From: Collimonas sp. OK412
Lineage (GTDB): Bacteria > Pseudomonadota > Gammaproteobacteria > Burkholderiales > Burkholderiaceae_D
Direction: 5' to 3'
Assembly: GCF_900112135.1 (NCBI RefSeq)
Contig: NZ_FOLC01000001.1
Span: forward strand, 62,001 to 126,000
Length of the DNA stretch: 64,000 nt
Shown in pieces: positions 1 through 64,000 of the stretch. The translations under genes were made by a program, and so were the position numbers. The notes below the pieces were generated by a model. That model ran no database searches. It saw only the letters and a program-made list of their open reading frames with translations, and was not told the origin of the DNA. Within the stretch, counting starts at the first letter, position 1, and every line of letters begins with the position of its first letter.

Positions 1-34
1 AGTTTGTCGATATCAAATAAATCGGGGAAATGAC

Positions 35-1195
35 ATGAATGACGCCACAATAAACCTGCCGCGCCGCCTGAGCGATCTTGAAACCCCGGCGCTGGTGCTC
101 GACCAGGACCGCATGGAGCAGAACATCGCCCGCATGCGCGCCAGCCTGGCCCGTTTCGACGTGGCGTTCAGGCCGCACGTCAAGACCAGCAAATCGATCC
201 AGGTAACGCGCGCCACGCTAGGCCAGGCCAGCGGGCCGATCACGGTGTCGACCCTCAAGGAAGCGGAATATTTCGCAGCCAATGGCTTCACGGATATCCT
301 GTATGCGGTCGGCATTGTGCCGGGAAAATTCGATCATGTGACCAGGCTGCGGCAGCAGGGAATAAAGTTGACGGTCGTGCTGGACAGCCTGGAAATGGCC
401 CAGGCCCTGTGCGACAGGGCGCGCCGGGAAAATACGCGCTTCGACGTGATGATCGAGATCGACTCCGACGGCCACCGCTCGGGCGTGGTGCCCGATGCGC
501 CGGAACTGCTGGATATCGGACGTTGCCTGGCCGCTGGCGGCCAGCACCTGGCCGGCGTCATTACCCATGCCGGCAATTCCTACAACTGCCGCTCGATACC
601 TGCCATCAGGCAGATGGCGCAGCAGGAGCGCGATGCAGCCGTCGGCTGCGCAGAACGCTTGCGCGCGGCCGGCATCGCCTGTCCTGCGGTCAGCATCGGT
701 TCGACCCCGACCGCCATGTTTGCCGGCAACCTGGATGGCGTCAGCGAAGTGCGCGCGGGCGTGTTTGTGTTCGGCGACCTGGTCATGGCCGGCCTCGGCG
801 TTTGCCGCCAGCAGGACATCGCGCTATCCGTGCTCACCACGGTGATCGGGCACCAGAAGGAAAAAGGCTGGATCATCACCGACGCCGGCTGGATGGCCAT
901 GTCGCGCGACCGCGGCACCAGCAGGCAGGCGGTGGACCAGGGTTATGGCCTGGTCTGCGATCTCGGCGGGGCACTGCTGCCCGATGTGCTGATGGTGGAC
1001 GCCAACCAGGAACACGGCGTGATCGCGCACCGCTCCGGCGATCCTGCGCAAACACCGGACCTGCCCATCGGCACCATGCTGCGCATCGTGCCGAACCACG
1101 CCTGCGCAACCGGCGCGCAGCATTCCCGCTACCATGTCGTCAGCCGGGATGCCGCGGATATCCTGGATGTCTGGGAACGATTCCGCGGCTGGTAG
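35..1195 (+). CDS. DSD1-family PLP-dependent D-amino-acid lyase/deaminase (D-threonine aldolase-like)
   Basis: 386 residues with the fold-type III (alanine-racemase N-terminal-like) barrel of D-threonine aldolase and eukaryotic-type D-serine dehydratase. The PLP lysine lies in RPHVKTSK (about K50). The family usually reads RPHxKTHK, so the second His is Ser here. Near the C-terminus PNHACAT places His355 and Cys357 where this family binds a metal ion. Family members cleave D-threonine or beta-hydroxy-D-amino acids, or dehydrate D-serine; the sequence does not settle which. The start is the ATG preceded by a GGGGAAA-like site. A RidA gene follows within 50 bp, which fits a PLP enzyme that releases a reactive enamine. 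Family is certain, exact substrate is not. Confidence 0.85.
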   Translation: MNDATINLPRRLSDLETPALVLDQDRMEQNIARMRASLARFDVAFRPHVKTSKSIQVTRATLGQASGPITVSTLKEAEYFAANGFTDILYAVGIVPGKFDHVTRLRQQGIKLTVVLDSLEMAQALCDRARRENTRFDVMIEIDSDGHRSGVVPDAPELLDIGRCLAAGGQHLAGVITHAGNSYNCRSIPAIRQMAQQERDAAVGCAERLRAAGIACPAVSIGSTPTAMFAGNLDGVSEVRAGVFVFGDLVMAGLGVCRQQDIALSVLTTVIGHQKEKGWIITDAGWMAMSRDRGTSRQAVDQGYGLVCDLGGALLPDVLMVDANQEHGVIAHRSGDPAQTPDLPIGTMLRIVPNHACATGAQHSRYHVVSRDAADILDVWERFRGW

Positions 1196-1240
1196 CAACG
1201 GTTCTTGTCCCATCACGTACCTCTACAACACAAATCGACC

Positions 1241-1633
1241 ATGAAAATCATCCATGCCCCAGCCGTGCCGGCGCCGCGCGGCCACTATTCGCAAGCAGTC
1301 GAGCAGAGCGGTTTTATCTTTTTGTCAGGCATGCTGCCGGCATCCGATACGATCGATCCCGCCACCCACGATTTCCGGCAGCAGTGTGAAGCAGTGTTCA
1401 GCCAGTGCCAGGAAGTCCTGCGAGCCGCAGGCTGCGGCTTTGGCGATGTAGTCCAGGCGACGGCGTATCTGGTCGGGGTTGAAAACTGGGGGTTGTTCAA
1501 CGAGATCTACGCCAGCTACCTGGGCGCGCACAAGCCGGCGCGCGCCGTGGTGCCGGTGCCGGCCCTGCATCACGGCTATGCGGTCGAGCTGCAGCTGGTT
1601 GCTTTCGTTCCCGGCGGGGTTCAGGCATGCTAA
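1241..1633 (+). CDS. RidA/YjgF-family enamine/imine deaminase
   Basis: 130 residues, the normal length for the RidA/YER057c/UK114 family. An in-frame TTG lies at 1205, but the ATG at 1241 starts the conserved domain. The C-terminal half has the family pattern with a conserved Arg (KPARAVVPVPAL) and a Glu in VELQLVAF, corresponding to residues that hold the carboxylate and activate water. RidA proteins hydrolyse 2-aminoacrylate and similar enamines made by PLP enzymes, protecting other PLP enzymes from damage. It sits 45 bp after the DSD1-type enzyme and is probably cotranscribed. Whether this copy is the general RidA or a pathway-specific paralogue cannot be told. Confidence 0.88.
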   Translation: MKIIHAPAVPAPRGHYSQAVEQSGFIFLSGMLPASDTIDPATHDFRQQCEAVFSQCQEVLRAAGCGFGDVVQATAYLVGVENWGLFNEIYASYLGAHKPARAVVPVPALHHGYAVELQLVAFVPGGVQAC

Positions 1634-1679
1634 ATTAGCGTTTCGCAATTGATGCCTCCTTAGACAACAAGGAAAAACC

Positions 1680-2084
1680 ATGTGGACTCATGAAGAGAGC
1701 ATTGAAACCAGCGCCACGCCGGCGCGGATCTGGCAGCTGTTTGCAGACGTGGAAGGCTGGAAGAAGTGGAACCAGGGAATCGACAACATCCAGATCCATG
1801 GCGCATTTGCGAATGGCACGACATTCACGATGCAGCCACCCGGTGAAGACGTGTTTACCACTACCTTGATCGACGTCAAGGAGAACCAGGGTTTTACCGA
1901 CGAAACGATCATAGACGGCACCCGCGTGCTGGTGCACCACAAGATCGTGCCGCTGGCGTCGGGCGGCTGCAAGGTCATCTACAGCACGGAAATCACCGGG
2001 CCGGCCGCGGCGGATTTCGGGCCGATGGTGACCGCGGACTTTCCCGATGTGCTGGGCGCGCTGAAGAATATCGCAGAAGCTTAG
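1680..2084 (+). CDS. SRPBCC-family protein (polyketide cyclase/dehydrase-like)
   Basis: 134 residues. It begins WTHEESIETSATPARIWQLFADVEGWKKWNQGI, the typical opening of START/SRPBCC small-ligand proteins: first strand, then a helix with a W-x-x-W pattern. The rest alternates beta strands and ends in a long helix (FPDVLGALKNIAEA). The family binds hydrophobic ligands in a central cavity and has many functions; nothing points to the ligand here. A site AAGGAAAAACC precedes the ATG. It lies 46 bp after ridA on the same strand, so cotranscription is possible, and it runs convergently into the DUF1697 gene with a 4-bp overlap of the two ends. Confidence 0.8.
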   Translation: MWTHEESIETSATPARIWQLFADVEGWKKWNQGIDNIQIHGAFANGTTFTMQPPGEDVFTTTLIDVKENQGFTDETIIDGTRVLVHHKIVPLASGGCKVIYSTEITGPAAADFGPMVTADFPDVLGALKNIAEA

Positions 2085-2593
2085 CCGGCGGCCAGGGCTA
2101 GCAGCTTGCTTACCGTATTGATGTTGCGGACGGTAGCGATGCCGGTCGATGCGGGCAGCTTCAGCTTCGATCTGCCCATGCCTTCGGGATAGTGGATATA
2201 GATTTCTTTTTTCCCCGGCCGGACTTGTTCTGCGCCGGGAATCAGCAATAGCTCAAGCCAGCCCTTGGGCAGGCTTGAACTGCAAAAAACCACGGCGACT
2301 TTCGACGGCTCCGCATCCGGGAAAGGATTGGCTTTCAAGATGGCGTGCAGCTCTGCCGTTGTGCGCAGCAAGACATCGACCGGTTTGCCCATCTTTTTTG
2401 CCAGCGCCTGCGCCAGTTCCTGGCCGACGGCGTCCTTGCCTAGCGTACTGTCGAAGACTACGTTGCCGCTCTGGATGTAGGTGCGGACATTGCCGAAGCC
2501 CAGTCCGCTGCACAGCGCGGCCAGTTCTTTCATCGGCAAGACGCTGTTGCCGCCGACATTCACCGCGCGCAGAAGCGCCGCATAAACCGTCAT
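2081..2593 (-). CDS. DUF1697 family protein
   Basis: 170 residues. The N-terminus MTVYAALLRAVNVGGNSVLPMKELAALCSGLGFGNVRTYIQSGNVVFDS is the hallmark of DUF1697, a widespread bacterial family of unknown function with a ferredoxin-like fold. The ATG at 2593 is preferred because GGGAG lies 7 nt upstream; an ATG two codons earlier (2599) has almost no spacing. The gene follows the FMN-binding-like gene by about 13 bp on the same strand, so the two are probably cotranscribed. Biochemical function is unknown. Confidence 0.85.
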   Translation of the reverse strand: MTVYAALLRAVNVGGNSVLPMKELAALCSGLGFGNVRTYIQSGNVVFDSTLGKDAVGQELAQALAKKMGKPVDVLLRTTAELHAILKANPFPDAEPSKVAVVFCSSSLPKGWLELLLIPGAEQVRPGKKEIYIHYPEGMGRSKLKLPASTGIATVRNINTVSKLLALAAG

Positions 2594-2606
2594 TCTCATG
2601 CTCCCG

Positions 2607-3212
2607 TCAATAGAGGGTGGCTTTGACCCGCGCCGGCAGTTCGCGGTCGTAAGCATCGGCATCGAAACCACCGCTGCTCAGGCGTTTCAGCATGGCGCCA
2701 GGGCTGGGGAAGCTGGTGCGTTCAATTTGCTGCGCGGGGTCCCACAGTTTCGAGCGCACCAGCGCTTTTGAACAATGGAAGTAGGTCGCTTCTATCTTGA
2801 CGGTGATGACAGTGCGCGGCAACTTGCCATCTATCGCGAATTGCTGGAGCAGGGCCGGCTCCGCTGAAATCTCGGCGCGGCCGTTGACGCGCAGGGTTTC
2901 ACCGATGCCGGGCACGATGAACAGCAGGGCGATGCGTGGATCGGCGATCAAGTTGCGCAGGGTGTCGATACGGTTGTTGCCGGGACGGTCGGGGATCGCC
3001 AGCGTACGGTCGTCGAGGATCTTGACGAAGCCCGGCGCATCTCCCTTGGGCGAGCAATCCATTCCTCCCGGACCGTGAGAGGAAAACACTACAAATGGCG
3101 AGGCTTTGACGAAGGACCGGTAGTCCTCGTTCAGATGATCGATTTCTTTCCACAAGGACCGCTCATGCGGTTTGCCGTAGATTTCCTCGAGCTGCTCGAC
3201 GGTGGTAAGCAT
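2607..3212 (-). CDS. Pyridoxamine 5'-phosphate oxidase-like FMN-binding protein
   Basis: 201 residues. The pattern SPFVVFSSHGPGGMDCSPKGDAPGFVKILDDRTLAIPDRPGNNRIDTLRNLIADPRIALLFIVPG is that of the PNPOx-like split-barrel subgroup (the MSMEG_1061-type 'FMN-binding' family). These bind FMN or F420-like cofactors and often act as oxidoreductases, but most are uncharacterised. The longer reading frame begins at 3362; the ATG at 3212 is chosen because GGGAA lies 5-6 nt before it and homology begins there. It heads a two-gene unit with the DUF1697 gene. Substrate unknown. Confidence 0.83.
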   Translation of the reverse strand: MLTTVEQLEEIYGKPHERSLWKEIDHLNEDYRSFVKASPFVVFSSHGPGGMDCSPKGDAPGFVKILDDRTLAIPDRPGNNRIDTLRNLIADPRIALLFIVPGIGETLRVNGRAEISAEPALLQQFAIDGKLPRTVITVKIEATYFHCSKALVRSKLWDPAQQIERTSFPSPGAMLKRLSSGGFDADAYDRELPARVKATLY

Positions 3213-3313
3213 ATCTGTTCCCGGACGTTGGTTTGACGCCGATTTTACCGGGAAACCATCGCCTTCGCAGGCCCCAATGGCGTCCATGGATAGCAGCCGC
3301 GTCGCCGCAATCG

Positions 3314-4240
3314 TCAGAACAGCAGGGTCGAGGCGTCTGCCTGCGCGCCGATCCAGGCGCAAGCGTCTTGTACCTCGGTACGCCTGGCTTCCGGATACAC
3401 CAGGTAGAAGGCATAGTTGCTGAGCACCGGACCGAACGGCTGCACCAGCAAGCCGCTTTGCAATTCCGGCTCGATCAATGCCGTGCTCAGCAGGGCCACG
3501 CCTTGTCCGGCGATCGCCGCCGAGATGGCATGGCTTTCGTCCGAGAACACGATGCCGCCTTGGCTGTCCAGGCTGCTGAATTTGGCGCGCTTTGCCCAGG
3601 CGCGCCAGGTCGAGGCATTACGCAGCGAAGCCTGCCATTCGTTATGGATCAAGGTGTGCTTGAGCAGGTCCTTGGGTTTCTTCACTTTCAGCAAAGGACT
3701 GCAAACCGGCGCGATGCGGTCATCGAACAATTTTTCCGCCACCAGTCCCGGCCAGGAACCGAGGCCGTAGCGTATCGCGATATCCGCGGTATGGCCGTCC
3801 AGCGGCGCGATTTCCACTGAAGTGTGGAGCCGCAGGTCCTGTTCCGGATGCGCGTTCCTGAACGCGCCTAGCCTGGGCAGCAGCCAGCGTGCTGCAAACG
3901 CCGGCGTAGTGGTGATGGTGAGCAGGCGCGCTGCATCGCGCGGCCGGATGCGGCCGATGGCTGCGGCAAACAGGTCGAAGCCGTCGCGCAGCGCCACATA
4001 CAGTTCCGATCCGGCAGACGTCAGGCGCAATTGCCGGGGCAGGCGCTGGAACACGGCGACACCGAGGCTGTCTTCGAGGCGCCTGATCTGGTGGCTCACC
4101 GCAGTCGGCGTGACGGACAGTTCTGCCGCCGCAGACTTGATGCTCAGGTGGCGCGCCGCGGCCTCGAACGCTTTCAGCGCGGCGAGCGGAGGCAGGCGGC
4201 GTGCGGCCTGGTTATCCAATGGATGAGTTTTATTTTCCAT
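3314..4240 (-). CDS. LysR-family transcriptional regulator (GcvA-like)
   Basis: 308 residues, normal for LysR regulators. The N-terminal winged helix-turn-helix is clear at about residues 18-75 (LAALKAFEAAARHLSIKSAAAELSVTPTAVSHQIRRLEDSLGVAVFQR). The effector-binding domain follows from about residue 95, with the GcvA/AmpR-subgroup pattern ADIAIRYGLGSWPGL. It is transcribed divergently from the azoreductase gene at 4337 with a 96-bp shared gap containing a T-N11-A palindrome, so it most likely controls that gene and itself. The inducer cannot be read from sequence. Confidence 0.9.
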   Translation of the reverse strand: MENKTHPLDNQAARRLPPLAALKAFEAAARHLSIKSAAAELSVTPTAVSHQIRRLEDSLGVAVFQRLPRQLRLTSAGSELYVALRDGFDLFAAAIGRIRPRDAARLLTITTTPAFAARWLLPRLGAFRNAHPEQDLRLHTSVEIAPLDGHTADIAIRYGLGSWPGLVAEKLFDDRIAPVCSPLLKVKKPKDLLKHTLIHNEWQASLRNASTWRAWAKRAKFSSLDSQGGIVFSDESHAISAAIAGQGVALLSTALIEPELQSGLLVQPFGPVLSNYAFYLVYPEARRTEVQDACAWIGAQADASTLLF

Positions 4241-4309
4241 GAACAGGCAAAACTTGTCGTTTGTCCAAAAAATATATGGGGATTACAGTTTATCCGGAAA
4301 GCTGATGCA

Positions 4310-4322
4310 TGAATTTAATTCA
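4310..4322. promoter_or_regulatory. Candidate LysR box (T-N11-A palindrome)
   Basis: TGAATTTAATTCA is a perfect 6-1-6 palindrome that fits the LysR T-N11-A rule. It lies in the divergent gap between the LysR gene and the azoreductase gene, ending 14 bp before the azoreductase ATG. That is close for an activator site, so repression or autoregulation is possible. Confidence 0.45.
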
Positions 4323-4336
4323 CAAGGATAACTGAA

Positions 4337-5014
4337 ATGACTACCTTGCTACACCTGGACGCCAGCGCGCGCGAAGGACAATCCGGCCTGCAGCCGCACG
4401 GCTCCCATACGCGCAGGCTGACGCATCGTTTCATCCAGCAGTGGCTGCAGCAGCGGCCAGGCGACCTGGTCCGCGTACGCGATGTCGGCCTCAATCCGCC
4501 GTCGCCGGTGAGCAGTGCATGGATACACGCCGCCTTTACCGCGCCTTCGTCGCGCGAAGACTGGATGCACAAGGCGCTGGCGGAAAGCGATACGCTGGTC
4601 GATGAAATCCTGGCGGCCGATATCCTGGTGCTAGGCGTGCCCATGTATAACTTCAACGTGCCGGCGCAATTCAAGTCCTGGATCGACAATATCGTCAGGG
4701 TGGGCCGCACCTTCGGCTTTGATCGCCAGCGCCAGGGCGAGCCTTACTGGCCGATGCTGAAGGACGCCGGCAAGCGCGCGGTGGTGCTGTCGTCCAGGGG
4801 CGACCACGGTTACGGGGCGGGGCAGAGGATCGCCGCCATGAACCATGTCGAGCCCAGCATCCGCAGCGCCTTGGCGTACATCGGCATTGGTGAGCTGCAC
4901 AGCATCGCGGTCGAATACGATGAGTTCGGCGACGAACGCCTCGCGGCGTCCATTGCCGCGGCGGAGGAGGAGATTGCCAGCCTGGTCAGGCGGATGGCAA
5001 GCGAGATAGCTTAG
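4337..5014 (+). CDS. azoR: FMN-dependent NADH-azoreductase (flavodoxin-like fold)
   Basis: 225 residues. MTTLLHLDASAREGQSGLQPHGSHTRRLTHRFIQQW is the phosphate-binding opening of the AzoR/NQO family. VPMYNFNVPAQFKSWIDNIVRVGRTFGF is the diagnostic FMN-binding loop, and SSRGDHGYG follows. The enzyme would use NADH to reduce quinones or azo compounds by two electrons in the cytoplasm. A GGATAAC-type site precedes the ATG. The divergent LysR gene is the likely regulator, a common arrangement for quinone-responsive azoreductases. Confidence 0.9.
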   Translation: MTTLLHLDASAREGQSGLQPHGSHTRRLTHRFIQQWLQQRPGDLVRVRDVGLNPPSPVSSAWIHAAFTAPSSREDWMHKALAESDTLVDEILAADILVLGVPMYNFNVPAQFKSWIDNIVRVGRTFGFDRQRQGEPYWPMLKDAGKRAVVLSSRGDHGYGAGQRIAAMNHVEPSIRSALAYIGIGELHSIAVEYDEFGDERLAASIAAAEEEIASLVRRMASEIA

Positions 5015-5127
5015 GTTGCGGATTGCCGGCAGGCGCCCTCGACTGCGTTGTGATGGCGAACATGATTGCTGCATAATAATTGCGGGCGCAAGGATTTATG
5101 CCTTGCCAAAAAAAATAAAGGAAATCC

Positions 5128-6498
5128 ATGCAATTGTCGAAAGCGCAGGTGAGTGCCGCCATCCTGTATTCCCTGCTTCTGTTTGCGTCATCTGCAACAA
5201 CAGCCCTGGCTCAAGACGGGCAAGAGGCGGCCCCGGCCTGTCTCACCGGGGCCTACCGCTCGCCCGCCGGCGAGATCGTGACGCTGACGCAGCGGCCCGG
5301 ATTTCCGGCCACCCTGCTGGCCAGCAGCTTCGATGGCCGTATCGGCACCTTCGAGACCGATGCGGAAAATGCCATGAGCGCGGCAGCAGATGCCAACGAC
5401 CGGTCCAGGCTAGCGGGCCACTTGCGTTACGCCGGGTGCCAGGATAAGCCTGTCGTTTTCCAGTTCGAGGGTGGTCCGGAGCAGCAATGGTCGCGCCTGC
5501 CGTTGCGCATTACCCGCACCCGGTTCATATCCGGTGTCCTCAGGCTGAATGGCGAATTGATCGAGCCTCTGACGCCTGTGGACAAGCCGCCGCTGTTCGT
5601 GCTGGTGCACGGTTCCGAATCGACCGCGGCGGTAGATGCAAGCAATCGCGCTTTCCTGATGGCGAGCCAGGGTATCGCCGCATTCGTGTTCGACAAGCGC
5701 GGCACCGGGCAGTCGGAAGGCGCCTATACCCAGGATTTCGTGAAGCTTGCGGATGATGTTGCAGCTGCCGTGGTCGAGGCGCGCCGGCTCAGCGCAGGGC
5801 GCGTCGGCCGCGTCGGCGTGGCCGGGTTCAGCCAGGGCGGCTGGGTGGCGCCGCTTGCGGCGACCAAGGCGCCGGTCGATTTCATGGTGGTGGGTTACGG
5901 TGTCATAGGCACGCCGATAGAGCAGGACCAGTGGCAGGTCGACTATCAGCTGCGTAACCTCGGTTACGGCGAGGATGTGGTCGGCAAGGCGCGTTCGCTG
6001 ACGGCGCTGGCCGGCACGGTAGCGGCGTCGAATTTCCGCGCCGGCCTGCCGCAGCTGCAGCAAGCCAAAGGCAAATACGCAAGCGAGCCGTGGCTGGACA
6101 AGGTTGACGGCCAGTACACGGGCGAGCTGCTGCGCGGCGAAGTGGAAAGGGCGCGCGGTGAAAGTCCCGGCGTGATCTGGCATTACGATTCGGAGGCGGC
6201 CTTGCAGCGTCTTGCGATTCCACAGTTATGGATATTTGCGCAAGATGACTCGGTAGCGCCGAGTGCGCCGTCGATTGCGCGCCTGGAGCGTTTCAGGGTT
6301 AGCCGCAAAGCGATCGATATCGCTGTCTTTCCCGGTTCCGACCACGGTATAAGGACCTTTACGGCCAAGCCTGACGGCAGCCGCAAATATGGCGGTTATG
6401 CTGCGGGATACAACAGCCTGATGGCCGGCTGGATGAAGGGCCAGCCGCCGGCGCCTGACGCCCGGGACAAAATGCTCGGGGCGCAGGATTTCCGCTGA
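5128..6498 (+). CDS. Secreted alpha/beta-fold hydrolase
   Basis: 456 residues. Residues 1-28 form a signal peptide ending ATTALA. An N-terminal lead-in of about 150 residues precedes the hydrolase domain. The domain has HGSES (about 161) for the oxyanion hole, the nucleophile elbow GFSQGG with Ser235, an acid candidate in FAQDDSV and the base His in GSDHGIRTF. The layout resembles periplasmic S9-like/dienelactone-hydrolase-type esterases. Two cysteines (about 38 and 104) lie in the lead-in region and could form a disulfide. The substrate is unknown. The upstream gene is azoR, with a 113-bp gap, so this is probably its own unit. A site AAAGGAAATCC precedes the ATG. Confidence 0.82.
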   Translation: MQLSKAQVSAAILYSLLLFASSATTALAQDGQEAAPACLTGAYRSPAGEIVTLTQRPGFPATLLASSFDGRIGTFETDAENAMSAAADANDRSRLAGHLRYAGCQDKPVVFQFEGGPEQQWSRLPLRITRTRFISGVLRLNGELIEPLTPVDKPPLFVLVHGSESTAAVDASNRAFLMASQGIAAFVFDKRGTGQSEGAYTQDFVKLADDVAAAVVEARRLSAGRVGRVGVAGFSQGGWVAPLAATKAPVDFMVVGYGVIGTPIEQDQWQVDYQLRNLGYGEDVVGKARSLTALAGTVAASNFRAGLPQLQQAKGKYASEPWLDKVDGQYTGELLRGEVERARGESPGVIWHYDSEAALQRLAIPQLWIFAQDDSVAPSAPSIARLERFRVSRKAIDIAVFPGSDHGIRTFTAKPDGSRKYGGYAAGYNSLMAGWMKGQPPAPDARDKMLGAQDFR

Positions 6499-6500
6499 GG

Positions 6501-6935
6501 TCAGGCCTTGAACTTGTTCTTGAGGGCATCAAGTTTCGAGCTTGATGCGGCTTGTGCCGGGGTGTCGTCGGCCTCGGCGTCCTGCTCGTCGGCAAATTCG
6601 TCGGCGAGGTTTTTCCAGCCCTTGCTTGCCGCGAAGTCATTGAATTCTTCCGGCGCTTCCAGCACAATCAGCTTGTCATCTTGCAAACCAAGGTCGCCGT
6701 GGCCGAAATCCGGGCCGGCATAGCCGCTGCGGCGCAACTGGGCCAGGACCTGGGCGATCAGCACCTTGTCTTCGTACAGCCGGTCCTTGCCGACCGCTGC
6801 GGCGAAATCGACATAGACGTCGATGATGCCGTAACCTTCGTCGAAGATGCGGATTGCTTTAATGTTATGAGTACGCCCGGCAGCGTCGGTGACGCTGAAT
6901 GGCCCGCTGAGTTGGATGTCGGTTTCGCTGTTCAT
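6501..6935 (-). CDS. Conserved hypothetical protein, 144 residues
   Basis: I do not recognise this family. The protein has an N-terminal part (about 1-95) that looks like a small alpha/beta or beta-sandwich domain (SGPFSVTDAAGRTHNIKAIRIFDEGYGIIDVYVDF). An acidic linker (FADEQDAEADDTPAQ) and a Lys-rich helical tail (SSSKLDALKNKFKA) follow. No signal peptide or membrane segment is present, so it is probably cytoplasmic. The start is uncertain: no good Shine-Dalgarno is seen on this strand before the ATG at 6935 or the TTG at 6953. It is convergent with the secreted hydrolase, 2 bp apart. Confidence 0.6.
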   Translation of the reverse strand: MNSETDIQLSGPFSVTDAAGRTHNIKAIRIFDEGYGIIDVYVDFAAAVGKDRLYEDKVLIAQVLAQLRRSGYAGPDFGHGDLGLQDDKLIVLEAPEEFNDFAASKGWKNLADEFADEQDAEADDTPAQAASSSKLDALKNKFKA

Positions 6936-6953
6936 CCGAGGAGGATACACCAA

Positions 6954-6995
6954 ATGCGGCTGAACCTAAGGCCCTGGCTAGCGTCAGAACAGTGA
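6954..6995 (+). other. Possible 13-codon leader ORF with strong SD
   Basis: AGGAGG at 6939-6944 is followed 9 nt later by ATG and a 13-codon frame (MRLNLRPWLASEQ, stop at 6993-6995). It lies 105 bp before the start of the AcoR-like regulator on the same strand and overlaps the antisense 5' end region of the hypothetical gene. It may be a leader peptide or chance; no attenuator hairpin was found after it. Confidence 0.25.
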
Positions 6996-7099
6996 CATCA
7001 GGTGCGAATCACCGGTAGACTGACGGATAGCAAATTTGGTTGAGAGGCGCTGCAGCGTCCGCAGAGAGAGGTTCGCAAAACCGGCCCGAAGGAGACAAA

Positions 7100-9013
7100 A
7101 TGCGTGATATCTCATACAACAGGTCGAACAGGTCGGCGGAGCAATTTTCCTGCGATCCCGCGGTGATTGAAAAATCGCACCAAAGATCGAGCGCCTACGG
7201 CCTGGGGCAGCACGACAAGCCGGACATCATGCCGCTGGACCGCAGCTCCCTGTCGCTGCTGCTGGAGCAGAACAGGGTCTTGCATACGCATGCCTTGCCG
7301 GTCATGGAAACTTTGTACGAGCAGATCGTCAACACCCATAACATGGTGATCCTGACCGACGCCAACGGCGTGATCGTGCACGCGCTCGGCGACGACGATT
7401 TCCTGGTCAAGGCCAATCGCGTGGCCCTGAATCCGGGCGTGGCCTGGTCCGAGCAAAGCAAGGGCACCAATGCGATCGGCACCGCCATCGCGGAGGGCGC
7501 GCCGACCACGGTGCATGCCGACGCCCATTATCTTTCAGCCAATCATTTCCTGACCTGTTCGGCAGCGCCGATTTTCGACTACCAGGGCAATATCCTCGGC
7601 GTGCTGGATGTCAGCGGCGACCGCGGCAGCTATCACAAGCACACCATGGCGCTGGTGCGCATGTCGGCGCAGATGATCGAGAACCAGTTGTTTACGGCGG
7701 CATTCGAGAATGCCGTCACGCTGCATTTCCATAGCCGGCCCGAATTCATCGGCACGCTGGTGGAAGGCATCGCCTGCTTCACCCCCGGCGGCCGTTTCCT
7801 GTCGGCCAACCGCAGCGCCTTGTTCCAGCTGGGTTTGTCGCAGGCGGCGTTGCAGTCGCATACCTTCAGCTCGCTGTTCGGCTTGCCGCTGTCGACCTTG
7901 TTCGACCACTACCGTGCTGCCGCTCCGGGCCTGCTCAGCCTGTGCCTGCACAGCGGCGTCAAGGTCTATGCCCGCGCTGAATTGAGGCTGGCCAACAGCG
8001 TGTTCCAGCATTACAGCGAACAGCCGCCCCTGCCGGCGGCTGCTGCGCCGAAAACGGCGCCGCGCCGCCTGTCCAGCTTGCGTTACCTGAATACCGGCGA
8101 TCCGCACATGGCGACCCTGATCGGCAAGCTCGAGAAGGTGGCGGGGCGCGACATCCCGGTCCTGATTACCGGCGAGACCGGCACCGGCAAGGAATTGCTG
8201 GCGCAGGCGATCCATAACGACTCGCCGCGCAAGGACAATGCTTTCGTCGCCGTCAACTGTGCTTCGATTCCGGAAACGCTGATCGAATCAGAACTGTTCG
8301 GTTACGAAGAAGGGGCGTTTACCGGCGCCCGCAAAAAGGGCGGGAAGGGCAAGCTGTTGCAAGCCAACGGCGGTACGCTGTTCCTGGATGAGATCGGCGA
8401 CATGCCGCTCGGCCTGCAAGCGCGCTTGTTGCGCGTGTTGCAGGAGCGGGTGGTGACGCCGCTGGGCAGCACCAAGGCGATCCCGGTCAACCTCGCGGTG
8501 ATTTGCGCCACCAACCGCAACCTGCGCGAATTGATCGCGGCCAATCTGTTTCGTGAAGACCTCTATTATCGTTTGAACGGCCTGGTGGTCAAGCTGCCGG
8601 CCTTGCGCGAACGCAGCGATCTCGATGTCATCGTCGACCGGCTGCTGGCGGAAGCCGGCAGCGAGGGCCGCAGCTGCAGCGTCGCGCCCGACATCATGGA
8701 CCTGTTTCGCAGGCACAGCTGGCCGGGGAATTTCCGCCAGCTGAGCAACCTGCTGCGGACCGCGGTAGTCATGGCCGAGGATGGCGGACTGATCCGGCTG
8801 GAGCACCTGCCCGACGACTTCCTGGAGGATGTGCAGCCTCAGCCGCCGGTCGCGGTTGCCGTGGCCCCGGATAGCGGCGCCGGCAGCCTGGAAGACCTGG
8901 CGCAGGCCGCAGTCAGGAAAGCCTTTGCCGCCAGCGGCGGCAACGTCTCCGCTACCGCCAAGGCGCTGGGAGTTTCGCGCAATACCGTGTATCGCAAATT
9001 GAACTTGCGTTAG
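7100..9013 (+). CDS. AcoR-like sigma-54-dependent transcriptional activator (GAF-AAA+-Fis)
   Basis: 637 residues from the ATG preceded by AAGGAGACAAA. Residues about 60-195 form the GAF-type sensor of the AcoR group (NPGVAWSEQSKGTNAIGTAIAEG is characteristic). A second weak PAS-like stretch follows to about 300. The AAA+ domain has Walker A GETGTGKE (from 358), the sigma-54 contact loop GAFTGA (405-410) and Walker B LFLDEIGD (Asp430, Glu431). A Fis-type helix-turn-helix ends the protein (GNVSATAKALGVSRNTVYRKL). Relatives activate acetoin, acetaldehyde or alcohol catabolic genes with RNA polymerase carrying sigma-54. No sigma-54 promoter was found beside it. The nearest ones lie in the ethanolamine operon at 25.6 and 27.7 kb, a plausible but unproven target. 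Confidence 0.9.
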   Translation: MRDISYNRSNRSAEQFSCDPAVIEKSHQRSSAYGLGQHDKPDIMPLDRSSLSLLLEQNRVLHTHALPVMETLYEQIVNTHNMVILTDANGVIVHALGDDDFLVKANRVALNPGVAWSEQSKGTNAIGTAIAEGAPTTVHADAHYLSANHFLTCSAAPIFDYQGNILGVLDVSGDRGSYHKHTMALVRMSAQMIENQLFTAAFENAVTLHFHSRPEFIGTLVEGIACFTPGGRFLSANRSALFQLGLSQAALQSHTFSSLFGLPLSTLFDHYRAAAPGLLSLCLHSGVKVYARAELRLANSVFQHYSEQPPLPAAAAPKTAPRRLSSLRYLNTGDPHMATLIGKLEKVAGRDIPVLITGETGTGKELLAQAIHNDSPRKDNAFVAVNCASIPETLIESELFGYEEGAFTGARKKGGKGKLLQANGGTLFLDEIGDMPLGLQARLLRVLQERVVTPLGSTKAIPVNLAVICATNRNLRELIAANLFREDLYYRLNGLVVKLPALRERSDLDVIVDRLLAEAGSEGRSCSVAPDIMDLFRRHSWPGNFRQLSNLLRTAVVMAEDGGLIRLEHLPDDFLEDVQPQPPVAVAVAPDSGAGSLEDLAQAAVRKAFAASGGNVSATAKALGVSRNTVYRKLNLR

Positions 9014-9021
9014 AAGGTGAG

Positions 9022-9540
9022 TTAGAAGGTGACAGTGGCGACGACGGTGTCGGTATATGTCGTGGCGACACCGGTTTGTCCCGACGGCACGCGGGCGTAT
9101 ATCGTCAGCGGCGTCGCCGTGCCTGTGGCGCTCACGGCTGCCGGCGCGGTGGCTGCGGTGTTGCCCCAGGTCGTGGTGCGTCCGGAATCCGAGAACAGCG
9201 AATAATTGAGATAGGTCGGCGTGCCGCCGCCGCTGGATACCCGCCGCAACGGTGCGGCGTCGGTGGAGCCGGTATTGGCGTTGGCGCCTTGCCCCAGCGT
9301 AATGACGGGCGCGGCGCCGGGAGTGCAGGTGGTGGTGACGCTGGCGGTCACGTCCTGGTTGGTCGTGGCGTTGGTCACGATCGGATCGTAGGTGGTGGTA
9401 AAGCCGAGGGTGGCGATGCTGCAGTTGCTGGCGACGGTGACCGTGTTGGTCATGGTCGCGGTGGCTGTCGCGGCAAAAGCGCTGGCTGCGCTGCATGCCG
9501 ATGCGACAAGCAAGATCAAACCCTGAGTAGTATTTTTCAT
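9022..9540 (-). CDS. Spore coat U (SCPU) domain secreted protein
   Basis: 172 residues. Signal peptide at residues 1-23 (ending ASAFA), then a single SCPU/Csu-pilin-like domain: two TATATMTNTVTVASNCSIATLGF-type opening strands, two Cys (NCSIA and TTCTPG) that can form the disulfide, a Gly-rich middle and a donor-like end TDTVVATVTF. GGGAG lies 8 nt before the ATG. Csu pili need a chaperone (CsuC) and an usher (CsuD), but none is adjacent. The gene stands alone between a regulator and a hydrolase. It could be an orphan subunit, or be exported by machinery elsewhere. Confidence 0.82.
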   Translation of the reverse strand: MKNTTQGLILLVASACSAASAFAATATATMTNTVTVASNCSIATLGFTTTYDPIVTNATTNQDVTASVTTTCTPGAAPVITLGQGANANTGSTDAAPLRRVSSGGGTPTYLNYSLFSDSGRTTTWGNTAATAPAAVSATGTATPLTIYARVPSGQTGVATTYTDTVVATVTF

Positions 9541-9668
9541 GACGAATCTCCCGATTGCCACTGCCTGGTTATCCGGGACGGACCACGCTTGACCTGCGTT
9601 TGCTAGCTGTATCTATAGCACATAAATTTCTTTATGGAAATATTTATTTGCCGATTCCAGCCATCTGC

Positions 9669-9695
9669 AACTTGCACGGCAAGGCCGTGCAAGTT
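9669..9695. terminator. Strong inverted repeat after the CocE-like hydrolase
   Basis: Arms AACTTGCACGGC and GCCGTGCAAGTT, 12 bp each and perfect, enclose a 3-nt loop. The hairpin lies 12 bp past the stop of the hydrolase gene. No U tract follows on either strand, so it may be a weak or Rho-assisted terminator, or an RNA-stabilising structure. Confidence 0.45.
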
Positions 9696-9707
9696 GTCAT
9701 CAAGGCA

Positions 9708-11432
9708 TTACAGCGTTGGTAAAACCAGCGTCGATTGCTGGCTAGGGCTGAATTCAAAGCGCACGCCAAACCGTTCGCCCAGGTTCACCGGCGAAGCGTA
9801 CAGGCTGTCGGCGGTATCCAGCACCACGCCGATGTGATGGCCGGCCGGCACGTCATAGGCGGTAGCCGAGAACTCGATCGGGAAATCCACGGTCTGGCCG
9901 GGCGTTGCCCAGTGCAGGGTAGTGGCGCCATGAGTGATCAGGATCCCGGTGCCGATCGCATCCACGTCATACAGGTAAGCCACCACCTGGGCGCGCGCCT
10001 GCGACGGCGTGGCGCGCAAATTCAGCTTCGGGATGCCGCGGATTTTCTGCGTGGCGCTGAGCGCCGGCGCTTCGTAGCGGACGCCGGCAGCGAGGCTGAC
10101 CGTGAGCAGTGAATTGATCACCGGCAGGTTGACGGTTTCGCCCAAGGTGGAGAGGATCGGGATCAGGCCGCTGCTGGCGGTAGTGTCGAACAGGTTCTGG
10201 ATCAGGTCGGAGCCGGCGTTCTGGTTTGGCGTGGCAGAGATGTAGCCTTTGTCGCCTTTGCCGCAGAAGCAGCTGAGATCGAAACGGACTGCGCCGCGCG
10301 GCGCCAGGTAATAAGTCTTGTTGCTCAGTTCAGGAGCGGGCCAGGTGGCAAACGATTCGCGGCGGTCGCTGAACTTGATCTGCATGGAAACCTGCGGTTC
10401 GGTATCGACACCGTTTTTCTCGCCTTTCAGCCAGCGGTTGAACCAGCGGTGAGCCTGGTCGTAAGGATAGTTGGGAGCGCCCAGCAGGGCGCCGGTCAGT
10501 TCTGCCGAAGCGTGGATGCCGGCATTGAGCAGTATCTTCTTGGGCCCGGTCAGCGCAGCGAACATCGCCAGCGAAGAGTTCGGCGTGAACATGTCGTCCT
10601 GGAAGTTCTTGCTGAGGAACACAGGCGCGTTGCGCTTGTTGATGGCGGCGACATAAGTGGATGGCGAGCGCGGTTTTGCCCAGGCGGTGATTTCGGCAAT
10701 CCTGGCGGCGCTGGTATTGGGATCAAGCAGGGCCAGTATGTTCTGGTTCACCTCGGGCGCAGGGCGGCCGGTGACGCTGCCGGCCAGGCCGAGTACTGTG
10801 GCCCAGGTCAGGTTGGGCGAACCGGACGTGTACAGCTGATCCGCCAGGGTGGCCCAGCCGGATAGCGCAACCGCGGTCTTGAAGCGCGGATCTTGCCCGA
10901 GCGCGATCAGCGACAGTCCGGCGCCGTAGGAAATGCCGCTGGCGGCGACATTGTTGATATCGATAGGCGCATTCGCTTGCAGCCAGTCGAGCACCGACGA
11001 GACATCGCGCGCATCTTCCGGCGCGGCGACGTCGACCTGGCCTTCGGACAGGTAGAAGCCGCGCGCGGTATAGCTAGCCACGACATAACCGTCTTGCGCC
11101 AGCTTCTGCTGCTGGCCGATATATTCGACGCGGCCGGGCGCCGCCCAGCTGGCGATCATGACGATCGCGGGAAATTTCTGGTCGCTGCTGCTGCGTTTCG
11201 GCAGGAACAGGTTGGCCGCCAGTTTGGTGCCGTCGAAACTGGTGATGGTCATGGCGGGGATCCAGCAGGTGCCGTCGACGGGCGAGACGATCCCCGGCGA
11301 TTGCATGGGAGTGGTGTAGCCGGCCGCTTCCGCCGCACTGGCGCTGCGGCACAGTTCGGCATTGGCGGCGGAGGAAGCCAGCCCTAGCGTCAGGATGATT
11401 CCGGACAGGGTAAGCAGAGACGAGATGCGCAT
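9708..11432 (-). CDS. Secreted CocE/NonD (X-Pro dipeptidyl-peptidase S15-type) hydrolase
   Basis: 574 residues. A signal peptide (1-25, ending SAANA) is followed by a lead segment with two Cys. The S15-type catalytic domain has the nucleophile motif GISYGAG (Ser168), an acid candidate in FQDDMFTPNSS and a base candidate in NAGIHAS. The C-terminal about 200 residues form the jelly-roll (PepX C-terminal) domain seen in cocaine esterase and acyl hydrolases. It would cleave esters or amides in the periplasm or outside the cell; the substrate is unknown. AGGAGA lies 9 nt before the ATG at 11432. The longer frame upstream to 11540 has no SD and lacks homology. Confidence 0.85.
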   Translation of the reverse strand: MRISSLLTLSGIILTLGLASSAANAELCRSASAAEAAGYTTPMQSPGIVSPVDGTCWIPAMTITSFDGTKLAANLFLPKRSSSDQKFPAIVMIASWAAPGRVEYIGQQQKLAQDGYVVASYTARGFYLSEGQVDVAAPEDARDVSSVLDWLQANAPIDINNVAASGISYGAGLSLIALGQDPRFKTAVALSGWATLADQLYTSGSPNLTWATVLGLAGSVTGRPAPEVNQNILALLDPNTSAARIAEITAWAKPRSPSTYVAAINKRNAPVFLSKNFQDDMFTPNSSLAMFAALTGPKKILLNAGIHASAELTGALLGAPNYPYDQAHRWFNRWLKGEKNGVDTEPQVSMQIKFSDRRESFATWPAPELSNKTYYLAPRGAVRFDLSCFCGKGDKGYISATPNQNAGSDLIQNLFDTTASSGLIPILSTLGETVNLPVINSLLTVSLAAGVRYEAPALSATQKIRGIPKLNLRATPSQARAQVVAYLYDVDAIGTGILITHGATTLHWATPGQTVDFPIEFSATAYDVPAGHHIGVVLDTADSLYASPVNLGERFGVRFEFSPSQQSTLVLPTL

Positions 11433-11769
11433 GCGACGTTCTCCTGAATTTATGGTTGAATGTTTTGTGCCAAAACAAGGCGGGGGACTGGCAAGGTTTG
11501 AAGCAAGGAACTGCTGGATGATGATTGCAGCGGTAGTCAAGACTGCTTGCTTCGGGAAAGCGCGGAAAGCGAATGATCGTTATCTTGCGAGCCGTTTTCC
11601 CAAGGCGTTTGAGGCAGTGGAAAGTGCGTTAATGCATAAGTGAACGATCGTTCTTTTTCTGTCTTTTATTAACCCACGCATCGCGTTGCAGCATCAACGA
11701 AAAGATTAGAAGATAGCGACTAATGATCAATGTGCACTGGCGATAGCGAAAGAGAATCGGAGGACGGCG
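11433..11769. other. 337-bp divergent intergenic region
   Basis: This gap separates two divergent hydrolase genes and must hold both promoters. It contains the perfect palindrome GAACGATCGTTC at 11642-11653, a related GATCGTT at about 11574-11580 and an AT-rich stretch before 11769. No RNA gene or convincing ORF was seen. Confidence 0.5.
11642..11653. promoter_or_regulatory. 12-bp perfect palindrome, candidate operator
   Basis: GAACGATCGTTC is a perfect palindrome followed by a short T run. It sits about 120 bp before the epoxide-hydrolase-like gene and 210 bp before the CocE-like gene. Symmetric sites of this size are typical for TetR-type dimers; the regulator is unknown. Confidence 0.3.
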
Positions 11770-12651
11770 ATGTTAAAACGGGTTGATGCGGGCGTTCTTA
11801 ATGTTACCTACGAGGAGAGCGGCGATGCCGGCGGCCGCGCGGTTTTCCTGATGCATGGCTTTCCATACGATATCCACGCTTACGATGAAGTGAGTGCATT
11901 GCTGGCAGCGGCCGGCTGTCGCGTCATCGTGCCGTATTTGCGTGGCTACGGCCCGACCCGCTTCCTGTCGCCCGATACGCCGCGCTCCGGCCAGCAGGCC
12001 GCGCTCGCCCACGATCTGTTATCGCTGATGGATGCGCTGGCGATCCCCGATGCGGTGCTGGCCGGCTACGACTGGGGCGGCCGTGCCGCCTGCATCGTTG
12101 CCGCGCTGTGGCCGGCGCGCGTGCGCGGCCTGGTGTCGGCGGGCGGTTACAACATTCAGGATATCGCCGCATCGGCAGCGCCGCAGGCGCCGGAAAACGA
12201 ATGGCGCTACTGGTACCAGTATTATTTCCATGGCGAGCGCGGCAGGGCCGGGCTGGCGCAAGACCGCTACGCATTTTGCAAACTGCTGTGGCGCCTTTGG
12301 TCGCCGAACTGGCGCTTTGACGAAGAGACCTACCGGCGCAGCGCCGCCTCTTTCGATAATCCCGATTTTGTCGATGTCGTCATCCATTCCTATCGCCACC
12401 GGTTTGGGCTGGCGCCAGGCGATCCTGCGTACGAGGACACCGAATCATTGCTGGCCGCGCAGCCGCGGATCAGCGTGCCGGCCATCGCGCTGGACGGCGG
12501 CGGCGACGGCGTCAGCCCGATCGGCGGTTCGGAAGGGCATGGCAGGTTTTTCAGCGGACCGTACCAGCGCCGGGTGATCCCGGTTGCCGGACACAACTTG
12601 CCGCAAGAAGCTGCGCAGGATTTTGCCGGTGCTATATTGGCGCTGCCCTGA
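11770..12651 (+). CDS. Alpha/beta hydrolase, epoxide hydrolase/dehalogenase type
   Basis: 293 residues, cytoplasmic. HGFP (29-32) forms the oxyanion loop. The nucleophile elbow is GYDWGG with Asp101 instead of Ser, as in epoxide hydrolases and haloalkane dehalogenases, where an alkyl-enzyme ester is formed. Asp or Glu acid candidates lie near DGGGDGVSP and the base His is in VAGHNLPQEA. A cap domain rich in Trp and Tyr (ENEWRYWYQYYFHGERG) covers the site and may supply the epoxide-activating tyrosines. GGAGGACGGCG precedes the ATG. The next gene begins 22 bp after the stop and is probably cotranscribed. Confidence 0.85.
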   Translation: MLKRVDAGVLNVTYEESGDAGGRAVFLMHGFPYDIHAYDEVSALLAAAGCRVIVPYLRGYGPTRFLSPDTPRSGQQAALAHDLLSLMDALAIPDAVLAGYDWGGRAACIVAALWPARVRGLVSAGGYNIQDIAASAAPQAPENEWRYWYQYYFHGERGRAGLAQDRYAFCKLLWRLWSPNWRFDEETYRRSAASFDNPDFVDVVIHSYRHRFGLAPGDPAYEDTESLLAAQPRISVPAIALDGGGDGVSPIGGSEGHGRFFSGPYQRRVIPVAGHNLPQEAAQDFAGAILALP

Positions 12652-12673
12652 TCATTTTTTGAAAGGCTGCCTT

Positions 12674-14080
12674 ATGCTGCGTCTGGTGCTGCTGCTGTTG
12701 GGTGTCGATTACTTGCGCGACCGCTGGCGCGGATTGCGGATCATCGGCTGGATATGGGCGGTCGCCGGGGTCGTGATTTTTGTCGACGCCCTGGATAATG
12801 CACTGTATTTCCCGATCAGTTTTTTCGCCTATTTCTTGCTGGCCGAAGGAATCGCGACGTTGGCGGTGGCGTGGACCGGGGTCGCCGGGCAGCGCATCTT
12901 GCGCAACATCAAAGGCGCGGCGTTTATCGTCGCCGCGCTGCTGATCCTGGCGGGGCACCATCACGGCAATTTCATCCTGTCGATGATTTTCGGCACGCTG
13001 TTCCTGGCGGACGGATTGCTGCAATCGATCTCGGCGGCGGTGGTGCGTTATCCGCGCTGGCGGCTGGCGTTCGCCGGCGGCATCGTCGAGTGCGGCATCG
13101 CGATTTTTTTCTACCAGCCTTATCCGACCCACTACGTAGGCACCGTGCCTTACTGCATCGGGCTGGGCCTGGCGTTCGGCGGCTGGCAGATGCTGCTGCT
13201 GGCGTACCGGGTGCGCCGCTTGTCGGCCAAGGCGACGGTCGAGTCGGTGCTGCAGAGGGCGGAGACCGGCTCGGCCCAGCAGTATGCGGGAGAGGCCGCC
13301 GAGAACGCCGCGCGGGAATGGGACGGGCCGCCCGCTGCCGGCGAAAAAGCCTTGACCGTCCATGTCTGGACGCCGGTCGGTTCGTCAAGGGCGCCGGCGC
13401 AGCGGCTGCCGATCATCGACCGTTATATTGCCGCGGTTGATTCGGAAGGTGTCATTTCAACCGGCCATGCGGCGCTTGAGACGCCCGAAGGCGTCTACAT
13501 CAGCCTCTATCCCGGCGTTGAAATCGACAGGTCTCCGGATGAATTCGGGCGCCTGCTGCGGGCGACGCATGACAACGATGTGCCGGGACTGTTCCAGCCG
13601 GACTATCCGACCGAATCGCGCGCATGGTGCGAATCCACCGTCAAGGTCAGGATCAGGAACTATAGCGCGCAGCGGCTGGCGGCTTTTTGGGAAAGCTACA
13701 GGCAGGACAGCACCTATAACCTGACCTACCGCAATTGCTCGAGTTCGGTAGCGCGTGCGCTGGAAGCGGCGCTTGAAGGCGCGGCCGGCAGGATCCGCGG
13801 CGGCAACGGCTGGGGCGCTTTTGTACGGTTGTTCCTGACGCCGGAATTGTGGGTCGCCGCGCAGATCCGCAAGCGCGCCAAAACCATGGCGTGGACGCCG
13901 GGGCTGACCCTGGACTATGCGCGCGCCATGAGCATGCTGGCGGACCCGAGGCCGTTCGGCTGGCTGAAGATGGCGCGCCTGGCAGTGCGGACCATGTCGC
14001 GTTCGCGCCGGACATGGCGCCAGGAGCAGGCAAAGGCCAGGAGGCCAATGCCGGGCAATCAAGAAAACCCCTATCCCTGA
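12674..14080 (+). CDS. Fusion of HdeD-like (DUF308) membrane domain and candidate papain-fold cysteine peptidase
   Basis: 468 residues. Residues about 18-170 hold six hydrophobic helices with the repeated pattern of DUF308/HdeD acid-resistance membrane proteins. After a polar linker (about 180-240) comes a soluble domain with GHAALETPEGVYISLYPG (His265) and YRNCSSSVARALEAAL (Cys355). A His before a Cys at the start of a helix is the order expected for circularly permuted NlpC/P60-like (LRAT/DUF4105-like) domains, which can be peptidases, amidases or acyltransferases. The ATG at 12674 follows AAAGG; the frame is open back to 12584 but that part overlaps the hydrolase gene. If the N-terminus is inside, the soluble domain is cytoplasmic. 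Membrane part is clear; catalytic role is inference. Confidence 0.7.
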   Translation: MLRLVLLLLGVDYLRDRWRGLRIIGWIWAVAGVVIFVDALDNALYFPISFFAYFLLAEGIATLAVAWTGVAGQRILRNIKGAAFIVAALLILAGHHHGNFILSMIFGTLFLADGLLQSISAAVVRYPRWRLAFAGGIVECGIAIFFYQPYPTHYVGTVPYCIGLGLAFGGWQMLLLAYRVRRLSAKATVESVLQRAETGSAQQYAGEAAENAAREWDGPPAAGEKALTVHVWTPVGSSRAPAQRLPIIDRYIAAVDSEGVISTGHAALETPEGVYISLYPGVEIDRSPDEFGRLLRATHDNDVPGLFQPDYPTESRAWCESTVKVRIRNYSAQRLAAFWESYRQDSTYNLTYRNCSSSVARALEAALEGAAGRIRGGNGWGAFVRLFLTPELWVAAQIRKRAKTMAWTPGLTLDYARAMSMLADPRPFGWLKMARLAVRTMSRSRRTWRQEQAKARRPMPGNQENPYP

Positions 14081-14101
14081 AAGCCTGGCGCGGTTTACTG
14101 C

Positions 14102-14596
14102 CTACAGCCGGCTTGCCTCTATCTTGCCTAGCAGCCACTGCAGGCCGGCCAGGTGCTGCTGGTCGTGGCTGCACAGGTAGTGCGCCAGGCTGCGCAGCGT
14201 CAACCGGCCGTACCCTTCGAATTCGGCGCTGCGCCTGAACTGTTCCTGATCCAGGCCGGACAGCAGTTCGACCGTCTTGGCGCGCGCCGCGCGGAACGAC
14301 ATGAAAACTTCAGCCGGATCGGCGGCGGCGTAATTGCGTTCCTTGGCAAGGATGTTGCTGTCGATCGACGCCAGCAGCGGATTGGCTTCATCCAGGGTGC
14401 GCCGGAAGCGCAAGTGATAGCCGTCGATTTCGATGTCGCGCACATGGCAGATCTGTTCGATGGCGGTGAACGGTTCGCTTGGCACGCCTTCCCAGGACGC
14501 TGGCGCCCAGTGCCGGAACTCGGCGGGAATGGCGGCGTAGTGCGCTTCCAGCTGCGGCGGAAAAGCGGCGAGGGCGGCGATCGTGATAGGGTGCAT
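14102..14596 (-). CDS. DinB-family four-helix protein
   Basis: 164 residues. Three histidines are placed as in DinB/YfiT metal-binding bundles: one in ICHVRDIEIDGYHLRF and two in the C-terminal HYLCSHDQQHLAGLQWLL. The family includes metal-dependent thiol transferases (bacillithiol, mycothiol) and many proteins of unknown role. The start is uncertain: no clear SD precedes the ATG at 14596, and an in-frame ATG at 14617 and TTG at 14635 are alternatives. It ends 22 bp from the convergent fusion gene. It lies downstream of the slipin gene on the same strand with a 119-bp gap. Confidence 0.75.
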   Translation of the reverse strand: MHPITIAALAAFPPQLEAHYAAIPAEFRHWAPASWEGVPSEPFTAIEQICHVRDIEIDGYHLRFRRTLDEANPLLASIDSNILAKERNYAAADPAEVFMSFRAARAKTVELLSGLDQEQFRRSAEFEGYGRLTLRSLAHYLCSHDQQHLAGLQWLLGKIEASRL

Positions 14597-14715
14597 TGCT
14601 GGCGTGCCGGGAGGCATGGGTTTTCGGACAGGCAATTATATGGCAGCGCCAAAAATGCGTTGCGGCGCCGCCCTTTTTTGCCATGCCGCCGCACGGCCCG
14701 CATGGCCGGTCCCGG

Positions 14716-15486
14716 CTACGGGGTCTTTCTTTTGTCGCCCAGGAACGACGACAGCAGGTCCATCGGCAGCGGGAATACCACCGTGGTGTTCTTGTCGGCG
14801 CCGATCACCGTCAGCGTTTCCAGGTAGCGCAACAGGATTGCCTGCGGCTCTTGCGCCAGGACGTGGGCCGCCTGGTAGAGTTTCTCGGAAGCTTGCAGCT
14901 CACCCTCGGCGTGGATCACCTTGGCGCGCCGTTCGCGTTCTGCTTCGGCCTGGCGGGCGATGGCGCGTATCATCGATTCGGTCAGGTCGACCTGCTTGAT
15001 TTCGACATTGGATACCTTGATGCCCCACGAGTCGGTTTGCGCGTCAAGCGCCTGCTGGATGGCGAGATTCAGTTTTTCGCGCTCGGCCAGCATGTCGTCC
15101 AGCTGATGTTTGCCCAGCACCGAGCGCAGCATGGTTTGCGACAGCTGGCTGGTGGCGTTGAAAAAGTTGGCGACTTCGACGATGGCCTTTTTTGGATCGA
15201 CGACGCGGAAATACACCACGGCGTTTACCCGCACCGAGACGTTGTCGCGCGAGATGACGTCTTGTGTCGGCACCTCCAGCACGACGGTGCGCAGGTCGAC
15301 CCTGACCAGTTGCTGGATCGCAGGAACCAGCAGCACCAGTCCCGGGCCCCTGACGCCGGAAAAGCGTCCGAGGGTGAACACTACGCAACGTTCGTATTCC
15401 CGGAAAATGTAAATTGCCGCGTTGAGCAGGATGAGCAGGACGAAGATGATTGCGGCTAGTCCGAACCAGGCGAAATTCCAGGGCAT
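14716..15486 (-). CDS. Slipin (SPFH/band 7 membrane protein)
   Basis: 256 residues. One N-terminal membrane helix (about 5-27) is followed by the band 7 domain (REYERCVVFTLGRFSGVRGPGLVLLVPAIQQLVRVDLRTVVLEVPTQDVISRDNVSVRVNAVVYFRV) and a coiled-coil stretch rich in Glu, Ala and Arg (AIARQAEAERERRAKVIHAEGELQASEKL). Slipins build oligomeric rings in the inner membrane and are usually encoded next to an NfeD-family protein. No NfeD gene is visible on either side, which is unusual. AAGGAGG lies 6-7 nt before the ATG. Confidence 0.92.
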   Translation of the reverse strand: MPWNFAWFGLAAIIFVLLILLNAAIYIFREYERCVVFTLGRFSGVRGPGLVLLVPAIQQLVRVDLRTVVLEVPTQDVISRDNVSVRVNAVVYFRVVDPKKAIVEVANFFNATSQLSQTMLRSVLGKHQLDDMLAEREKLNLAIQQALDAQTDSWGIKVSNVEIKQVDLTESMIRAIARQAEAERERRAKVIHAEGELQASEKLYQAAHVLAQEPQAILLRYLETLTVIGADKNTTVVFPLPMDLLSSFLGDKRKTP

Positions 15487-15662
15487 TTTGTGCCTCCTTC
15501 CTTGTCGAGGATGGCCTGCGCCGGCTGCCGCGTCACTGCGGGGCCGCGCCGACAGGCCATGCTTTCAGTATAGGTCACCGCACGCCACTTAAACATCTCC
15601 ACGCTCATGAATCGCCGGTAGCCGCCATGGACCGGGCTTTCTCATTTCATAACAAACCGGCA

Positions 15663-16292
15663 TCAGGCCGGGCGCCGCCTGAACCAGCCGGCAAGCGACA
15701 TGCGGTCGCGCGTCGCGGGCAATACCTCATGCAGCATGTCGGCCGACAGGAACAGCACCAGGCGGCTGCCCAGCGGTGCAATGTCTTCGGTGCATTTCCC
15801 CAGCGGATGCAGGCGCAGGGCGCCGCCTTGTTCCGGCAGCCAGTCCTGGTTCAGGTAAATGACCACCGATACGGTGCGGCAATCGTCGTCGCGAAAGCGG
15901 TCCAGGTGGGCCTGGTAGCCGGCGCCCGGCGCGTAAAACGCGAAATGGCTTTCATATTCGTCCAGCCCCAGGTAGAGCTCGCGGTTTAACGTCATGCGCA
16001 AGTTTTCCATGATCTGCAGGTAGCGGTCGCACGCCGGCGACTGTCCCGCTTGCAGCCAGAGGATGCGATCGCCGCGGATGTCCGCGCGCAGCAATTGCGC
16101 CGCGCCTTTGCCTATGCCGGCCGGATTCAATGCGCCGCTGTCCGCCAGCACGCGGCATTCCGCGGCCAGTTCCAGCGTCAGCTCGGGCGACAGGAAAACA
16201 TTGTGCTGCGACCAGCCGTGTTCGGCCAGGCCATCGGCCATGTGCGGCGGCAGCGCCGCGTTGGAGTGCTCGGGGAAGGCAGGGGACTGCAT
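15663..16292 (-). CDS. 2-oxoglutarate/Fe(II)-dependent dioxygenase (prolyl 4-hydroxylase-like)
   Basis: 209 residues. The double-stranded beta-helix iron site is visible: HLD (His129, Asp131) and LHEVLPATRDRMSLAGWFRRR (His188, with an Arg about 7-9 residues on for 2-oxoglutarate). YQAHLDRFRDDDCRTVSVVIYLNQDW is typical of the prolyl-4-hydroxylase/TPA1 group. The substrate is unknown. It follows piuC on the same strand, but a 152-bp gap with a GC-rich hairpin separates them, so it may have its own promoter. ATG at 16292 is preferred over the GTG at 16301. Confidence 0.85.
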   Translation of the reverse strand: MQSPAFPEHSNAALPPHMADGLAEHGWSQHNVFLSPELTLELAAECRVLADSGALNPAGIGKGAAQLLRADIRGDRILWLQAGQSPACDRYLQIMENLRMTLNRELYLGLDEYESHFAFYAPGAGYQAHLDRFRDDDCRTVSVVIYLNQDWLPEQGGALRLHPLGKCTEDIAPLGSRLVLFLSADMLHEVLPATRDRMSLAGWFRRRPA

Positions 16293-16416
16293 CGCTACCA
16301 CTCTTGGGAAACATGCTTTAACTGCAGATCGTCAATATTCCAGGAGCGCTGTTTCAACGATGCCGCCAAACGAATCCAGACCAGCGGATTGCGGGGCTAA
16401 CCGATCCATCATAACA

Positions 16417-16434
16417 CCGCGGCGGGCGCCGCGG
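16417..16434. terminator. GC-rich hairpin after piuC
   Basis: CCGCGGCG and CGCCGCGG, 8-bp perfect arms with a 2-nt loop, lie 10 bp past the piuC stop. No U tract follows. It may mark the end of the receptor-piuC transcript. Confidence 0.4.
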
Positions 16435-16444
16435 AGACCGGTCC

Positions 16445-17131
16445 TCAGGTCTCGCTCCATTGCCGCATCAGGTTGTGGTAGCAGCCGATCAAGGTGCGGC
16501 GCGCCTGTTCGTCGGCGTTGGTCTGGTTCAGTTTCTGGATGGCGTTGTCCATGTCGAACAGCAGGCTGCGCTGGGCATCGTCGCGCACCAGGCTTTGCAC
16601 CCAGAAGAAACAGGCGCTGCGCACGCCGCGCGTGATCGGGGTGACCTGATGCAGGCTGGTGGCCGGATAAACCACCATGTCGCCGGCCGCCAGTTTGACC
16701 GAGTGCATGCCGTAGCTGTCTTCAATCTGCAGCTCGCCGCCGTCATACGACGCCGGGTCCGACAGGAACAGGGTGGCGGAGATATCGGTGCGCAGCTTGC
16801 GGCCGTCATGCGGATGGATCCGCACGCTGCCGTCGACGTGGGCGCCGAAGGCCATGCCCTCGCCGTAGCGGTTGAACATCGGCGGGTAAACAGTATTCGG
16901 CAGCGCCGCGCTGATAAAGCGCGGGTGGCGCTCCAATGCCTCCAGGATGATCTGCTGGCATTGCAGCGCCACTTCGGAACGTTCGTCGATCTGCTGGTTG
17001 AACTTGACCGCCGCTCCCTGGTAGCCGGCCGTGACGCGGCCATCGATCCATGCCGCGCCGGCCTGGTCCAGCAGCTGGCGCACCGCGTCCAGCTGGCGGG
17101 CGTCGAGTACCTTGGGAATGGCGATCAGCAT
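16445..17131 (-). CDS. piuC: PKHD-type hydroxylase PiuC/YbiX (Fe2+-dependent dioxygenase)
   Basis: 228 residues, full length for the family. Iron ligands are His98 and Asp100 (FGAHVDGSVR) and His161 (SLHQVTPITRGVR), with an Arg about 7-10 residues further for 2-oxoglutarate. FNRYGEGMAFGAHVDGS and LFLSDPASYDGGEL are diagnostic. PiuC is encoded beside catechol-type siderophore receptors in Proteobacteria and is induced by iron limitation; its substrate is not settled. It begins 12 bp after the TonB receptor stop, so the two form an operon. Confidence 0.93.
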   Translation of the reverse strand: MLIAIPKVLDARQLDAVRQLLDQAGAAWIDGRVTAGYQGAAVKFNQQIDERSEVALQCQQIILEALERHPRFISAALPNTVYPPMFNRYGEGMAFGAHVDGSVRIHPHDGRKLRTDISATLFLSDPASYDGGELQIEDSYGMHSVKLAAGDMVVYPATSLHQVTPITRGVRSACFFWVQSLVRDDAQRSLLFDMDNAIQKLNQTNADEQARRTLIGCYHNLMRQWSET

Positions 17132-17143
17132 AGGCTTCTTCTC

Positions 17144-19369
17144 TTACATGCGATAGTTGAGCGACAGCATGGCGGTGCGGCCGCTGCCTGGCACCGAACG
17201 GCCGCCGTCGGACTGGATCAGCGCATCGTAATACATCTTGTTGGCCAGGTTGAACAGATTCAGGCGGATGTCGTATTTCGGTTGCGTATACGCCACCGTT
17301 GCGTCCCAGCGCGTATAGCCGCCGACCTGCACGGTGTTGGTGGGGTTGGCGTAGCGTTCCGACATGTAAGTGGCGCCGCCGCCGATTTCCCAGTGCGGCG
17401 CGACCTTGTAGGTAGACCAGGTGGTCAGCGTATTCTTCGGCGTGTTGACCGGGATCTTGCCCAGCGTGCCGTCGAGCGCGGAAGACTGGATCACCTTGGC
17501 GTTCAGGTAGGTATAGCCGAGCGCGACTTGCCAGTCCTTGGTGATGTTGCCGACCGCGCCGGCACGGGCGCCGTTGACCCTGACCGTGCCGTCCAGCTCA
17601 TACACGCCGGTGCTGATCTGGCTGCGCGCGTTTTCCTTCTTGATCTGGAAGATGGCCGAGTTGAGCGACAGCCTGCCGTTGGCCAGGTCCCATTTGCCGC
17701 CCAGTTCGTAGGAGCGGTTCTTTTCCGGGTCGAGGTTTTGCTGGCCGCTGGTGCCGGTCAGCTGTTCCAGCGACGGGTTGAACGAGGTGCCGTAGGACAG
17801 GTAGTACGATTGCTCTGCGCTTGGCTGCCAGATGCCGCCCAGGCGCACGCTGGTGAAGTTGACGGTCTGCTGGGCCGAGGCGAGGGTGGTGTTCTTGGCG
17901 GCAGCCGGGGCATTGGTCACGTTCAGCGAATTGGTGATGCTGGCGATGTAGCGGTCGAAGCGCAGGCCGCCGACCAGCTTGAACTGGTCGTTGAGCGTCA
18001 CGGTGTCGTTGAGATAGGCGGCGATGGTATTGGCGGAGCCGCCGGCGCGGTTGCCTGCCTGGCTGGCGACACTGCTGCCGGCTGTGCTGTAGCCTGGATT
18101 GACCAGCGGCACGCAGTCGTTATAACCGGCGACCGTCGAGGTCGGATTCAAGGCCTTGCCGTTGCAGCTGCCGTTGCGGTAGTAGCCCTGGTTGTCGTAG
18201 CCGTCATGGCCGAGCTCGAAGCCGGCCAGCAGCTCATGCTTGATGCTGCCGGTGCTGAGTTTGGCCGACAGTTCGGTCTGGTTGAAAATCGAATAGTCGC
18301 GAATGTCGCGGTCATGGCTCTGGCTGCGGACATACAGGCTGCTCAGGGGCAGCGCGCTGACTGCCGACGGCGTCAGCGCCGTAAAGCCGGCGGCGGAAAC
18401 CGTGCCGATGGTGTTCGGCGCGGTTTCGACCGCGCTGGTGCGTACGTAATTGAATTGCGTCTGGTTGCGCAGCACGATGTCGGGCGTGATCTTGTGGCGC
18501 ACGGTGGCGTTCAGCGACGCCACGTCCTGGTTGGTATGGTCGCTGTTGAGGCCGTAGGCGGTATTGCGGTCGACCGGCGCCGGATGGCCGTTGAGCGGCG
18601 GCAGGCCGTAGTCGGGCATGTCGTGGTTGTGCTGGACCAGGGCCGACAGGGTGATTTCGGTCGGGGTGCCGATGCCGAACACGTAAGAACCGGCCAGGCC
18701 GAAATCCTGGACATCGGTCTGGTCGCGCGTGGTGGCCTTGCCGTTTTGCGCCATTGCAGACAGGCGGAGCGCCGACGTATCCGACAGCGGATGGTTGTAG
18801 TCAGCGGTGGTGCGGACCAGGCCGTTGGTGGTGGCCGCCGCCGAGACTTCAGTGGAGGCGTGCAGATTGGCTTTTTTTGTCACCTGGTTGATCACGCCGC
18901 CGGTGGAGCCGCGGCCGAACAGCATCGACGACGGGCCCATCAGCACTTCGACCTGGTCGATGGCGAAAGTGTCGCGATAATACTGGCCGCGATCGCGGAA
19001 GCCGTCCAGGTAGATGTCGGTGCGCGCGGAAAAGCCGTTCAGGTTGATATTGTTGCCGATCTGGCCGCCTTCGGCGCCGCCCAGGGTGATGCCGGCCACG
19101 TTGCGCAGGGCGTCGGCCAGCGAAGTCGCGCCTTGCGACTGCATCAGCGCCTTGTTCACCACTACCACCGATTGCGGCACGTCATGCAGGTCGGCCGCCA
19201 ATTTCGTGAGGGAAGTCGCGTTGGCGTTGAAATCGCCGCGGCTGCCTGCTACCACCACTTCCTGCAAGCTGGTCTCTGATTTCGGGGCGGGGGTTTGTTG
19301 TGCGTACAAGGGCAGGGGAGCGGCGAACACTGCGACCAGGGCAGCGGCAATCGGGTTAAGGCGGATCAT
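17144..19369 (-). CDS. fiu: TonB-dependent catecholate siderophore receptor (Fiu/PiuA-like)
   Basis: 741 residues. A signal peptide (about 1-23) is followed by the plug domain (TSLQEVVVAGSRGDFNANATSLTKLAADLHDVPQSVVVVNKALMQSQGATSLADALRNVAGIT and QVEVLMGPSSMLFGRGSTGGVINQVTKK) and a 22-strand barrel ending in the aromatic TAMLSLNYRM. Pairing with piuC points to the Fiu/PiuA subgroup, which takes up monocatechol-iron and is used by siderophore-antibiotic conjugates. The ATG at 19369 begins the signal peptide; the frame is open to 19465 without homology. A possible Fur box lies about 120 bp upstream. Confidence 0.92.
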   Translation of the reverse strand: MIRLNPIAAALVAVFAAPLPLYAQQTPAPKSETSLQEVVVAGSRGDFNANATSLTKLAADLHDVPQSVVVVNKALMQSQGATSLADALRNVAGITLGGAEGGQIGNNINLNGFSARTDIYLDGFRDRGQYYRDTFAIDQVEVLMGPSSMLFGRGSTGGVINQVTKKANLHASTEVSAAATTNGLVRTTADYNHPLSDTSALRLSAMAQNGKATTRDQTDVQDFGLAGSYVFGIGTPTEITLSALVQHNHDMPDYGLPPLNGHPAPVDRNTAYGLNSDHTNQDVASLNATVRHKITPDIVLRNQTQFNYVRTSAVETAPNTIGTVSAAGFTALTPSAVSALPLSSLYVRSQSHDRDIRDYSIFNQTELSAKLSTGSIKHELLAGFELGHDGYDNQGYYRNGSCNGKALNPTSTVAGYNDCVPLVNPGYSTAGSSVASQAGNRAGGSANTIAAYLNDTVTLNDQFKLVGGLRFDRYIASITNSLNVTNAPAAAKNTTLASAQQTVNFTSVRLGGIWQPSAEQSYYLSYGTSFNPSLEQLTGTSGQQNLDPEKNRSYELGGKWDLANGRLSLNSAIFQIKKENARSQISTGVYELDGTVRVNGARAGAVGNITKDWQVALGYTYLNAKVIQSSALDGTLGKIPVNTPKNTLTTWSTYKVAPHWEIGGGATYMSERYANPTNTVQVGGYTRWDATVAYTQPKYDIRLNLFNLANKMYYDALIQSDGGRSVPGSGRTAMLSLNYRM

Positions 19370-19804
19370 TGTTTTAGTTATCAAAGGTTTGGCTTCAGGA
19401 AAGAAGCAGAAATTTTGGCTGGCTAATACGGCTATCCCCGTTTTGCTGGCTTTCAGGTATTGCAAATATTACAAATCAGGTACTGCAAATGAGAGTGATT
19501 ATGTAATCGATTCTTATTTAGAGTTAATTGGCGACGCAATTATAAATGAGTCCTAACGTAAATTAATAGTCGGGAATTGTAAGAAGCACTTTATAGCAAC
19601 AGTTTTCCGGCTCTTCCATTGTTCTTTTAAGGGATATATCAAGGCGCCAATTATTGATGTGAGATCAAATATCATTTGAGCATATATGTATTTTTCACAA
19701 TAAAAAATGCGTGCACAGTACGTCTTTCGCTAACCGGCGTAAATGTCGGCCGTTATGCCCGCGTCATACCAGCCGACTCGCACTGTCTCTTTCAAAGGAA
19801 TTCC
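19370..19804. other. 435-bp divergent intergenic region, AT-rich
   Basis: This gap separates the siderophore receptor (leftward) from the aldo/keto reductase pair (rightward). It holds a candidate Fur box at 19488-19508 and a small palindrome TCAAATATCATTTGA at 19665-19679. GC content is well below the window average. No ORF or RNA gene was recognised. Confidence 0.5.
19488..19508. promoter_or_regulatory. Candidate Fur box upstream of the siderophore receptor
   Basis: Read on the minus strand the site contains CATAATCACTCTCATT, which matches 10 of 13 positions of the GATAATCATTATC half of the Fur consensus and the common CTCATT ending. It lies about 120 bp before the receptor ATG. The match is partial. 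Confidence 0.45.
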
Positions 19805-20614
19805 ATGACTACCAGCATCCCCAACATCGGCCTCGGCACTTTCCGTCTGCAAGGCCAGGTGGTGATCGACTCGGTCCGCACCGGCATCGAAGTCGGTTAT
19901 CGCCATATCGATACCGCGCAGATCTACGGCAACGAGGCCGAAGTCGGCCAGGCGATCGCCGCCAGCGGCATCGCCCGCGACGAACTGTTCGTCACCACCA
20001 AGATCTGGATCGACAACCTGGCGCCCGGCAAGCTGATCCCGAGCCTGAAGGAAAGCCTGCGCAAGCTGCGCCTGAAGCAGCTGGACCTGACCTTGATCCA
20101 CTGGCCGTCGCCGAAGGATGCGATCCCGGTCGCGGACTACATGGCGGCCCTGGCCGAAGCCAAGGCGGCGGGCCTGACCAGGCTGACCGGCGTTTCCAAT
20201 TTCACCAATGCCCAGCTGGCGCAGGCCATTGCAGCCGTCGGCGCCGCCGAGATCGCGACCCAGCAGGTCGAGATCCATCCGTTCCTGCAAAACCGCAAGG
20301 TGGCGGAATTTGCCCGCAGCCAGGGCATCCATGTCACGGCTTACATGCCGCTGGCGTATGGCAAGGTGATGCAGGAACCGGTGATTGTCCGCATCGCCGA
20401 GCGGCACCGGGTCAATCCGGCGCAGATCGCGCTGGCCTGGGCTTTGCAGCAGGGTTTTGCCGTGATCCCGTCGTCGACCAAGCGCGCCAACCTGGAACAC
20501 AACCTGAAGCTGCAAGGCATCGTGCTGTCGGCGGACGACATGGCGCAGATCGCCACGCTGGAACGCAACGAACGCCTGGCCAATCCGGAAGGCCTGGCTC
20601 CTGCCTGGGATTGA
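19805..20614 (+). CDS. dkgB: Aldo/keto reductase, DkgB-like
   Basis: 269 residues from the ATG preceded by AAAGGAATTCC. The catalytic tetrad of the AKR family is present: Asp and Tyr in [15 protein letters not shown], Lys in VTTKIWIDN, and His in [17 protein letters not shown] contacts [12 protein letters not shown] lie near the C-terminus. Length and the LGTFRLQG opening match 2,5-diketo-D-gluconate reductase B, which also reduces methylglyoxal and other aldehydes. A second AKR gene follows after 127 bp. The open frame extends back to 19676 but without homology. Confidence 0.87.
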
Positions 20615-20642
20615 ATCATGTCATCTGCCCTGTCTGCATTGG

Positions 20643-20667
20643 GCGCCGGCGGTTTCAGTGCCGGCGC
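20643..20667. terminator. Inverted repeat between the two aldo/keto reductase genes
   Basis: GCGCCGGC and GCCGGCGC, 8-bp perfect arms around a 9-nt loop, lie about 30 bp past the dkgB-like stop. No U tract follows, so it is at best a partial terminator. Confidence 0.3.
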
Positions 20668-20741
20668 AATGGCTTGATCGATCAGCTGGCGGCGAAGCAG
20701 GCCGCCAAAGCCGCAACTGTTTAATCTACGAAGGAAATATC

Positions 20742-21740
20742 ATGCGTATCAATTTACCCGGCAAAGTCGGATTCGGCACCGCTCCTTTAGGCAACATGTT
20801 CCGCGATATCCCGGCGCAGGAAGCGCTGGATACGGTAGAAGCGGCGTGGCAGAACGGCATCCGTTATTTCGACGCTGCGCCTTTTTACGGCGCCGGCCTG
20901 GCCGAACTGCGCCTGGGCGAGGCGCTGGCTGTTCGTCCGCGTGAGGAATATGCGCTGAGCACCAAGGTCGGCCGCCTGATCCTGGATGAAATCGAAGACA
21001 CCGGCTCGCGCGACATGGGCGAGAAGGGCGGCCTGTTCGTGCACGGCTTGCCAAACAAGGTGGTCTACGATTACAGCGCCGACGGCACCCTGCGCTCCAT
21101 CGAAGACAGCCTGAAGCGCTTGCGCACCGACCGCATCGACTATGTGTGGATCCACGACATCGCCCAGGATTTCCATGGCGAGAACTGGCTTGAAGTATTT
21201 GGCATCGCCATGAACGGCGCGGCCAAGGCGCTGACGCGTTTGCGCGAAGAAGGCGTGATCAGGGGCTGGGGCCTGGGCGTGAACAAGGTTGAACCTTGCA
21301 TGCTGACCTTGCAGCAGGCCGATCCCGACGGTTTCCTGCTGGCCGGCCGCTATACCTTGCTTGACCACCAGCATGCGCTGGAGCAGCTGATGCCTGCCTG
21401 CACACAGCGCGGGGCCGGGATTGTCGTCGGCGGACCGTACAACTCCGGCATCCTGGCCGGCGGCGAGCACTTTGAGTATCAAAAGGCGACGCCGGAAATG
21501 ATCAAGCGAGTCCAGCATCTGCAGGCTATCGCCGCGCAATACAAGGTCGACATCAAGGCCGCGGCCCTGCAATTCTCGCTAGCCCATCCGGCGGTGGCGG
21601 CGGTGATTCCTGGCGCCAGCCGTCCCGAACGCATCGCGGAAAACCTGGCGCTGGCGGCAGCGCCCGTTCCTGCCGAATTCTGGCTGGCGCTGCGCGAGCA
21701 AGGGCTGGTTGCAGCCAATGCGCCGCTGCCAGGCATCTGA
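20742..21740 (+). CDS. Aldo/keto reductase (D-threo-aldose/pyridoxal dehydrogenase-like)
   Basis: 332 residues from the ATG preceded by GAAGGAAATATC. The tetrad is visible: Asp and Tyr in RYFDAAPFYGAGLAELRLGEAL, Lys in STKVGRL, His in YVWIHDI. VIPGASRPERIAENLAL is the cofactor-binding end. This subgroup (COG0667, AKR15-like) includes D-threo-aldose 1-dehydrogenase, L-fucose dehydrogenase and pyridoxal 4-dehydrogenase, all oxidising a sugar or pyridoxal lactol. The substrate cannot be fixed. It ends 31 bp from the convergent eutC gene. Confidence 0.85.
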   Translation: MRINLPGKVGFGTAPLGNMFRDIPAQEALDTVEAAWQNGIRYFDAAPFYGAGLAELRLGEALAVRPREEYALSTKVGRLILDEIEDTGSRDMGEKGGLFVHGLPNKVVYDYSADGTLRSIEDSLKRLRTDRIDYVWIHDIAQDFHGENWLEVFGIAMNGAAKALTRLREEGVIRGWGLGVNKVEPCMLTLQQADPDGFLLAGRYTLLDHQHALEQLMPACTQRGAGIVVGGPYNSGILAGGEHFEYQKATPEMIKRVQHLQAIAAQYKVDIKAAALQFSLAHPAVAAVIPGASRPERIAENLALAAAPVPAEFWLALREQGLVAANAPLPGI

Positions 21741-21771
21741 TTTTCAATCAGGAAGATCCGGCGGCCCGGCG

Positions 21772-22578
21772 CTATTCCAGCAGGAAATTGCGTTCGGGCT
21801 GTTGCAGTTTGCCGTGCTCGCTTGCGGTTTCGTCTTTCAATTGCACGCCGGACAATTGGCGCTGGCGCGCTTGCGCCAGCAGGTAGTGCAACTTGTAGGC
21901 CGCTTCCGCATAAGACAAGCCGGCCGGCCTGACGTTGGAAATGCAATTGCGGCTTTCATCGGTCAGGCCGACGCGCGGCGCCCAGGTCAGGTACAGGCCC
22001 ATGCTGTCCGGCGAACTCAGGCCGGGCCGTTCACCGATCAGCACCACTACCATTTTTGCACCCAGCAGCTGGCCCACCTCGTCGCCGATGGCGACCCGTC
22101 CCTGGCGCACGATGGCCAGCGGCGCCAGCGTCCAGTGTTCCGGCTCCAGCCTTTGCTTGAGGGCGCTGAGGAAAGGCAGGGCGTTTTGTTCGATGGCCAG
22201 TGCGGACAGGCCGTCGGCGATGACGATGGCCAGGTCGTAACGGCGCGAGGCGCTGTGCGGCTGGTCAGTCAGCGCACTGCGCGAGGCGGCGTCGAGGCGG
22301 CGCCCCAGGTCCGGGCGCTGCAGATAGATGTCGCGCGTTTCAGCGGCGCTGGACAGGGTAATGCAGATGTCGCCGCTGTTGTTCAAGGCTTGCCTCAGCG
22401 CCTGGGTATCGAGCGCCAGGTGCACGGCATCGCGCGCCCGCGCATGGGCCAGCTGGAACTCCAGCTGCGCCGAAGTGGGCAGGCTGACGCCGCTGCGGCC
22501 CAGGGCGATCCGGGCCGCGGTGAATTGCCGCAGGGCCTGCCAGGGATTGTCTACTACAGTAGGATTCGAATCGCTCAT
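21772..22578 (-). CDS. eutC: Ethanolamine ammonia-lyase small subunit
   Basis: 268 residues, typical for EutC. Family motifs include [41 protein letters not shown] and [24 protein letters not shown]. EutC completes the B12 pocket with EutB; together they split ethanolamine into acetaldehyde and ammonia. The ATG at 22578 is preferred since GAGG lies 7 nt upstream; an ATG two codons earlier has almost no spacing. It follows eutB by 9 bp and ends the operon. No eutA reactivase or microcompartment shell gene is present, as in the short ethanolamine operons of Pseudomonas. Confidence 0.95.
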
Positions 22579-22587
22579 GTGCATGCC

Positions 22588-23991
22588 TCAGGACAAACGC
22601 AGCAGGGCGTGCTGGAACGCCGGCGGCAGTTCGTCGCCCAGTTTGACCTGGCTGTCTTCAGTAAAGATTTTCATGGTTTTCAGCCATGCCTCGAATTCCG
22701 GCGCCGGTTTCAGCCCAAGCACGCGCCGCGCATAGAGCGCGTCATGGAAAGAGGTGGTCTGGTAATTAAGCATGATGTCGTCCGACCCCGGGATGCCCAT
22801 GACGAAGGTGCAGCCGGCGGCGCCGAGCAAGGTCAGCAGGATGTCCATGTCGTTCTGGTCGGCTTCGGCATGGTTGGTGTAGCAGACATCGCAGCCCATC
22901 GGCAGGCCGAGCAGCTTGGCGCAGAAATGGTCTTCCAGGCCGGCGCGGATGATCTGCTTGCCGTCGTACAGGTATTCGGGGCCGATGAAGCCGACCACGG
23001 AATTGACCAGCAGCGGCTTGAACTCGCGCGCCACGGCATAGGCGCGCGCTTCGCAGGTCTGCTGGTCGACGCCGTGATGGGCATTGGCCGACAGCGCACT
23101 GCCCTGGCCGGTCTCGAAATACATGACGTTGTTGCCGACGGTGCCGCGCTGCAGCGACAGCGCCGCATCATGCGCTTCGGCCAGCAGCTTGAGGCTGATG
23201 CCGAAACTCTGGTTGGCGGCTTCGGTGCCGGCAATCGACTGGAACACCAGGTCCACCGGGGCCCCGCGGTTGATCGCCTCTATGGTGTTGGTGACGTGGG
23301 TCAGCACGCAGGATTGGGTAGGTATCTGGTAGCGGTCGATGATGTCGTTGAGCATGCCGACGATCTTGATTACCTGCGGCACATTGTCGGTAGCAGGATT
23401 GATGCCGATGACCGCGTCGCCGCTGCCGTACAGCAGGCCGTCGAGGATGCTGGCGGCGATGCCGGTGGCGTCGTCGGTCGGATGGTTCGGCTGCAGGCGG
23501 GTCGACAGGCTGTGCGGCAGGCCGATGGTGTTGCGGAAGCGCGTCACCACCCGGCATTTTTTCCCGACCAGGATCAGGTCTTGCACACGCATGATCTTGG
23601 ATACCGCGGCCGCCATTTCAGGGGTGATGCCGGGCGCCGCCGCGGCCAGCACGATGTCGTCGACCTGGTCGCTCAGCAGCCAGTTGCGGAAATCGCCCAC
23701 CGTCAAATGCCTGATGGCGGCAAAGGCGGCGGCGTCATGGCGGTCGATGATCAGGCGGCTGATTTCATCCTGTTCATACGGCACCAGCAAGTCGTTCAGG
23801 AAGGTCGACAGCGGCAGCTCGGCCAGCTTCATCTGGGCCGCTACCCTTTCCTCCGCGCTGCCGGCGGCCAGCCCTGCCAGGTAATCGCCGGAGCGGGGCG
23901 GGGTGGCCTTGGCCATCAAGTCTTTCAGGTCGCGGAACAGATAGGTCCTGGCCCCGACGATATGGCTGAACTGATGCGTTCGGTTATTCAC
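22588..23991 (-). CDS. eutB: Ethanolamine ammonia-lyase large subunit
   Basis: 467 residues, close to the usual EutB length. The TIM-barrel sequence is well conserved, for example LQPNHPTDDATGIAASILDGLLYGSGDAVIGINPATDN, FQSIAGTEAANQSFGISL, FETGQGSALSANAHHGVDQQTCEARAY and GLPMGCDVCYTNHAEADQNDMD. It carries the radical chemistry with adenosylcobalamin. A GTG at 23991 is the likely start, because GGAGG lies 10 nt before it and no in-frame ATG fits. The permease gene ends 47 bp upstream, so the genes are cotranscribed. Confidence 0.95.
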   Translation of the reverse strand: MNNRTHQFSHIVGARTYLFRDLKDLMAKATPPRSGDYLAGLAAGSAEERVAAQMKLAELPLSTFLNDLLVPYEQDEISRLIIDRHDAAAFAAIRHLTVGDFRNWLLSDQVDDIVLAAAAPGITPEMAAAVSKIMRVQDLILVGKKCRVVTRFRNTIGLPHSLSTRLQPNHPTDDATGIAASILDGLLYGSGDAVIGINPATDNVPQVIKIVGMLNDIIDRYQIPTQSCVLTHVTNTIEAINRGAPVDLVFQSIAGTEAANQSFGISLKLLAEAHDAALSLQRGTVGNNVMYFETGQGSALSANAHHGVDQQTCEARAYAVAREFKPLLVNSVVGFIGPEYLYDGKQIIRAGLEDHFCAKLLGLPMGCDVCYTNHAEADQNDMDILLTLLGAAGCTFVMGIPGSDDIMLNYQTTSFHDALYARRVLGLKPAPEFEAWLKTMKIFTEDSQVKLGDELPPAFQHALLRLS

Positions 23992-24038
23992 TGACAGCGT
24001 CCTCCAGGCAGATGGCCGCACTGCTTTTTACGCAGCCC

Positions 24039-25430
24039 TTACGCAATATCATAGGCGCTTTGCTCGGCGCTGCGGCTGTTTTTCGTCATCAGGAACACCG
24101 CATAGCCAAAAGCCAGGAAGGCAGCGAAGATGCCGAAGATCAGCGCATTGTAATAAATCATGGTGGCCATGCAGACGCAGGCGCCGACCAGCGCAAACGC
24201 CGGGAACCATGGATACAGCGGCGCGCGGAACGGCCGCGCCATGTCGGGCGCGCTGCGGCGCAGGCGGAACAGGCTCAGCATGCTGATGATGTACATGGTG
24301 ATGGCGCCGAACACCGACATGGTGACGATGTTGGCGGTCAGGGTCTGGCCGCCGAGCTTGATCAGTTCGTCGCTGTAGATGGCGGCGATGCCGATCACGC
24401 CGCCGGCCAGGATCGCCCGGTGCGGGGTCTTGAAGCGCGGATGGATCTTGGCGAAATAGCCGGGCAGGTAGCCATCCCGGGCCAGCGCGAAAATCTGCCG
24501 CGAATAACCGAGGATGATGCCGTGGAAGGAGGCGATCAGGCCGAACAGGCCGAGCCAGACCAGCATGTGCAGCCAGCTGCTGTGTTCGCCGACGATCAGT
24601 TTCATCGCCTGCGGCAGCGGATCGTTGATGTTGGCCAGCTTGGTCCAGTCGCCGGCGCCGCCGGCAAACACCATGACGCCGATGGCCAGCAGCACCAGGG
24701 TGATGATGCCGGTGATGTAGGCGATCGGGATCGAACGCTTCGGATCCTTGGCTTCTTCGGCCGCCATCGCCACGCCTTCGATCGCCAGGAAAAACCAGAT
24801 GGCGAACGGGATCGCGGCAAACATGCCGGGAATGGCGGCCAGGCTGAAACTGTCCTGGCCGGACCAGCCGCCCTTGACGAAATGCGCCACCGAAAATCCT
24901 GGCGAGACCACGCCCATGAACACCAGCAGTTCGAAAATCGCCAGCAGGGTCACGCACAGCTCAAACATGGCGGCAATCTGCACGCCGACGATATTGAGCG
25001 CCATGAACACCACATAGGCGCCGACCGCGGCGGTCTTGGGATCGAGCGACGGGAACTGCACGTTGAGATAGGCGCCGATCGCCAGCGCAATCGCCGGCGG
25101 CGCAAACACGAATTCGATCAGGGTGGCGGCGCCGGCAAAGTAGCCGCCCAACGGTCCGAAGGCTTTTTTGCTGTAGGCGAACGGCCCGCCGGCATGCGGG
25201 ATGGAAGTGGTCAGTTCGGTGAAGCTGAAGATGAACGCGGTGTACATGGCGGCGATAAACAGCGCCGTCACGGTAAAGCCCAGCGTGCCGGCCGAAGCCC
25301 AGCCATAACTCCAGCCGAAATATTCGCCCGAAATCACCAGGCCGACGGCGATCCCCCAAAGCTGTATCGTGCCCAGGGTCTGTTTCAAGGCGGGGGCGGC
25401 GCTGGCGCCTGAGCCGGTTTTTGCATTCAT
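24039..25430 (-). CDS. eat: Ethanolamine permease (APC superfamily)
   Basis: 463 residues with about 12 hydrophobic helices. The opening TLGTIQLWGIAVGLVISGEYFGWSYGWASAGTLGF and FTELTTSIPHAGGPFAYSKKAFGPLGGYFAGAATLIEFVFAPPAIALAIGAY are characteristic of ethanolamine permeases of the APC family. The ATG at 25430 follows GGAGAAG; the frame extends upstream to 25685 through the leader with no homology. A 196-bp leader separates it from the DUF779 gene and contains a -24/-12 promoter. The gene lies just before eutB, so imported ethanolamine is the evident substrate. Confidence 0.93.
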   Translation of the reverse strand: MNAKTGSGASAAPALKQTLGTIQLWGIAVGLVISGEYFGWSYGWASAGTLGFTVTALFIAAMYTAFIFSFTELTTSIPHAGGPFAYSKKAFGPLGGYFAGAATLIEFVFAPPAIALAIGAYLNVQFPSLDPKTAAVGAYVVFMALNIVGVQIAAMFELCVTLLAIFELLVFMGVVSPGFSVAHFVKGGWSGQDSFSLAAIPGMFAAIPFAIWFFLAIEGVAMAAEEAKDPKRSIPIAYITGIITLVLLAIGVMVFAGGAGDWTKLANINDPLPQAMKLIVGEHSSWLHMLVWLGLFGLIASFHGIILGYSRQIFALARDGYLPGYFAKIHPRFKTPHRAILAGGVIGIAAIYSDELIKLGGQTLTANIVTMSVFGAITMYIISMLSLFRLRRSAPDMARPFRAPLYPWFPAFALVGACVCMATMIYYNALIFGIFAAFLAFGYAVFLMTKNSRSAEQSAYDIA

Positions 25431-25597
25431 GAGGCTTCTCCACGGGATAGGTGCACGTAAATCGAAAGGAAATGCGTCGCTCCGCGTTCCGCTGCGCCAC
25501 TTTGGACAGCTTGCAGGCGAAAGCGGTGCATCTCTGTTGCCGGGTCGGCAGGCAGCGATTGCGGCCTGGTCTTGAAGGCAGGCAAGGGCAAAACAAA

Positions 25598-25614
25598 AGC
25601 AAAATGTGTGCCTT
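25598..25614 (-). promoter_or_regulatory. Candidate sigma-54 promoter for eat-eutBC
   Basis: Minus-strand AAGGCACACATTTTGCT matches the -24/-12 consensus YTGGCACG-N4-TTGCW with the GG and GC elements exactly 10 nt apart; only the T before GG and the G after CAC differ. It lies 13 bp past the DUF779 stop and about 170 bp before the permease start, predicting a start near 25588. Confidence 0.6.
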
Positions 25615-25626
25615 TGTGGTGCACAA

Positions 25627-26025
25627 TCATTTAGCGGCTTGTTTGCCCAACAATAGCGGGACCTCGTCCAGCAGCGCATACTCATCGTCGCTGAACAGGC
25701 GCGAACGGCTCAGGAAGCGCCTGCCGCTGCCGTTATCGACAGAAAACATGCCGCCGTTGCCTGCCACTACATCAATGATCAGCTGGGTGTGTTTCCAGTA
25801 TTCAAACTGGTCGGCGCCGATATAAAACGGTGCGCCGTCCAGGTCGCCCAGATAGACATCGGCATCGCCGACCTGGAAATCGCCGATGGCGTAGCACATG
25901 GGCGAGCTGCCGTCGCAGCAGCCGCCGGATTGAAAGAACATGAGCGGGCCGTGCTTTTGCCTGAGCTGCTGCAGGAATTCCAGTGCGGCGCCGGTGGCGC
26001 TGACGCGGGCGGGGATGGCGGGCAT
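25627..26025 (-). CDS. DUF779 family protein
   Basis: 132 residues. FFQSGGCCDGSSPMCYAIGDFQVGDADVYLGDLDGAPFYIGADQFEYWKHTQLIIDVVAGNGGMFSVDN is the complete DUF779 signature. Cys36, Cys37 and Cys44 are strictly placed and could bind metal or act as thiols. DUF779 genes are found next to AcoD/ExaC-type aldehyde dehydrogenases, as here, 76 bp after the dehydrogenase gene. The role is unknown; help with the dehydrogenase or aldehyde detoxification is an inference from position. No clear SD is seen before the ATG. Confidence 0.9.
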   Translation of the reverse strand: MPAIPARVSATGAALEFLQQLRQKHGPLMFFQSGGCCDGSSPMCYAIGDFQVGDADVYLGDLDGAPFYIGADQFEYWKHTQLIIDVVAGNGGMFSVDNGSGRRFLSRSRLFSDDEYALLDEVPLLLGKQAAK

Positions 26026-26059
26026 GATGTATGGTCGCTGGTGACGGGATAGCGGAATG

Positions 26060-26096
26060 CCGGCTCCTGCCCCGGTGCAGACGGAGCAGGAGCCGG
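26060..26096. repeat. Intercistronic stem-loop between acoD and the DUF779 gene
   Basis: CCGGCTCCTGC and GCAGGAGCCGG, 11-bp perfect arms around a 15-nt loop, lie between the dehydrogenase stop and the DUF779 start. There is no U tract. It could protect the upstream mRNA or attenuate read-through. Confidence 0.45.
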
Positions 26097-26101
26097 TGCG
26101 T

Positions 26102-27622
26102 TTAGAAAAAGCCCAGGGCGTTCGGGCTGTAGCTGACCAGCAGGTTCTTGGTTTGCTGGTAGTGGTCCAGCATCATCTTGTGGTTTTCGCGGCCTATGCC
26201 GGACTGCTTGTAGCCGCCGAATGCCGCATGGGCCGGATACAGGTGGTAGCAGTTGGTCCATACCCGGCCGGCCTGGATCCCGCGTCCCATGCGGAAGGCG
26301 CGCGAGCCGTCGCGGGTCCACAAGCCTGCGCCCAGGCCGTACAAGGTGTCGTTCGCCAGGGCCAGCGCTTCTTCCTCGTCCTTGAAGGTGGTGACAGACA
26401 GCACCGGGCCGAAGATTTCTTCCTGGAAGATGCGCATCTTGTTATTGCCTTCAAAGACTGTCGGCTCGACGTAGTAGCCGGCGTCGAAGTCGCCGCCCAG
26501 CTGCTTGCGCGTGCCGCCGGTGAGCAGCTTTGCGCCTTCCTGCTTGCCGATGTCGATGTAGGACAGGATTTTTTCCAGCTGTTCCTGCGAAGCCTGGGCG
26601 CCGATCATGGTGGCGCTGTCGAGCGGGTTGCCTTGCTTGATGGCCTTGACCCGTTTCAGCGCGCGCTCCATGAAGCGGTCGTAGATCGATTCCTGGATCA
26701 GCGCGCGCGATGGACAGGTGCAGACTTCGCCCTGGTTCAAGGCGAACATGGCGAAACCTTCCAGGCACTTGTCGAAAAACGCATCGTCCTGGTCCATGAC
26801 GTCGGCAAAAAATACGTTAGGCGATTTGCCGCCCAGTTCCAGCGTCACCGGAATGATGTTTTGCGAAGCGTATTGCATGATCAGGCGGCCGGTGGTGGTT
26901 TCGCCGGTGAAGGCGATCTTGGCGATGCGCTTGCTGGAGGCCAGCGGCTTGCCGGCTTCCAGGCCGAAGCCGTTGACGATGTTGAGCACGCCGGGCGGCA
27001 GCAGGTCCTGCACCAGCTCGACCCAGACCATGATCGATGCCGGCGTCTGCTCGGCCGGTTTCAACACGACGCAATTGCCCGCGGCCAGCGCCGGCGCCAG
27101 TTTCCAGACCGCCATCAGGATCGGGAAATTCCATGGGATGATCTGGCCTACGACGCCCAGCGGTTCGTGGAAGTGATAGGCGTAGGTCTGGTCGTCGATG
27201 GTGGCGACCGAGCCTTCCTGGGCTCGGATGCAGGCGGCGAAATAGCGGAAATGGTCGATCGCCAGCGGGATGTCGGCGGCGGTGGTTTCGCGTATCGGTT
27301 TGCCGTTGTCGATGGTTTCGGCGATCGCCAGCAGTTCCAGGTTGGCCTCCATGCGGTCGGCGATCTTGTTGAGGATGTTGGCGCGTTCCGCCGGCGAGGT
27401 CTTGCCCCAGGCGACTTTGGCGGCGTGCGCCGCATCCAGCGCCAGTTCGATGTCTTCGGCGCCGGAGCGGGCGATTTCACAAAAGGTCTTGCCGATCACC
27501 GGGCTGACGTTCTCGAAATATTCGCCCTTGACCGGCGCCACGAACTTGCCGCCGATGAAATTGTCATAACGTTGCTTGAATGGATTGCGCGTGGCTAGCT
27601 TGCTGATGTCTGCGAGATTCAT
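26102..27622 (-). CDS. acoD: NAD+-dependent acetaldehyde dehydrogenase (AcoD/ExaC type)
   Basis: 506 residues, the normal AcoD length. Catalytic residues are Glu262 in [14 protein letters not shown] and Cys301 in [16 protein letters not shown]+ contacts include IIPWNFP and [12 protein letters not shown]. The enzyme would oxidise acetaldehyde to acetate in the cytoplasm, the second step after EutBC. GAGG lies 7 nt before the ATG. It heads the run acoD, DUF779, eat, eutB, eutC on the minus strand. In Ralstonia eutropha acoD expression depends on sigma-54 and AcoR, and a well-formed -24/-12 promoter lies 62 bp upstream here. Confidence 0.93.
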
Positions 27623-27683
27623 GTCGTCCTCTGGCTTGGAATGAGTGAGTGGGATTCAGCGCTACAAACTGCATCTGTTATTG

Positions 27684-27700
27684 CGCAACGAATGTGCCAG
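27684..27700 (-). promoter_or_regulatory. Sigma-54 (-24/-12) promoter of the acoD-led operon
   Basis: Minus-strand CTGGCACATTCGTTGCG matches TGGCAC-N5-TTGC with the invariant GG and GC exactly 10 nt apart. It predicts a transcript start near 27672 and a leader of about 50 nt before the acoD ATG. This is the best -24/-12 match I found in the window. Confidence 0.7.
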
Positions 27701-27829
27701 TGCCGCGCCAATGCCGCGGCAGCACCGCCAGGATCGCCGAGAGTCAGGCCTGGCGCGGCTTGCGGAGGAGCGGAAAGTTGGCGATGGCGGTTTGGACGGC
27801 AGTCTGGTATTTTAAAAACACGCAACAAC

Positions 27830-27846
27830 TGTTCCGTTACTGAACA
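27830..27846. promoter_or_regulatory. Candidate activator (enhancer) site for sigma-54 regulator
   Basis: TGTTCCGTTACTGAACA has perfect 5-bp arms (TGTTC/GAACA) around a 7-nt spacer. It lies about 130 bp upstream of the -24/-12 element of the acoD promoter, where Fis-type activator dimers usually bind. The binding protein is not known. Confidence 0.45.
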
Positions 27847-28052
27847 ATGGCCGGGTACAGTTGCTGCAAAATGTGCCAGGGCTGGCGCCAGCGCCGTTGC
27901 CGATCATGAACCCCCGGGAAAATACACCCGGCACACAAAGCCAAAGATTGGTAAATTAGCAGCACAGGAGACTGTGGTCAGGCCTTGTCACCGACATGAA
28001 ATTGCGGGCAAGAACCCATTTCAACCGATAGCAATCTTCAGGAATATTTTTC

Positions 28053-29078
28053 ATGCAGAACAAGATAATGACTTTGGCGTTGCAGGGCGGCGGTTCGCAT
28101 GGAGCATTCACCTGGGGCGCCCTGGATCGCCTGCTGGAAGATCCCCGGATCGAGATCGAAGGCATCAGCGGCGCTAGCGCCGGCGCCATGAATGCGGTGG
28201 CGATGAGCTACGGCCTGGCGATCGGCGGCCGCGACGGCGCGCGCCAGGCGCTGGCCGATTTCTGGGATAGCGTCAGCACGCGGGATCTCTACAGTTTCAT
28301 GCGGCCGGACGCCTTGAGCGAAGCCGGCATCGCGTCGCAGGCGACATCGTCGGCGCTGCTGAAACACATGTTCTCGGTGACCAGGATGTTCTCGCCGTAC
28401 CAGCTCAATCCGTTTGACCTGAACCCCTTGCGCGACATCCTCAGCAAGCAGATCGACTTTGAACGCCTGCGGGCGGAAGGCAAGGTCAAGCTGTTCATCG
28501 CGGCCACCCAGGTCAGCACCGGCCGCCTGCGCATCTTCCGCAATGACGACCTGACGCAGGACGCCTTGCTGGCGTCGGCTTGCCTGCCGTCGATGCACCA
28601 TGCGGTGGAGATTGACGGCGAAGCCTACTGGGACGGCGGCCTGACTGCCAACCCGCCGATTTTCCCGCTGCTGCATCTGTGCAACTCGCCCGATATCCTG
28701 GCGGTGCTGCTGCATCCGTTTCGCCGGCCGCTGACGCCGACCGGCACCGACGAGATTGGCCAGCGTCTGAGCGAAATCAGTTTCAGCTCAACCTTCTTTA
28801 CCGAACTGGGCGGCCTGGCGCTGGCCAAGCGCGAAACCGAAGCCGATCCCGACGCGCGCGGCAAGATGCATGAGCGGCTCAAGGAACTGCGCATCCACGT
28901 GATCGATTCGGATGCCCTGATGAGCCAGCTGAGCGTGGCCAGCAAGCTCAATACCAAGGCGTCTTTCATCCACGCCTTGCGCGACGCCGGCCGGACGCGC
29001 GCCGAACTATGGCTGACCGAGAAATTTGCCGGCGCCGAGCTGATATCGAATTTCGACCTCGACCAATTCCTGGCTTGA
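28053..29078 (+). CDS. Patatin-like phospholipase
   Basis: 341 residues. The patatin catalytic dyad is complete: the Gly-rich oxyanion loop LQGGGSHGAF (about 10-19), the nucleophile GASAG with Ser42, and Asp194 in YWDGGLTANPP. No signal peptide is present, so it acts inside the cell or is secreted by another route. Patatins hydrolyse acyl chains of phospholipids or other lipids. The alpha/beta hydrolase gene follows after 5 bp and is surely cotranscribed. CAGGAATATTTTTC precedes the ATG. Confidence 0.9.
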   Translation: MQNKIMTLALQGGGSHGAFTWGALDRLLEDPRIEIEGISGASAGAMNAVAMSYGLAIGGRDGARQALADFWDSVSTRDLYSFMRPDALSEAGIASQATSSALLKHMFSVTRMFSPYQLNPFDLNPLRDILSKQIDFERLRAEGKVKLFIAATQVSTGRLRIFRNDDLTQDALLASACLPSMHHAVEIDGEAYWDGGLTANPPIFPLLHLCNSPDILAVLLHPFRRPLTPTGTDEIGQRLSEISFSSTFFTELGGLALAKRETEADPDARGKMHERLKELRIHVIDSDALMSQLSVASKLNTKASFIHALRDAGRTRAELWLTEKFAGAELISNFDLDQFLA

Positions 29079-29083
29079 TACCG

Positions 29084-29971
29084 ATGAAACTATCCCGTTC
29101 AGAATTCCTTTCCTTGCGCGGCTTGCGTTATCACATACGTCATTGGGGCCGCGCCGGTGCCCCGAAAATTTTCATGATGCACGGCTGGATGGATGTTTCG
29201 GCTTCGTTCCAATTCGTGGTCGATTGCCTGCAGCGCGACTGGCATGTGATCGCGCCGGACTGGCGCGGCTTCGGCCTGACCGAAGGGCCGCCGGTGGAGA
29301 GTTACTGGTTTCCCGATTACCTGGCCGACCTCGACGCCATCTTGCAGCATTATTCAGCCGAGGCGCCGGTCAGCCTGCTGGGGCATAGCATGGGCGGTTA
29401 CGCCGTGGGCCTGTATGCCGGCACGCGGCCGCAACGGATCAAGGCGCTGATCAACCTGGAGGGCTTCGGCGGCGAACACCTGTCAGCCGACCTGGCGCCG
29501 GTGCGTTACGCCAAATGGCTGGACCAGCTGGTTGAAGCGGCTGCCTTGCTGAGTTATCCGGACCTGGCGGCGGTCGCTGCGCGGCTGCAAAAAACCAATC
29601 CGCGCCTGGACGACCAGCGGGCGGCATTCCTGGCCCAGCACTGGTCGCGCCAGAACGACCTGGGACGCTGGGAGATACTGGCCGATCCCGCGCACAAGAT
29701 CATCAACCCGGTGCTGCCGCGGGTCGAAGAAATGCTGGCCTGCTGGCGCGCCACCACGGCGCCGGTGCTGTGCGTCGAGGCGGAATTTACCAATATGTGG
29801 CAGTGGATGGGCGGCAAGGACGTGATGCGCGGCGAGATCGACAGCCGCATCGCCAAGCTGCCGCATGCCAGGACCGCGGTCATCGCGAACGCGGGACACA
29901 TGCTGCATCACGACCAGCCGCAGGCGCTGGCGGCATTGATTGAACAGTTCCTGCAAGAAGGGCAGGGCTAG
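29084..29971 (+). CDS. Alpha/beta-fold hydrolase
   Basis: 295 residues from the ATG at 29084, 5 bp past the patatin stop. HGWMD (oxyanion region), GHSMGG with the nucleophile Ser, an acid in the CVEAEFTNMW region and the base His in NAGHMLHHDQP are all visible. It resembles serine esterases/lipases of the meta-cleavage hydrolase type. Coupling to the patatin gene suggests the two act on the same lipid, perhaps phospholipid then lysolipid; that is inference. The next gene is convergent, 20 bp away. Confidence 0.85.
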   Translation: MKLSRSEFLSLRGLRYHIRHWGRAGAPKIFMMHGWMDVSASFQFVVDCLQRDWHVIAPDWRGFGLTEGPPVESYWFPDYLADLDAILQHYSAEAPVSLLGHSMGGYAVGLYAGTRPQRIKALINLEGFGGEHLSADLAPVRYAKWLDQLVEAAALLSYPDLAAVAARLQKTNPRLDDQRAAFLAQHWSRQNDLGRWEILADPAHKIINPVLPRVEEMLACWRATTAPVLCVEAEFTNMWQWMGGKDVMRGEIDSRIAKLPHARTAVIANAGHMLHHDQPQALAALIEQFLQEGQG

Positions 29972-29991
29972 CTCCTTTCCAGCCCGCAAGG

Positions 29992-30174
29992 CTAGCAGTG
30001 GCTTTCCTCGAAGGCGTTGATCAGCCTGATCATGTCGTCCATGCGGCTCTGTTCCTGTTGTGTGGTGCGGCGGTTCCAGAGGATGTCGAATTCGACCACG
30101 GTCAGGTGGTATTCGATTTCGCTCAGCTCGTCTATCTCGACGATAGCGCCTGCGTTCATTTCTTGCTCAAACAT
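29992..30174 (-). CDS. Small acidic hypothetical protein at the end of the efflux operon
   Basis: 60 residues, MFEQEMNAGAIVEIDELSEIEYHLTVVEFDILWNRRTTQQEQSRMDDMIRLINAFEESHC. I do not recognise the family. It is acidic in the first half, then helical, and ends in a Cys. AGGAGG lies 5 nt before the ATG, the strongest SD in this operon, so it is very likely translated. It begins 27 bp after the MarR gene and is the last gene of nodT-emrA-emrB-marR. It has no signal peptide or membrane segment. A partner for MarR or the pump is conceivable but unsupported. Confidence 0.65.
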   Translation of the reverse strand: MFEQEMNAGAIVEIDELSEIEYHLTVVEFDILWNRRTTQQEQSRMDDMIRLINAFEESHC

Positions 30175-30201
30175 GTGCACCTCCTGGCATGCGGACCGAC
30201 G

Positions 30202-30648
30202 TCAGATTTTCGACAACAGCTTATGCAGCAATTCCTTCAGTTTCCTGGTCTCGTCCTGGGTGAAATCCACCAGGACCTGCTCCAGGACACGGGTGATGCA
30301 GGCGATCAGCTTCGGGTAGATAGACCAGCCGGCCGCGGTCAGTTCGAGGGTGAATGCGCGGCTGTTCGCCGGCGAGCGCAGCCGTGTCACCAGGCCTTTC
30401 CGTTCCAGCCGCCTGACCATGCGGCTCATGGCGCCAGGATCGTATGCCAGCAGCTTGCAGAGCGCCGCGATCGACTCCGGGCGCGCGTTGGCCAGGTTGA
30501 CGATGATGACGTACTGCGCCGCCGTGATATCCAGCACTTGCAATTCCTGGTTCAACCCATCAAGGATGACGGCGTGCGCCTGCTCCATCAAGGTATCCAG
30601 GCCGGCGGCGGATGGCTGTTCTCGCCGCATGAGATGACTGGTCGCCAT
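30202..30648 (-). CDS. MarR-family transcriptional regulator
   Basis: 148 residues. The winged helix-turn-helix is at about residues 60-100 (SIAALCKLLAYDPGAMSRMVRRLERKGLVTRLRSPANSRAFTLELTAAG), with dimer helices at both ends. MarR proteins repress efflux genes and release DNA on binding phenolic compounds or on oxidation. It begins 18 bp after emrB, inside the pump operon, while a TetR gene is divergent from the operon's first gene, so two regulators of different families are linked to one pump. No SD is obvious before the ATG; an ATG six codons on is an alternative. Confidence 0.9.
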   Translation of the reverse strand: MATSHLMRREQPSAAGLDTLMEQAHAVILDGLNQELQVLDITAAQYVIIVNLANARPESIAALCKLLAYDPGAMSRMVRRLERKGLVTRLRSPANSRAFTLELTAAGWSIYPKLIACITRVLEQVLVDFTQDETRKLKELLHKLLSKI

Positions 30649-30666
30649 GGCTGGTCAGTAATGTCG

Positions 30667-32205
30667 TCAGTGCGCTGCCGAGGTGTCGGCAATGCGTTTC
30701 GGTTTGGGCGCGAACCATACCGCGGTCGCCGCCAGCAGGAATGACAGCGCCGCCATCATGAAAATGTGGTTGGTCGACAGCATGATGCTTTGCGACTGTA
30801 CGGTTTGCTCGATGCTGAGCCGGGCCTGTTCGGCGCTCAGGCCGGACTGCACCAGGGTATTGCCGGCGTTGCCGGCCTGGTCGACCAGGCCCGACAGTTC
30901 GGCGTGATAATAAATCGCCTTGTTTTCCCAGCTGGTGTTAACCAGCGAAGTGGCGATGGCGCCCGACATGGTGCGGCAAAAACTCATCAGGCCGGCGGCC
31001 GACGCCGTCTCGGAAAAGTCGACGCTGCTCAGCGCCAGCCCGGTCAGCGGCACAAAGAACAAGGGCATGCCTATGCCTTGCAGCAGCAGCGGCCAGCCGA
31101 TCTGGAAGGTGGTCATGTCGGTGCTGTTGAAGCTGCGCAGCAAGGTCACCGAACCGAGCCACAGCACCCCCAGGCACACCAGCTTGCGCGGATCGACCTT
31201 GGTCGACAGCTTGGCGACGAAGGGCGCGGTCATGACCGCCAGGATGCCGCTCAGGGCGGTGGTCTGGCCCGAGTGGGTGGCGGTGTAGCCCATGTAGCCC
31301 TGCAGCCACAGCGGCGTCAGCACGGTGGCGCCGAAGAAGGCGCCGAACGCCAGGCAGATGGTGATCACGCTGGCCGAATAGCCGCGGTGCCGGAACACGC
31401 GCAGGTCGACCACCGGATTGCGTTCGGTCAGTTCCCAGATCAGGAAGGCGATGAAACCGACGATGGCGACCAGCGCCAGGGCGATGATTTCAGGCGAGGC
31501 GAACCAGTCTTTTTCCTTGCCCTGGTCCAGCATCAGCTGCAAGGCGGCGACCCAGACGATCATCAGTCCCATGCCGACCTTGTCGATAGGCACTTTCGCC
31601 AGCGGCGACTCGTAGCGCTTGAACATTTTCCAGCCGAGATAGCCGCAGATCAGCGCCACCGGCACGTTGATGTAGAAGATGTAGGGCCAGCTGTACTGGT
31701 CGCACAATACGCCGCCCAGGATCGGGCCGGCGATCGGTGCGATCAGTGTGGTCATGGCCCACAGCCCGACCGCGGTCGGCGCTTTCTCCTTGGGGAAAAC
31801 GCGCAGCAGCAAAGTCTGCGACAGCGGGATCAGCGGGCCGCCGGCCAGTCCCTGGAACACGCGGAATGCGATCAGCAGCCCCAGCGAGTTGGCCAGGCCG
31901 CACAAGGCCGAGAATACGCCGAACATGACCATCGACGTGATGAACACGCGCACTGCGCCGAACCGGTTGGCGAGCCAGCCGGTCAGCGGCACGGTGATCG
32001 CTTCCGCCACCGCGTAGGAGGTGATGACGTAGGTGCCCTGGCTGGAGGAGGCGCCGAGCGCGCCGGAGATGGTCGATACCGAGACGTTGGCGATGGTAGT
32101 GTCGAGCACCGCGATGAAGTTGGCGGCGGCCAGCAGCAGGCCGGCGCCGATCAGCTGCGCTCCCGCCAAAGGCTTGATCGGCAGCTCTGAAGAAATGGAT
32201 GGCAT
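30667..32205 (-). CDS. emrB: DHA2-family drug:H+ antiporter (EmrB-like)
   Basis: 512 residues with about 14 membrane helices, the EmrB/QacA layout. Motif A-like GWLANRFGAVRVFIT and motif C-type GPILGGVLCDQYSWPYIFYINVPVAL are present, and NFIAVLDTTIANVSVSTISGAL is the conserved first helix with the Asp of motif D1. It would export hydrophobic compounds in exchange for protons. It starts 18 bp after the EmrA-like gene and its partner proteins are encoded upstream. AGGAAAGC precedes the ATG. Confidence 0.93.
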   Translation of the reverse strand: MPSISSELPIKPLAGAQLIGAGLLLAAANFIAVLDTTIANVSVSTISGALGASSSQGTYVITSYAVAEAITVPLTGWLANRFGAVRVFITSMVMFGVFSALCGLANSLGLLIAFRVFQGLAGGPLIPLSQTLLLRVFPKEKAPTAVGLWAMTTLIAPIAGPILGGVLCDQYSWPYIFYINVPVALICGYLGWKMFKRYESPLAKVPIDKVGMGLMIVWVAALQLMLDQGKEKDWFASPEIIALALVAIVGFIAFLIWELTERNPVVDLRVFRHRGYSASVITICLAFGAFFGATVLTPLWLQGYMGYTATHSGQTTALSGILAVMTAPFVAKLSTKVDPRKLVCLGVLWLGSVTLLRSFNSTDMTTFQIGWPLLLQGIGMPLFFVPLTGLALSSVDFSETASAAGLMSFCRTMSGAIATSLVNTSWENKAIYYHAELSGLVDQAGNAGNTLVQSGLSAEQARLSIEQTVQSQSIMLSTNHIFMMAALSFLLAATAVWFAPKPKRIADTSAAH

Positions 32206-32223
32206 GGTCTGCTTTCCTGTTGC

Positions 32224-33414
32224 TTACATGCGCGCAGCCGGGGCGCTCTTGCCGCCGCGCGTATCAATCGACACTTCCATCGACAGGCCGACGCTCAAGG
32301 GCTTGGCGGCCAGTTCCTGGCGATCTATCGAAATCCGCACCGGCAGCCGCTGCACCACCTTGATCCAGTTGCCGGTGGCGTTTTGCGCCGGAATCACGGC
32401 AAACGCCGAACCGGTGCCGCCCGACAGGCCGACCACGGTGCCGTGGTATTCGACCGCGCCGCCGTAGATGTCGGCGCTCATGGTGACCGGTTGTCCCAGC
32501 TGCACCTGGGTCAGCTGGCCTTCCTTGAAGTTGGCGTCGACGTGCATCGACCGGGTCGGCACCACGGTCATCAAGGCGGTGCCGGCCTGCACCCGCTGGC
32601 CGACCTGGACCTGGCGCCGCGCCACCACGCCGTCGACCGGGGCGCGCAATACGGTGCGTTCCAGGTCGAGCTTGGCCTGGTCGCGCTTGGCCCGCGCCAG
32701 TTCAACTTCGGGATTGGTGGCGACGGTGGTGTTGGCGGTCAGCACGGTGCTGGCTTGCTGCGCGCCGATGGTGGCGCTGCGGTTGCTTTTGGCCTGTATG
32801 GCGCCGGCTTCGGCGACTTTCATGTTGGCTTGCGCGGTCAGCAGCGCGGTGCGGGCATTGGTCAGTTCTTCGCCGGAGACCGAGCCGGATTTGGCCAGCG
32901 CTTCGCGCCGGTGCAAGTCGAGCTCGGTGCGTTGCAAGTCGGCCTGGGCAGACAATACCTGGGCGGCGGCGCGGCTCTGTTCCGCATCGCGCGCCAGCAC
33001 CTGGGCCGCCAGCCCGGCGTCATTGGCGAAGTAGCTTTGCACGCGGCGCTGGGAGCGGTCCAGGTCCGCTTCTGCCTGCAGCAGCGCCAGCTTGGCGTCG
33101 CTGTTGTCGATCACGACCAGCACGTCGCCTTGCTTGACGTATTGGGTGTCGACTACCTTGACGTCGGCGACGATGCCGTTGATGGCCGGCGTGATCTGGG
33201 AAATTTCGGCTGCGGTATAGGCGTTATCGGTGCTGATGTAGCGCGAGCCGATGAAATGCCAGTAAGTGGCGTAGGAAAGGCCGCCGAGCAGGATGGCGCC
33301 GCCCAGGATGGCGAACAGCTTCTTGCGTTTTTTTGCGGTGGCCGCCTGTTCCGCCTTGAGCGCGGTTTCGGTGGATGCGAGTTCTTGGACTGCCTGGGAA
33401 TCGGAATGTGACAT
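32224..33414 (-). CDS. emrA: HlyD/EmrA-type periplasmic adaptor
   Basis: 396 residues. A short cytoplasmic stretch and one membrane helix (about 31-51) are followed by the biotinyl-lipoyl-like half-motif (ISQITPAINGIVADVKVVDTQYVKQGDVLVVID), a long coiled-coil hairpin (about 100-220) and the second lipoyl half (LRAPVDGVVARRQVQVGQRVQAGTALMTVVP). The C-terminal beta-barrel ends SMEVSIDTRGGKSAP. The adaptor would bridge the EmrB-like pump and the outer-membrane channel. It lies 24 bp after the NodT-like gene. Confidence 0.93.
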   Translation of the reverse strand: MSHSDSQAVQELASTETALKAEQAATAKKRKKLFAILGGAILLGGLSYATYWHFIGSRYISTDNAYTAAEISQITPAINGIVADVKVVDTQYVKQGDVLVVIDNSDAKLALLQAEADLDRSQRRVQSYFANDAGLAAQVLARDAEQSRAAAQVLSAQADLQRTELDLHRREALAKSGSVSGEELTNARTALLTAQANMKVAEAGAIQAKSNRSATIGAQQASTVLTANTTVATNPEVELARAKRDQAKLDLERTVLRAPVDGVVARRQVQVGQRVQAGTALMTVVPTRSMHVDANFKEGQLTQVQLGQPVTMSADIYGGAVEYHGTVVGLSGGTGSAFAVIPAQNATGNWIKVVQRLPVRISIDRQELAAKPLSVGLSMEVSIDTRGGKSAPAARM

Positions 33415-33438
33415 GTTGTTCTTACCTGGTTAGTTTGA

Positions 33439-34893
33439 TCAGATTGCAGCCTGGCGGTAGCCACCGCCCAGCGCCCGCACCAGTTGCACATCCAGCGCGA
33501 ACATGCGTGAGCGCAGCGTCGACAGGTCGCGCTGGCTGGTGAGCAGAGTGTCTTGCGCGTTGAGCACGTCGAGGTAGGTCGCCAGTCCGCCTGCATAACG
33601 GTTCTGGGCGATCTGGGCCGCGGCGGCGGCGGCATCGACCGCTTCCTGCACCTTGCCCAGGCGCCCCGACAGGGCTTTTTCGCTGACGGCGGCATCGGCG
33701 ACATCCTGCAATGCCTGCGTCACGGCGCCATCGTAGTTGGCGACAGCTTCGTCATAGCTGCCGCTGGCCTGGCGGTACTGGCCACGCAGGCGGCCGCCTT
33801 CGAAGATCGGCAGCGAGATGGCCGGGCCGATGCTGCTGATATCGGAACCGGCCTTGGTCAGCATGCCCAGTCCCAGCGACTGGAAGCCGAGGTAGGCCGT
33901 CAGGTTGACGTTCGGATAGAACTGCGCCTTGGCGACCTTGATCTGCTTGGCGGCGGCCTCGGCGCGCAGGCGCGCGGCAACCACGTCCGGCCGCCGGCCC
34001 AGCAGGTTAACGGGCAATTGCGACGGCAAGACAAACGGCTTGGACAGGTCGAGCACCGGCCGCTGCAATGACAGGCCGCGGTCCGGTCCGGCGCCGACCA
34101 GGGCGGCCAGCTTGTTGCGTTGCAGGGCTATCGATTCGTCCAGGCTCAGCAGGTCGGCTTCGGCGCTTGCCTTGCGCGCCAGCACCTGCTTGACGCTGCC
34201 CAGCGTTTCCAGGCCGTTGAGGCGGCGCTGTTCAAACAGGTCCAGCGTCTGTATCCGTACCTGCAGCGCTTCCTGCGCCGTATCGTGCTGGCTCAGCAGG
34301 CGCTCGAATTCGGCGTAGGCGGCGGCGATCGAAGTCGCCAGCGCGATGCGGGCCTGGGCGGCGTCGGCCCTGGCGGCTTCCAGGTCGGAAGTGGCGGCGG
34401 CCAAGGCGGCGCGGTTCTTGCCCCAGAAATCGATTTCATAACTGAGGTTGAGCGTGGCCTTGCCCTCGACGTTGTAGTTCTGCGGCACGAACTCTGGCGG
34501 CACGCCGTTGTTGTAGCTCTGCTTCATGTAGTCGGCCGAGGCATTCGCGCTGACTTGCGGCAGCAGGGCTGCGCCTTGCTGCTGGGCCACGCCTTGCGCT
34601 TTCATCAAGCGCGCCTGGGCTGCCGCCAGCGACGGCGCGCCTTTCAAGCCTTCGGCGATCAGGGCATCCAGTTGCCGGTCGCCGTAAATCGTCCACCAGT
34701 TGTCATCCGGCCATTTGACGGCGTTGCCCGCCAGCAGGTGTCCGCTTTGATAACTGCTGATGTCCTTGGGCTCGGCGCGCGGGCCGATTTCGGAAAACGA
34801 GGCGCAGCCGCTGATGCTCAGCGCCAGAACGCACATGCTGGCGATGCCGCGCAGGCTGAGGGCGGCGGAGGGTGGGAAATAAGGGTGTGGCAT
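33439..34893 (-). CDS. NodT-family outer-membrane efflux lipoprotein
   Basis: 484 residues. The lipobox is ALSISGC with Cys30 as the acylated residue. Two tandem outer-membrane efflux (OEP/TolC-like) repeats follow, with the usual LNLSYEIDFWGKNRAALAAA and LLGRRPDVVAARLRAEAAAKQIKVAKAQFYPNVNLTAYLG motifs. It is the exit duct of the tripartite pump and the first gene of the operon, facing the TetR gene. AGGATATTTCCT precedes the ATG. Confidence 0.93.
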   Translation of the reverse strand: MPHPYFPPSAALSLRGIASMCVLALSISGCASFSEIGPRAEPKDISSYQSGHLLAGNAVKWPDDNWWTIYGDRQLDALIAEGLKGAPSLAAAQARLMKAQGVAQQQGAALLPQVSANASADYMKQSYNNGVPPEFVPQNYNVEGKATLNLSYEIDFWGKNRAALAAATSDLEAARADAAQARIALATSIAAAYAEFERLLSQHDTAQEALQVRIQTLDLFEQRRLNGLETLGSVKQVLARKASAEADLLSLDESIALQRNKLAALVGAGPDRGLSLQRPVLDLSKPFVLPSQLPVNLLGRRPDVVAARLRAEAAAKQIKVAKAQFYPNVNLTAYLGFQSLGLGMLTKAGSDISSIGPAISLPIFEGGRLRGQYRQASGSYDEAVANYDGAVTQALQDVADAAVSEKALSGRLGKVQEAVDAAAAAAQIAQNRYAGGLATYLDVLNAQDTLLTSQRDLSTLRSRMFALDVQLVRALGGGYRQAAI

Positions 34894-34939
34894 AGGAAAT
34901 ATCCTGTTGTAGATCGGTATGGTCAGAATTTATAACTGA

Positions 34940-34954
34940 ACTGTACGGTATAGT
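34940..34954. promoter_or_regulatory. Candidate TetR operator in the efflux promoter
   Basis: ACTGTACGGTATAGT is a 7-1-7 inverted repeat with six of seven pairs. It lies 47 bp upstream of the efflux lipoprotein ATG and 124 bp upstream of the TetR ATG, so a dimer here could repress the pump and its own gene. Confidence 0.5.
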
Positions 34955-35077
34955 ATAGTATTGACTTTTCGGCGTCGTCAAGTAAAACTGTTGGCCCTAA
35001 CGAGGGTAGGTTTTTTACAACAATGGCGCGGCAATTTGCCGCCGGCGCCACAGGCAGGCAAGGACAAGGAACCAGCG

Positions 35078-35677
35078 ATGCGCAAGAAAAGTGAAGAACG
35101 ACGACAGGCGATCCTGGATATCGCGGCGCAGATGTTCAATGAATCGGGATTCGAGGGGACTTCGATGTCGGAAATATCGGTGCGCCTGGGCGGATCGAAG
35201 GCGACGCTGTACAACTATTTTTCGTCGAAAGAAGAAATCTTCATCGAAGTCTTGCTGCAGCAGGCCGGGGACCAGTTCAACCTGACTTTCGCCAGCCTGG
35301 TCGAATCCGACGATTTGCGCGCCACCCTGCAGCGTTTCGGCGCGATGTACCTGCAGGCCATATTGCGGCCGGAGATCATTGCCGCGCGCCGTCTCATCCT
35401 TTACCACGCCGAGCGTTCCAAGATGGGGCAGGTGATGTACGAGCGCGGGCCGAAAAGGGGCTGGACCATGGTGGCCGAATTCCTGAAAACGGCGATGGCC
35501 AGGAAACAGATACGCGAAACCGATGCCTGGATCGCGGCTTTGCAGCTGCGCGGACTGCTGGAAGCGGAGTGGATGGAAACCAGGATGCTGGGCGTCGCCA
35601 CCAGCGTGACGGCGCCCAAGATACGCGATTCGGTGGAGCGCGCCACCGATGCCTTCATGCGCATCCTTGCCCCATGA
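35078..35677 (+). CDS. TetR/AcrR-family repressor
   Basis: 199 residues from the ATG preceded by AAGGAACCAGCG. The N-terminal helix-turn-helix is clear (RRQAILDIAAQMFNESGFEGTSMSEISVRLGGSKATLYNYFSSKEEIFIEVL, residues about 8-60). The ligand domain has the TetR_C_11/AefR-like look (RRLILYHAERSKMGQVMYERGP). It is divergent from the pump operon with a shared 184-bp region containing a palindrome, so it is the probable local repressor. The ligand is unknown, probably a pump substrate. Confidence 0.9.
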   Translation: MRKKSEERRQAILDIAAQMFNESGFEGTSMSEISVRLGGSKATLYNYFSSKEEIFIEVLLQQAGDQFNLTFASLVESDDLRATLQRFGAMYLQAILRPEIIAARRLILYHAERSKMGQVMYERGPKRGWTMVAEFLKTAMARKQIRETDAWIAALQLRGLLEAEWMETRMLGVATSVTAPKIRDSVERATDAFMRILAP

Positions 35678-35790
35678 GAAAAGCCGCTTGCCTGCCGGTA
35701 TTTCAGGGGGAGCGAAATGTGCGTTCGCAGCATGAGGCGGTCAAGGAGCGTACAATCGCGGCATGACGGTTGCTTTCCCTGTATGGACTA

Positions 35791-36624
35791 ATGATGTTGA
35801 ACGTTGATCTCCATTGCCATTCCAATGTTTCCGACGGCACCTTGACGCCGGCGGCCGTGGCTGCGCGCGCCAAGGCCAATGGCGTCGATATCTGGGCCCT
35901 CACCGACCACGATGAAATAGGTGGCGTCGCCGCGGCGCGGGCGGCGGCGGCGGCGCTTGGCTTGCCATATGTCGCAGGTGTCGAGATCTCGATCACCTGG
36001 GCCGGGCAGACCATCCATATCGTCGGCCTGCAAATCGATGAGACCAATCTTGAACTGATGCAAGGACTGGCTGCCACGCGCGGCGGCCGCGAACGGCGTG
36101 CGCGCGAAATGTCGGAACAGCTGGCGGCGGCGGGAATTCCCGGCGCTTTCGAAGGCGCCTTGAAACATGTCGGCAATCCCGACCTGATATCGCGTACCCA
36201 TTTTGCTCGCTACCTGGTGGAGATCGGCCGCTGCGCCGACACCAGCGAAGTATTCCGCAATTTCCTGACGGAAGGCAACCCTGGCTATGTCCCGCACCGC
36301 TGGGCCTCGCTGGAACAATCGGTGCGCTGGATCCACGGCGCCGGGGGGGTAGCGGTAGTGGCGCATCCGGGGCGCTACAAGCTGAGCGACCTGGCGTTCG
36401 ACGCTTTTTTCAACGAGTTCAAACAGCTGGGCGGCAGCGCGATCGAAGTCGTTACCGGCAGCCACACGCCGGACCAGTACGGCTACTACGCCAAGGTTGC
36501 AACCGACTACGGTTTCCTGGCGTCGCGCGGTTCCGATTTCCACAGCCCGAGCGAATCGCGCATCGATCTCGGCGCTTTGCCGCCGCTGCCTGACGGCTTG
36601 ACGCCGGTGTGGCACAACTGGTAG
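35791..36624 (+). CDS. PHP-domain phosphoesterase (YciV/RNase AM-like)
   Basis: 277 residues. Metal ligands of the PHP domain are evident: NVDLHCHSNVSDG (near the N-terminus), WALTDHDEIGG, a Glu in VAGVEISITW, VAVVAHPGRYK and SRGSDFHSPSE. Members cleave 3',5'-nucleoside bisphosphates and trim 5' ends of rRNA. Two ATG codons (35791, 35794) are possible starts. In related Betaproteobacteria this gene directly precedes the YciO-like gene; here about 9 kb intervene. Confidence 0.9.
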   Translation: MMLNVDLHCHSNVSDGTLTPAAVAARAKANGVDIWALTDHDEIGGVAAARAAAAALGLPYVAGVEISITWAGQTIHIVGLQIDETNLELMQGLAATRGGRERRAREMSEQLAAAGIPGAFEGALKHVGNPDLISRTHFARYLVEIGRCADTSEVFRNFLTEGNPGYVPHRWASLEQSVRWIHGAGGVAVVAHPGRYKLSDLAFDAFFNEFKQLGGSAIEVVTGSHTPDQYGYYAKVATDYGFLASRGSDFHSPSESRIDLGALPPLPDGLTPVWHNW

Positions 36625-36830
36625 CCCGCGCGACGTTTCCTGCGCAATAATCCTTCCGCCAAGCCTTGAAAAGGCTAGCTTTGCTGCTGCGTCGCAGCAT
36701 AGTTACTGCCTTTGCATGTCCATGATTCTGTACTACTCTGAATTAGAGTCTGCTGCAGTGTTCTTCCGCAGGGTCTTGTCATATCTGTAGCAACGATGTG
36801 GCTGTTGCTTATCGTTTTCAGGAGGTCATC

Positions 36831-37331
36831 ATGGAACTTCACATGCATTCGCATCACCTGGAGCGTCGCTTGCCGGACTGGCCGGCGGCAGCCGTTTCCG
36901 GTTTTGCCGCCGGTGCGGTCGTGATGGTGCTGGAACTGGTCTGGTCAAGCCTGTTCATGGATACCAGTCCCTGGGTCACTTCGCGCATGGTTGCCGCCAT
37001 CGTCCTCGGACCGGATACGATGCAATCGAGCACATTCAGCGTCGGCGTGGTTGCGGTGGCGCTTGCCACTCACTATGTGCTGGGCATCGTTCTCGGACTG
37101 ATCCTGGCCGCCATCGTCGCGCCTTTCCACTTTGACTCCAGCATCGGCATGATACTGCTGACCGGCGCTGTGTTCGGCCTGGCTGTCTACCTGTTCAATT
37201 TTTACGGCATGGTCCGCTTCTTCTCGTGGTTCAACGACATGCGCGGCTGGGCGACCCTGGTGGCCCACCTGATCTTCGGTATGTCGGCAGCGATCATCTA
37301 TTGGAAGCTGGAACGGCCGCTGGGGCAATAA
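36831..37331 (+). CDS. Four-helix membrane protein of unknown function, upstream of the oxidase genes
   Basis: 166 residues from the ATG preceded by CAGGAGGTCATC. The N-terminus is His-rich (MELHMHSHHLERR). Four hydrophobic helices follow (about 20-43, 67-92, 105-127, 138-158). I do not recognise a named family with confidence. Similar proteins occur beside alternative cytochrome oxidase genes, which fits its place before the coxMNOP-like cluster, but a 160-bp gap with a stable hairpin lies between, so cotranscription is uncertain. Confidence 0.65.
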   Translation: MELHMHSHHLERRLPDWPAAAVSGFAAGAVVMVLELVWSSLFMDTSPWVTSRMVAAIVLGPDTMQSSTFSVGVVAVALATHYVLGIVLGLILAAIVAPFHFDSSIGMILLTGAVFGLAVYLFNFYGMVRFFSWFNDMRGWATLVAHLIFGMSAAIIYWKLERPLGQ

Positions 37332-37353
37332 CGGCCTGCAGTAACGGCCTGCA
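37329..37353 (+). repeat. Two tandem 12-bp repeats (AACGGCCTGCA)
   Basis: The stretch directly after the membrane protein stop contains two copies of TAACGGCCTGCA and part of a third (TCGGCC). It leads into the stem-loop at 37369. Confidence 0.5.
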
Positions 37354-37368
37354 TCGGCCAGGGGTTGT

Positions 37369-37400
37369 CGGCGGAGCGGGACTGCGGTCCCGCTCCGCCG
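37369..37400. terminator. Very stable stem-loop before the oxidase genes
   Basis: Arms CGGCGGAGCGGGAC and GTCCCGCTCCGCCG, 14 bp and perfect, enclose a 4-nt loop (TGCG). No U tract follows. It may end the upstream transcript or shield the 5' end of the oxidase mRNA. Confidence 0.5.
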
Positions 37401-37493
37401 CGGACGGGTTTCGCTTCGCTGCTGCCTGCAGCGATCAAGGGTAGTCTTCATTGCGTCTAAATCACTGCACCAGGCGTGCAGGAGAGGATAGCT

Positions 37494-38675
37494 ATGGCCA
37501 TGGCTGTTGCGCTCGTCTTGATGGTTGTCGCCTCGCTGCTGTTTCATTTTCTCAGCCCGTGGTGGGCAACGCCGCTGGCGTCTAACTGGCGCCAGATGGA
37601 CGATACGCTCACCATCACGCTGGTTGTCACTGCCGTTTTCTTCGTTGCCATCAATCTGTTCATCGTCTACACGCTGCTGCGCTTTCGCCATCGCGAGGGG
37701 CGGCGCGCTGCCTATCAGCCCGACAACAAGAAACTCGAACACTGGCTGATCGTCGCCACCAGCATCGCCATCATGGGTTTGCTGGCGCCTGGCTTGTTTG
37801 TCTACGCCGCTTATGTCACGGTGCCGGCGAATGCGCTGGATGTAGAAGTGATCGGCCAGCAGTGGCAATGGCGCTTTCGTTATCCGGGAGCCGGCGGCAA
37901 GCTGGGGCGTTCCAGCATCGACCTGGTCAGCGCCGCCAATCCGTTCGGCATCGATCCGCGCGATCCTGCCGGCCAGGACAATATCCTGGTCAACAACAAC
38001 GAACTGCACCTGCAGATCAACCAGCCGGTCAGGATGCTGCTGCGTTCGCAGGATGTGCTGCACGATTTTTACGTGCCGCCGTTCCGCGCCCGCATGAACA
38101 TGGTGCCAGGCATGGTGACCTCGTTCTGGTTCACGCCGAACAAGCTCGGCCGCTATGAAGTCTTGTGCGCGCAGCTGTGCGGCGTCGGCCATTCGGGCAT
38201 GCGCGGTTATGTGGTGGTGGAGGACGCCGCCGGTTTTCAGAAATGGCTGAAGGCGCAGCCGACGTTTGCCCAGACCATGGCGCCGCCGGCGCCGGTGGCA
38301 GCCGCGGCTGCAGCGCCGGCAGCCGGAGCCGCAACTGGCGAAGCCCTGGTGGCGCAGGGCAAGGCGCTGGCGGAATCCAAGGCTTGCGTCGCCTGCCATA
38401 CGGTGGACGGCAGTCCGCGCGTCGGCCCGACCTGGAAAGGACTGTTCGGCAAGACCGAAACCATGGAAAACGGCTCCACCGCGACAGTGGATGAAACCTA
38501 CCTCAAGGATTTCATCCGCAATCCGCAGGCGCGCGTGGTCAAGGGTTTTGCGCCGATGATGCCGAAGATAGAGATGAGCGACGCCGAACTGGAGGCGCTG
38601 GTGGCCTACATCAAATCCTACGGCACGCCGGCGGCGACCCAGCAGGCGCAGCAGCAATCCGCACCATCCCGCTAA
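37494..38675 (+). CDS. coxM: Cytochrome c oxidase subunit II with fused cytochrome c (alternative oxidase)
   Basis: 393 residues. Two N-terminal membrane helices (about 1-20 and 42-65, with a third hydrophobic stretch near 85-108) precede the CuA cupredoxin domain, where VLCAQLCGVGHSGM gives Cys225, Cys229 and His233. After an Ala/Pro linker a class I cytochrome c domain follows: CVACHT (Cys298, Cys301, His302) and a Met in APMMPK. The fused heme makes it caa3/CoxM-like. The frame is open with a GTG at 37476, but ATG 37494 has AGGAGAGG before it. It heads subunits I, III, III and IV and resembles coxMNOP of Bradyrhizobium. Confidence 0.9.
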   Translation: MAMAVALVLMVVASLLFHFLSPWWATPLASNWRQMDDTLTITLVVTAVFFVAINLFIVYTLLRFRHREGRRAAYQPDNKKLEHWLIVATSIAIMGLLAPGLFVYAAYVTVPANALDVEVIGQQWQWRFRYPGAGGKLGRSSIDLVSAANPFGIDPRDPAGQDNILVNNNELHLQINQPVRMLLRSQDVLHDFYVPPFRARMNMVPGMVTSFWFTPNKLGRYEVLCAQLCGVGHSGMRGYVVVEDAAGFQKWLKAQPTFAQTMAPPAPVAAAAAAPAAGAATGEALVAQGKALAESKACVACHTVDGSPRVGPTWKGLFGKTETMENGSTATVDETYLKDFIRNPQARVVKGFAPMMPKIEMSDAELEALVAYIKSYGTPAATQQAQQQSAPSR

Positions 38676-38687
38676 CCGAGGAACGCC

Positions 38688-40454
38688 ATGGCATACACCG
38701 AGCACAACGCAGAGCATGCGCAACATGATCATGGCCCCCAAGGCTTCTTCCGGAAATACGTCTGGAGCCAGGACCACAAGGTGATTGCGGTCCAGTACGC
38801 CAGCGTCGCCATCCTGGCCGGCCTGGTGGGGGTCGGGCTGTCCAACCTGATGCGCCTGCAGCTGGGTTTCCCCGGCAAGTTTGCTTTCATCGATGCGCCG
38901 CATTATTACCAGTTCATGACCATGCACGGCATGATCATGGTGATCTACCTGCTTACCGCGCTGTTCCTCGGCGGTTTCGGCAACTACCTGATTCCATTGA
39001 TGGTGGGCGCGCGCGACATGGTTTTTCCTTACCTGAACATGCTGAGTTTCTGGGTTTACCTGCTCTCCGTGATCGTGCTGATGGCGAGTTTTTTCGTGCC
39101 GGGCGGGCCGACCGGCGCCGGCTGGACGCTTTACCCGCCGCAGGCGATCTTGCCGGGCACGCCGGGTTACGAGTGGGGCATCATCCTGATGCTGGTGTCG
39201 CTGCTGATTTTCATCGTCGCCGCCACCATGGGCGGCCTGAACTACGTCACTACCGTGCTGCAGGCGCGTACCCGCGGCATGACGCTGCTGCGCATGCCGC
39301 TCACGGTGTGGGGGATTTTTGTCGCCACCATCCTGGCGCTGCTGGCTTTCCCCGCGCTGTTCGTGAGCGGCATCATGATGCTGCTGGACCGCACGCTGGG
39401 CACCAGCTTCTTCATGCCCGCGCTGGTGTCGATGGGGCAGGTCAGCGGCTACAAGGGCGGCAGCCCTTTGCTGTTCCAGCACCTGTTCTGGTTTTTCGGC
39501 CATCCCGAGGTATATATCGTTGCCTTGCCGGCGTTCGGCATCGTGTCGGACCTGATCAGCGTACACGCGCGCAAAAGCATCTTCGGCTACCGCACCATGG
39601 TGTGGGCGATCCTGGCGATCGGGGTGCTGAGCGTAGTGGTGTGGGCGCACCATATGTTCGTCAGCGGCATGAATCCGTATTTCGGATTCTTCTTCGCCAC
39701 CACCACGCTGATCATTGCGGTGCCTACCGCCATCAAGGTCTATAACTGGGTGCTGACCTTGTGGAACGGCGATATCCACCTGTCGGTGCCGATGCTGTTT
39801 GCGCTGGCTTTCATCAGCACTTTCCTGATCGGCGGCCTGACCGGGCTGTTCCTGGGCAACGTCAGCGTCGATATTCCTTTGTCCAATACCTATTTCGTGG
39901 TGGCGCATTTCCATATGGTGATGGGTGTGGCGCCATTGCTGGTGGTGTTTGGCGGGATCTATCACTGGTATCCGAAGGTAAGCGGCCGCATGCTTAACGA
40001 AGTGCTGGGAAAAATCCATTTCTGGGCCACGTTTCTCGGCACTTACGCCATCTTTTTCCCCATGCATTACCTGGGCATCCTCGGCATGCCGCGCCGCTAT
40101 TACGCCTTCGACGGCTATAAATTCATCCCCGATTCGGCCCACGCGCTCAACGCCTTCATCAGCGTGGTGGCGCTGACCGTGGCGACGGCGCAACTGGTTT
40201 TCATCTTCAACCTGGTCTGGAGCGTGTTCCGCGGCAAGCCGGCTGCGGCGAATCCATGGCGGGCTGCATCGCTGGAGTGGCAGACGCCTGAGACGCCGCC
40301 CGCCCATGGCAACTGGGGCGAGCAGCTGCCGGTGGTGTATCGCGGCGCTTATACCTATAGCGTGCCCGGCGCCAAGGAAGATTTCATCGCGCAAAACGTG
40401 CCGCCGGTAGCCGGCGACGCCGAGTCGCTGGTGGTCAAGGAGACCTACGCATGA
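38688..40454 (+). CDS. coxN: Cytochrome c oxidase subunit I
   Basis: 588 residues with 12 membrane helices. The heme and CuB site is visible: MTMHGMIMVIY (heme His), WFFGHPEVYIVALPAFG (CuB His and cross-linked Tyr, with the D-channel Glu), VWAHHMFVSG, the K-channel AVPTAIKVYNW and VAHFHMVMG (heme and CuB His). All key residues for proton pumping of A-type oxidases are present. It reduces O2 in the inner membrane. It begins 12 bp after coxM; the next gene overlaps it by 4 bp. No ctaB, ctaG or surf1 gene is nearby, so assembly factors must come from the main oxidase locus. Confidence 0.95.
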   Translation: MAYTEHNAEHAQHDHGPQGFFRKYVWSQDHKVIAVQYASVAILAGLVGVGLSNLMRLQLGFPGKFAFIDAPHYYQFMTMHGMIMVIYLLTALFLGGFGNYLIPLMVGARDMVFPYLNMLSFWVYLLSVIVLMASFFVPGGPTGAGWTLYPPQAILPGTPGYEWGIILMLVSLLIFIVAATMGGLNYVTTVLQARTRGMTLLRMPLTVWGIFVATILALLAFPALFVSGIMMLLDRTLGTSFFMPALVSMGQVSGYKGGSPLLFQHLFWFFGHPEVYIVALPAFGIVSDLISVHARKSIFGYRTMVWAILAIGVLSVVVWAHHMFVSGMNPYFGFFFATTTLIIAVPTAIKVYNWVLTLWNGDIHLSVPMLFALAFISTFLIGGLTGLFLGNVSVDIPLSNTYFVVAHFHMVMGVAPLLVVFGGIYHWYPKVSGRMLNEVLGKIHFWATFLGTYAIFFPMHYLGILGMPRRYYAFDGYKFIPDSAHALNAFISVVALTVATAQLVFIFNLVWSVFRGKPAAANPWRAASLEWQTPETPPAHGNWGEQLPVVYRGAYTYSVPGAKEDFIAQNVPPVAGDAESLVVKETYA

Positions 40455-41116
40455 GGACGCTCGATTCAAATTCGGCCGCCATCCTGAAACCGCCGGCTGC
40501 CGGCTACGTGCGTTATGGCTTTGGCGGCGAGGGCATGCCGCCTGACTTGCACGATGCGGCTGTCAGCGCAGCCTTGTGGGTATTCATCGGGGTCGCCACA
40601 TCGCTGTTCCTGCTTTTCCTTGCAGCCTATGGCATGCGGATGGATGCCGGCGACTGGTCGCCGCTGGCGATGCCTTGGCAGCTCTGGCTGAGCAGCGGCT
40701 TGCTGCTGCTTGCCAGCGTGCTGTTGCAGCTGGCGGCAACGGCGGCCGGCACGCTTCATCTGCGACGCGCCCGTTCCTTGCTGGCGGCGGCCGGCGTGTG
40801 CGGTTTCGCTTTCCTCGGCGTGCAGCTATGGGGATGGCAAGCGCTGCTGGCCATCCATGTGACGGCCAGCGGCAACCCGGCCGCCAGTTTCTTTTATCTG
40901 CTGACAGCCATGCATGGCTTGCACGTCGCGGGCGGGCTGGTCGGCTGGGGCATGGCCGCGCATGGCGCCTGGCGCCAGGATGCCAGCCGCCTGGCCCGGC
41001 GCATCCGCTTGTGCGCGCGTTACTGGCATTTCTTGCTGGCGCTGTGGGTGTTGCTGTTTGCTGCATTGGGCTGGCTGACGCCGGAGCTGGTGCGGATGGT
41101 CTGCGGTACGCGCTAA
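40451..41116 (+). CDS. coxO: Cytochrome c oxidase subunit III-like protein (first copy)
   Basis: 221 residues with about five membrane helices. LLTAMHGLHVAGGLVGWG and CARYWHFLLALWVLLFAALG are the subunit III signatures. The ATG lies inside the end of subunit I (ATGA overlap), so translation is coupled. A second subunit III gene follows after 9 bp; the two differ strongly in sequence, as do CoxO and CoxP of Bradyrhizobium. Assignment to O versus P is by order. Confidence 0.85.
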   Translation: MRTLDSNSAAILKPPAAGYVRYGFGGEGMPPDLHDAAVSAALWVFIGVATSLFLLFLAAYGMRMDAGDWSPLAMPWQLWLSSGLLLLASVLLQLAATAAGTLHLRRARSLLAAAGVCGFAFLGVQLWGWQALLAIHVTASGNPAASFFYLLTAMHGLHVAGGLVGWGMAAHGAWRQDASRLARRIRLCARYWHFLLALWVLLFAALGWLTPELVRMVCGTR

Positions 41117-41125
41117 GGAGGACAT

Positions 41126-41830
41126 ATGAACACGACAACTGCACCATCGCCTGCAGCAGCGCCGGCCACCGGACGCTGGCGGCAGCTGGTGGCGGACTGG
41201 TCGTCGGACCAGCAGGCATTCCATGTGTCGTGGGGCAAAGCCATGATGTGGATTTTCCTGCTGTCGGACACCTTCATCTTCAGCTGTTTCCTGACCGGCT
41301 ACATGACGGTGCGCATGGCCAACACCGTTCCCTGGCCGAATCCGAGCCTGGTGTTCAGTCTCAATATCGGCGGCGTCGAAGTGCCCTTGCTGCTGATCGC
41401 GATCATGACTTTCGTTTTGATCAGCAGCAGCGGCACCATGGCGATGGCGGTCAATTTCGCCTATCGCCGCGAGCGCGTGCGCGCAGCCATCCTGATGTTC
41501 GTCACTGCCGGATTCGGCGTGTGTTTCGTCAGCATGCAGGTGTTCGAATGGAGCAAGCTGATTTTGCAGGAAGGAGTGCGGCCCTGGGGCAACCCGATGG
41601 GCGCGGCGCAATTCGGTTCGACTTTTTTCATGATCACCGGTTTCCACGGCTTGCACGTTACCGCCGGCGTGATCTACCTGATTACGGTGGCGGTGCGCCT
41701 GCTGCGCGGCCGTTATGACGCAGTCGGCAAGACCGGCGGGAATTACCAGATCGTCGAAATCGCCGGCCTCTACTGGCACTTCGTCGACCTGGTCTGGGTT
41801 TTCATTTTTGCCTTGTTCTATCTTTGGTAG
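41126..41830 (+). CDS. coxP: Cytochrome c oxidase subunit III (second copy)
   Basis: 234 residues with seven hydrophobic segments. FFMITGFHGLHVTAGVIYLITVAVRLLRG and EIAGLYWHFVDLVWVFIFALFYLW are classic subunit III/CyoC motifs. An AAGGAGG site precedes the ATG. The soluble N-terminus SDQQAFHVSWGKAMMWIFLLSDTFIF matches the quinol/cytochrome oxidase III opening. Two subunit III genes in a row suggest both helix bundles sit in the complex, one perhaps replacing a missing subunit. Confidence 0.9.
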   Translation: MNTTTAPSPAAAPATGRWRQLVADWSSDQQAFHVSWGKAMMWIFLLSDTFIFSCFLTGYMTVRMANTVPWPNPSLVFSLNIGGVEVPLLLIAIMTFVLISSSGTMAMAVNFAYRRERVRAAILMFVTAGFGVCFVSMQVFEWSKLILQEGVRPWGNPMGAAQFGSTFFMITGFHGLHVTAGVIYLITVAVRLLRGRYDAVGKTGGNYQIVEIAGLYWHFVDLVWVFIFALFYLW

Positions 41831-41838
41831 GTGCGCTC

Positions 41839-42153
41839 ATGACTTCCGCCACAGGACAACAACATCCGATCAGCCTGTACCTGAAGATATGGGGCCTGCT
41901 GTTCGTGCTCAGCACGCTTTCCTATCTGGTCGACTACTTCAATTTCCACAGCTACCTGCGCTGGACCCTGATCCTGGCCCTGATGCTGATGAAGGCGGGA
42001 CTGATCGTCGCCTTCTTCATGCACATGGCCTGGGAGCGCCTGGCGCTGGTGTTCGCCATCCTGATACCGCCGCTGTGCCTGCTGGTGCTGGTGGGGCTGA
42101 TGGCGACCGAAGCCGACTACACTTTCCTGACCAGGCTTTCGTTCTTTCGCTGA
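41839..42153 (+). CDS. Cytochrome c oxidase subunit IV
   Basis: 104 residues, three helices: SLYLKIWGLLFVLSTLSYLVDYF, WTLILALMLMKAGLIVAFFMHMAWERLALVFAI and a third ending VGLMATEADYTF. The motif MKAGLIVAFFMHM is the bacterial subunit IV (COX4_pro/CtaF) signature. It follows the second subunit III gene by 8 bp and closes the oxidase operon. The ATG at 41839 starts the homology; the upstream GTG is not needed. Confidence 0.85.
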   Translation: MTSATGQQHPISLYLKIWGLLFVLSTLSYLVDYFNFHSYLRWTLILALMLMKAGLIVAFFMHMAWERLALVFAILIPPLCLLVLVGLMATEADYTFLTRLSFFR

Positions 42154-42180
42154 AGTTTGAGTCAAAGTTTGAGTCAAAGT
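42154..42180. repeat. Tandem 12-bp repeat AGTTTGAGTCAA
   Basis: Two perfect copies plus a partial third lie between the oxidase operon and the convergent acyltransferase-like gene; the last copy includes the stop codon of that gene. Confidence 0.6.
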
Positions 42181-43235
42181 TTTATATACCAGCGCTGCCT
42201 GTCCATCGCATACACGATCAGCCACCAGGCAGCGACAAACGTCGCCGCGAACACCAGCGAGGCAACGTAAGGACCGGCCAGCGGCGTGATCCAGCCGGCG
42301 AACCATCGTTGATACAGTGCTTCCTGGCCGAGGCCGGGCAGCACGATCTGCATCAGCTCCGAACCGGCATACGCGGCCACGGCATTGAGGCCGAAGCGGC
42401 GCCCCAGTGCCGGCCAGTTGCGCTGGTCCACCAGCCAGTGGAACAGCAGCAGCGCCAACGTCGCCCATCCGGCGCACCACAGCACAAACGATGAAGTCCA
42501 CAGATTCTTGTTGAGCGGCAGCGCCAGCGACCACAGCGCACCTAGCGCCAGCGCTGCGGCCGCCCCGATCAGCAGCCGCTGCAACCGGTCCTCGCGCAGC
42601 CAGCGGCCGACGCACAAGCCGAGCAGGCTGGTCGCCAGCGACGGCAATGTGCCGAGCAAGCCTTCGGGATCATGGCCACGGCCGCTGGCGGCGTCGACCT
42701 GGTAGACGAAATGGCCGAACAGGGCGCTGTCGCTGCGGCTGGCCAGGTTGATCCATGGCTCCAGCGAACCTCCCAGCGCCAGCAAGCCCCAGTAGCCGAG
42801 CAAGATCGCGGCGACCAGGTTCCATTGCGTGCGCGGCCTGGTGTAGATCGAGCACAGGGCGGTAGCGGCGAAGCACAGCCCGATGCGCTGCAGCACGCCC
42901 GGCAAGCGCAGGTGGGCGCCGGGCATGATGAGCCAGGCCAGCATATTGATCAGCAAGCCCAGGGCCACGATGCGCAGCGCCCGCAGCATGGCGGCGCGCG
43001 CCAGCGCCGATGGCGCGGCGCCTTGCGCCAGGCGCGGTTCGATGCCTAGCGCGGTCGATACGCCGACCACGAACAGGAAGAACGGAAACACCAGGTCGGT
43101 CGGGGTGCAGCCGTGCCAGGCCGAATGTTCCAGCGGGGCGTAGACATGGCCCCAGTCGCCGGGGTCGTTAACCAGCAGCATCGCGGCCACGGTGCAGCCG
43201 CGCAATGCATCAACCGACGCCAGGCGGCGCGTCAT
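42174..43235 (-). CDS. DUF5009/COG4299-type membrane acyltransferase (NagX-like)
   Basis: 353 residues with about 10 membrane helices. LASVDALRGCTVAAMLLVNDPGDWGHVYAPLEHSAWHGCTPTDLVFPFFLFVVGVS is the diagnostic opening of the heparan-alpha-glucosaminide N-acetyltransferase/NagX family; His in LEHSAWHG is the presumed acetyl-transfer residue. These proteins may acetylate sugars across the membrane, but substrates in free-living bacteria are unknown. The ATG at 43235 is preferred; the frame extends to a TTG at 43295. It is convergent with the oxidase operon. Confidence 0.85.
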   Translation of the reverse strand: MTRRLASVDALRGCTVAAMLLVNDPGDWGHVYAPLEHSAWHGCTPTDLVFPFFLFVVGVSTALGIEPRLAQGAAPSALARAAMLRALRIVALGLLINMLAWLIMPGAHLRLPGVLQRIGLCFAATALCSIYTRPRTQWNLVAAILLGYWGLLALGGSLEPWINLASRSDSALFGHFVYQVDAASGRGHDPEGLLGTLPSLATSLLGLCVGRWLREDRLQRLLIGAAAALALGALWSLALPLNKNLWTSSFVLWCAGWATLALLLFHWLVDQRNWPALGRRFGLNAVAAYAGSELMQIVLPGLGQEALYQRWFAGWITPLAGPYVASLVFAATFVAAWWLIVYAMDRQRWYIKL

Positions 43236-43307
43236 GGAGCGGCAAACCGTTGTAATGGGCAAGGCATGATGTCCCCGAGTGTTTTTATCCGGCAAAGATA
43301 GCAGAGT

Positions 43308-44447
43308 TCAAAGCAGCAGCAGCCAGGCAATCAAGGCCGATATGGCAAGGAAGGGAAAGGAATACAGGTGGAAGCGCAGCCAGAGGTGGCGTTCGGGCGC
43401 CATGCGCAGCGCGATGATGTTGGCCAGCGAGCCGGTCGCCAGGCCGAAGCCGCCGGCGTTGACGCCGTATGCGATCACCTTGTAGGCATCGGAATAATTG
43501 ACCAGCAGGATTGTCGCCGGCACGTTGCTGATGGCCTGGGAGCCGAGCAGGGCTGTCATGAACAGTTCAAGCCGGGAAAACTGCGGGATCGCCGCCACCC
43601 AGTCCTGGATCAGATGCCATTGCGTCAGCAGGCGGATATCGATGAACATCAGGATGAAGACCAGGATCAGGCTCCAGTCGACTTTGGTGATGATCTCCCG
43701 GCAAAACAGCAGCGCCGCGGCCGCCACGCCAAGCAGGCCCCAGCCCGCGTGTCCCAGTTCCACCGAGGCCAGGAACGCCAGGTAGAGCAGCCCGCAAATG
43801 CGCAGCAGCCCGACCCGGTAGGAAGCCGGATTGTCTTCCAGCTCGACATGTATGGTTTGTTTGGGAAAGCAGAACCAGGCCGTCAGCAGCAACAGCAGGA
43901 AAACCGCCAGCGCCAGCGGCGCCATCTGCCAGGTGAAACTGGCAAAGGACAGGTGCGAACGCTGCCAGAGCAGGATGTTTTGCGGATTGCCGATCGGCGT
44001 CAGCAGGGAGCCGGCGTTGACCGCCAGCGCCTCGAAGATCACCAGGCGGCCAATCGGCAAGCCGCTGATGCTGCCCAGGCCGATGGTCAGCGGGACCATG
44101 ATGAACAGCGCGATATCGTTGGTCAGCACGGTGGACAGCAGCGCGGATGCCGACACCAGGAAGATCGCCAGCACGCGTTCCTGCTGCAGCCGGTTGATGA
44201 CGGTCCGTCCCAGGTGTTCCAGGTAGCCGCTGACTTCGATGCCCGTGGTCAGCAGCAGCATGCCGGCCAGCGTGGCGATGGTGTTCCAGTCGACCCAGCG
44301 GCGGTATTCCGCCGGCGGCTGCGGCGACAGGATGGAGAGGATGATCGCGATGGCCAGCAGCAGATGCATCAATCGATCGCGCAGGAACGGCAGGCAGATT
44401 TGCTGGATGAAAGTTGGCGCCGTGGTCGGCTCGGTGATTGCAGGCAT
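43308..44447 (-). CDS. SLC13/ArsB-like anion transporter (YbiR-like)
   Basis: 379 residues with about 10-11 helices. GIEVSGYLEHLGRTVINRL, STVLTNDIALFIMVPLTIG and EALAVNAGSLLTPIGNPQNILLW are the two re-entrant-loop motifs (with TND and IGNPQN) shared by ArsB, NhaD and SLC13 permeases. SQAISNVPATILLVNYS is the second. It would move an anion across the inner membrane; which one is unknown. The ATG at 44447 begins the homology; no clear SD. It is divergent from htpX with a 169-bp gap. Confidence 0.8.
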   Translation of the reverse strand: MPAITEPTTAPTFIQQICLPFLRDRLMHLLLAIAIILSILSPQPPAEYRRWVDWNTIATLAGMLLLTTGIEVSGYLEHLGRTVINRLQQERVLAIFLVSASALLSTVLTNDIALFIMVPLTIGLGSISGLPIGRLVIFEALAVNAGSLLTPIGNPQNILLWQRSHLSFASFTWQMAPLALAVFLLLLLTAWFCFPKQTIHVELEDNPASYRVGLLRICGLLYLAFLASVELGHAGWGLLGVAAAALLFCREIITKVDWSLILVFILMFIDIRLLTQWHLIQDWVAAIPQFSRLELFMTALLGSQAISNVPATILLVNYSDAYKVIAYGVNAGGFGLATGSLANIIALRMAPERHLWLRFHLYSFPFLAISALIAWLLLL

Positions 44448-44616
44448 GGATGTTTTCTGAAATGGGGGCAGATCGGCTGTTTTTGTTGTGAAAATATTAT
44501 GCGGGCGTGGCGTTTTACGAGGCCGGCACTCTGGCATAATTGCTTCCCGCGCCCTTGAAATTTGCAGCGGCGACCTTATTTTAAATGCACTTCCTTCCCA
44601 TTCCGGAGTTTTCTAC

Positions 44617-45501
44617 ATGAAACGTATTTTCTTGTTCCTTGCTACCAATATTGCGGTGATGGTTGTGATGAGCATCGTGCTGTCGCTGCTGGGCGTAGAC
44701 CGTTTCCTCACGCGCAGCGGCTTGAACCTGCCGATGCTGATGGTGTTTTCGCTGGTGGTCGGGTTCACCGGTTCGATTTTCTCGCTGCTGATCAGCAAGC
44801 AGATGGCGAAATGGTCGACCGGCGCGCGCGTCATCACGTCGCCTTCCAATTCGACCGAGCTGTGGCTGGTGGATACGGTCGCCAAGCTGGCGCAGCGCGC
44901 CGGCATCGGCATGCCTGAGGTGGCAGTCTACCAGGGCGATCCGAATGCGTTTGCCACCGGTGCTTTCAAGAATTCGGCGCTGGTCGCGGTGTCCACCGGC
45001 CTGCTGGAAAGCATGACCAAGGAAGAAGTGGAAGCGGTGCTGGGCCATGAAATCGCTCATATCGCCAACGGCGACATGGTGACCATGACCCTGATCCAGG
45101 GCGTGGTCAACACCTTTGTGGTGTTCCTGTCGCGCGTCATCGGTTATGCTGTCGATCGCGCTTTGTCGCGCGGCAATAACGACGGCCCTGGCATCGGCTA
45201 TATGGCCACGGTGCTGGTGTCGCAGATCGTGCTGGGGATAGGCGCATCGCTGATCGTCGCCTGGTTCTCGCGCCATCGCGAATTCCGCGCCGACGCCGGC
45301 TCCGCCAAGCTGCTGGGCAGCGCCTTGCCGATGCAAAGGGCGCTGGCGCGGCTGGGCGGGGTTGAGCCGGCGACATTGCCGGAATCGATGGCGGCATTGG
45401 GCATCAACGACAAGCCGGGTTTCATGGCGCTGTTTTCCAGCCATCCGCCGATCGAACAACGCATAGCTGCGCTGCGCGATCCGCAAGCAACAGCCTTGTA
45501 A
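44617..45501 (+). CDS. htpX: Membrane metalloprotease HtpX
   Basis: 294 residues. Two N-terminal helices (about 3-25, 38-60) precede the zinc site HEIAH (144-148) and two further helices follow. The third ligand is in [65 protein letters not shown] is family-typical. HtpX degrades damaged membrane proteins and is envelope-stress induced. It has its own terminator at 45521. Confidence 0.95.
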
Positions 45502-45520
45502 TCTTAATTTGCATGCAAGG

Positions 45521-45550
45521 CGGCGCTGGCCTTCGGTCAGCGCCGTTTTT
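45521..45550 (+). terminator. Rho-independent terminator after htpX
   Basis: A GC-rich stem (CGGCGCTGGCC/GGTCAGCGCCG, one G-T pair, 3-nt loop) is followed by a T5 run, 20 bp past the htpX stop. Confidence 0.8.
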
Positions 45551-45571
45551 CATTTTCCAGAATAGCGAGCC

Positions 45572-46195
45572 ATGAGCCAGTTTTTCCAGATTCATCCGGA
45601 TAATCCGCAGCTGCGCCTGATCAAGCAAGCGGTGCAGATCATCCAGTCCGGCGGCATCGTCGCCTTGCCGACCGACTGCTGTTATGCGCTGGTCTGCCAG
45701 CTGGACAACAAGGACGCGGTAGACCGGGTGCGGCGCATCCGCGGCGTCGATGACAAGCACCACCTGACCATGCTATGCCGCGACCTGAGCGAAATCTCGC
45801 TGTACGCCAAGGTCGACAACCGCCAGTTCCGCCTGTTGAAAAACGCGACGCCGGGGGCCTATACCTTCATTCTCGAAGCGACCAAGGAAGTGCCGCGCAG
45901 GCTCAGCCATCCTGCGCGCAAGACCATCGGCCTGCGCGTGCCGGAGCACAGCATCGTCAACGCCGTGCTGGAAGAACTCGGGCAGCCGCTGATCGGCACC
46001 ACCCTGATCCTGCCGGGCGCGGAACAGGCGCTGACCGATCCGGAAGAAGTACGCGACCAGCTGGAAAAACAGATCGAGCTGGTGATCGACGGCGGCGCCT
46101 GCAGCCTGGAGCCGACCACGGTCATCGACCTTACCAGCGACGAACCCGAGCTGATACGCCAAGGGCGCGGAGACGCCGGCCTGTTTGGTTTGTAA
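45572..46195 (+). CDS. yciO: Sua5/YciO/YrdC-family threonylcarbamoyl-AMP synthase-like protein
   Basis: 207 residues. QIIQSGGIVALPTDCCYALVCQL and DDKHHLTMLCRDLSEIS followed by PGAYTFILEATKEVPRRLSHPARKTIGLRVPEH are the YrdC-fold signatures for nucleotide and threonine binding. The protein has only the YrdC domain. E. coli YciO has weak threonylcarbamoyl-AMP synthase activity; the role here could be in t6A tRNA modification. It is the second gene of the conserved housekeeping string and precedes the site-2 protease. Confidence 0.88.
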   Translation: MSQFFQIHPDNPQLRLIKQAVQIIQSGGIVALPTDCCYALVCQLDNKDAVDRVRRIRGVDDKHHLTMLCRDLSEISLYAKVDNRQFRLLKNATPGAYTFILEATKEVPRRLSHPARKTIGLRVPEHSIVNAVLEELGQPLIGTTLILPGAEQALTDPEEVRDQLEKQIELVIDGGACSLEPTTVIDLTSDEPELIRQGRGDAGLFGL

Positions 46196-46207
46196 TGCTG
46201 CATGTGT

Positions 46208-46260
46208 GGGGCGGCCATCCGCGGGGCGGCCATCCGCGGGGCGGCCATCCGCGGGGCGGC
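46208..46260. repeat. Tandem 15-bp repeat, about 3.5 copies
   Basis: The unit GGGCGGCCATCCGCG is repeated end to end without mismatch in the gap between the YciO-like gene and the site-2 protease gene. Each unit contains a short palindromic core (GCGGCCATCCGC). Length is a multiple of 3 but it lies outside any likely gene. Confidence 0.75.
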
Positions 46261-46379
46261 AGTCCCACGCATGCGCATTGCTTGTCTTTTTGTAATTTTC
46301 CGCCAGCGATACAGTCCGATACAGTTCTTTTGTCAGATGCTGCATCGAGCTTTAACGCCCCTCTGATAGAATCCCGCCC

Positions 46380-47045
46380 ATGAATGATCTTATCCAAACC
46401 GTCGCAGTGTATGCCTTGCCCGTGCTGTTCGCCATTACGCTGCATGAAGCCGCGCATGCTTACGCCGCCAAGTATTTCGGCGATTCGACCGCCGCCATGC
46501 TGGGCCGCATGAGCCTTAACCCGGTCAAGCACATCGATCCTTTCGGCACTATCCTGATTCCGATACTGCTGTATTTTTCCACCGGCGGCGCCTTCCTGTT
46601 CGGTTATGCCAAGCCGGTGCCGATCAATTTCGGCCAGCTGCGCAAACCGAAGCGCGACATGGCCTGGGTGGCGCTGGCGGGGCCGGCGGCGAATTTCGCG
46701 ATGGCGCTGATCTGGCTGTTGATGTTGATCGGATTGAACGTGTTTCTTCAGCAAGGAGAACACGATTTCTTTGTCCTGATGGCGCGCGCCGGTATCCTGA
46801 CCAATCTGGTGATGTTCGCCTTCAACCTGTTTCCGGTGCCGCCGCTGGACGGCGGCCGCATCCTGACCAGTTTGCTGCCGAATAAATATGCCTACAAATT
46901 TGCCCAGATCGAGCCGTATGGTTTCTTTATCGTGATGGCGCTGGTGCTGTTGAAAGTCTTGTATTTCTGGATGACCCCGGTAATGGCGATCGCCAGCGGC
47001 GCCCTGCAATTACTGGTGTCGCCGCTGTTATTCTTGTTAAACTGA
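46380..47045 (+). CDS. Site-2 protease family (M50) membrane metallopeptidase
   Basis: 221 residues, a small M50 member with about five helices. Zinc ligands are HEAAH (22-26) and the Asp in NLFPVPPLDGGRI (Asp157). It has no PDZ domain, unlike RseP. Substrates are unknown. The tightly linked order YciO-like, M50, trpS is conserved in many Betaproteobacteria. A TAGAAT element about 8 bp before the ATG might be a -10 box. Confidence 0.9.
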   Translation: MNDLIQTVAVYALPVLFAITLHEAAHAYAAKYFGDSTAAMLGRMSLNPVKHIDPFGTILIPILLYFSTGGAFLFGYAKPVPINFGQLRKPKRDMAWVALAGPAANFAMALIWLLMLIGLNVFLQQGEHDFFVLMARAGILTNLVMFAFNLFPVPPLDGGRILTSLLPNKYAYKFAQIEPYGFFIVMALVLLKVLYFWMTPVMAIASGALQLLVSPLLFLLN

Positions 47046-47080
47046 AATTGCTCCCTCTTTTCTGACCGCTCACACTGACT

Positions 47081-48283
47081 ATGTACCCTGACCGTGTTGT
47101 CTCTGGCATGCGCCCCACAGGCGCCTTGCATCTTGGCCACTACCACGGCGCCCTGAAGAACTGGGTAAGGCTGCAATCCGAACTGCCTTGCCTGTTCTTC
47201 GTCGCCGACTGGCATGCGCTGACCACGCACTACGACGATCCGAGCATGATCGAAACCAGTACCTGGGACATGCTGATCGACTGGCTGGCGGCAGGCGTCG
47301 ATCCTTCGCAGGCGACCTTGTTCATCCAGTCCAAGGTGCCGGAGCATGCTGAATTGCACCTGTTGCTGTCGATGGCGACGCCGCTCGGCTGGCTGGAGCG
47401 GGTGCCGACCTACAAGGACCAGCAGGAAAAACTGACCGACCGCGACCTGGCGACCTACGGTTTCCTCGGCTACCCGCTGCTGCAGGCGGCCGACGTCCTG
47501 ATTTACCGCGCCAGCCAGGTGCCGGTGGGCGACGACCAGGTGCCGCACATCGAAATGATGCGCGAAATCGCGCGCCGTTTTAACCACCTGTACGGCAAGG
47601 AAAAGGGCTTTGAAGAGAAAGCCCAGGAAGCCGTCAAGAAGCTGGGCAGCAAACGCGCCAAGCTCTACAACGAGCTGCGCACCGAATTCCAGCAGCGGGG
47701 CAGCGAAGACGCCCTGGGGCAGGCCAAGGCCATGCTGGACGACGCCCAGAACCTGTCGATGATCGATCGTGAGCGCCTGTTCGGTTTCCTGGAAGGCAGC
47801 CGCAAGCTGATCCTGTCTGAGCCGCAGGCGCTGCTGACCGAAGCGTCGCGTTTGCCGGGGCTGGATGGGCAGAAAATGTCCAAGAGTTATGGCAATGCCA
47901 TCGCCCTGCGCGAAGACAAGGATGTCGTCAGCAAGAAGGTGCGCACCATGCCGACCGATCCGGCGCGCGTACGCCGCACCGATCCCGGCGATCCCGATAA
48001 ATGTCCGGTATGGCAGTTCCACCTGGTGTATTCCGACGATGCAACCCGCCAGTGGGTGGGCAAAGGTTGCCGCAGCGCCGGCATCGGCTGCCTCGAATGC
48101 AAGCAGCCGGTGATCGACGCCATCATCCGGGAACAGGAGCCCATGCACGAGCGCGCCCAGCAATACCTGGACGATCCGTCGCTGGTGCGGGCGATTGTGG
48201 CGGACGGCTGCGATCACGCGCGCAAGCTGGCGCAGGACACGATGCGCGACGTGCGCGAGGCGATGGGCCTGAGCTATAGCTGA
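47081..48283 (+). CDS. trpS: Tryptophan-tRNA ligase
   Basis: 400 residues, the longer beta/gamma-proteobacterial form. The class I motifs are HLGHYHG (17-23) and KMSKS (265-269, in LDGQKMSKSYGN). The region EKAQEAVKKLGSKRAKLYNELRTEFQQRGSEDALG is an insertion absent from short TrpS. CRSAGIGCLECKQPV with several Cys near the C-terminus resembles the extra segment found in this subgroup. It follows the M50 gene by 35 bp and is probably cotranscribed. Confidence 0.95.
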   Translation: MYPDRVVSGMRPTGALHLGHYHGALKNWVRLQSELPCLFFVADWHALTTHYDDPSMIETSTWDMLIDWLAAGVDPSQATLFIQSKVPEHAELHLLLSMATPLGWLERVPTYKDQQEKLTDRDLATYGFLGYPLLQAADVLIYRASQVPVGDDQVPHIEMMREIARRFNHLYGKEKGFEEKAQEAVKKLGSKRAKLYNELRTEFQQRGSEDALGQAKAMLDDAQNLSMIDRERLFGFLEGSRKLILSEPQALLTEASRLPGLDGQKMSKSYGNAIALREDKDVVSKKVRTMPTDPARVRRTDPGDPDKCPVWQFHLVYSDDATRQWVGKGCRSAGIGCLECKQPVIDAIIREQEPMHERAQQYLDDPSLVRAIVADGCDHARKLAQDTMRDVREAMGLSYS

Positions 48284-48331
48284 GCCCGGATCCCATCAAA
48301 TTGAATCAATGCAACCGATAAGCGGGCAAGC

Positions 48332-48898
48332 GTGCCGATAAGTCCGGTATCTCCCTGGGTCAGACGCTTCGGCGGCCTGCTGCCTGCCGGCCTGGTGCTG
48401 GACCTGGCTTGCGGCAACGGCCGTCATGCCGCGTGGCTGGCGCAGCGCGGCCTGGAGGTGCTGGCGGTCGACCGCAATCCCGAGCTGCTGGCGGAGATAA
48501 CGGCGCCGGGCGTACAGACCCAGCAGATCGATCTGGAAACCGGTCCTTCGGAGCCGCTGTCGTCGCTGTTCCTGCCGCAGCGCTTCAGCGCCGTGGTGGT
48601 GACCAACTACCTGCACCGGCCCTTGTTTCCCCTGATACTGGCCAGCGTGGCAAGGCAGGGCGTCTTGCTATATGAAACGTTTGCCGCCGGTAATGAGCAA
48701 TTCGGCAAGCCGTCCAGCCCCGATTTCCTGCTGCAGCCCGGCGAATTGCTGGCGCTGCTGGCAGCCGATGCCGCAAGCAGCTGGCGCGTGCTGGCTTTCG
48801 AAGACGGTTACCTGGCAGGGCCGAAACCGGCCATGGTGCAGCGGATTTGCGCCGTCAAGCAAGCCGGGGCCAGCGTTTCAGCCTTGCGCATCGCATGA
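48332..48898 (+). CDS. SAM-dependent methyltransferase (class I fold)
   Basis: 188 residues. VLDLACGNGRHAAWLAQRGLEVLAVDRN carries motif I (DLACGNGRH) and the ribose-binding Asp. DLETG and VVTNYLHRPLFPLILASV are motifs II-III. It is most like the small tellurite-resistance TehB/YcdE-type methyltransferases. A GTG start at 48332 is likely; no in-frame ATG lies nearby, and the SD is weak. Position between trpS and dapA is commonly conserved. Confidence 0.8.
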   Translation: MPISPVSPWVRRFGGLLPAGLVLDLACGNGRHAAWLAQRGLEVLAVDRNPELLAEITAPGVQTQQIDLETGPSEPLSSLFLPQRFSAVVVTNYLHRPLFPLILASVARQGVLLYETFAAGNEQFGKPSSPDFLLQPGELLALLAADAASSWRVLAFEDGYLAGPKPAMVQRICAVKQAGASVSALRIA

Positions 48899-49027
48899 GG
48901 AATCCGGCGCAGCTTATGGATAAATTGCCAAATGGCAATTGTATTTGTAACCTGTTTTACAAGCGGAAATACCCACAGCCACTGTGATCCGCTACAATCA
49001 GTCTTTTATTTTTTCGCATTTACGATC

Positions 49028-49906
49028 ATGATCAAGGGCAGCATTGTTGCAATCGTTACTCCCATGCATACCGACGGCAGCCTCGACTTGCCAGGTTTGC
49101 GCAAGCTGATCGACTGGCACATCGCGGAAGGGACCGACGCTATCGTCATCGTCGGCACTTCCGGAGAATCGCCGACAGTCACCGTGGAAGAGCACTGTGC
49201 CTTGATCAAGCTGGCGGTCGACCATGCGGCCAAACGGATTCCCATCATCGCCGGCAGCGGCGGCAATTCCACCGCGGAAGCGATCCAGTTGACCCGCTTC
49301 GCCAAGGAAGCCGGCGCCGACGCATCGCTGCAGGTGGTGCCTTACTACAACCGGCCGACGCAAGAAGGCATGTACCAGCACTTCAAGAAGATCGCCGAAT
49401 CGGTCGACTTGCCTATCATCCTGTACAACGTGCCCGGCCGCACCGTGGCCGACATGAGCAACGAGACCATCCTGCGCCTGGCGCAGGTGCCGGGCATCAT
49501 CGGCGTCAAGGACGCCACCGGCAACATCGGCCGCGGTTCCGACCTGATCCGCCTGGCGCCGCCTGAATTCGCCATCTATTCCGGCGATGATGCGACCGCC
49601 ATGGCGCTGATGTTCTGCGGCGGCAAGGGTAATATTTCGGTGACGGCCAACGTCGCTCCGCGCGACATGCACCTGCTGTGCGTGGCGGCAATGGATGGCA
49701 ATGTCGCCGAAGCAGTCAAACTGAACAACAAGCTTTTGCCGCTGCATAATAAATTATTTGTTGAGCCGAATCCTTTGCCTGTGAAATGGGCTCTCACGGA
49801 GATGGGCATGATGTCTGACGGGATCCGTCTGCCGTTGGTGCCGCTGGCTGCCGAGTACCACGCAACGGTACGGGCCGCGCTGCGTGAATCGGGTGTATTA
49901 CAATAA
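49028..49906 (+). CDS. dapA: 4-hydroxy-tetrahydrodipicolinate synthase
   Basis: 292 residues, standard. Schiff-base Lys161 lies in GVKDATG; catalytic Tyr133 in ILYNVPGRT and Thr44-Ser45 in GTSGES, with Tyr107 in VVPYYNRP. The reaction joins pyruvate and aspartate semialdehyde in the first step of lysine/meso-diaminopimelate synthesis. The ATG at 49028 begins the family; the reading frame extends upstream without homology. bamC begins 52 bp after the stop, as in E. coli, where dapA and nlpB (bamC) form an operon. Confidence 0.96.
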
Positions 49907-49958
49907 ACTGCGCTGACAGGCGTTTCCATTTCTCTCGTTTTTTTGATCCTGTATCCAC

Positions 49959-51137
49959 ATGACTATTCGCAAGAACATTTCATCGACTCAAATCAGTCTC
50001 ACACAACGTGGCGTTGTCATCGCTTTGGCGCTCGCCGGTCTGGCAGGATGTTCGTCGATCAGTTCGGTGCTTGAGCCGGATCGCATCGATTACAAAAGCG
50101 CAGGCAAGGTAACCGCGCCGAAACTGGATATCCCGCCTGACCTGACCCAGCTGCAGCGCGAGAATCGTTATGCGATTCCTGAATCCAACGCAGGCACCGC
50201 CACCGCTTCCGGCTACAACCTGGAGCAGGGCGTGACGCGCCCCGCCGAAGCTGCCGCGGCAGTCGCGCCGAATGCCGCGCCGGACATGCACATCGAACGC
50301 GACGGTTCGCAGCGCTGGCTGGTGGTCAACGCCACTCCTGACAGCCTGTGGCCTAAGGTCAAGGATTTCTGGCAGGATTCGGGTTTCCTGATCAATGTCG
50401 AAAATCCGTCGACCGGCGTGATGGAAACCGACTGGGCGGAAAACCGCGCCAAGATCCCGCAGGATTTCGTGCGCAACACGCTGGGCAAGGTATTCGATTC
50501 GCTGTATTCGACCGGCGAACGCGACAAGTTCCGCACCCGCCTGGAACGCGGGCCTAACGGCACCACCGAAATCTACATCAGCCACCGCGGCGCGGAAGAA
50601 GTGCTGTCCGGCGCGCAAAAAGAATCGAGCATCTGGACCGCGCGCGCTCCCGATCCACAGCTGGAAGCAGAATTCCTGTCGCGCCTGATGGGCCGCCTGG
50701 GTAATGACGAAGTGAAAGCCAAGGCAGCAGTCGCCAATGCGCCATCGCTGCAAGCACGTTCCAAGCTGGTGAAGAATGCCGCCGGCGATTACGTGCAGGT
50801 TGATGAAGGTTTCGACCGCGCATGGCGCCGTGTCGGCCTGGCGCTGGACCGCGTCGGCTTCACCGTGGAAGACCGCGACCGCACGCAAGGCTTGTACTTT
50901 GTGCGTTACGTCGACCAGGACGCGGACGCCAAGGACAAGAAATCGGACAAGGGTTTCTTCGCCAAGCTGTTCAGCAGCTCGGATAGCGACAAGGCAAAGA
51001 ATGCCGCCAGCTACCGCATCCTGGTCAAAGGCTCTGACGCCGGCAGCCAGGTCGCCGTGCTGGACAAGGATGGCAAGCCTGAACTGTCGAAGACTTCCGG
51101 CAAGATCCTGGCTTTGCTCAACGAACAGCTGAAGTAA
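49959..51137 (+). CDS. bamC: Outer-membrane assembly lipoprotein BamC
   Basis: 392 residues. The signal peptide has the lipobox LAGC (Cys31), followed by the unstructured stretch typical of BamC (SSISSVLEPDRIDYKSAGKVTAPKLDIPPDLTQLQREN), which binds BamD. Two helix-grip domains follow (about 100-215 and 270-392). It is a component of the outer-membrane protein insertion machine. The usual dapA-bamC pairing is kept. Confidence 0.93.
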   Translation: MTIRKNISSTQISLTQRGVVIALALAGLAGCSSISSVLEPDRIDYKSAGKVTAPKLDIPPDLTQLQRENRYAIPESNAGTATASGYNLEQGVTRPAEAAAAVAPNAAPDMHIERDGSQRWLVVNATPDSLWPKVKDFWQDSGFLINVENPSTGVMETDWAENRAKIPQDFVRNTLGKVFDSLYSTGERDKFRTRLERGPNGTTEIYISHRGAEEVLSGAQKESSIWTARAPDPQLEAEFLSRLMGRLGNDEVKAKAAVANAPSLQARSKLVKNAAGDYVQVDEGFDRAWRRVGLALDRVGFTVEDRDRTQGLYFVRYVDQDADAKDKKSDKGFFAKLFSSSDSDKAKNAASYRILVKGSDAGSQVAVLDKDGKPELSKTSGKILALLNEQLK

Positions 51138-51193
51138 GCTGACTCGCAGTCGTAGCGCGCAATGCGGCTGTCTTCCTGTCACCAGAGCTACCC

Positions 51194-51970
51194 TTGAAAT
51201 TCGCAAGCCTGGGTAGCGGCAGCGAAGGCAACGCATTGCTGATTTCAGCAGCGTCAGGCAGCACCGCCACCAACGTGATGCTTGACTGCGGCTTCGGCAT
51301 TCGGGAAACCGAACGCCGCCTGGCCCGCCTGGGCCTGGATGGCGCCGCACTCTCTGCAATTATCGTCACCCACGAACACCAGGACCATATCGGCGGCGTT
51401 TTCAAATTCGCCCGCCGCCATCGCTTGCCTGTGTGGCTCACCTACGGTACTTATCAAGCCTTGCGCCAGGACAGCACGGACGGCGTCGCGGTCTGTTTCT
51501 GCCGTGACAGCGATCCCTTTGCCGTCGGTAATCTGCAGTTAATTCCATATACGGTCCCGCATGATGCACGCGAGCCGGTCCAGTACGTCGCCACCGACGG
51601 CGATCGCCGGCTGGGCGTGCTGACCGACGCCGGCAAGCTGACCGAGCATCTGGTGCAAGCCCTGGGCGGCAGCGATGCGCTGGTGCTGGAATGTAATCAT
51701 GATAGGAAGATGCTGAGCGATTCCGCTTATCCGCCATCGCTCAAGCGCCGCATCGGCGGCGAATACGGCCATTTGTCGAACGATGCGGCGCGCGAAATCC
51801 TGGCGGCGCTGGATCAGTCGCGCTTGCGCAAGGTGGTTGGCGCGCATTTGAGTGCGCGTAACAATTTGCCTGAGCTGGCGTATGCGGCGCTGTGCGGCGC
51901 CCGCTGCAGCGAATCGGTGGAAGTGACGATAGCGTGCCAGGAAGAAGGCTTCGGCTGGATAGAGATGTAG
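51194..51970 (+). CDS. MBL-fold metallo-hydrolase (YycJ/WalJ-like)
   Basis: 258 residues. MKFASLGSGSEGNALLISAASGSTATNVMLDCGFG and the metal-binding VTHEHQDHIGG (His60, His62, Asp64, His65) match the YycJ-type group. LVLECNHDRKML and VVGAHLSARNN complete the site. This group includes DNA 5'-3' exonuclease candidates related to RNase J-like enzymes. It starts with TTG, with AGAG-type SD before it; no ATG is nearby in frame. It closes the housekeeping string and is followed by a strong terminator. Confidence 0.88.
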   Translation: MKFASLGSGSEGNALLISAASGSTATNVMLDCGFGIRETERRLARLGLDGAALSAIIVTHEHQDHIGGVFKFARRHRLPVWLTYGTYQALRQDSTDGVAVCFCRDSDPFAVGNLQLIPYTVPHDAREPVQYVATDGDRRLGVLTDAGKLTEHLVQALGGSDALVLECNHDRKMLSDSAYPPSLKRRIGGEYGHLSNDAAREILAALDQSRLRKVVGAHLSARNNLPELAYAALCGARCSESVEVTIACQEEGFGWIEM

Positions 51971-52030
51971 TGCGCGGCATGGCGCGCGAGCGATGCGCCG
52001 GTTCGATATTTACCGGAAATTTTCAGCAAT

Positions 52031-52060
52031 AAAAAAGCCGACCCAGGGGTCGGCTTTTTT
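52031..52060. terminator. Bidirectional Rho-independent terminator
   Basis: AAAAAAGCCGACCC and GGGTCGGCTTTTTT form 14-bp perfect arms around a 2-nt loop, with A6 and T6 at the ends so it works for both strands. It separates the metallo-hydrolase gene from the convergent lipoprotein gene. Confidence 0.92.
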
Positions 52061-52074
52061 TAAGCAACCAATGA

Positions 52075-52389
52075 TTACTTGGAAGCAGCAGGTGCGGCAG
52101 CAGCTTTAGCAGCGTCAGCAGCAGCGTCAACAGCTGTGTGAGCAGCATCAGCAGCAGCGGAACCAGCGGCAGCAGCAGCGGAACCAGCAGCAGTTGCAGC
52201 GTCAGCAGCAGCCGAACCAGCGGCAGTTGCAGCAGCAGCAGCGTCGGATGCAGCGGATGCAGCAGCGTCAGCAGCAGGAGCAGCGACGGATGCAGCAGGA
52301 GCAGCGTCAGCAGCAGGAGCTTCGTCTTTTTTGCCGCAAGCAGCCAGAGTCAGAGCCAACAGGGATGCGATCAACAGTGTTTTTTTCAT
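52075..52389 (-). CDS. Alanine-rich small lipoprotein, low-complexity
   Basis: 104 residues. The signal peptide MKKTLLIASLLALTLAAC has a lipobox with Cys18, then GKKDEAP and a long tract of Ala with regularly spaced Asp, Ser, Thr and Gly (AADAAPAAS..., TAAGSAAADAATAAGSAAAAAGSAAADAAHTAVDAAADAA). AAGGAACATTC precedes the ATG. The tract is likely helical and resembles Ala-rich lipoproteins that stick to peptidoglycan or neighbours. No family is recognised. Compositional bias means length variation between strains is expected. Confidence 0.75.
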   Translation of the reverse strand: MKKTLLIASLLALTLAACGKKDEAPAADAAPAASVAAPAADAAASAASDAAAAATAAGSAAADAATAAGSAAAAAGSAAADAAHTAVDAAADAAKAAAAPAASK

Positions 52390-52993
52390 GAATGTTCCTT
52401 CAGTAGTAATCAAAAATTTTGCGATGAATAATTACCGGTAATTATCGCTCTACAGGATGTTTTCGCAGTGCTTTGCCGGGACTGCGCATCGCGATGCAAC
52501 AAAAACTTTCCAGCTCAGAATTATAGCTGGAATTTGTTAAATATGACATTAACGGTTTGCTATTTGGTAAGAATTTGTATCAATGCAACAGCGCTGTCGC
52601 GTGTCCAGGTAAACGTTGCCAGCTAGTCGGTGACAGGTATCTGCTGTACTTATTCAATTTGTCGCTGAATGCGCATTTGCCGTCGCTGCATGACTAGTCG
52701 CGGCAAATGTGAATGGATATCCGCTTTTGGCAGCTTATTTGTTAAATAGTGTGAATTGCAGATAATGTTTATGGCGACCGGATTAAATATTAACTCCGGT
52801 ATTTGTTTTATTATTAATGGCATTAAAACAAAGTTATATTTATTCTATAACTAAGTTTCAGATGTGGTTTCTCGCAGTTTCTCGCAGTTCCTTATTCGCG
52901 GCTGCTTATTTAAAGCAGCCGCGATAACATTCCGCTGCACCGCCATGGCGGGAAAGGCATCCGGCGCGGCCGGCCTGAAGCGCGTCCCCGCAA
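52390..52993. other. 604-bp intergenic region, AT-rich
   Basis: The stretch between the lipoprotein gene (leftward) and the convergent-side end of the JmjC gene is clearly richer in A and T than its neighbours (about 52500-52870). It holds a duplicated GTTTCTCGCA (52867-52886) and a perfect stem-loop at 52896-52924. No ORF with a ribosome-binding site was found. It could hold a small RNA or the lipoprotein promoter; I see nothing decisive. Confidence 0.45.
52896..52924. terminator. Perfect 11-bp stem-loop
   Basis: TCGCGGCTGCT and AGCAGCCGCGA enclose a 7-nt AT-rich loop. It lies 70 bp past the stop of the JmjC oxygenase gene (minus strand). No U tract follows on either side, so terminator function is uncertain. 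Confidence 0.4.
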
Positions 52994-54115
52994 TCAGCCG
53001 AGGGTAATCCAGCCATCTTCGTACCAGGTGTAGAGCGCCTCCAGCACATCAGTGGAAACCTTGGCGGCGGCTTCGCTATCGAGCCGGCGCTGGTCTGCCA
53101 GCAGCGTCAGCGATGTTTTGTCGGCACGGCCCGCAGCGAATGATTCGCCGTTGATGAATACATGCTTGCCGCGATACAGCATCTGGGTCTTGCGCGACAG
53201 CGCGACGCCACGCTTGTTCAACGCAGCGGTAAAGCGCGCCAGGGTCAGCGGCCGCGCCGGCGATTCGAAAAACACATTGGCCTTGGGTTCGGACAAATAC
53301 TCGCCGACGAAAATTGCAATGTCATCTTCGGTGAAGCGCACCTTGTTGAGTTCGTCCGAGATTTGCGCCAGCATGGCGCTGCCGATTTCCGCCGGATGCT
53401 TGCTGGCCTGCAGGTCCGGGTCGGCATAGCGTCCCGGCAGGTCGATCGAGTCCGCCATGAACTGCAGGAAGGCTTCGCCCAGTTCCTGGAACGGCGGGGC
53501 GCGGAAACCGATCGAATACGTCATGCACTCGCCGATCGCGGTGCCGTCGTGGGCGTATTGCGGCGGCAGGTACAGCATGTCGCCCGGTTCCAGGATGAAT
53601 TCCTGCTCGGGCGTGAAGTTCTTGAGTATCTTCAGCGCACTGCCTTCCACCAGGGTCAGGTCCTGGGTGGCGCCGATTTTCCAGCGCCGCTGGCCGTGGG
53701 CCTGCAACAAAAACACATCGTAGGAGTCAAAGTGCGGACCGACGCCGCCATTGTCGGTCGCATAGCTGATCATCAGGTCGTCCAGCCGCGCATCGGGAAT
53801 GAAGCGGAACTGGCGCAGCAGGGTGTCGGCGCCGTCGTCGTGCAGGTTGACGCCTTGCACCAGCAGGGTCCAGTCCTTCTGCGCCGTGTCCGGCAGCTCC
53901 AGGGCCGGGCCGTTGCTGACTTGCCATTGCTGCTTGAAGTGGGTCACCAGGCGTGATTCGACGTCGTCCCGCTGCGCCAGTTCAAACAAGGCGTCGGGCG
54001 TCAGCAAGGGGATGAAACCAGGCAAGGCCTGGCGGATCAGCAGGGGTTTCTTGTGCCAGTAATCGCGTAAAAATTGCGCGGGCGACAGGCCGCCCAGGAG
54101 TGTTGAATTTTTCAT
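52994..54115 (-). CDS. JmjC/cupin-domain ribosomal-protein-type oxygenase (RoxA/YcfD-like)
   Basis: 373 residues. The 2OG-Fe(II) site is His128-x-Asp130 (GVGPHFDSYDVFLLQ) with His189 (LYLPPQYAHDGTA). Length and the opening FLRDYWHKKPLLIRQALPG match YcfD (RoxA), which hydroxylates an Arg of ribosomal protein L16, or relatives. Its gene is the last on this strand before slyD (divergent). The ATG at 54115 begins the family; no strong SD. Confidence 0.88.
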   Translation of the reverse strand: MKNSTLLGGLSPAQFLRDYWHKKPLLIRQALPGFIPLLTPDALFELAQRDDVESRLVTHFKQQWQVSNGPALELPDTAQKDWTLLVQGVNLHDDGADTLLRQFRFIPDARLDDLMISYATDNGGVGPHFDSYDVFLLQAHGQRRWKIGATQDLTLVEGSALKILKNFTPEQEFILEPGDMLYLPPQYAHDGTAIGECMTYSIGFRAPPFQELGEAFLQFMADSIDLPGRYADPDLQASKHPAEIGSAMLAQISDELNKVRFTEDDIAIFVGEYLSEPKANVFFESPARPLTLARFTAALNKRGVALSRKTQMLYRGKHVFINGESFAAGRADKTSLTLLADQRRLDSEAAAKVSTDVLEALYTWYEDGWITLG

Positions 54116-54246
54116 GCGGTCATTATATCGGGTTGGATGCCGTAAAATCAGGTCGGGGATCGGGATTCGACGTGCGTTCAAGCCGCCTGGACGGAACCAT
54201 CGCGTAATTTTTTGCTATCCCGGCGAGGCAGGGCCGTTCCGGCGGG

Positions 54247-54252
54247 TATAAT
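54247..54252 (+). promoter_or_regulatory. Possible -10 element (TATAAT) for slyD
   Basis: A perfect TATAAT lies 31-36 bp before the SlyD-like ATG. No clear -35 is seen 16-18 bp upstream. Confidence 0.35.
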
Positions 54253-54282
54253 CCGAACGCATGTTAAATGAAAGGAATGATC

Positions 54283-54825
54283 ATGAAGATTGCCAAAAAT
54301 ACGGTAGTGACTGTACGCTACAAATTGTCAGATGCCCAAGGCAATCTGATCGAAGAAAGCAGCGAACCGATGGTGTACTTGCACGGCGGTTACGAAAACA
54401 CGCTGCCGAAAATCGAAGAAGCACTGGATGGCAAGGAAGTCGGCTATCAAACCGAGCTGCAGGTTGAGCCGGACGATGCGTTCGGCGAATACGATTCGAA
54501 CCTGGTCAAGATAGAGCCGCGCAACCGCCTGCCGACGCCGCTGGAAGTCGGCATGCAGTTTGAGGGCACGCCGGACAACGAGGATGAAGAAGAGCAGGCA
54601 TTGATTTTCACGGTGACCGACATTGCCGACGACAAGGTGGTGCTCGACGGTAATCATCCGCTGGCCGGGATTGCCCTGCGTTTCGACCTGAGCGTGACCG
54701 AAGTCCGCGCCGCCTCGGAAGAAGAAATCGCCCATCAGCATGTGCACGGCGCTCACGGCCATGACCATGACGATCATGACGACGATGGCGCAGACGATCA
54801 TTTCCGCAGCCATCCTATCCACTAA
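54283..54825 (+). CDS. slyD: FKBP-type peptidyl-prolyl isomerase, SlyD-like
   Basis: 180 residues. The FKBP part has YLHGGYENTLPKIEEALDGKEVGY and QVEPDDAFGEYDSNLVKIEPR; the insert-in-flap domain follows to about residue 130. The tail is rich in His and Asp (HQHVHGAHGHDHDDHDDDGADDH) but has no Cys, so metal binding would be by His only, unlike E. coli SlyD. Function would be proline isomerisation and metal delivery, for example to hydrogenase. AAAGGAATGATC precedes the ATG; an in-frame ATG 15 bp earlier (54268) is less likely. Confidence 0.93.
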   Translation: MKIAKNTVVTVRYKLSDAQGNLIEESSEPMVYLHGGYENTLPKIEEALDGKEVGYQTELQVEPDDAFGEYDSNLVKIEPRNRLPTPLEVGMQFEGTPDNEDEEEQALIFTVTDIADDKVVLDGNHPLAGIALRFDLSVTEVRAASEEEIAHQHVHGAHGHDHDDHDDDGADDHFRSHPIH

Positions 54826-54870
54826 AGCATCGGTGATTCGTGTCGTCGCAGCCGCGACGGCGCATCAGGA

Positions 54871-54905
54871 AAAAAGCCGCAGACATGTTCTGCGGCTTTT
54901 TTTTG
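54871..54905 (+). terminator. Rho-independent terminator after slyD
   Basis: Stem AAAAAGCCGCAGA/TCTGCGGCTTTTT with a 5-nt loop and T8. It lies 46 bp after the slyD stop and, by its A5 lead, can serve the opposite strand as well. Confidence 0.9.
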
Positions 54906-54931
54906 TTTCCAGGCGCTTGCCCGCGCTACGG

Positions 54932-55903
54932 TTAACGGCGCGACAGCACAGGCTGGTCCGCCGGCTTGCCGAGTTCGAACAGTTTCGGGTTGGCCGGGTC
55001 GACCATCACTTTCAGCCAGCCGGCGGGAATTTCCAGGTCGCCCAGGTTGCGTTGCCAGACGATGTTCGCCGGATTCTGCGAACTGGTTCCATGCGGCCCG
55101 TGGATCACCAGCACCTTGCCCTCGAAATGCGCGGCGTGCGAGCTGATGCGCTGGCGGATTTCGGCAAAGCCGTCGCGCTTGACGTTGAAGTCGAACACGC
55201 GATGGCGCTGGGCGGCCAGCGGATCGCCGTCGCAAAACAGGACCACCGCATCCGATTTCTTTTGCGAGGCATTCAGGAAAACGCGCTGCAGCCACTCCCG
55301 GTTGGCGATCTGCCTGTCCTCGAATTCGCTGTTGCGGCCGCCTTCCGCCAGGTAGTGGTTGTTGGCGGCGGGCAGGTTGATGGTGGCGAACACCACGTTG
55401 CCGATTTCCCAGCGCGCGTTCTCCACATAGCTGCGGAATTTCGGCGAAGTAGATTGCCGGATCAACGGGATCTTGCTGTCGCCAAAAGAAAATTCATCGG
55501 AAAAAAACAGGTCGCGGATCCGGCCCAGGCGCTCTATCGCAGCCGAGCGGTCGGCTGCGGTCCTGCATGTCACCCAGTCGCTGGCAGACAGCGACACGAT
55601 CAAGCCGTTTTTTGCGCTGTTCAGCAAAGCCTTGCGCTGGCCATACAGCTTGTCGGTGCACGGTTCGCTGCTGGCCTTGATGCCGTTGGCCACCACAAAC
55701 GCCAGGTTGTCGGCGTCGGTTTCGCTGATGGCGCTGCGCAGCGCCGTTTCATCCGCGCTGCTGCGAAACACATGCGCGATCACGCCGAAACTGAAGCTGG
55801 TGGTTTCCGCCAGCGCAGCGCTGCAGCTGGCCGTCAGCGCCAGCAGCAGCGCCAGCCGAAGCGGCAACCTGCGGCGTGTGTGCGGGCGGCCGGCGGCGCT
55901 CAT
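54932..55903 (-). CDS. Secreted protein of unknown function, coupled to mutS (metallophosphoesterase-like?)
   Basis: 323 residues with a signal peptide (about 1-32, ending AALA). The start ATG shares one base with the mutS stop (TGATG), so its translation is coupled to mutS. The sequence has a calcineurin-like phosphoesterase feel (RQIANREWLQRVFLNASQKKSDAVVLFCDGDPL, GKVLVIHGPHG) but lacks the usual GDxHG and GNHD metal motifs, so it would be a degenerate or different enzyme. A similar protein family is not known to me by name. Two Cys could form a disulfide. Confidence 0.7.
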   Translation of the reverse strand: MSAAGRPHTRRRLPLRLALLLALTASCSAALAETTSFSFGVIAHVFRSSADETALRSAISETDADNLAFVVANGIKASSEPCTDKLYGQRKALLNSAKNGLIVSLSASDWVTCRTAADRSAAIERLGRIRDLFFSDEFSFGDSKIPLIRQSTSPKFRSYVENARWEIGNVVFATINLPAANNHYLAEGGRNSEFEDRQIANREWLQRVFLNASQKKSDAVVLFCDGDPLAAQRHRVFDFNVKRDGFAEIRQRISSHAAHFEGKVLVIHGPHGTSSQNPANIVWQRNLGDLEIPAGWLKVMVDPANPKLFELGKPADQPVLSRR

Positions 55904-58545
55904 CAGTTTTTCTGCCCAGCGACGAGATGCTTCAACCGGTACAGCTGTTCCAGCGCTTCGCGCGGGGTCAGGGCGTCGGGGTCGATGCTGTCCAGGGCGA
56001 TCATCAGTTCGCTGTCCAGCGCTGCGTCGTCCCCGGCTTCATCAGCGTCCATGCTGGCGGCTTGCGCAAACAGGTCGAACTGCGGCGTCGACTGCACCGA
56101 TTGCGATTCCAGCAAAGCCAGGTGCTTGCGGGCGGCGCGGATCACCGGCGCCGGCACGCCTGCCAGCTGCGCTACCTGCAGGCCGTAGCTCTGGGATGCC
56201 GGCCCAGCCTGTACCGCATGCAGGAACACGATGCTGTCCTTGTGCTCCACCGCCGACAAATGCACATTGGCCGCCGACGGATGCAGGTCCGGCAGCTGGG
56301 TCAGTTCGAAATAGTGGGTGGCGAACAAGGTGAAGCTGCGGGTGGCTTCGATCAGGTGGCGCGCGATCGCCCATGCCAGCGCCAGGCCGTCGAAGGTCGA
56401 GGTGCCGCGGCCCACTTCATCCATCAGCACCAGCGAGTTTTCGCTGGCGCCGTTGAGGATGGCTGCCGATTCAGTCATTTCCACCATGAAGGTGGAGCGG
56501 CCGCCGGCCAGGTCGTCGGCGGCGCCGATGCGGGTGAAGATGCGGTCGATCGGGCCCAGCACGGCGCTGTCGGCCGGCACGTAGCTGCCGACATAGGCGA
56601 GCAGGGTGATCAGCGCCACCTGGCGCATGAAGGTCGATTTACCGCCCATGTTGGGGCCGGTGATCAGCAGCAGCTTGCGTTCGGTCGACAGCTGGCAGTC
56701 GTTGGCAATGAAGCGTTCAATCTGCTTTTCGACCACAGGATGGCGTCCTTGCACGATCTGGATCGCCGGTTCGGCCACCAGCCGCGGCACGCACCAGCCG
56801 TTGCGCGCGGCGTGGTCGGCCAGGGCCACCAGGGTATCGAGCTGGGCCAGGGCATGGGCGATGCTTTGCAAGGTGCCGATATGCGGCGCCAGGTCTTGCA
56901 GGATCTGTTCGTATAGCGCCTTTTCGCGGATCAGCGCGCGTTCCTGTGCCGACAGAGCCTTGTCTTCAAAGGCTTTCAGTTCCGGCGTGATGTAGCGCTC
57001 GGCATTCTTCAGGGTCTGGCGCCGGCGGTAGTCGTCCGGCACCTTGGTGGTCTGGCCGTGGGTGACCTCGATGTAAAACCCGTGCACCTTGTTGTATTCG
57101 ACGCGCAGGTTAGCGATGCCGGTGCGCGCCCGTTCGCGCGTTTCCAGGTCGACCAGGTACTGGCCTGCGTTTTCCGACAGTCCGCGCAGCTCGTCCAGTT
57201 CGGCGTCGAAGCCGGCGGCGATGACGCCGCCGTCGCGCACCATGGTCGATGGTTCGGCCGCGATCGCGGTCTGCAGCAGCTGCAGGCAGTCGACCGGGGT
57301 TTCCAGCGCGATTTGCAGTTCCTGCAGCAGCGGCACCTGATTTTCGCTGCCGCACATGGCGATGTCGGCGCGCAGCGCGTCGAGTTGCAGCAAGCCGTCG
57401 CGCAAGCCGGCCAGGTCGCGCGGCCGCGCCGACAGCAGGGCGATGCGGGCGGTGATGCGTTCGATGTCCGGCACCGCGCTCAGCGTGCTCGAAATGGCGC
57501 TGCCGGCATCGGCGGCAATCAGGGCGCCGATCGCCGCGTGGCGGCCACGGGCCACAGCCTGGTCGCGCTTGGCATGGTGCAACCAGTGGCGCAGCAGGCG
57601 CGAACCCATCGCCGTGCGGCAGTGGTCCAGCAGCGAAAACAGGGTGGGCGCGCCGGAGGAGGCATCCTGGCCGCGTATGGTTTCGGTCAGTTCCAGGTTG
57701 CGCCGGGTGGCGGCGTCAAGGCCGATGAATTCGTTTTCGGTTTCAACCGTGAGCGTGCGTACATGCTGCAAGCCCTTGCCCTGGGTCGACTGCGCATAAC
57801 GCAGCAGGGCGCCGGCAGCGCCGATGGCAGCGCTCAAGCCTTCTGCGCCGAAGCCGCCCAGGCTGCTGACGGCGAGCTGGTCGAGCAGGGATTTCTGGCC
57901 GTTGGCGATATCGAAATGCCATTCCGGCACGGTGGTGGCTTTGTCGACCACTGCGCCGCCCAACATGGTTTCCACCATGTCGGCAGCCAGGATCTCGGCC
58001 GGTGCGATGCGCTCCAGTTCCTGCTTCAGCAGGGTATCCAGCGTCGCCGGTTCGCACGCGAATTCCATCATCTTCAGCGCGCCGCTGGCCATCGACAGCC
58101 AGGCCAGGCCGACCTTGACCGCCTTGCGCTGCTGGGTGACATACAGCGCCAGCAAAGGCTGGTCCGATTTTTCCGGCAGCAGGTTGGAGTCGGTCAGGGT
58201 GCCGGGGGTGATCACGCGCAGCACTTTGCGGTCGACCGGACCTTTGCTGGTGGCGGGGTCGCCGATCTGTTCGCACAGCGCCACCGATTCGCCCAGCTTG
58301 ATCAGCTTGGCCAGGTACTGGTCGGCGGAGTGGAACGGTACGCCGCACATCTTGATCGGCGCGTTGTTGTAGGTGCCGCGGGCTGTCAGCGTGATACCTA
58401 GCAGGCGCGCCGCTTTTTCCGCATCGTCGAAAAACAGTTCGTAAAAATCCCCCATCCGGTAAAACACGAGCGTGTCCGGATAGTCGGCCTTGATGCCGAG
58501 GTACTGCTGCATGCCGGGTGAAACTTTTTGTGCCGCTGCCGTCAT
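55903..58545 (-). CDS. mutS: DNA mismatch repair protein MutS
   Basis: 880 residues, near the usual length. The mismatch-recognition [11 protein letters not shown] (Phe-x-Glu) lies near residue 34. Walker [12 protein letters not shown], the signature [21 protein letters not shown] and FATHYFELT follow in the C-terminal ATPase. MutS recognises base mismatches. No SD is obvious before the ATG. It is the first of a two-gene unit with the secreted protein. Confidence 0.97.
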
Positions 58546-58717
58546 CGGGCGGCCCGTTGCTGGAAATTTGATTGCATTAAATGGGTTCTTTCTCAGGCGC
58601 TGGAGCGCGCCTGATTGCTAATATTCGGGAATAGGCGATATTGTAAGCCGAACAAGGCCGAGCCGCCATTTCTTTGCAGCCGGCGATGCCTGTTGCACAA
58701 GCATCGCCAGGCCCTTT

Positions 58718-59596
58718 TTATCGCGGCGGCGCGCTGTCCTGGTAAAACATTTCGCGCATCAGGAACTGCTGCAGTTCGGCGGTATCTTTCAGCCTGGCGC
58801 TAAGCGTGATGACGCGCCCCAGCCGTTGCGAACGCCACGGAATATCGGTGCTGGTCTTCTTGCGGATCATCTCGATCATTTTATTGACGATCGCCATTTC
58901 GATGCTCTCGTCGCTGCCGCGCTCGACCGGGATATTCTGCTGCGCGCTCCGGCTGACATTCGCGTTCCAGCCGCGGAAAATCAGGCTGGCCCGGAACGGG
59001 GTCTTGTCGCGCACTTCGAAAATACCGCCCGACTTGTCCTTGTCCATGCCCATCCAGCCCCGTTGCGCCTGGATGTTGGCGCGCGCGATATCGTTCGGCG
59101 ATTGCGGCGCGTCTTCCGCGGTCTCGCCGGCCTCGGCGCGTTCCTGGGCCAGGGCCGCTTCGCGCCGCTGGCGCGCGGCCTGGATGTGCGTAGAAAAATC
59201 TTCCTCCACCGATTGCTGGTACTTGGGCGCATCGGGCGGCGGCGGTATGGCCGGTTCCGGCGCAGTTGCGACAACCGGCTTGCGCACCTGTTCCTGTTTG
59301 GGCGCGCTCTTGCGCGGCTTGGGTGCGGATTTCGGCTTGGCCGGAGTGGCCTGCGTTTTCGGCGGCGGCACGCTGCTGGGCGCCGCCGCCTCGCTGATCA
59401 GCAGCAATCCCATGTTGCCGGGCGACGGCGACGCCACCGGCATCTCGACCGCCAGCTTGGTCAGCAAAAACCAGATGCCGAGAATGTGGACCAGGACCGA
59501 AACCAGCACGCCGACGATCTTGGAAATGCGCCATTGGCCGGCTCGCTGCTGGTCTGCCTGCGACAGTTCGCCTGGATTCACACTCCCTTCCTTCAT
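58718..59596 (-). CDS. TonB-like proline-rich membrane protein of unknown function
   Basis: 292 residues. One membrane helix near residues 24-47 (ISKIVGVLVSVLVHILGIWFLLT) is followed by a Pro/Lys/Ala linker (about 75-130) and a C-terminal domain from about 140 to the end. The layout is that of TonB/TolA proteins, but the C-terminal domain does not show the usual TonB motif. An in-frame GTG at 59581 with AAGGGAG nearby is an alternative start. It stands alone between mutS and the flavoprotein gene, without exbB or exbD. Function unknown. Confidence 0.65.
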   Translation of the reverse strand: MKEGSVNPGELSQADQQRAGQWRISKIVGVLVSVLVHILGIWFLLTKLAVEMPVASPSPGNMGLLLISEAAAPSSVPPPKTQATPAKPKSAPKPRKSAPKQEQVRKPVVATAPEPAIPPPPDAPKYQQSVEEDFSTHIQAARQRREAALAQERAEAGETAEDAPQSPNDIARANIQAQRGWMGMDKDKSGGIFEVRDKTPFRASLIFRGWNANVSRSAQQNIPVERGSDESIEMAIVNKMIEMIRKKTSTDIPWRSQRLGRVITLSARLKDTAELQQFLMREMFYQDSAPPR

Positions 59597-59697
59597 CGGT
59601 TCAGCCTTGTGTCGTCAACGTGATTGCAAATTGAATGGCGGCTCCTCGGGAAGCTGCGCCATTCGCCGGCAGGAGCCCGGAGCCAAAGGTCGTCATG

Positions 59698-60942
59698 TTA
59701 CCGTAACCAGCTTAAAACGCCATTGCCGGCAGCACGTCCGGAAGCCAGGCAGGCGCTTAGCAGGTAGCCGCCGGTGGGGGCTTCCCAGTCGAGCATTTCG
59801 CCGGCGCAGAATACGCCCGGCAGGGCCTTCAGCATGAGCTGCGGATCCATGCCTTCGAAGGTTACCCCGCCGGCGCTGCTGATGGCTTCATCGATCGGGC
59901 GGGCGGCCAGCAGCGTCAGCGGCAGCGCCTTGATCGCTTGCGCCAGCAGCAAGGGCTGGCCGAAATCGGCGGCCGGCACCAGTTCCCGCAGCAGGCTGGT
60001 CTTGACGCCTTTCAAGCCCAGGCGGCTTTGCAGGTGGCTGGACCAGGAACGCGCGCCGCGCGGCCGCGCCACCTCATCCGTCACGCGCTGCAAGGACCAG
60101 TCCGGCAGCAGGTCGAGGTAGACCAGGGTGCTGCCGCTGGCGGCGATGCGGTCGCGCAGGCCGGCTGACAGCGCATAGATCAGGCTGCCTTCGACGCCGT
60201 CGGCGGTGATCACGAATTCCCCTTGCTTGCGCTGCGCCGGCTGGTCGCCGTCGGTCGTGGTTATCGCTACCGATTTCAGGTGGTGGCCGGCAAAGTGCTC
60301 GCGGAAATATGCGCTCCAGCTTGCCTCGAAACCGCAGTTCGCCGGCAGCAGCGGGGCGAGCGGAACCTCGCGCTGCGCCAGCAGCGGCACCCATCTGGCG
60401 TCGGACCCCAGGCGTGCCCAGCTGCCGCCGCCCAAGGCCAGCACCACGGCGTCGGCCTGCATCGCAAGCGGCCCTTGCGGGGTGTCGAAAGACAATGCGC
60501 CGGCCTCGTTCCAGCCCAGCCAGCGATGGCGCATGTGGAAGCCGACGCCGGCCTGGCGCAGGCGGTGCAGCCAGGCGCGCAGCAGCGGCGCGGCCTTCAT
60601 GTCGGTCGGGAACACGCGGCCGGAGGAACCGATGAAGGTGTCTATGCCAAGCGCGTGCACCCATGCGCGCAGCGCGTCCGGACTGAACTGCTCCAGCAGC
60701 GGTGCGATTTGCGGGCGGCGGGCGCCGTAGCGCGTCAGGAAATCGTCGTAGGGCTCGGAATGGGTGAGGTTCATGCCGCCTTTGCCGGCCAGCAGGAATT
60801 TGCGGCCTACCGACGGCATGGCGTCGTACACATGGACTTGCAAGCCGCCGGCCGCCAGCACCTCGGCCGCCATCAGGCCGGCGGGGCCGCCGCCGATAAC
60901 GGCGACTGTTTTTTGCAATCCGGAATTATTCAACGATGTCAT
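59698..60942 (-). CDS. TIGR03862-type FAD-dependent flavoprotein (HI0933-like)
   Basis: 414 residues. The FAD-binding Rossmann opening VAVIGGGPAGLMAAEVLAAGG, then GRKFLLAGKGGMNLTHSE and a C-terminal GVFCAGEMLDWEAPTGGYLLSACLASGRAAGNGVL mark the HI0933/YhiN-like group, subfamily TIGR03862. The substrate is unknown. It reads leftward like ilvD, with an intervening terminator, so it is probably its own unit. Confidence 0.88.
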   Translation of the reverse strand: MTSLNNSGLQKTVAVIGGGPAGLMAAEVLAAGGLQVHVYDAMPSVGRKFLLAGKGGMNLTHSEPYDDFLTRYGARRPQIAPLLEQFSPDALRAWVHALGIDTFIGSSGRVFPTDMKAAPLLRAWLHRLRQAGVGFHMRHRWLGWNEAGALSFDTPQGPLAMQADAVVLALGGGSWARLGSDARWVPLLAQREVPLAPLLPANCGFEASWSAYFREHFAGHHLKSVAITTTDGDQPAQRKQGEFVITADGVEGSLIYALSAGLRDRIAASGSTLVYLDLLPDWSLQRVTDEVARPRGARSWSSHLQSRLGLKGVKTSLLRELVPAADFGQPLLLAQAIKALPLTLLAARPIDEAISSAGGVTFEGMDPQLMLKALPGVFCAGEMLDWEAPTGGYLLSACLASGRAAGNGVLSWLR

Positions 60943-61123
60943 CAGTCGGGAGAAGCCAATCCTGCAGTGTGATCCAAGGGAGCGTGGTTCAAGGAATATC
61001 TAACGGGAAGAGTTGCAGGAACTGCCATAAAAATCTGCCAGAGGAAGCGGTCTGCAACTTTACCATATTGCAGCAACGGCCACGGGCCGCATGCGGGCTC
61101 CGCGGTACTGGTGACATGGAAAC

Positions 61124-61153
61124 AAAAGAGGCTGGTTTGCACCAGCCTCTTTT
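61124..61153. terminator. Bidirectional terminator downstream of ilvD
   Basis: AAAAGAGGCTGGT and ACCAGCCTCTTTT, 13-bp perfect arms around a 4-nt loop, lie 58 bp after the ilvD stop. A4 and T4 at the ends fit a terminator for both directions. Confidence 0.82.
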
Positions 61154-61210
61154 ACAGAGAGTTACATTTTTCTTGCTAGATAAACGCTAGGACACAAATG
61201 CGTATACCGC

Positions 61211-63085
61211 TTAACGTTTCAGCTGGCTGATGTCGCGCACCGCGCCGCGGTCGGCCGAAGTCGCCATGGCGGCGTAGGCTTGCAAGGCCTGCGACACATA
61301 ACGCTGGCGGTTGACCGGTTTCCAGGCATCCTTGCCTTTGGCTTCCATCGCAGAGCGCCGCTGCGCCAGTTCGCTGTCGCTGATTTTCAAGTGCATGCGG
61401 CGTTCCGGGATGTCGATTTCTATGATGTCGCCTTCCTCCACCAGGCCGATGGCGCCGCCTTCCGCCGCTTCCGGCGAGGCATGGCCGATCACCAGGCCGG
61501 ACGAACCACCGGAGAAGCGGCCGTCGGTGAACAGCGCGCAGGATTTGCCCAGTCCCTTGGACTTGATATACGACGTCGGATACAGCATTTCCTGCATGCC
61601 GGGGCCGCCTTTCGGTCCTTCGTAGCGGATGATGACGACGTCGCCGGCATGCACCGTGTCGCCCAGGATCGCTTCCACGGCGTCGTCCTGGCTTTCAAAG
61701 ACGCGCGCCCGGCCGCTGAACTTGAGGATGCTTTCATCGACGCCGGCGGTTTTCACGATGCAGCCGTTTTCCGCCAGGTTGCCGTACAGGACTGCCAGGC
61801 CGCCGTCCTGCGAATAGGCATGGGCCTTGTCGCGGATGCAGCCGTTGCTGCGGTCGGTGTCGAGGCTGGCGAAGCGCTTTTCCTGGGAAAACGCGACCTG
61901 GGTCGGCACGCCGCCGGGAGCCGCGCTGAACAGCTTGTGTACCGCGGCGTCCTGGGTCTGGGTGATGTCGTTGCTGGCGATGGCGTCGGCCAGCGTCTTG
62001 GCGTGGATGGTCGGACGGCTGGTGTCGAGCAGGCCGGCGCGCGCCAGCTCGCCCAGGATGCTGACGATGCCGCCGGCGCGGTGGACGTCTTCGATATGGT
62101 ATTTGTCGGTCATCGGCGCCACCTTGCACAGGCAAGGAACGTGGCGCGAGATGCGGTCGATGTCGGCCATCTTGAAATCGACTTCGGCTTCCTGCGCCGC
62201 GGCCAGCAAGTGCAGCACGGTGTTGGTCGAACCGCCCATGGCGACATCCAGCGTCATGGCGTTCTCGAACGAAGCCTTGCTGGCGATGGTGCGCGGCAGG
62301 ACCGAATAATCGTCTTGCTCGTAATGGCGTTTGGCCAGTTCCACTATCAGGCGGCCGGCGCGCAGGAACAGCTCCTTGCGGTCGGCGTGGGTAGCGAGGA
62401 TGGTGCCGTTGCCGGGCAGCGCCAGGCCCAGCGCTTCGGTCAGGCAGTTCATCGAGTTGGCGGTGAACATGCCGGAACAGGAGCCGCAGGTAGGGCAGGC
62501 CGAGCGTTCGATTTCAGCGATGTCGGCATCGCTGACGGAGGCGTCGCCGGCCTTGATCATGGCGTCGACCAGGTCGATCTTGAAGATTTTCTGGTCGATG
62601 ACGGCTACGCCTGGCAGTTTTTCAACCACTTTGCCGGCTTCCATCGGGCCGCCGGAAACGAACACCACAGGGATATTCAGGCGCATCGCCGCCATCAGCA
62701 TGCCGGGCGTGATCTTGTCGCAATTGGAGATGCACACCATGGCGTCGGCGCAGTGGGCGTTGACCATGTACTCCACCGAATCGGCGATCAGTTCGCGCGA
62801 AGGCAGCGAATACAGCATGCCGCCGTGGCCCATGGCGATGCCGTCGTCGACCGCGATCGTATTGAATTCCTTGGCGACGCCGCCGGCCGCTTCGATTTCG
62901 CGCGCGACCATCTGGCCCAGGTCCTTGAGGTGGACGTGGCCGGGCACGAACTGGGTAAACGAGTTGACCACGGCAATGATCGGCTTGTCGAAATCGCCGT
63001 CTTTCATGCCTGTGGCGCGCCACAGGGCGCGGGCGCCGGCCATGTTGCGGCCGTGGGTAGTAGTGCGGGAACGGTATTGCGGCAT
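61211..63085 (-). CDS. ilvD: Dihydroxy-acid dehydratase
   Basis: 624 residues. The [Fe-S] cluster Cys residues are in [13 protein letters not shown] and [21 protein letters not shown]. The C-terminal [25 protein letters not shown] and the active-site Ser/Lys region are normal. It makes 2-oxoisovalerate and 2-oxo-3-methylvalerate for valine and isoleucine synthesis. The ATG at 63085 has GGAG 9 nt upstream; an ATG 9 bp earlier (63094) has the SD directly adjacent and is less likely. Confidence 0.96.
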
Positions 63086-63393
63086 GATTTGCATCTCCAG
63101 GATTGATGGCTTAAGGCTGACGTTAGATTGCCTTGCCCATAACGCGATGTCAAATATATGATTTGTGGCTTATTAATATCTATTGCATATATATGGGATT
63201 TGGCGTCTTTGAGGATGCCGGGCTGCGTGCTTTCTTGCTGATTTGTATTTAATTTCTTTACATTGTTAAAATTTTAGTAAATTATTCTAATTAATCGTGA
63301 TTCAAGGATGTTTGTTGCAATAATTTTCCACGCGGGCGACCCTACAATGGCTACAGGTAATCTCGCCGTACAGTCCAGCATGGAGCGCTTCTT
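63086..63393. other. 308-bp AT-rich intergenic region between ilvD and metC
   Basis: This gap holds the promoters of the two divergent amino-acid genes. It is richest in A and T around 63170-63300. No attenuator leader peptide, riboswitch or clear -35/-10 pair with correct spacing was found. Confidence 0.45.
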
Positions 63394-64000
63394 ATGTCTT
63401 CCGATCATTCTTCAGCTTCCCCGGCAACCCATGTCGATACGCAGCTGGTGCATTGCGGCCGCGAGCCGGCGCGTTTTGCCGGCATGGTGAATACGCCGGT
63501 GTTCCGCGGTTCGACCATCATCGCCAACAACCTGGAAGACTGGGAAGCCGCACGCCAGATCGACAATCCGATGTCCAACTACGGCCGCTTCGGCACGCCG
63601 ACCACGCGCTCCTTCGAGCAGGCGATCGTGACGCTGGAAGGCGGCCACAACTGCCTGGTGTTCCCGTCCGGCCTGTCGGCCTGCACCCACAGCATCATGG
63701 CTTTCGTCAAAAGCGGCGACCATGTCCTGATGACCGACAGCGTGTATGGTCCGACCCGCACCTTCGCTGACCGCGTCTTGCGCCGCATGGGTGTTGAAGT
63801 AGAGTATTTCGATCCGCTGATCGGCGGCGAAATCCGTACGTTGCTGCGGCCGAACACCAGCGTGGTGTTTGTCGAATCGCCCGGGTCGTGGACCTTCGAG
63901 GTCCAGGACATCCCCGCCATCGCAGAAGAGGCGCACAAGGTCGGCGCTTACGTCTTGCTCGACAATACCTGGGCCACGCCGCTGTTTTTCAAGCCGTTCG
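63394..64000 (+). CDS. metC: Cystathionine beta-lyase, partial (cut by window end)
   Basis: About 202 codons are inside the window; the 3' end lies beyond 64000. The PLP-dependent Cys/Met metabolism family is clear: THVDTQLVHCGREPARFAGMVNTPVFRGSTI, NYGRFGTPTTRSFEQAIVTLEGG (Tyr and Arg of the phosphate site), FPSGLSACTHSIMAFVKSGDHVLMTDSVYGPTRTF and LLDNTWATPLFFKPF. The PLP lysine itself lies beyond the cut. The arrangement fits MetC rather than MetB by overall sequence feel. GGAG lies 8 nt before the ATG at 63394. It diverges from ilvD. Confidence 0.85.
   Translation, partial: MSSDHSSASPATHVDTQLVHCGREPARFAGMVNTPVFRGSTIIANNLEDWEAARQIDNPMSNYGRFGTPTTRSFEQAIVTLEGGHNCLVFPSGLSACTHSIMAFVKSGDHVLMTDSVYGPTRTFADRVLRRMGVEVEYFDPLIGGEIRTLLRPNTSVVFVESPGSWTFEVQDIPAIAEEAHKVGAYVLLDNTWATPLFFKPF

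Follow-up and report, generated by a model that had tools for sequence, protein, structure and literature searches.

An ethanolamine operon of Collimonas with two conserved, predicted sigma-54 promoters

The ethanolamine locus lies on the minus strand of the analysed 64-kb stretch of DNA from a Collimonas soil bacterium (the window), and profile matches bore out the five-gene run acoD, DUF779, eat, eutB and eutC (21772-27622) that had been proposed in the first-pass annotation. The first gene, acoD (26102-27622), encodes an ExaC-type acetaldehyde dehydrogenase (PF00171; NF050026, 959 bits with a cut-off of 900). It is followed by its partner gene for a DUF779 protein (25627-26025; PF05610), by eat for an ethanolamine permease (24039-25430; TIGR00908, 652.7 bits) and by eutB (22588-24021; PF06751, NF011649) and eutC (21772-22584; PF05985, NF003971) for the large and small subunits of ethanolamine ammonia-lyase. 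The genes for the acetaldehyde dehydrogenase, the permease and the two lyase subunits form one run, as in EatR-type short eut loci, with DUF779 inserted, and no microcompartment gene is found among the five. A start of eat at 25685 was rejected as alignment with relatives favoured the ATG at 25430, which is most likely the true start, and the second promoter site described below therefore lies inside the 196-base gap between DUF779 and eat. The gap between acoD and DUF779 contains a strong minus-strand hairpin with no T run (26060-26096; -36.3 kcal/mol, z = -4.7 relative to letter shuffles), and this structure 3' of acoD could hinder read-through from the first promoter. A search for known RNAs and riboswitches in 21000-28500 gave a single chance-level match (16.4 bits versus a gathering score of 100).

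The -24/-12 element in front of acoD, P1 (TGGCACATTCGTTGC, 27685-27699, minus strand), is a 10/10 match and the sole exact one in the window. Given that exact matches occurred at a mean of 0.43 in shuffled windows and that 35/100 shuffles contained at least one, P1 by itself is not rare. The second element, P2 (AGGCACACATTTTGC, 25599-25613, minus strand), was recovered in its place before eat but is weaker when taken alone (9/10 match): the window holds five sites scoring at least 9 and 20 shuffles averaged 6.75 sites with a score of exactly 9 and 0.3 with a score of 10, and P2 is therefore not significant without its position. The palindrome TGTTC-N7-GAACA (TGTTCCGTTACTGAACA, 27830-27846), which the same annotation had placed about 130 bp upstream of P1, is indeed present there, occurs once in the window (shuffle mean 0.05) and is likely to be the enhancer site of an AcoR/ExaC-type regulator. 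A genome-wide regulon based on this palindrome was rejected, as the whole genome contained 3 sites and the reversed-pattern control also gave 3.

A gene for such a regulator is located at 7100-9013 on the plus strand and encodes an activator with GAF, sigma-54 AAA+ and Fis-type HTH domains (PF01590, PF00158, PF02954), the only one of that type on the contig. The gene is linked to acoD, whose start lies 18.6 kb away, but does not adjoin it. Immediately upstream of acoD no divergent activator gene was found and a patatin-like gene is present instead. Regulator and acoD were both present in 11/15 and both absent in 4/15 Collimonas genomes, which are related, such that their agreement does not represent 15 independent events. 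In two sister genomes (G175 and G208) the genes are adjacent in the order acoD-DUF779-regulator. Regulator relatives were also sought in named genomes, and the best 80 of 427 confirmed places were considered. The fetched stretches contained acoD (at least 60% identity) in 30/80 cases, a relative of a probable PQQ alcohol dehydrogenase was near 31/80, and one or the other was near 52/80; neither was found in 28/80 loci, some of them on short contigs. DUF779 was present in 25 of these best 80 loci, mostly adjoining acoD, and none of the 80 stretches included eat or eutB. Judged from these sequence relationships, the AcoR/ExaC-type protein encoded at 7100-9013 is the most likely activator of P1.

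The conservation of both -24/-12 elements and of the palindrome, which had been named earlier as a way to check the sites, was examined in related genomes. In 11/11 Collimonas genomes that have acoD, the region upstream of this gene carries P1 with a match of 9 or 10 of 10 together with a palindrome matching at 8-10 of 10 positions. P2 was kept in 9/10 Collimonas genomes whose eutB is intact, and in four of these no acoD precedes it. This last count left out G197, where eutB is split into three pieces, and G102, where it is fragmentary, and G083, G143 and G164 had no eutB match. Near the named regulator relatives, a -24/-12 site of at least 9 was present in 25/27 acoD upstream regions (mean of 0.24 in letter shuffles), and 19/27 had a palindrome of at least 8 (mean of 3.62 in letter shuffles), some of the 19 being oddly placed (L159, L201). 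These 27 regions came from 30 acoD loci; in the other three the start or its upstream side was outside the fetched stretch. One of the 27 (L123) comes from a genome that is also among the eleven Collimonas genomes. Because of these frequencies within Collimonas and beyond, P1, P2 and the palindrome are lifted above chance, and their conservation gives good support to the predicted control by sigma-54 at two promoters.

P2 also occurs at loci that lack the upstream pair of genes. The eut locus of G117, G175 and G208 consists of eat-eutBC with P2 and without acoD, and that of G130 consists of eutBC with P2 and without eat. The similarity between fused and unfused loci starts at ATTGTGCACCACAA, directly before P2, at the DUF779 stop codon. 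In G117 and G130 neither acoD nor the regulator gave a match at the thresholds used (E 1e-80 for the regulator), and given that P2 is kept in both, another activator would be needed for P2 if it is active. Both genomes hold other sigma-54 activators, and a distant EatR-like activator may be among them.

NtrC was considered as this activator, using a matrix made from 53 sites (at least 9 consensus matches) in 23 upstream regions, those of glnA (14) and torF (9). Here torF is a label for the gene before glnK; the labels glnA, ntrB and torF come from reading the sequences and the label glnK from PF00543. Six further torF loci, L215, L217, L220, L223, L224 and L227, were skipped as the match was short of the start codon. 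In the window a weak NtrC-like 17-mer, TGCACCACAAAGGCACA (25607-25623, minus strand), overlaps the -24 element of P2 with a score of 9.2 (training median 17.4, minimum 4.7). In 8/9 genomes the best NtrC-like site at P2 scores 6.1-9.3, a level that is reached by 2-15% of letter shuffles, and in the ninth (L048) a site scoring 13.2 lies inside DUF779; in 7/9 genomes the top-scoring site coincides in part with the -24 element. Among eat genes from other families, somewhat higher scores of 9.9-13.2 were found at L249, L254, L258, L261, L262 and L265 and low scores at the others. As a way to place NtrC at P2 the motif search was set aside, since the matrix gave weak scores only, and the lack of an upstream P2 enhancer common to fused and unfused loci also speaks against NtrC. 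An NtrC gene is present in the genome itself, and a sigma-54 gene match was found in each of the 15 Collimonas genomes, with the copy in G102 broken by stops. NtrC is the best candidate activator for P2, with weak candidate sites.

In the first-pass annotation ethanolamine operons had been described as usually under AraC-type control by EutR or EatR, and sigma-54 control as a different regulatory design. The description holds for EutR, which is of the AraC type, but not for EatR, which is a sigma-54 activator in Pseudomonas and Acinetobacter, and sigma-54 control is already known, e.g. from EatR loci and from the short eut locus of K. pneumoniae under NtrC-RpoN control (PMC11101070). In the published accounts considered, each short eut locus has one sigma-54 activator at a time, EatR (Pseudomonas, Acinetobacter) or NtrC (Klebsiella). 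The Collimonas operon resembles the P. aeruginosa PA4022-eat-eutBC locus (EatR, RpoN) in enzymes and gene order (acetaldehyde dehydrogenase, permease, EutBC), in the -24/-12 element before the dehydrogenase gene, in the lack of a microcompartment gene among its five and in a candidate activator of the GAF/PAS - AAA+ - HTH type. It differs in the inserted DUF779, in the distance between candidate activator and acoD, and in a conserved sigma-54 site that belongs to eat alone and also occurs without the activator. The unfused Collimonas eat-eutBC loci, with a -24/-12 site and no adjacent regulator, resemble the K. pneumoniae locus, whereas clear NtrC sites were not seen at Collimonas P2 and acoD-DUF779 is fused upstream in the present operon. 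In R. solanacearum the enhancer-binding protein AcoR (RSc3129) likewise forms a unit with the dehydrogenase ExaC (RSc3128) and an RpoN promoter, and growth on ethanol is rpoN1-dependent (PMC4676750); in contrast, the ExaC gene of this Collimonas clade leads an ethanolamine operon. The modules are already known, and what is new is the anatomy, in which acoD-DUF779 precedes an eat-eutBC unit with a predicted sigma-54 promoter of its own.

We consider it fairly probable that the locus is a composite operon of two sigma-54 modules, in which P1 is controlled through the regulator at 7100-9013 and P2 through another activator, most likely NtrC. The first module would comprise acoD-DUF779 with P1 and the palindrome and would be switched on by this enhancer-binding protein, whose inducer, to judge from EatR and AcoR, is probably acetaldehyde. 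The second module would be eat-eutBC, which would have had its own P2 before the fusion, and given a different activator there, most likely NtrC, ethanolamine uptake and cleavage would also be on under nitrogen shortage. In this Collimonas clade the first module would have been placed directly upstream of P2, and acetaldehyde made by EutBC would thereby also increase eat-eutBC transcription by read-through from P1. The full scheme is possible but tentative: an aldehyde sensor at P1 and NtrC at P2, an acetaldehyde-disposal module put before a nitrogen-controlled ethanolamine module, and a toxic product that exerts positive feedback on the entire operon.

It is unlikely that this is a plain EatR-type operon in which an acetaldehyde-responsive regulator at 7100-9013 drives P1 as well as P2, the latter being merely an internal booster. 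Gene set and order are identical to those of EatR-type operons except for DUF779, and at two EatR-like loci from other families (L253 and L257, with a divergent activator and acoD-eat-eutBC) 9/10 sigma-54 sites stand before both acoD and eat. However, the regulator at 7100-9013 shares only 41-43% identity with the activators of L253 and L257, no P1-type palindrome was found in the 420 bases before eat at any of the eight Collimonas loci, and the retention of P2 in G117 and G130 also argues against a single regulator.

The eat leader downstream of P2 contains an inverted repeat, TGCACCGCTTT-N16-AAAGTGGCGCA (25493-25530), and P2 could be a sigma-54 promoter driven from this repeat by another enhancer-binding protein or an unknown factor, which we regard as quite unlikely. 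In 8/8 genomes the leader is best conserved at this repeat, whose spacer is always 16 bases long; with 0-1 mismatches the repeat was found only before eat, in 8 genomes, and no upstream enhancer common to the fused and unfused clades was seen in the alignment. On the other hand, the repeat is degraded in G130 (L045), where eat is absent at the locus and P2 is retained, no known regulator gene adjoins it, and some predicted folds also show it as an RNA hairpin. A regulon for the repeat was rejected as only eat itself matched; no other copies with up to 2 mismatches were listed in the 15 genomes. That P2 is a conserved stretch with some other role, with eat-eutBC transcribed from P1 or from an unseen sigma-70 promoter, seems highly improbable. 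The chance expectation of 9/10 sites in 64 kb given above would allow it, but the presence of P2 in 9/10 Collimonas genomes with intact eutB, four without acoD upstream, speaks against it, and a search of 21500-28100 found no sigma-70-like site. Also against it, 7/20 fetched eat genes from outside the host's family (20 of 26 matches from a phylum search) had a -24/-12 site of at least 9/10, a count without shuffle control. Under the preferred composite reading, a fusion that keeps both kinds of promoter, together with unfused sister species, could be used to test the integration of carbon and nitrogen signals in a pathway with a toxic intermediate.

In the host's family, 40 of 136 genomes with eutB were fetched, and the first gene at each of the 40 loci was assigned manually on the basis of matches and reading frames. 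EutR-like genes, as at EutR-controlled eut genes, were found at 5/40 of these loci. Unlike such loci, the present genome gave no EutR-like match at E 1e-30 with the G061 protein as query, and none was found in the nine genomes with P2. One of the five loci is that of Collimonas G061, where the regulator and acoD are present and eutBC has a neighbouring EutR-like gene instead of P2, a case that counts against the composite reading. The Collimonas loci could be used to test how EutR and sigma-54 control are exchanged within one genus.

The five-gene run on the minus strand of the window (acoD, which encodes an ExaC-type acetaldehyde dehydrogenase, DUF779, eat, eutB and eutC) and its three candidate control elements lie where the first-pass annotation placed them: a -24/-12 site before acoD (P1, 27685-27699), a second before eat (P2, 25599-25613) and a TGTTC-N7-GAACA palindrome at 27830-27846. 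The most likely start of eat is the ATG at 25430, as the alternative longer frame from 25685 overlaps DUF779. The sigma-54 sites stood, and the reading of them was half right: sigma-54 control of this pathway is already known, through EatR in Pseudomonas and Acinetobacter, and what is new is the fusion of two modules, each with its own putative promoter.

P1 is the sole perfect -24/-12 match in the window, and at least one perfect match occurred in 35 of 100 shuffled windows. Sites of the P2 score class are expected 6.75 times per window from shuffles and, by simple arithmetic, about 0.01 times on the correct strand of the 196-base DUF779-eat gap. For the palindrome, shuffles predict 0.05 occurrences per window, yet genome-wide there were 3 sites versus 3 for the reversed control. 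Given these chance levels, the case for all three elements rests on conservation.

The scan of related genomes that the first-pass annotation had proposed recovered P1 (score 9 or 10 of 10, with its first base 77-102 bases upstream of the start codon) and the palindrome (8-10 of 10, at 183-236 bases) at all 11 Collimonas acoD genes. A wider set was made up of 27 regions upstream of acoD, taken from the loci of named relatives of the candidate regulator discussed below, with one region (L123) from a genome among the eleven. A sigma-54 site scoring at least 9 was present in 25 of them and a palindrome scoring at least 8 in 19 (letter-shuffle means 0.24 and 3.62, respectively). Given this conservation, the activator of acoD probably uses the palindrome as its enhancer site. 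P2 (GGCAC[GA]-N3-TTTGC) was found in 9 of the 10 genomes with intact eutB, out of 15 Collimonas genomes: with acoD-DUF779 upstream in OK412 itself, G028, G153, G186 and G217, before eat-eutBC alone in G117, G175 and G208, and before eutBC alone in G130.

Similarity between fused and unfused loci upstream of eat begins right before P2, at the DUF779 stop codon of the fused form, and a patatin-like neighbour gene is common to both. In G175 and G208 acoD-DUF779 lies away from the eut locus, with the regulator gene after it; in G061 (L105, 3091-6873) the gene after it reads, from its sequence, as a probable PQQ alcohol dehydrogenase. Given these unfused arrangements and the shared neighbour, parsimony favours the fused state as the derived one. 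From reading the sequences, L105 also carries PQQ-synthesis-like genes farther on and the regulator close by. L068 and L070, two loci of another genus in the family, have acoD-DUF779-eutBC with P1, without eat and with no site before eutB, which looks like a second joining event.

The sigma-54 activator domain gave seven strong and three weak matches in the OK412 genome. Three of the strong ones are NtrC, PrpR and RtcR by family score; we take three others to be PilR-like, DctD-like and a regulator near pilus-assembly-like genes. The seventh, at 7100-9013 on the plus strand, is an AcoR/ExaC-type protein that combines a GAF, an AAA+ and a Fis-type HTH domain. Of the 15 Collimonas genomes, 11 carry it together with acoD and the other 4 have neither. 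Around its 80 best relatives in named genomes, out of 427 confirmed places, the fetched stretches contained acoD in 30, a relative of the probable PQQ dehydrogenase in 31, one or the other in 52, and eat or eutB in none. This co-occurrence and these neighbourhoods place the regulator in the acoD module. PMC8694187 describes EatR and AcoR as each having two PAS domains and proposes a response to acetaldehyde for both, and PMC4676750 describes an RpoN promoter for AcoR-ExaC of R. solanacearum and growth on ethanol that requires rpoN1; the R. solanacearum strain did not grow on ethanolamine.

No match to the regulator was found in G117 or G130, which both bear P2, so P2, if active there, would be served by another activator; each genome holds further sigma-54 activators. 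NtrC is the metabolically sensible candidate, and NtrC-RpoN controls the short eut locus of K. pneumoniae (PMC11101070), but NtrC-like sites at the Collimonas P2 are weak. At eat genes of other families such sites scored a little higher, 9.9-13.2, in six loci (L249, L254, L258, L261, L262, L265) and low in others. PMC5491218 reports that genes named ethanolamine operon regulatory protein were lower in a B. cenocepacia ntrC mutant; nothing further on mechanism came from PMC13415123 and PMC11704786. Among the papers listed, none describes a eut operon from Collimonas or one that combines the two promoter kinds.

The tenth genome with intact eutB, G061, lacks P2 and carries a divergent EutR-like gene. 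EutR-like genes occur in 4 of the 15 Collimonas genomes, and all nine P2-bearing ones are without them. Two of the proteins scored 219 and 263 bits against a family cut-off of 319, and the label therefore stays EutR-like, without family assignment. The genes in G083 (L244), G164 (L245) and G143 (L246) are 65-66% identical to that of G061 and lie in genomes without an eutB match; the G083 copy has an internal stop. Among the 29 loci fetched from the rest of the family, one (L079) had a site scoring at least 9 before its first eat or eutB gene; in other families 7 of 20 fetched eat genes had such a site. In two EatR-like loci of another family (L253, L257) acoD and eat are each preceded by a sigma-54-like site, and a second promoter before eat may thus be more general than Collimonas.

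The acoD-DUF779 gap contains a hairpin of about 15 pairs (26060-26096, -36 kcal/mol). In the five fused genomes its stems vary in sequence but remain paired (-32 to -37 kcal/mol, z -3.7 to -5.1). These five are among the 20 of 30 loci in which z fell below -2 against letter shuffles. Several relatives have a terminator-like T run after it (e.g. L123, L180, L184); in the fused genomes the best 8 following bases hold 2, 3, 3, 4 and 5 T, counted by a script that missed some runs visible by eye. The hairpin may set the share of the P1 transcript that passes acoD. An inverted repeat in the eat leader (25493-25530), unique to eat in Collimonas at up to 2 mismatches, may bind a protein or fold into a hairpin in the RNA.
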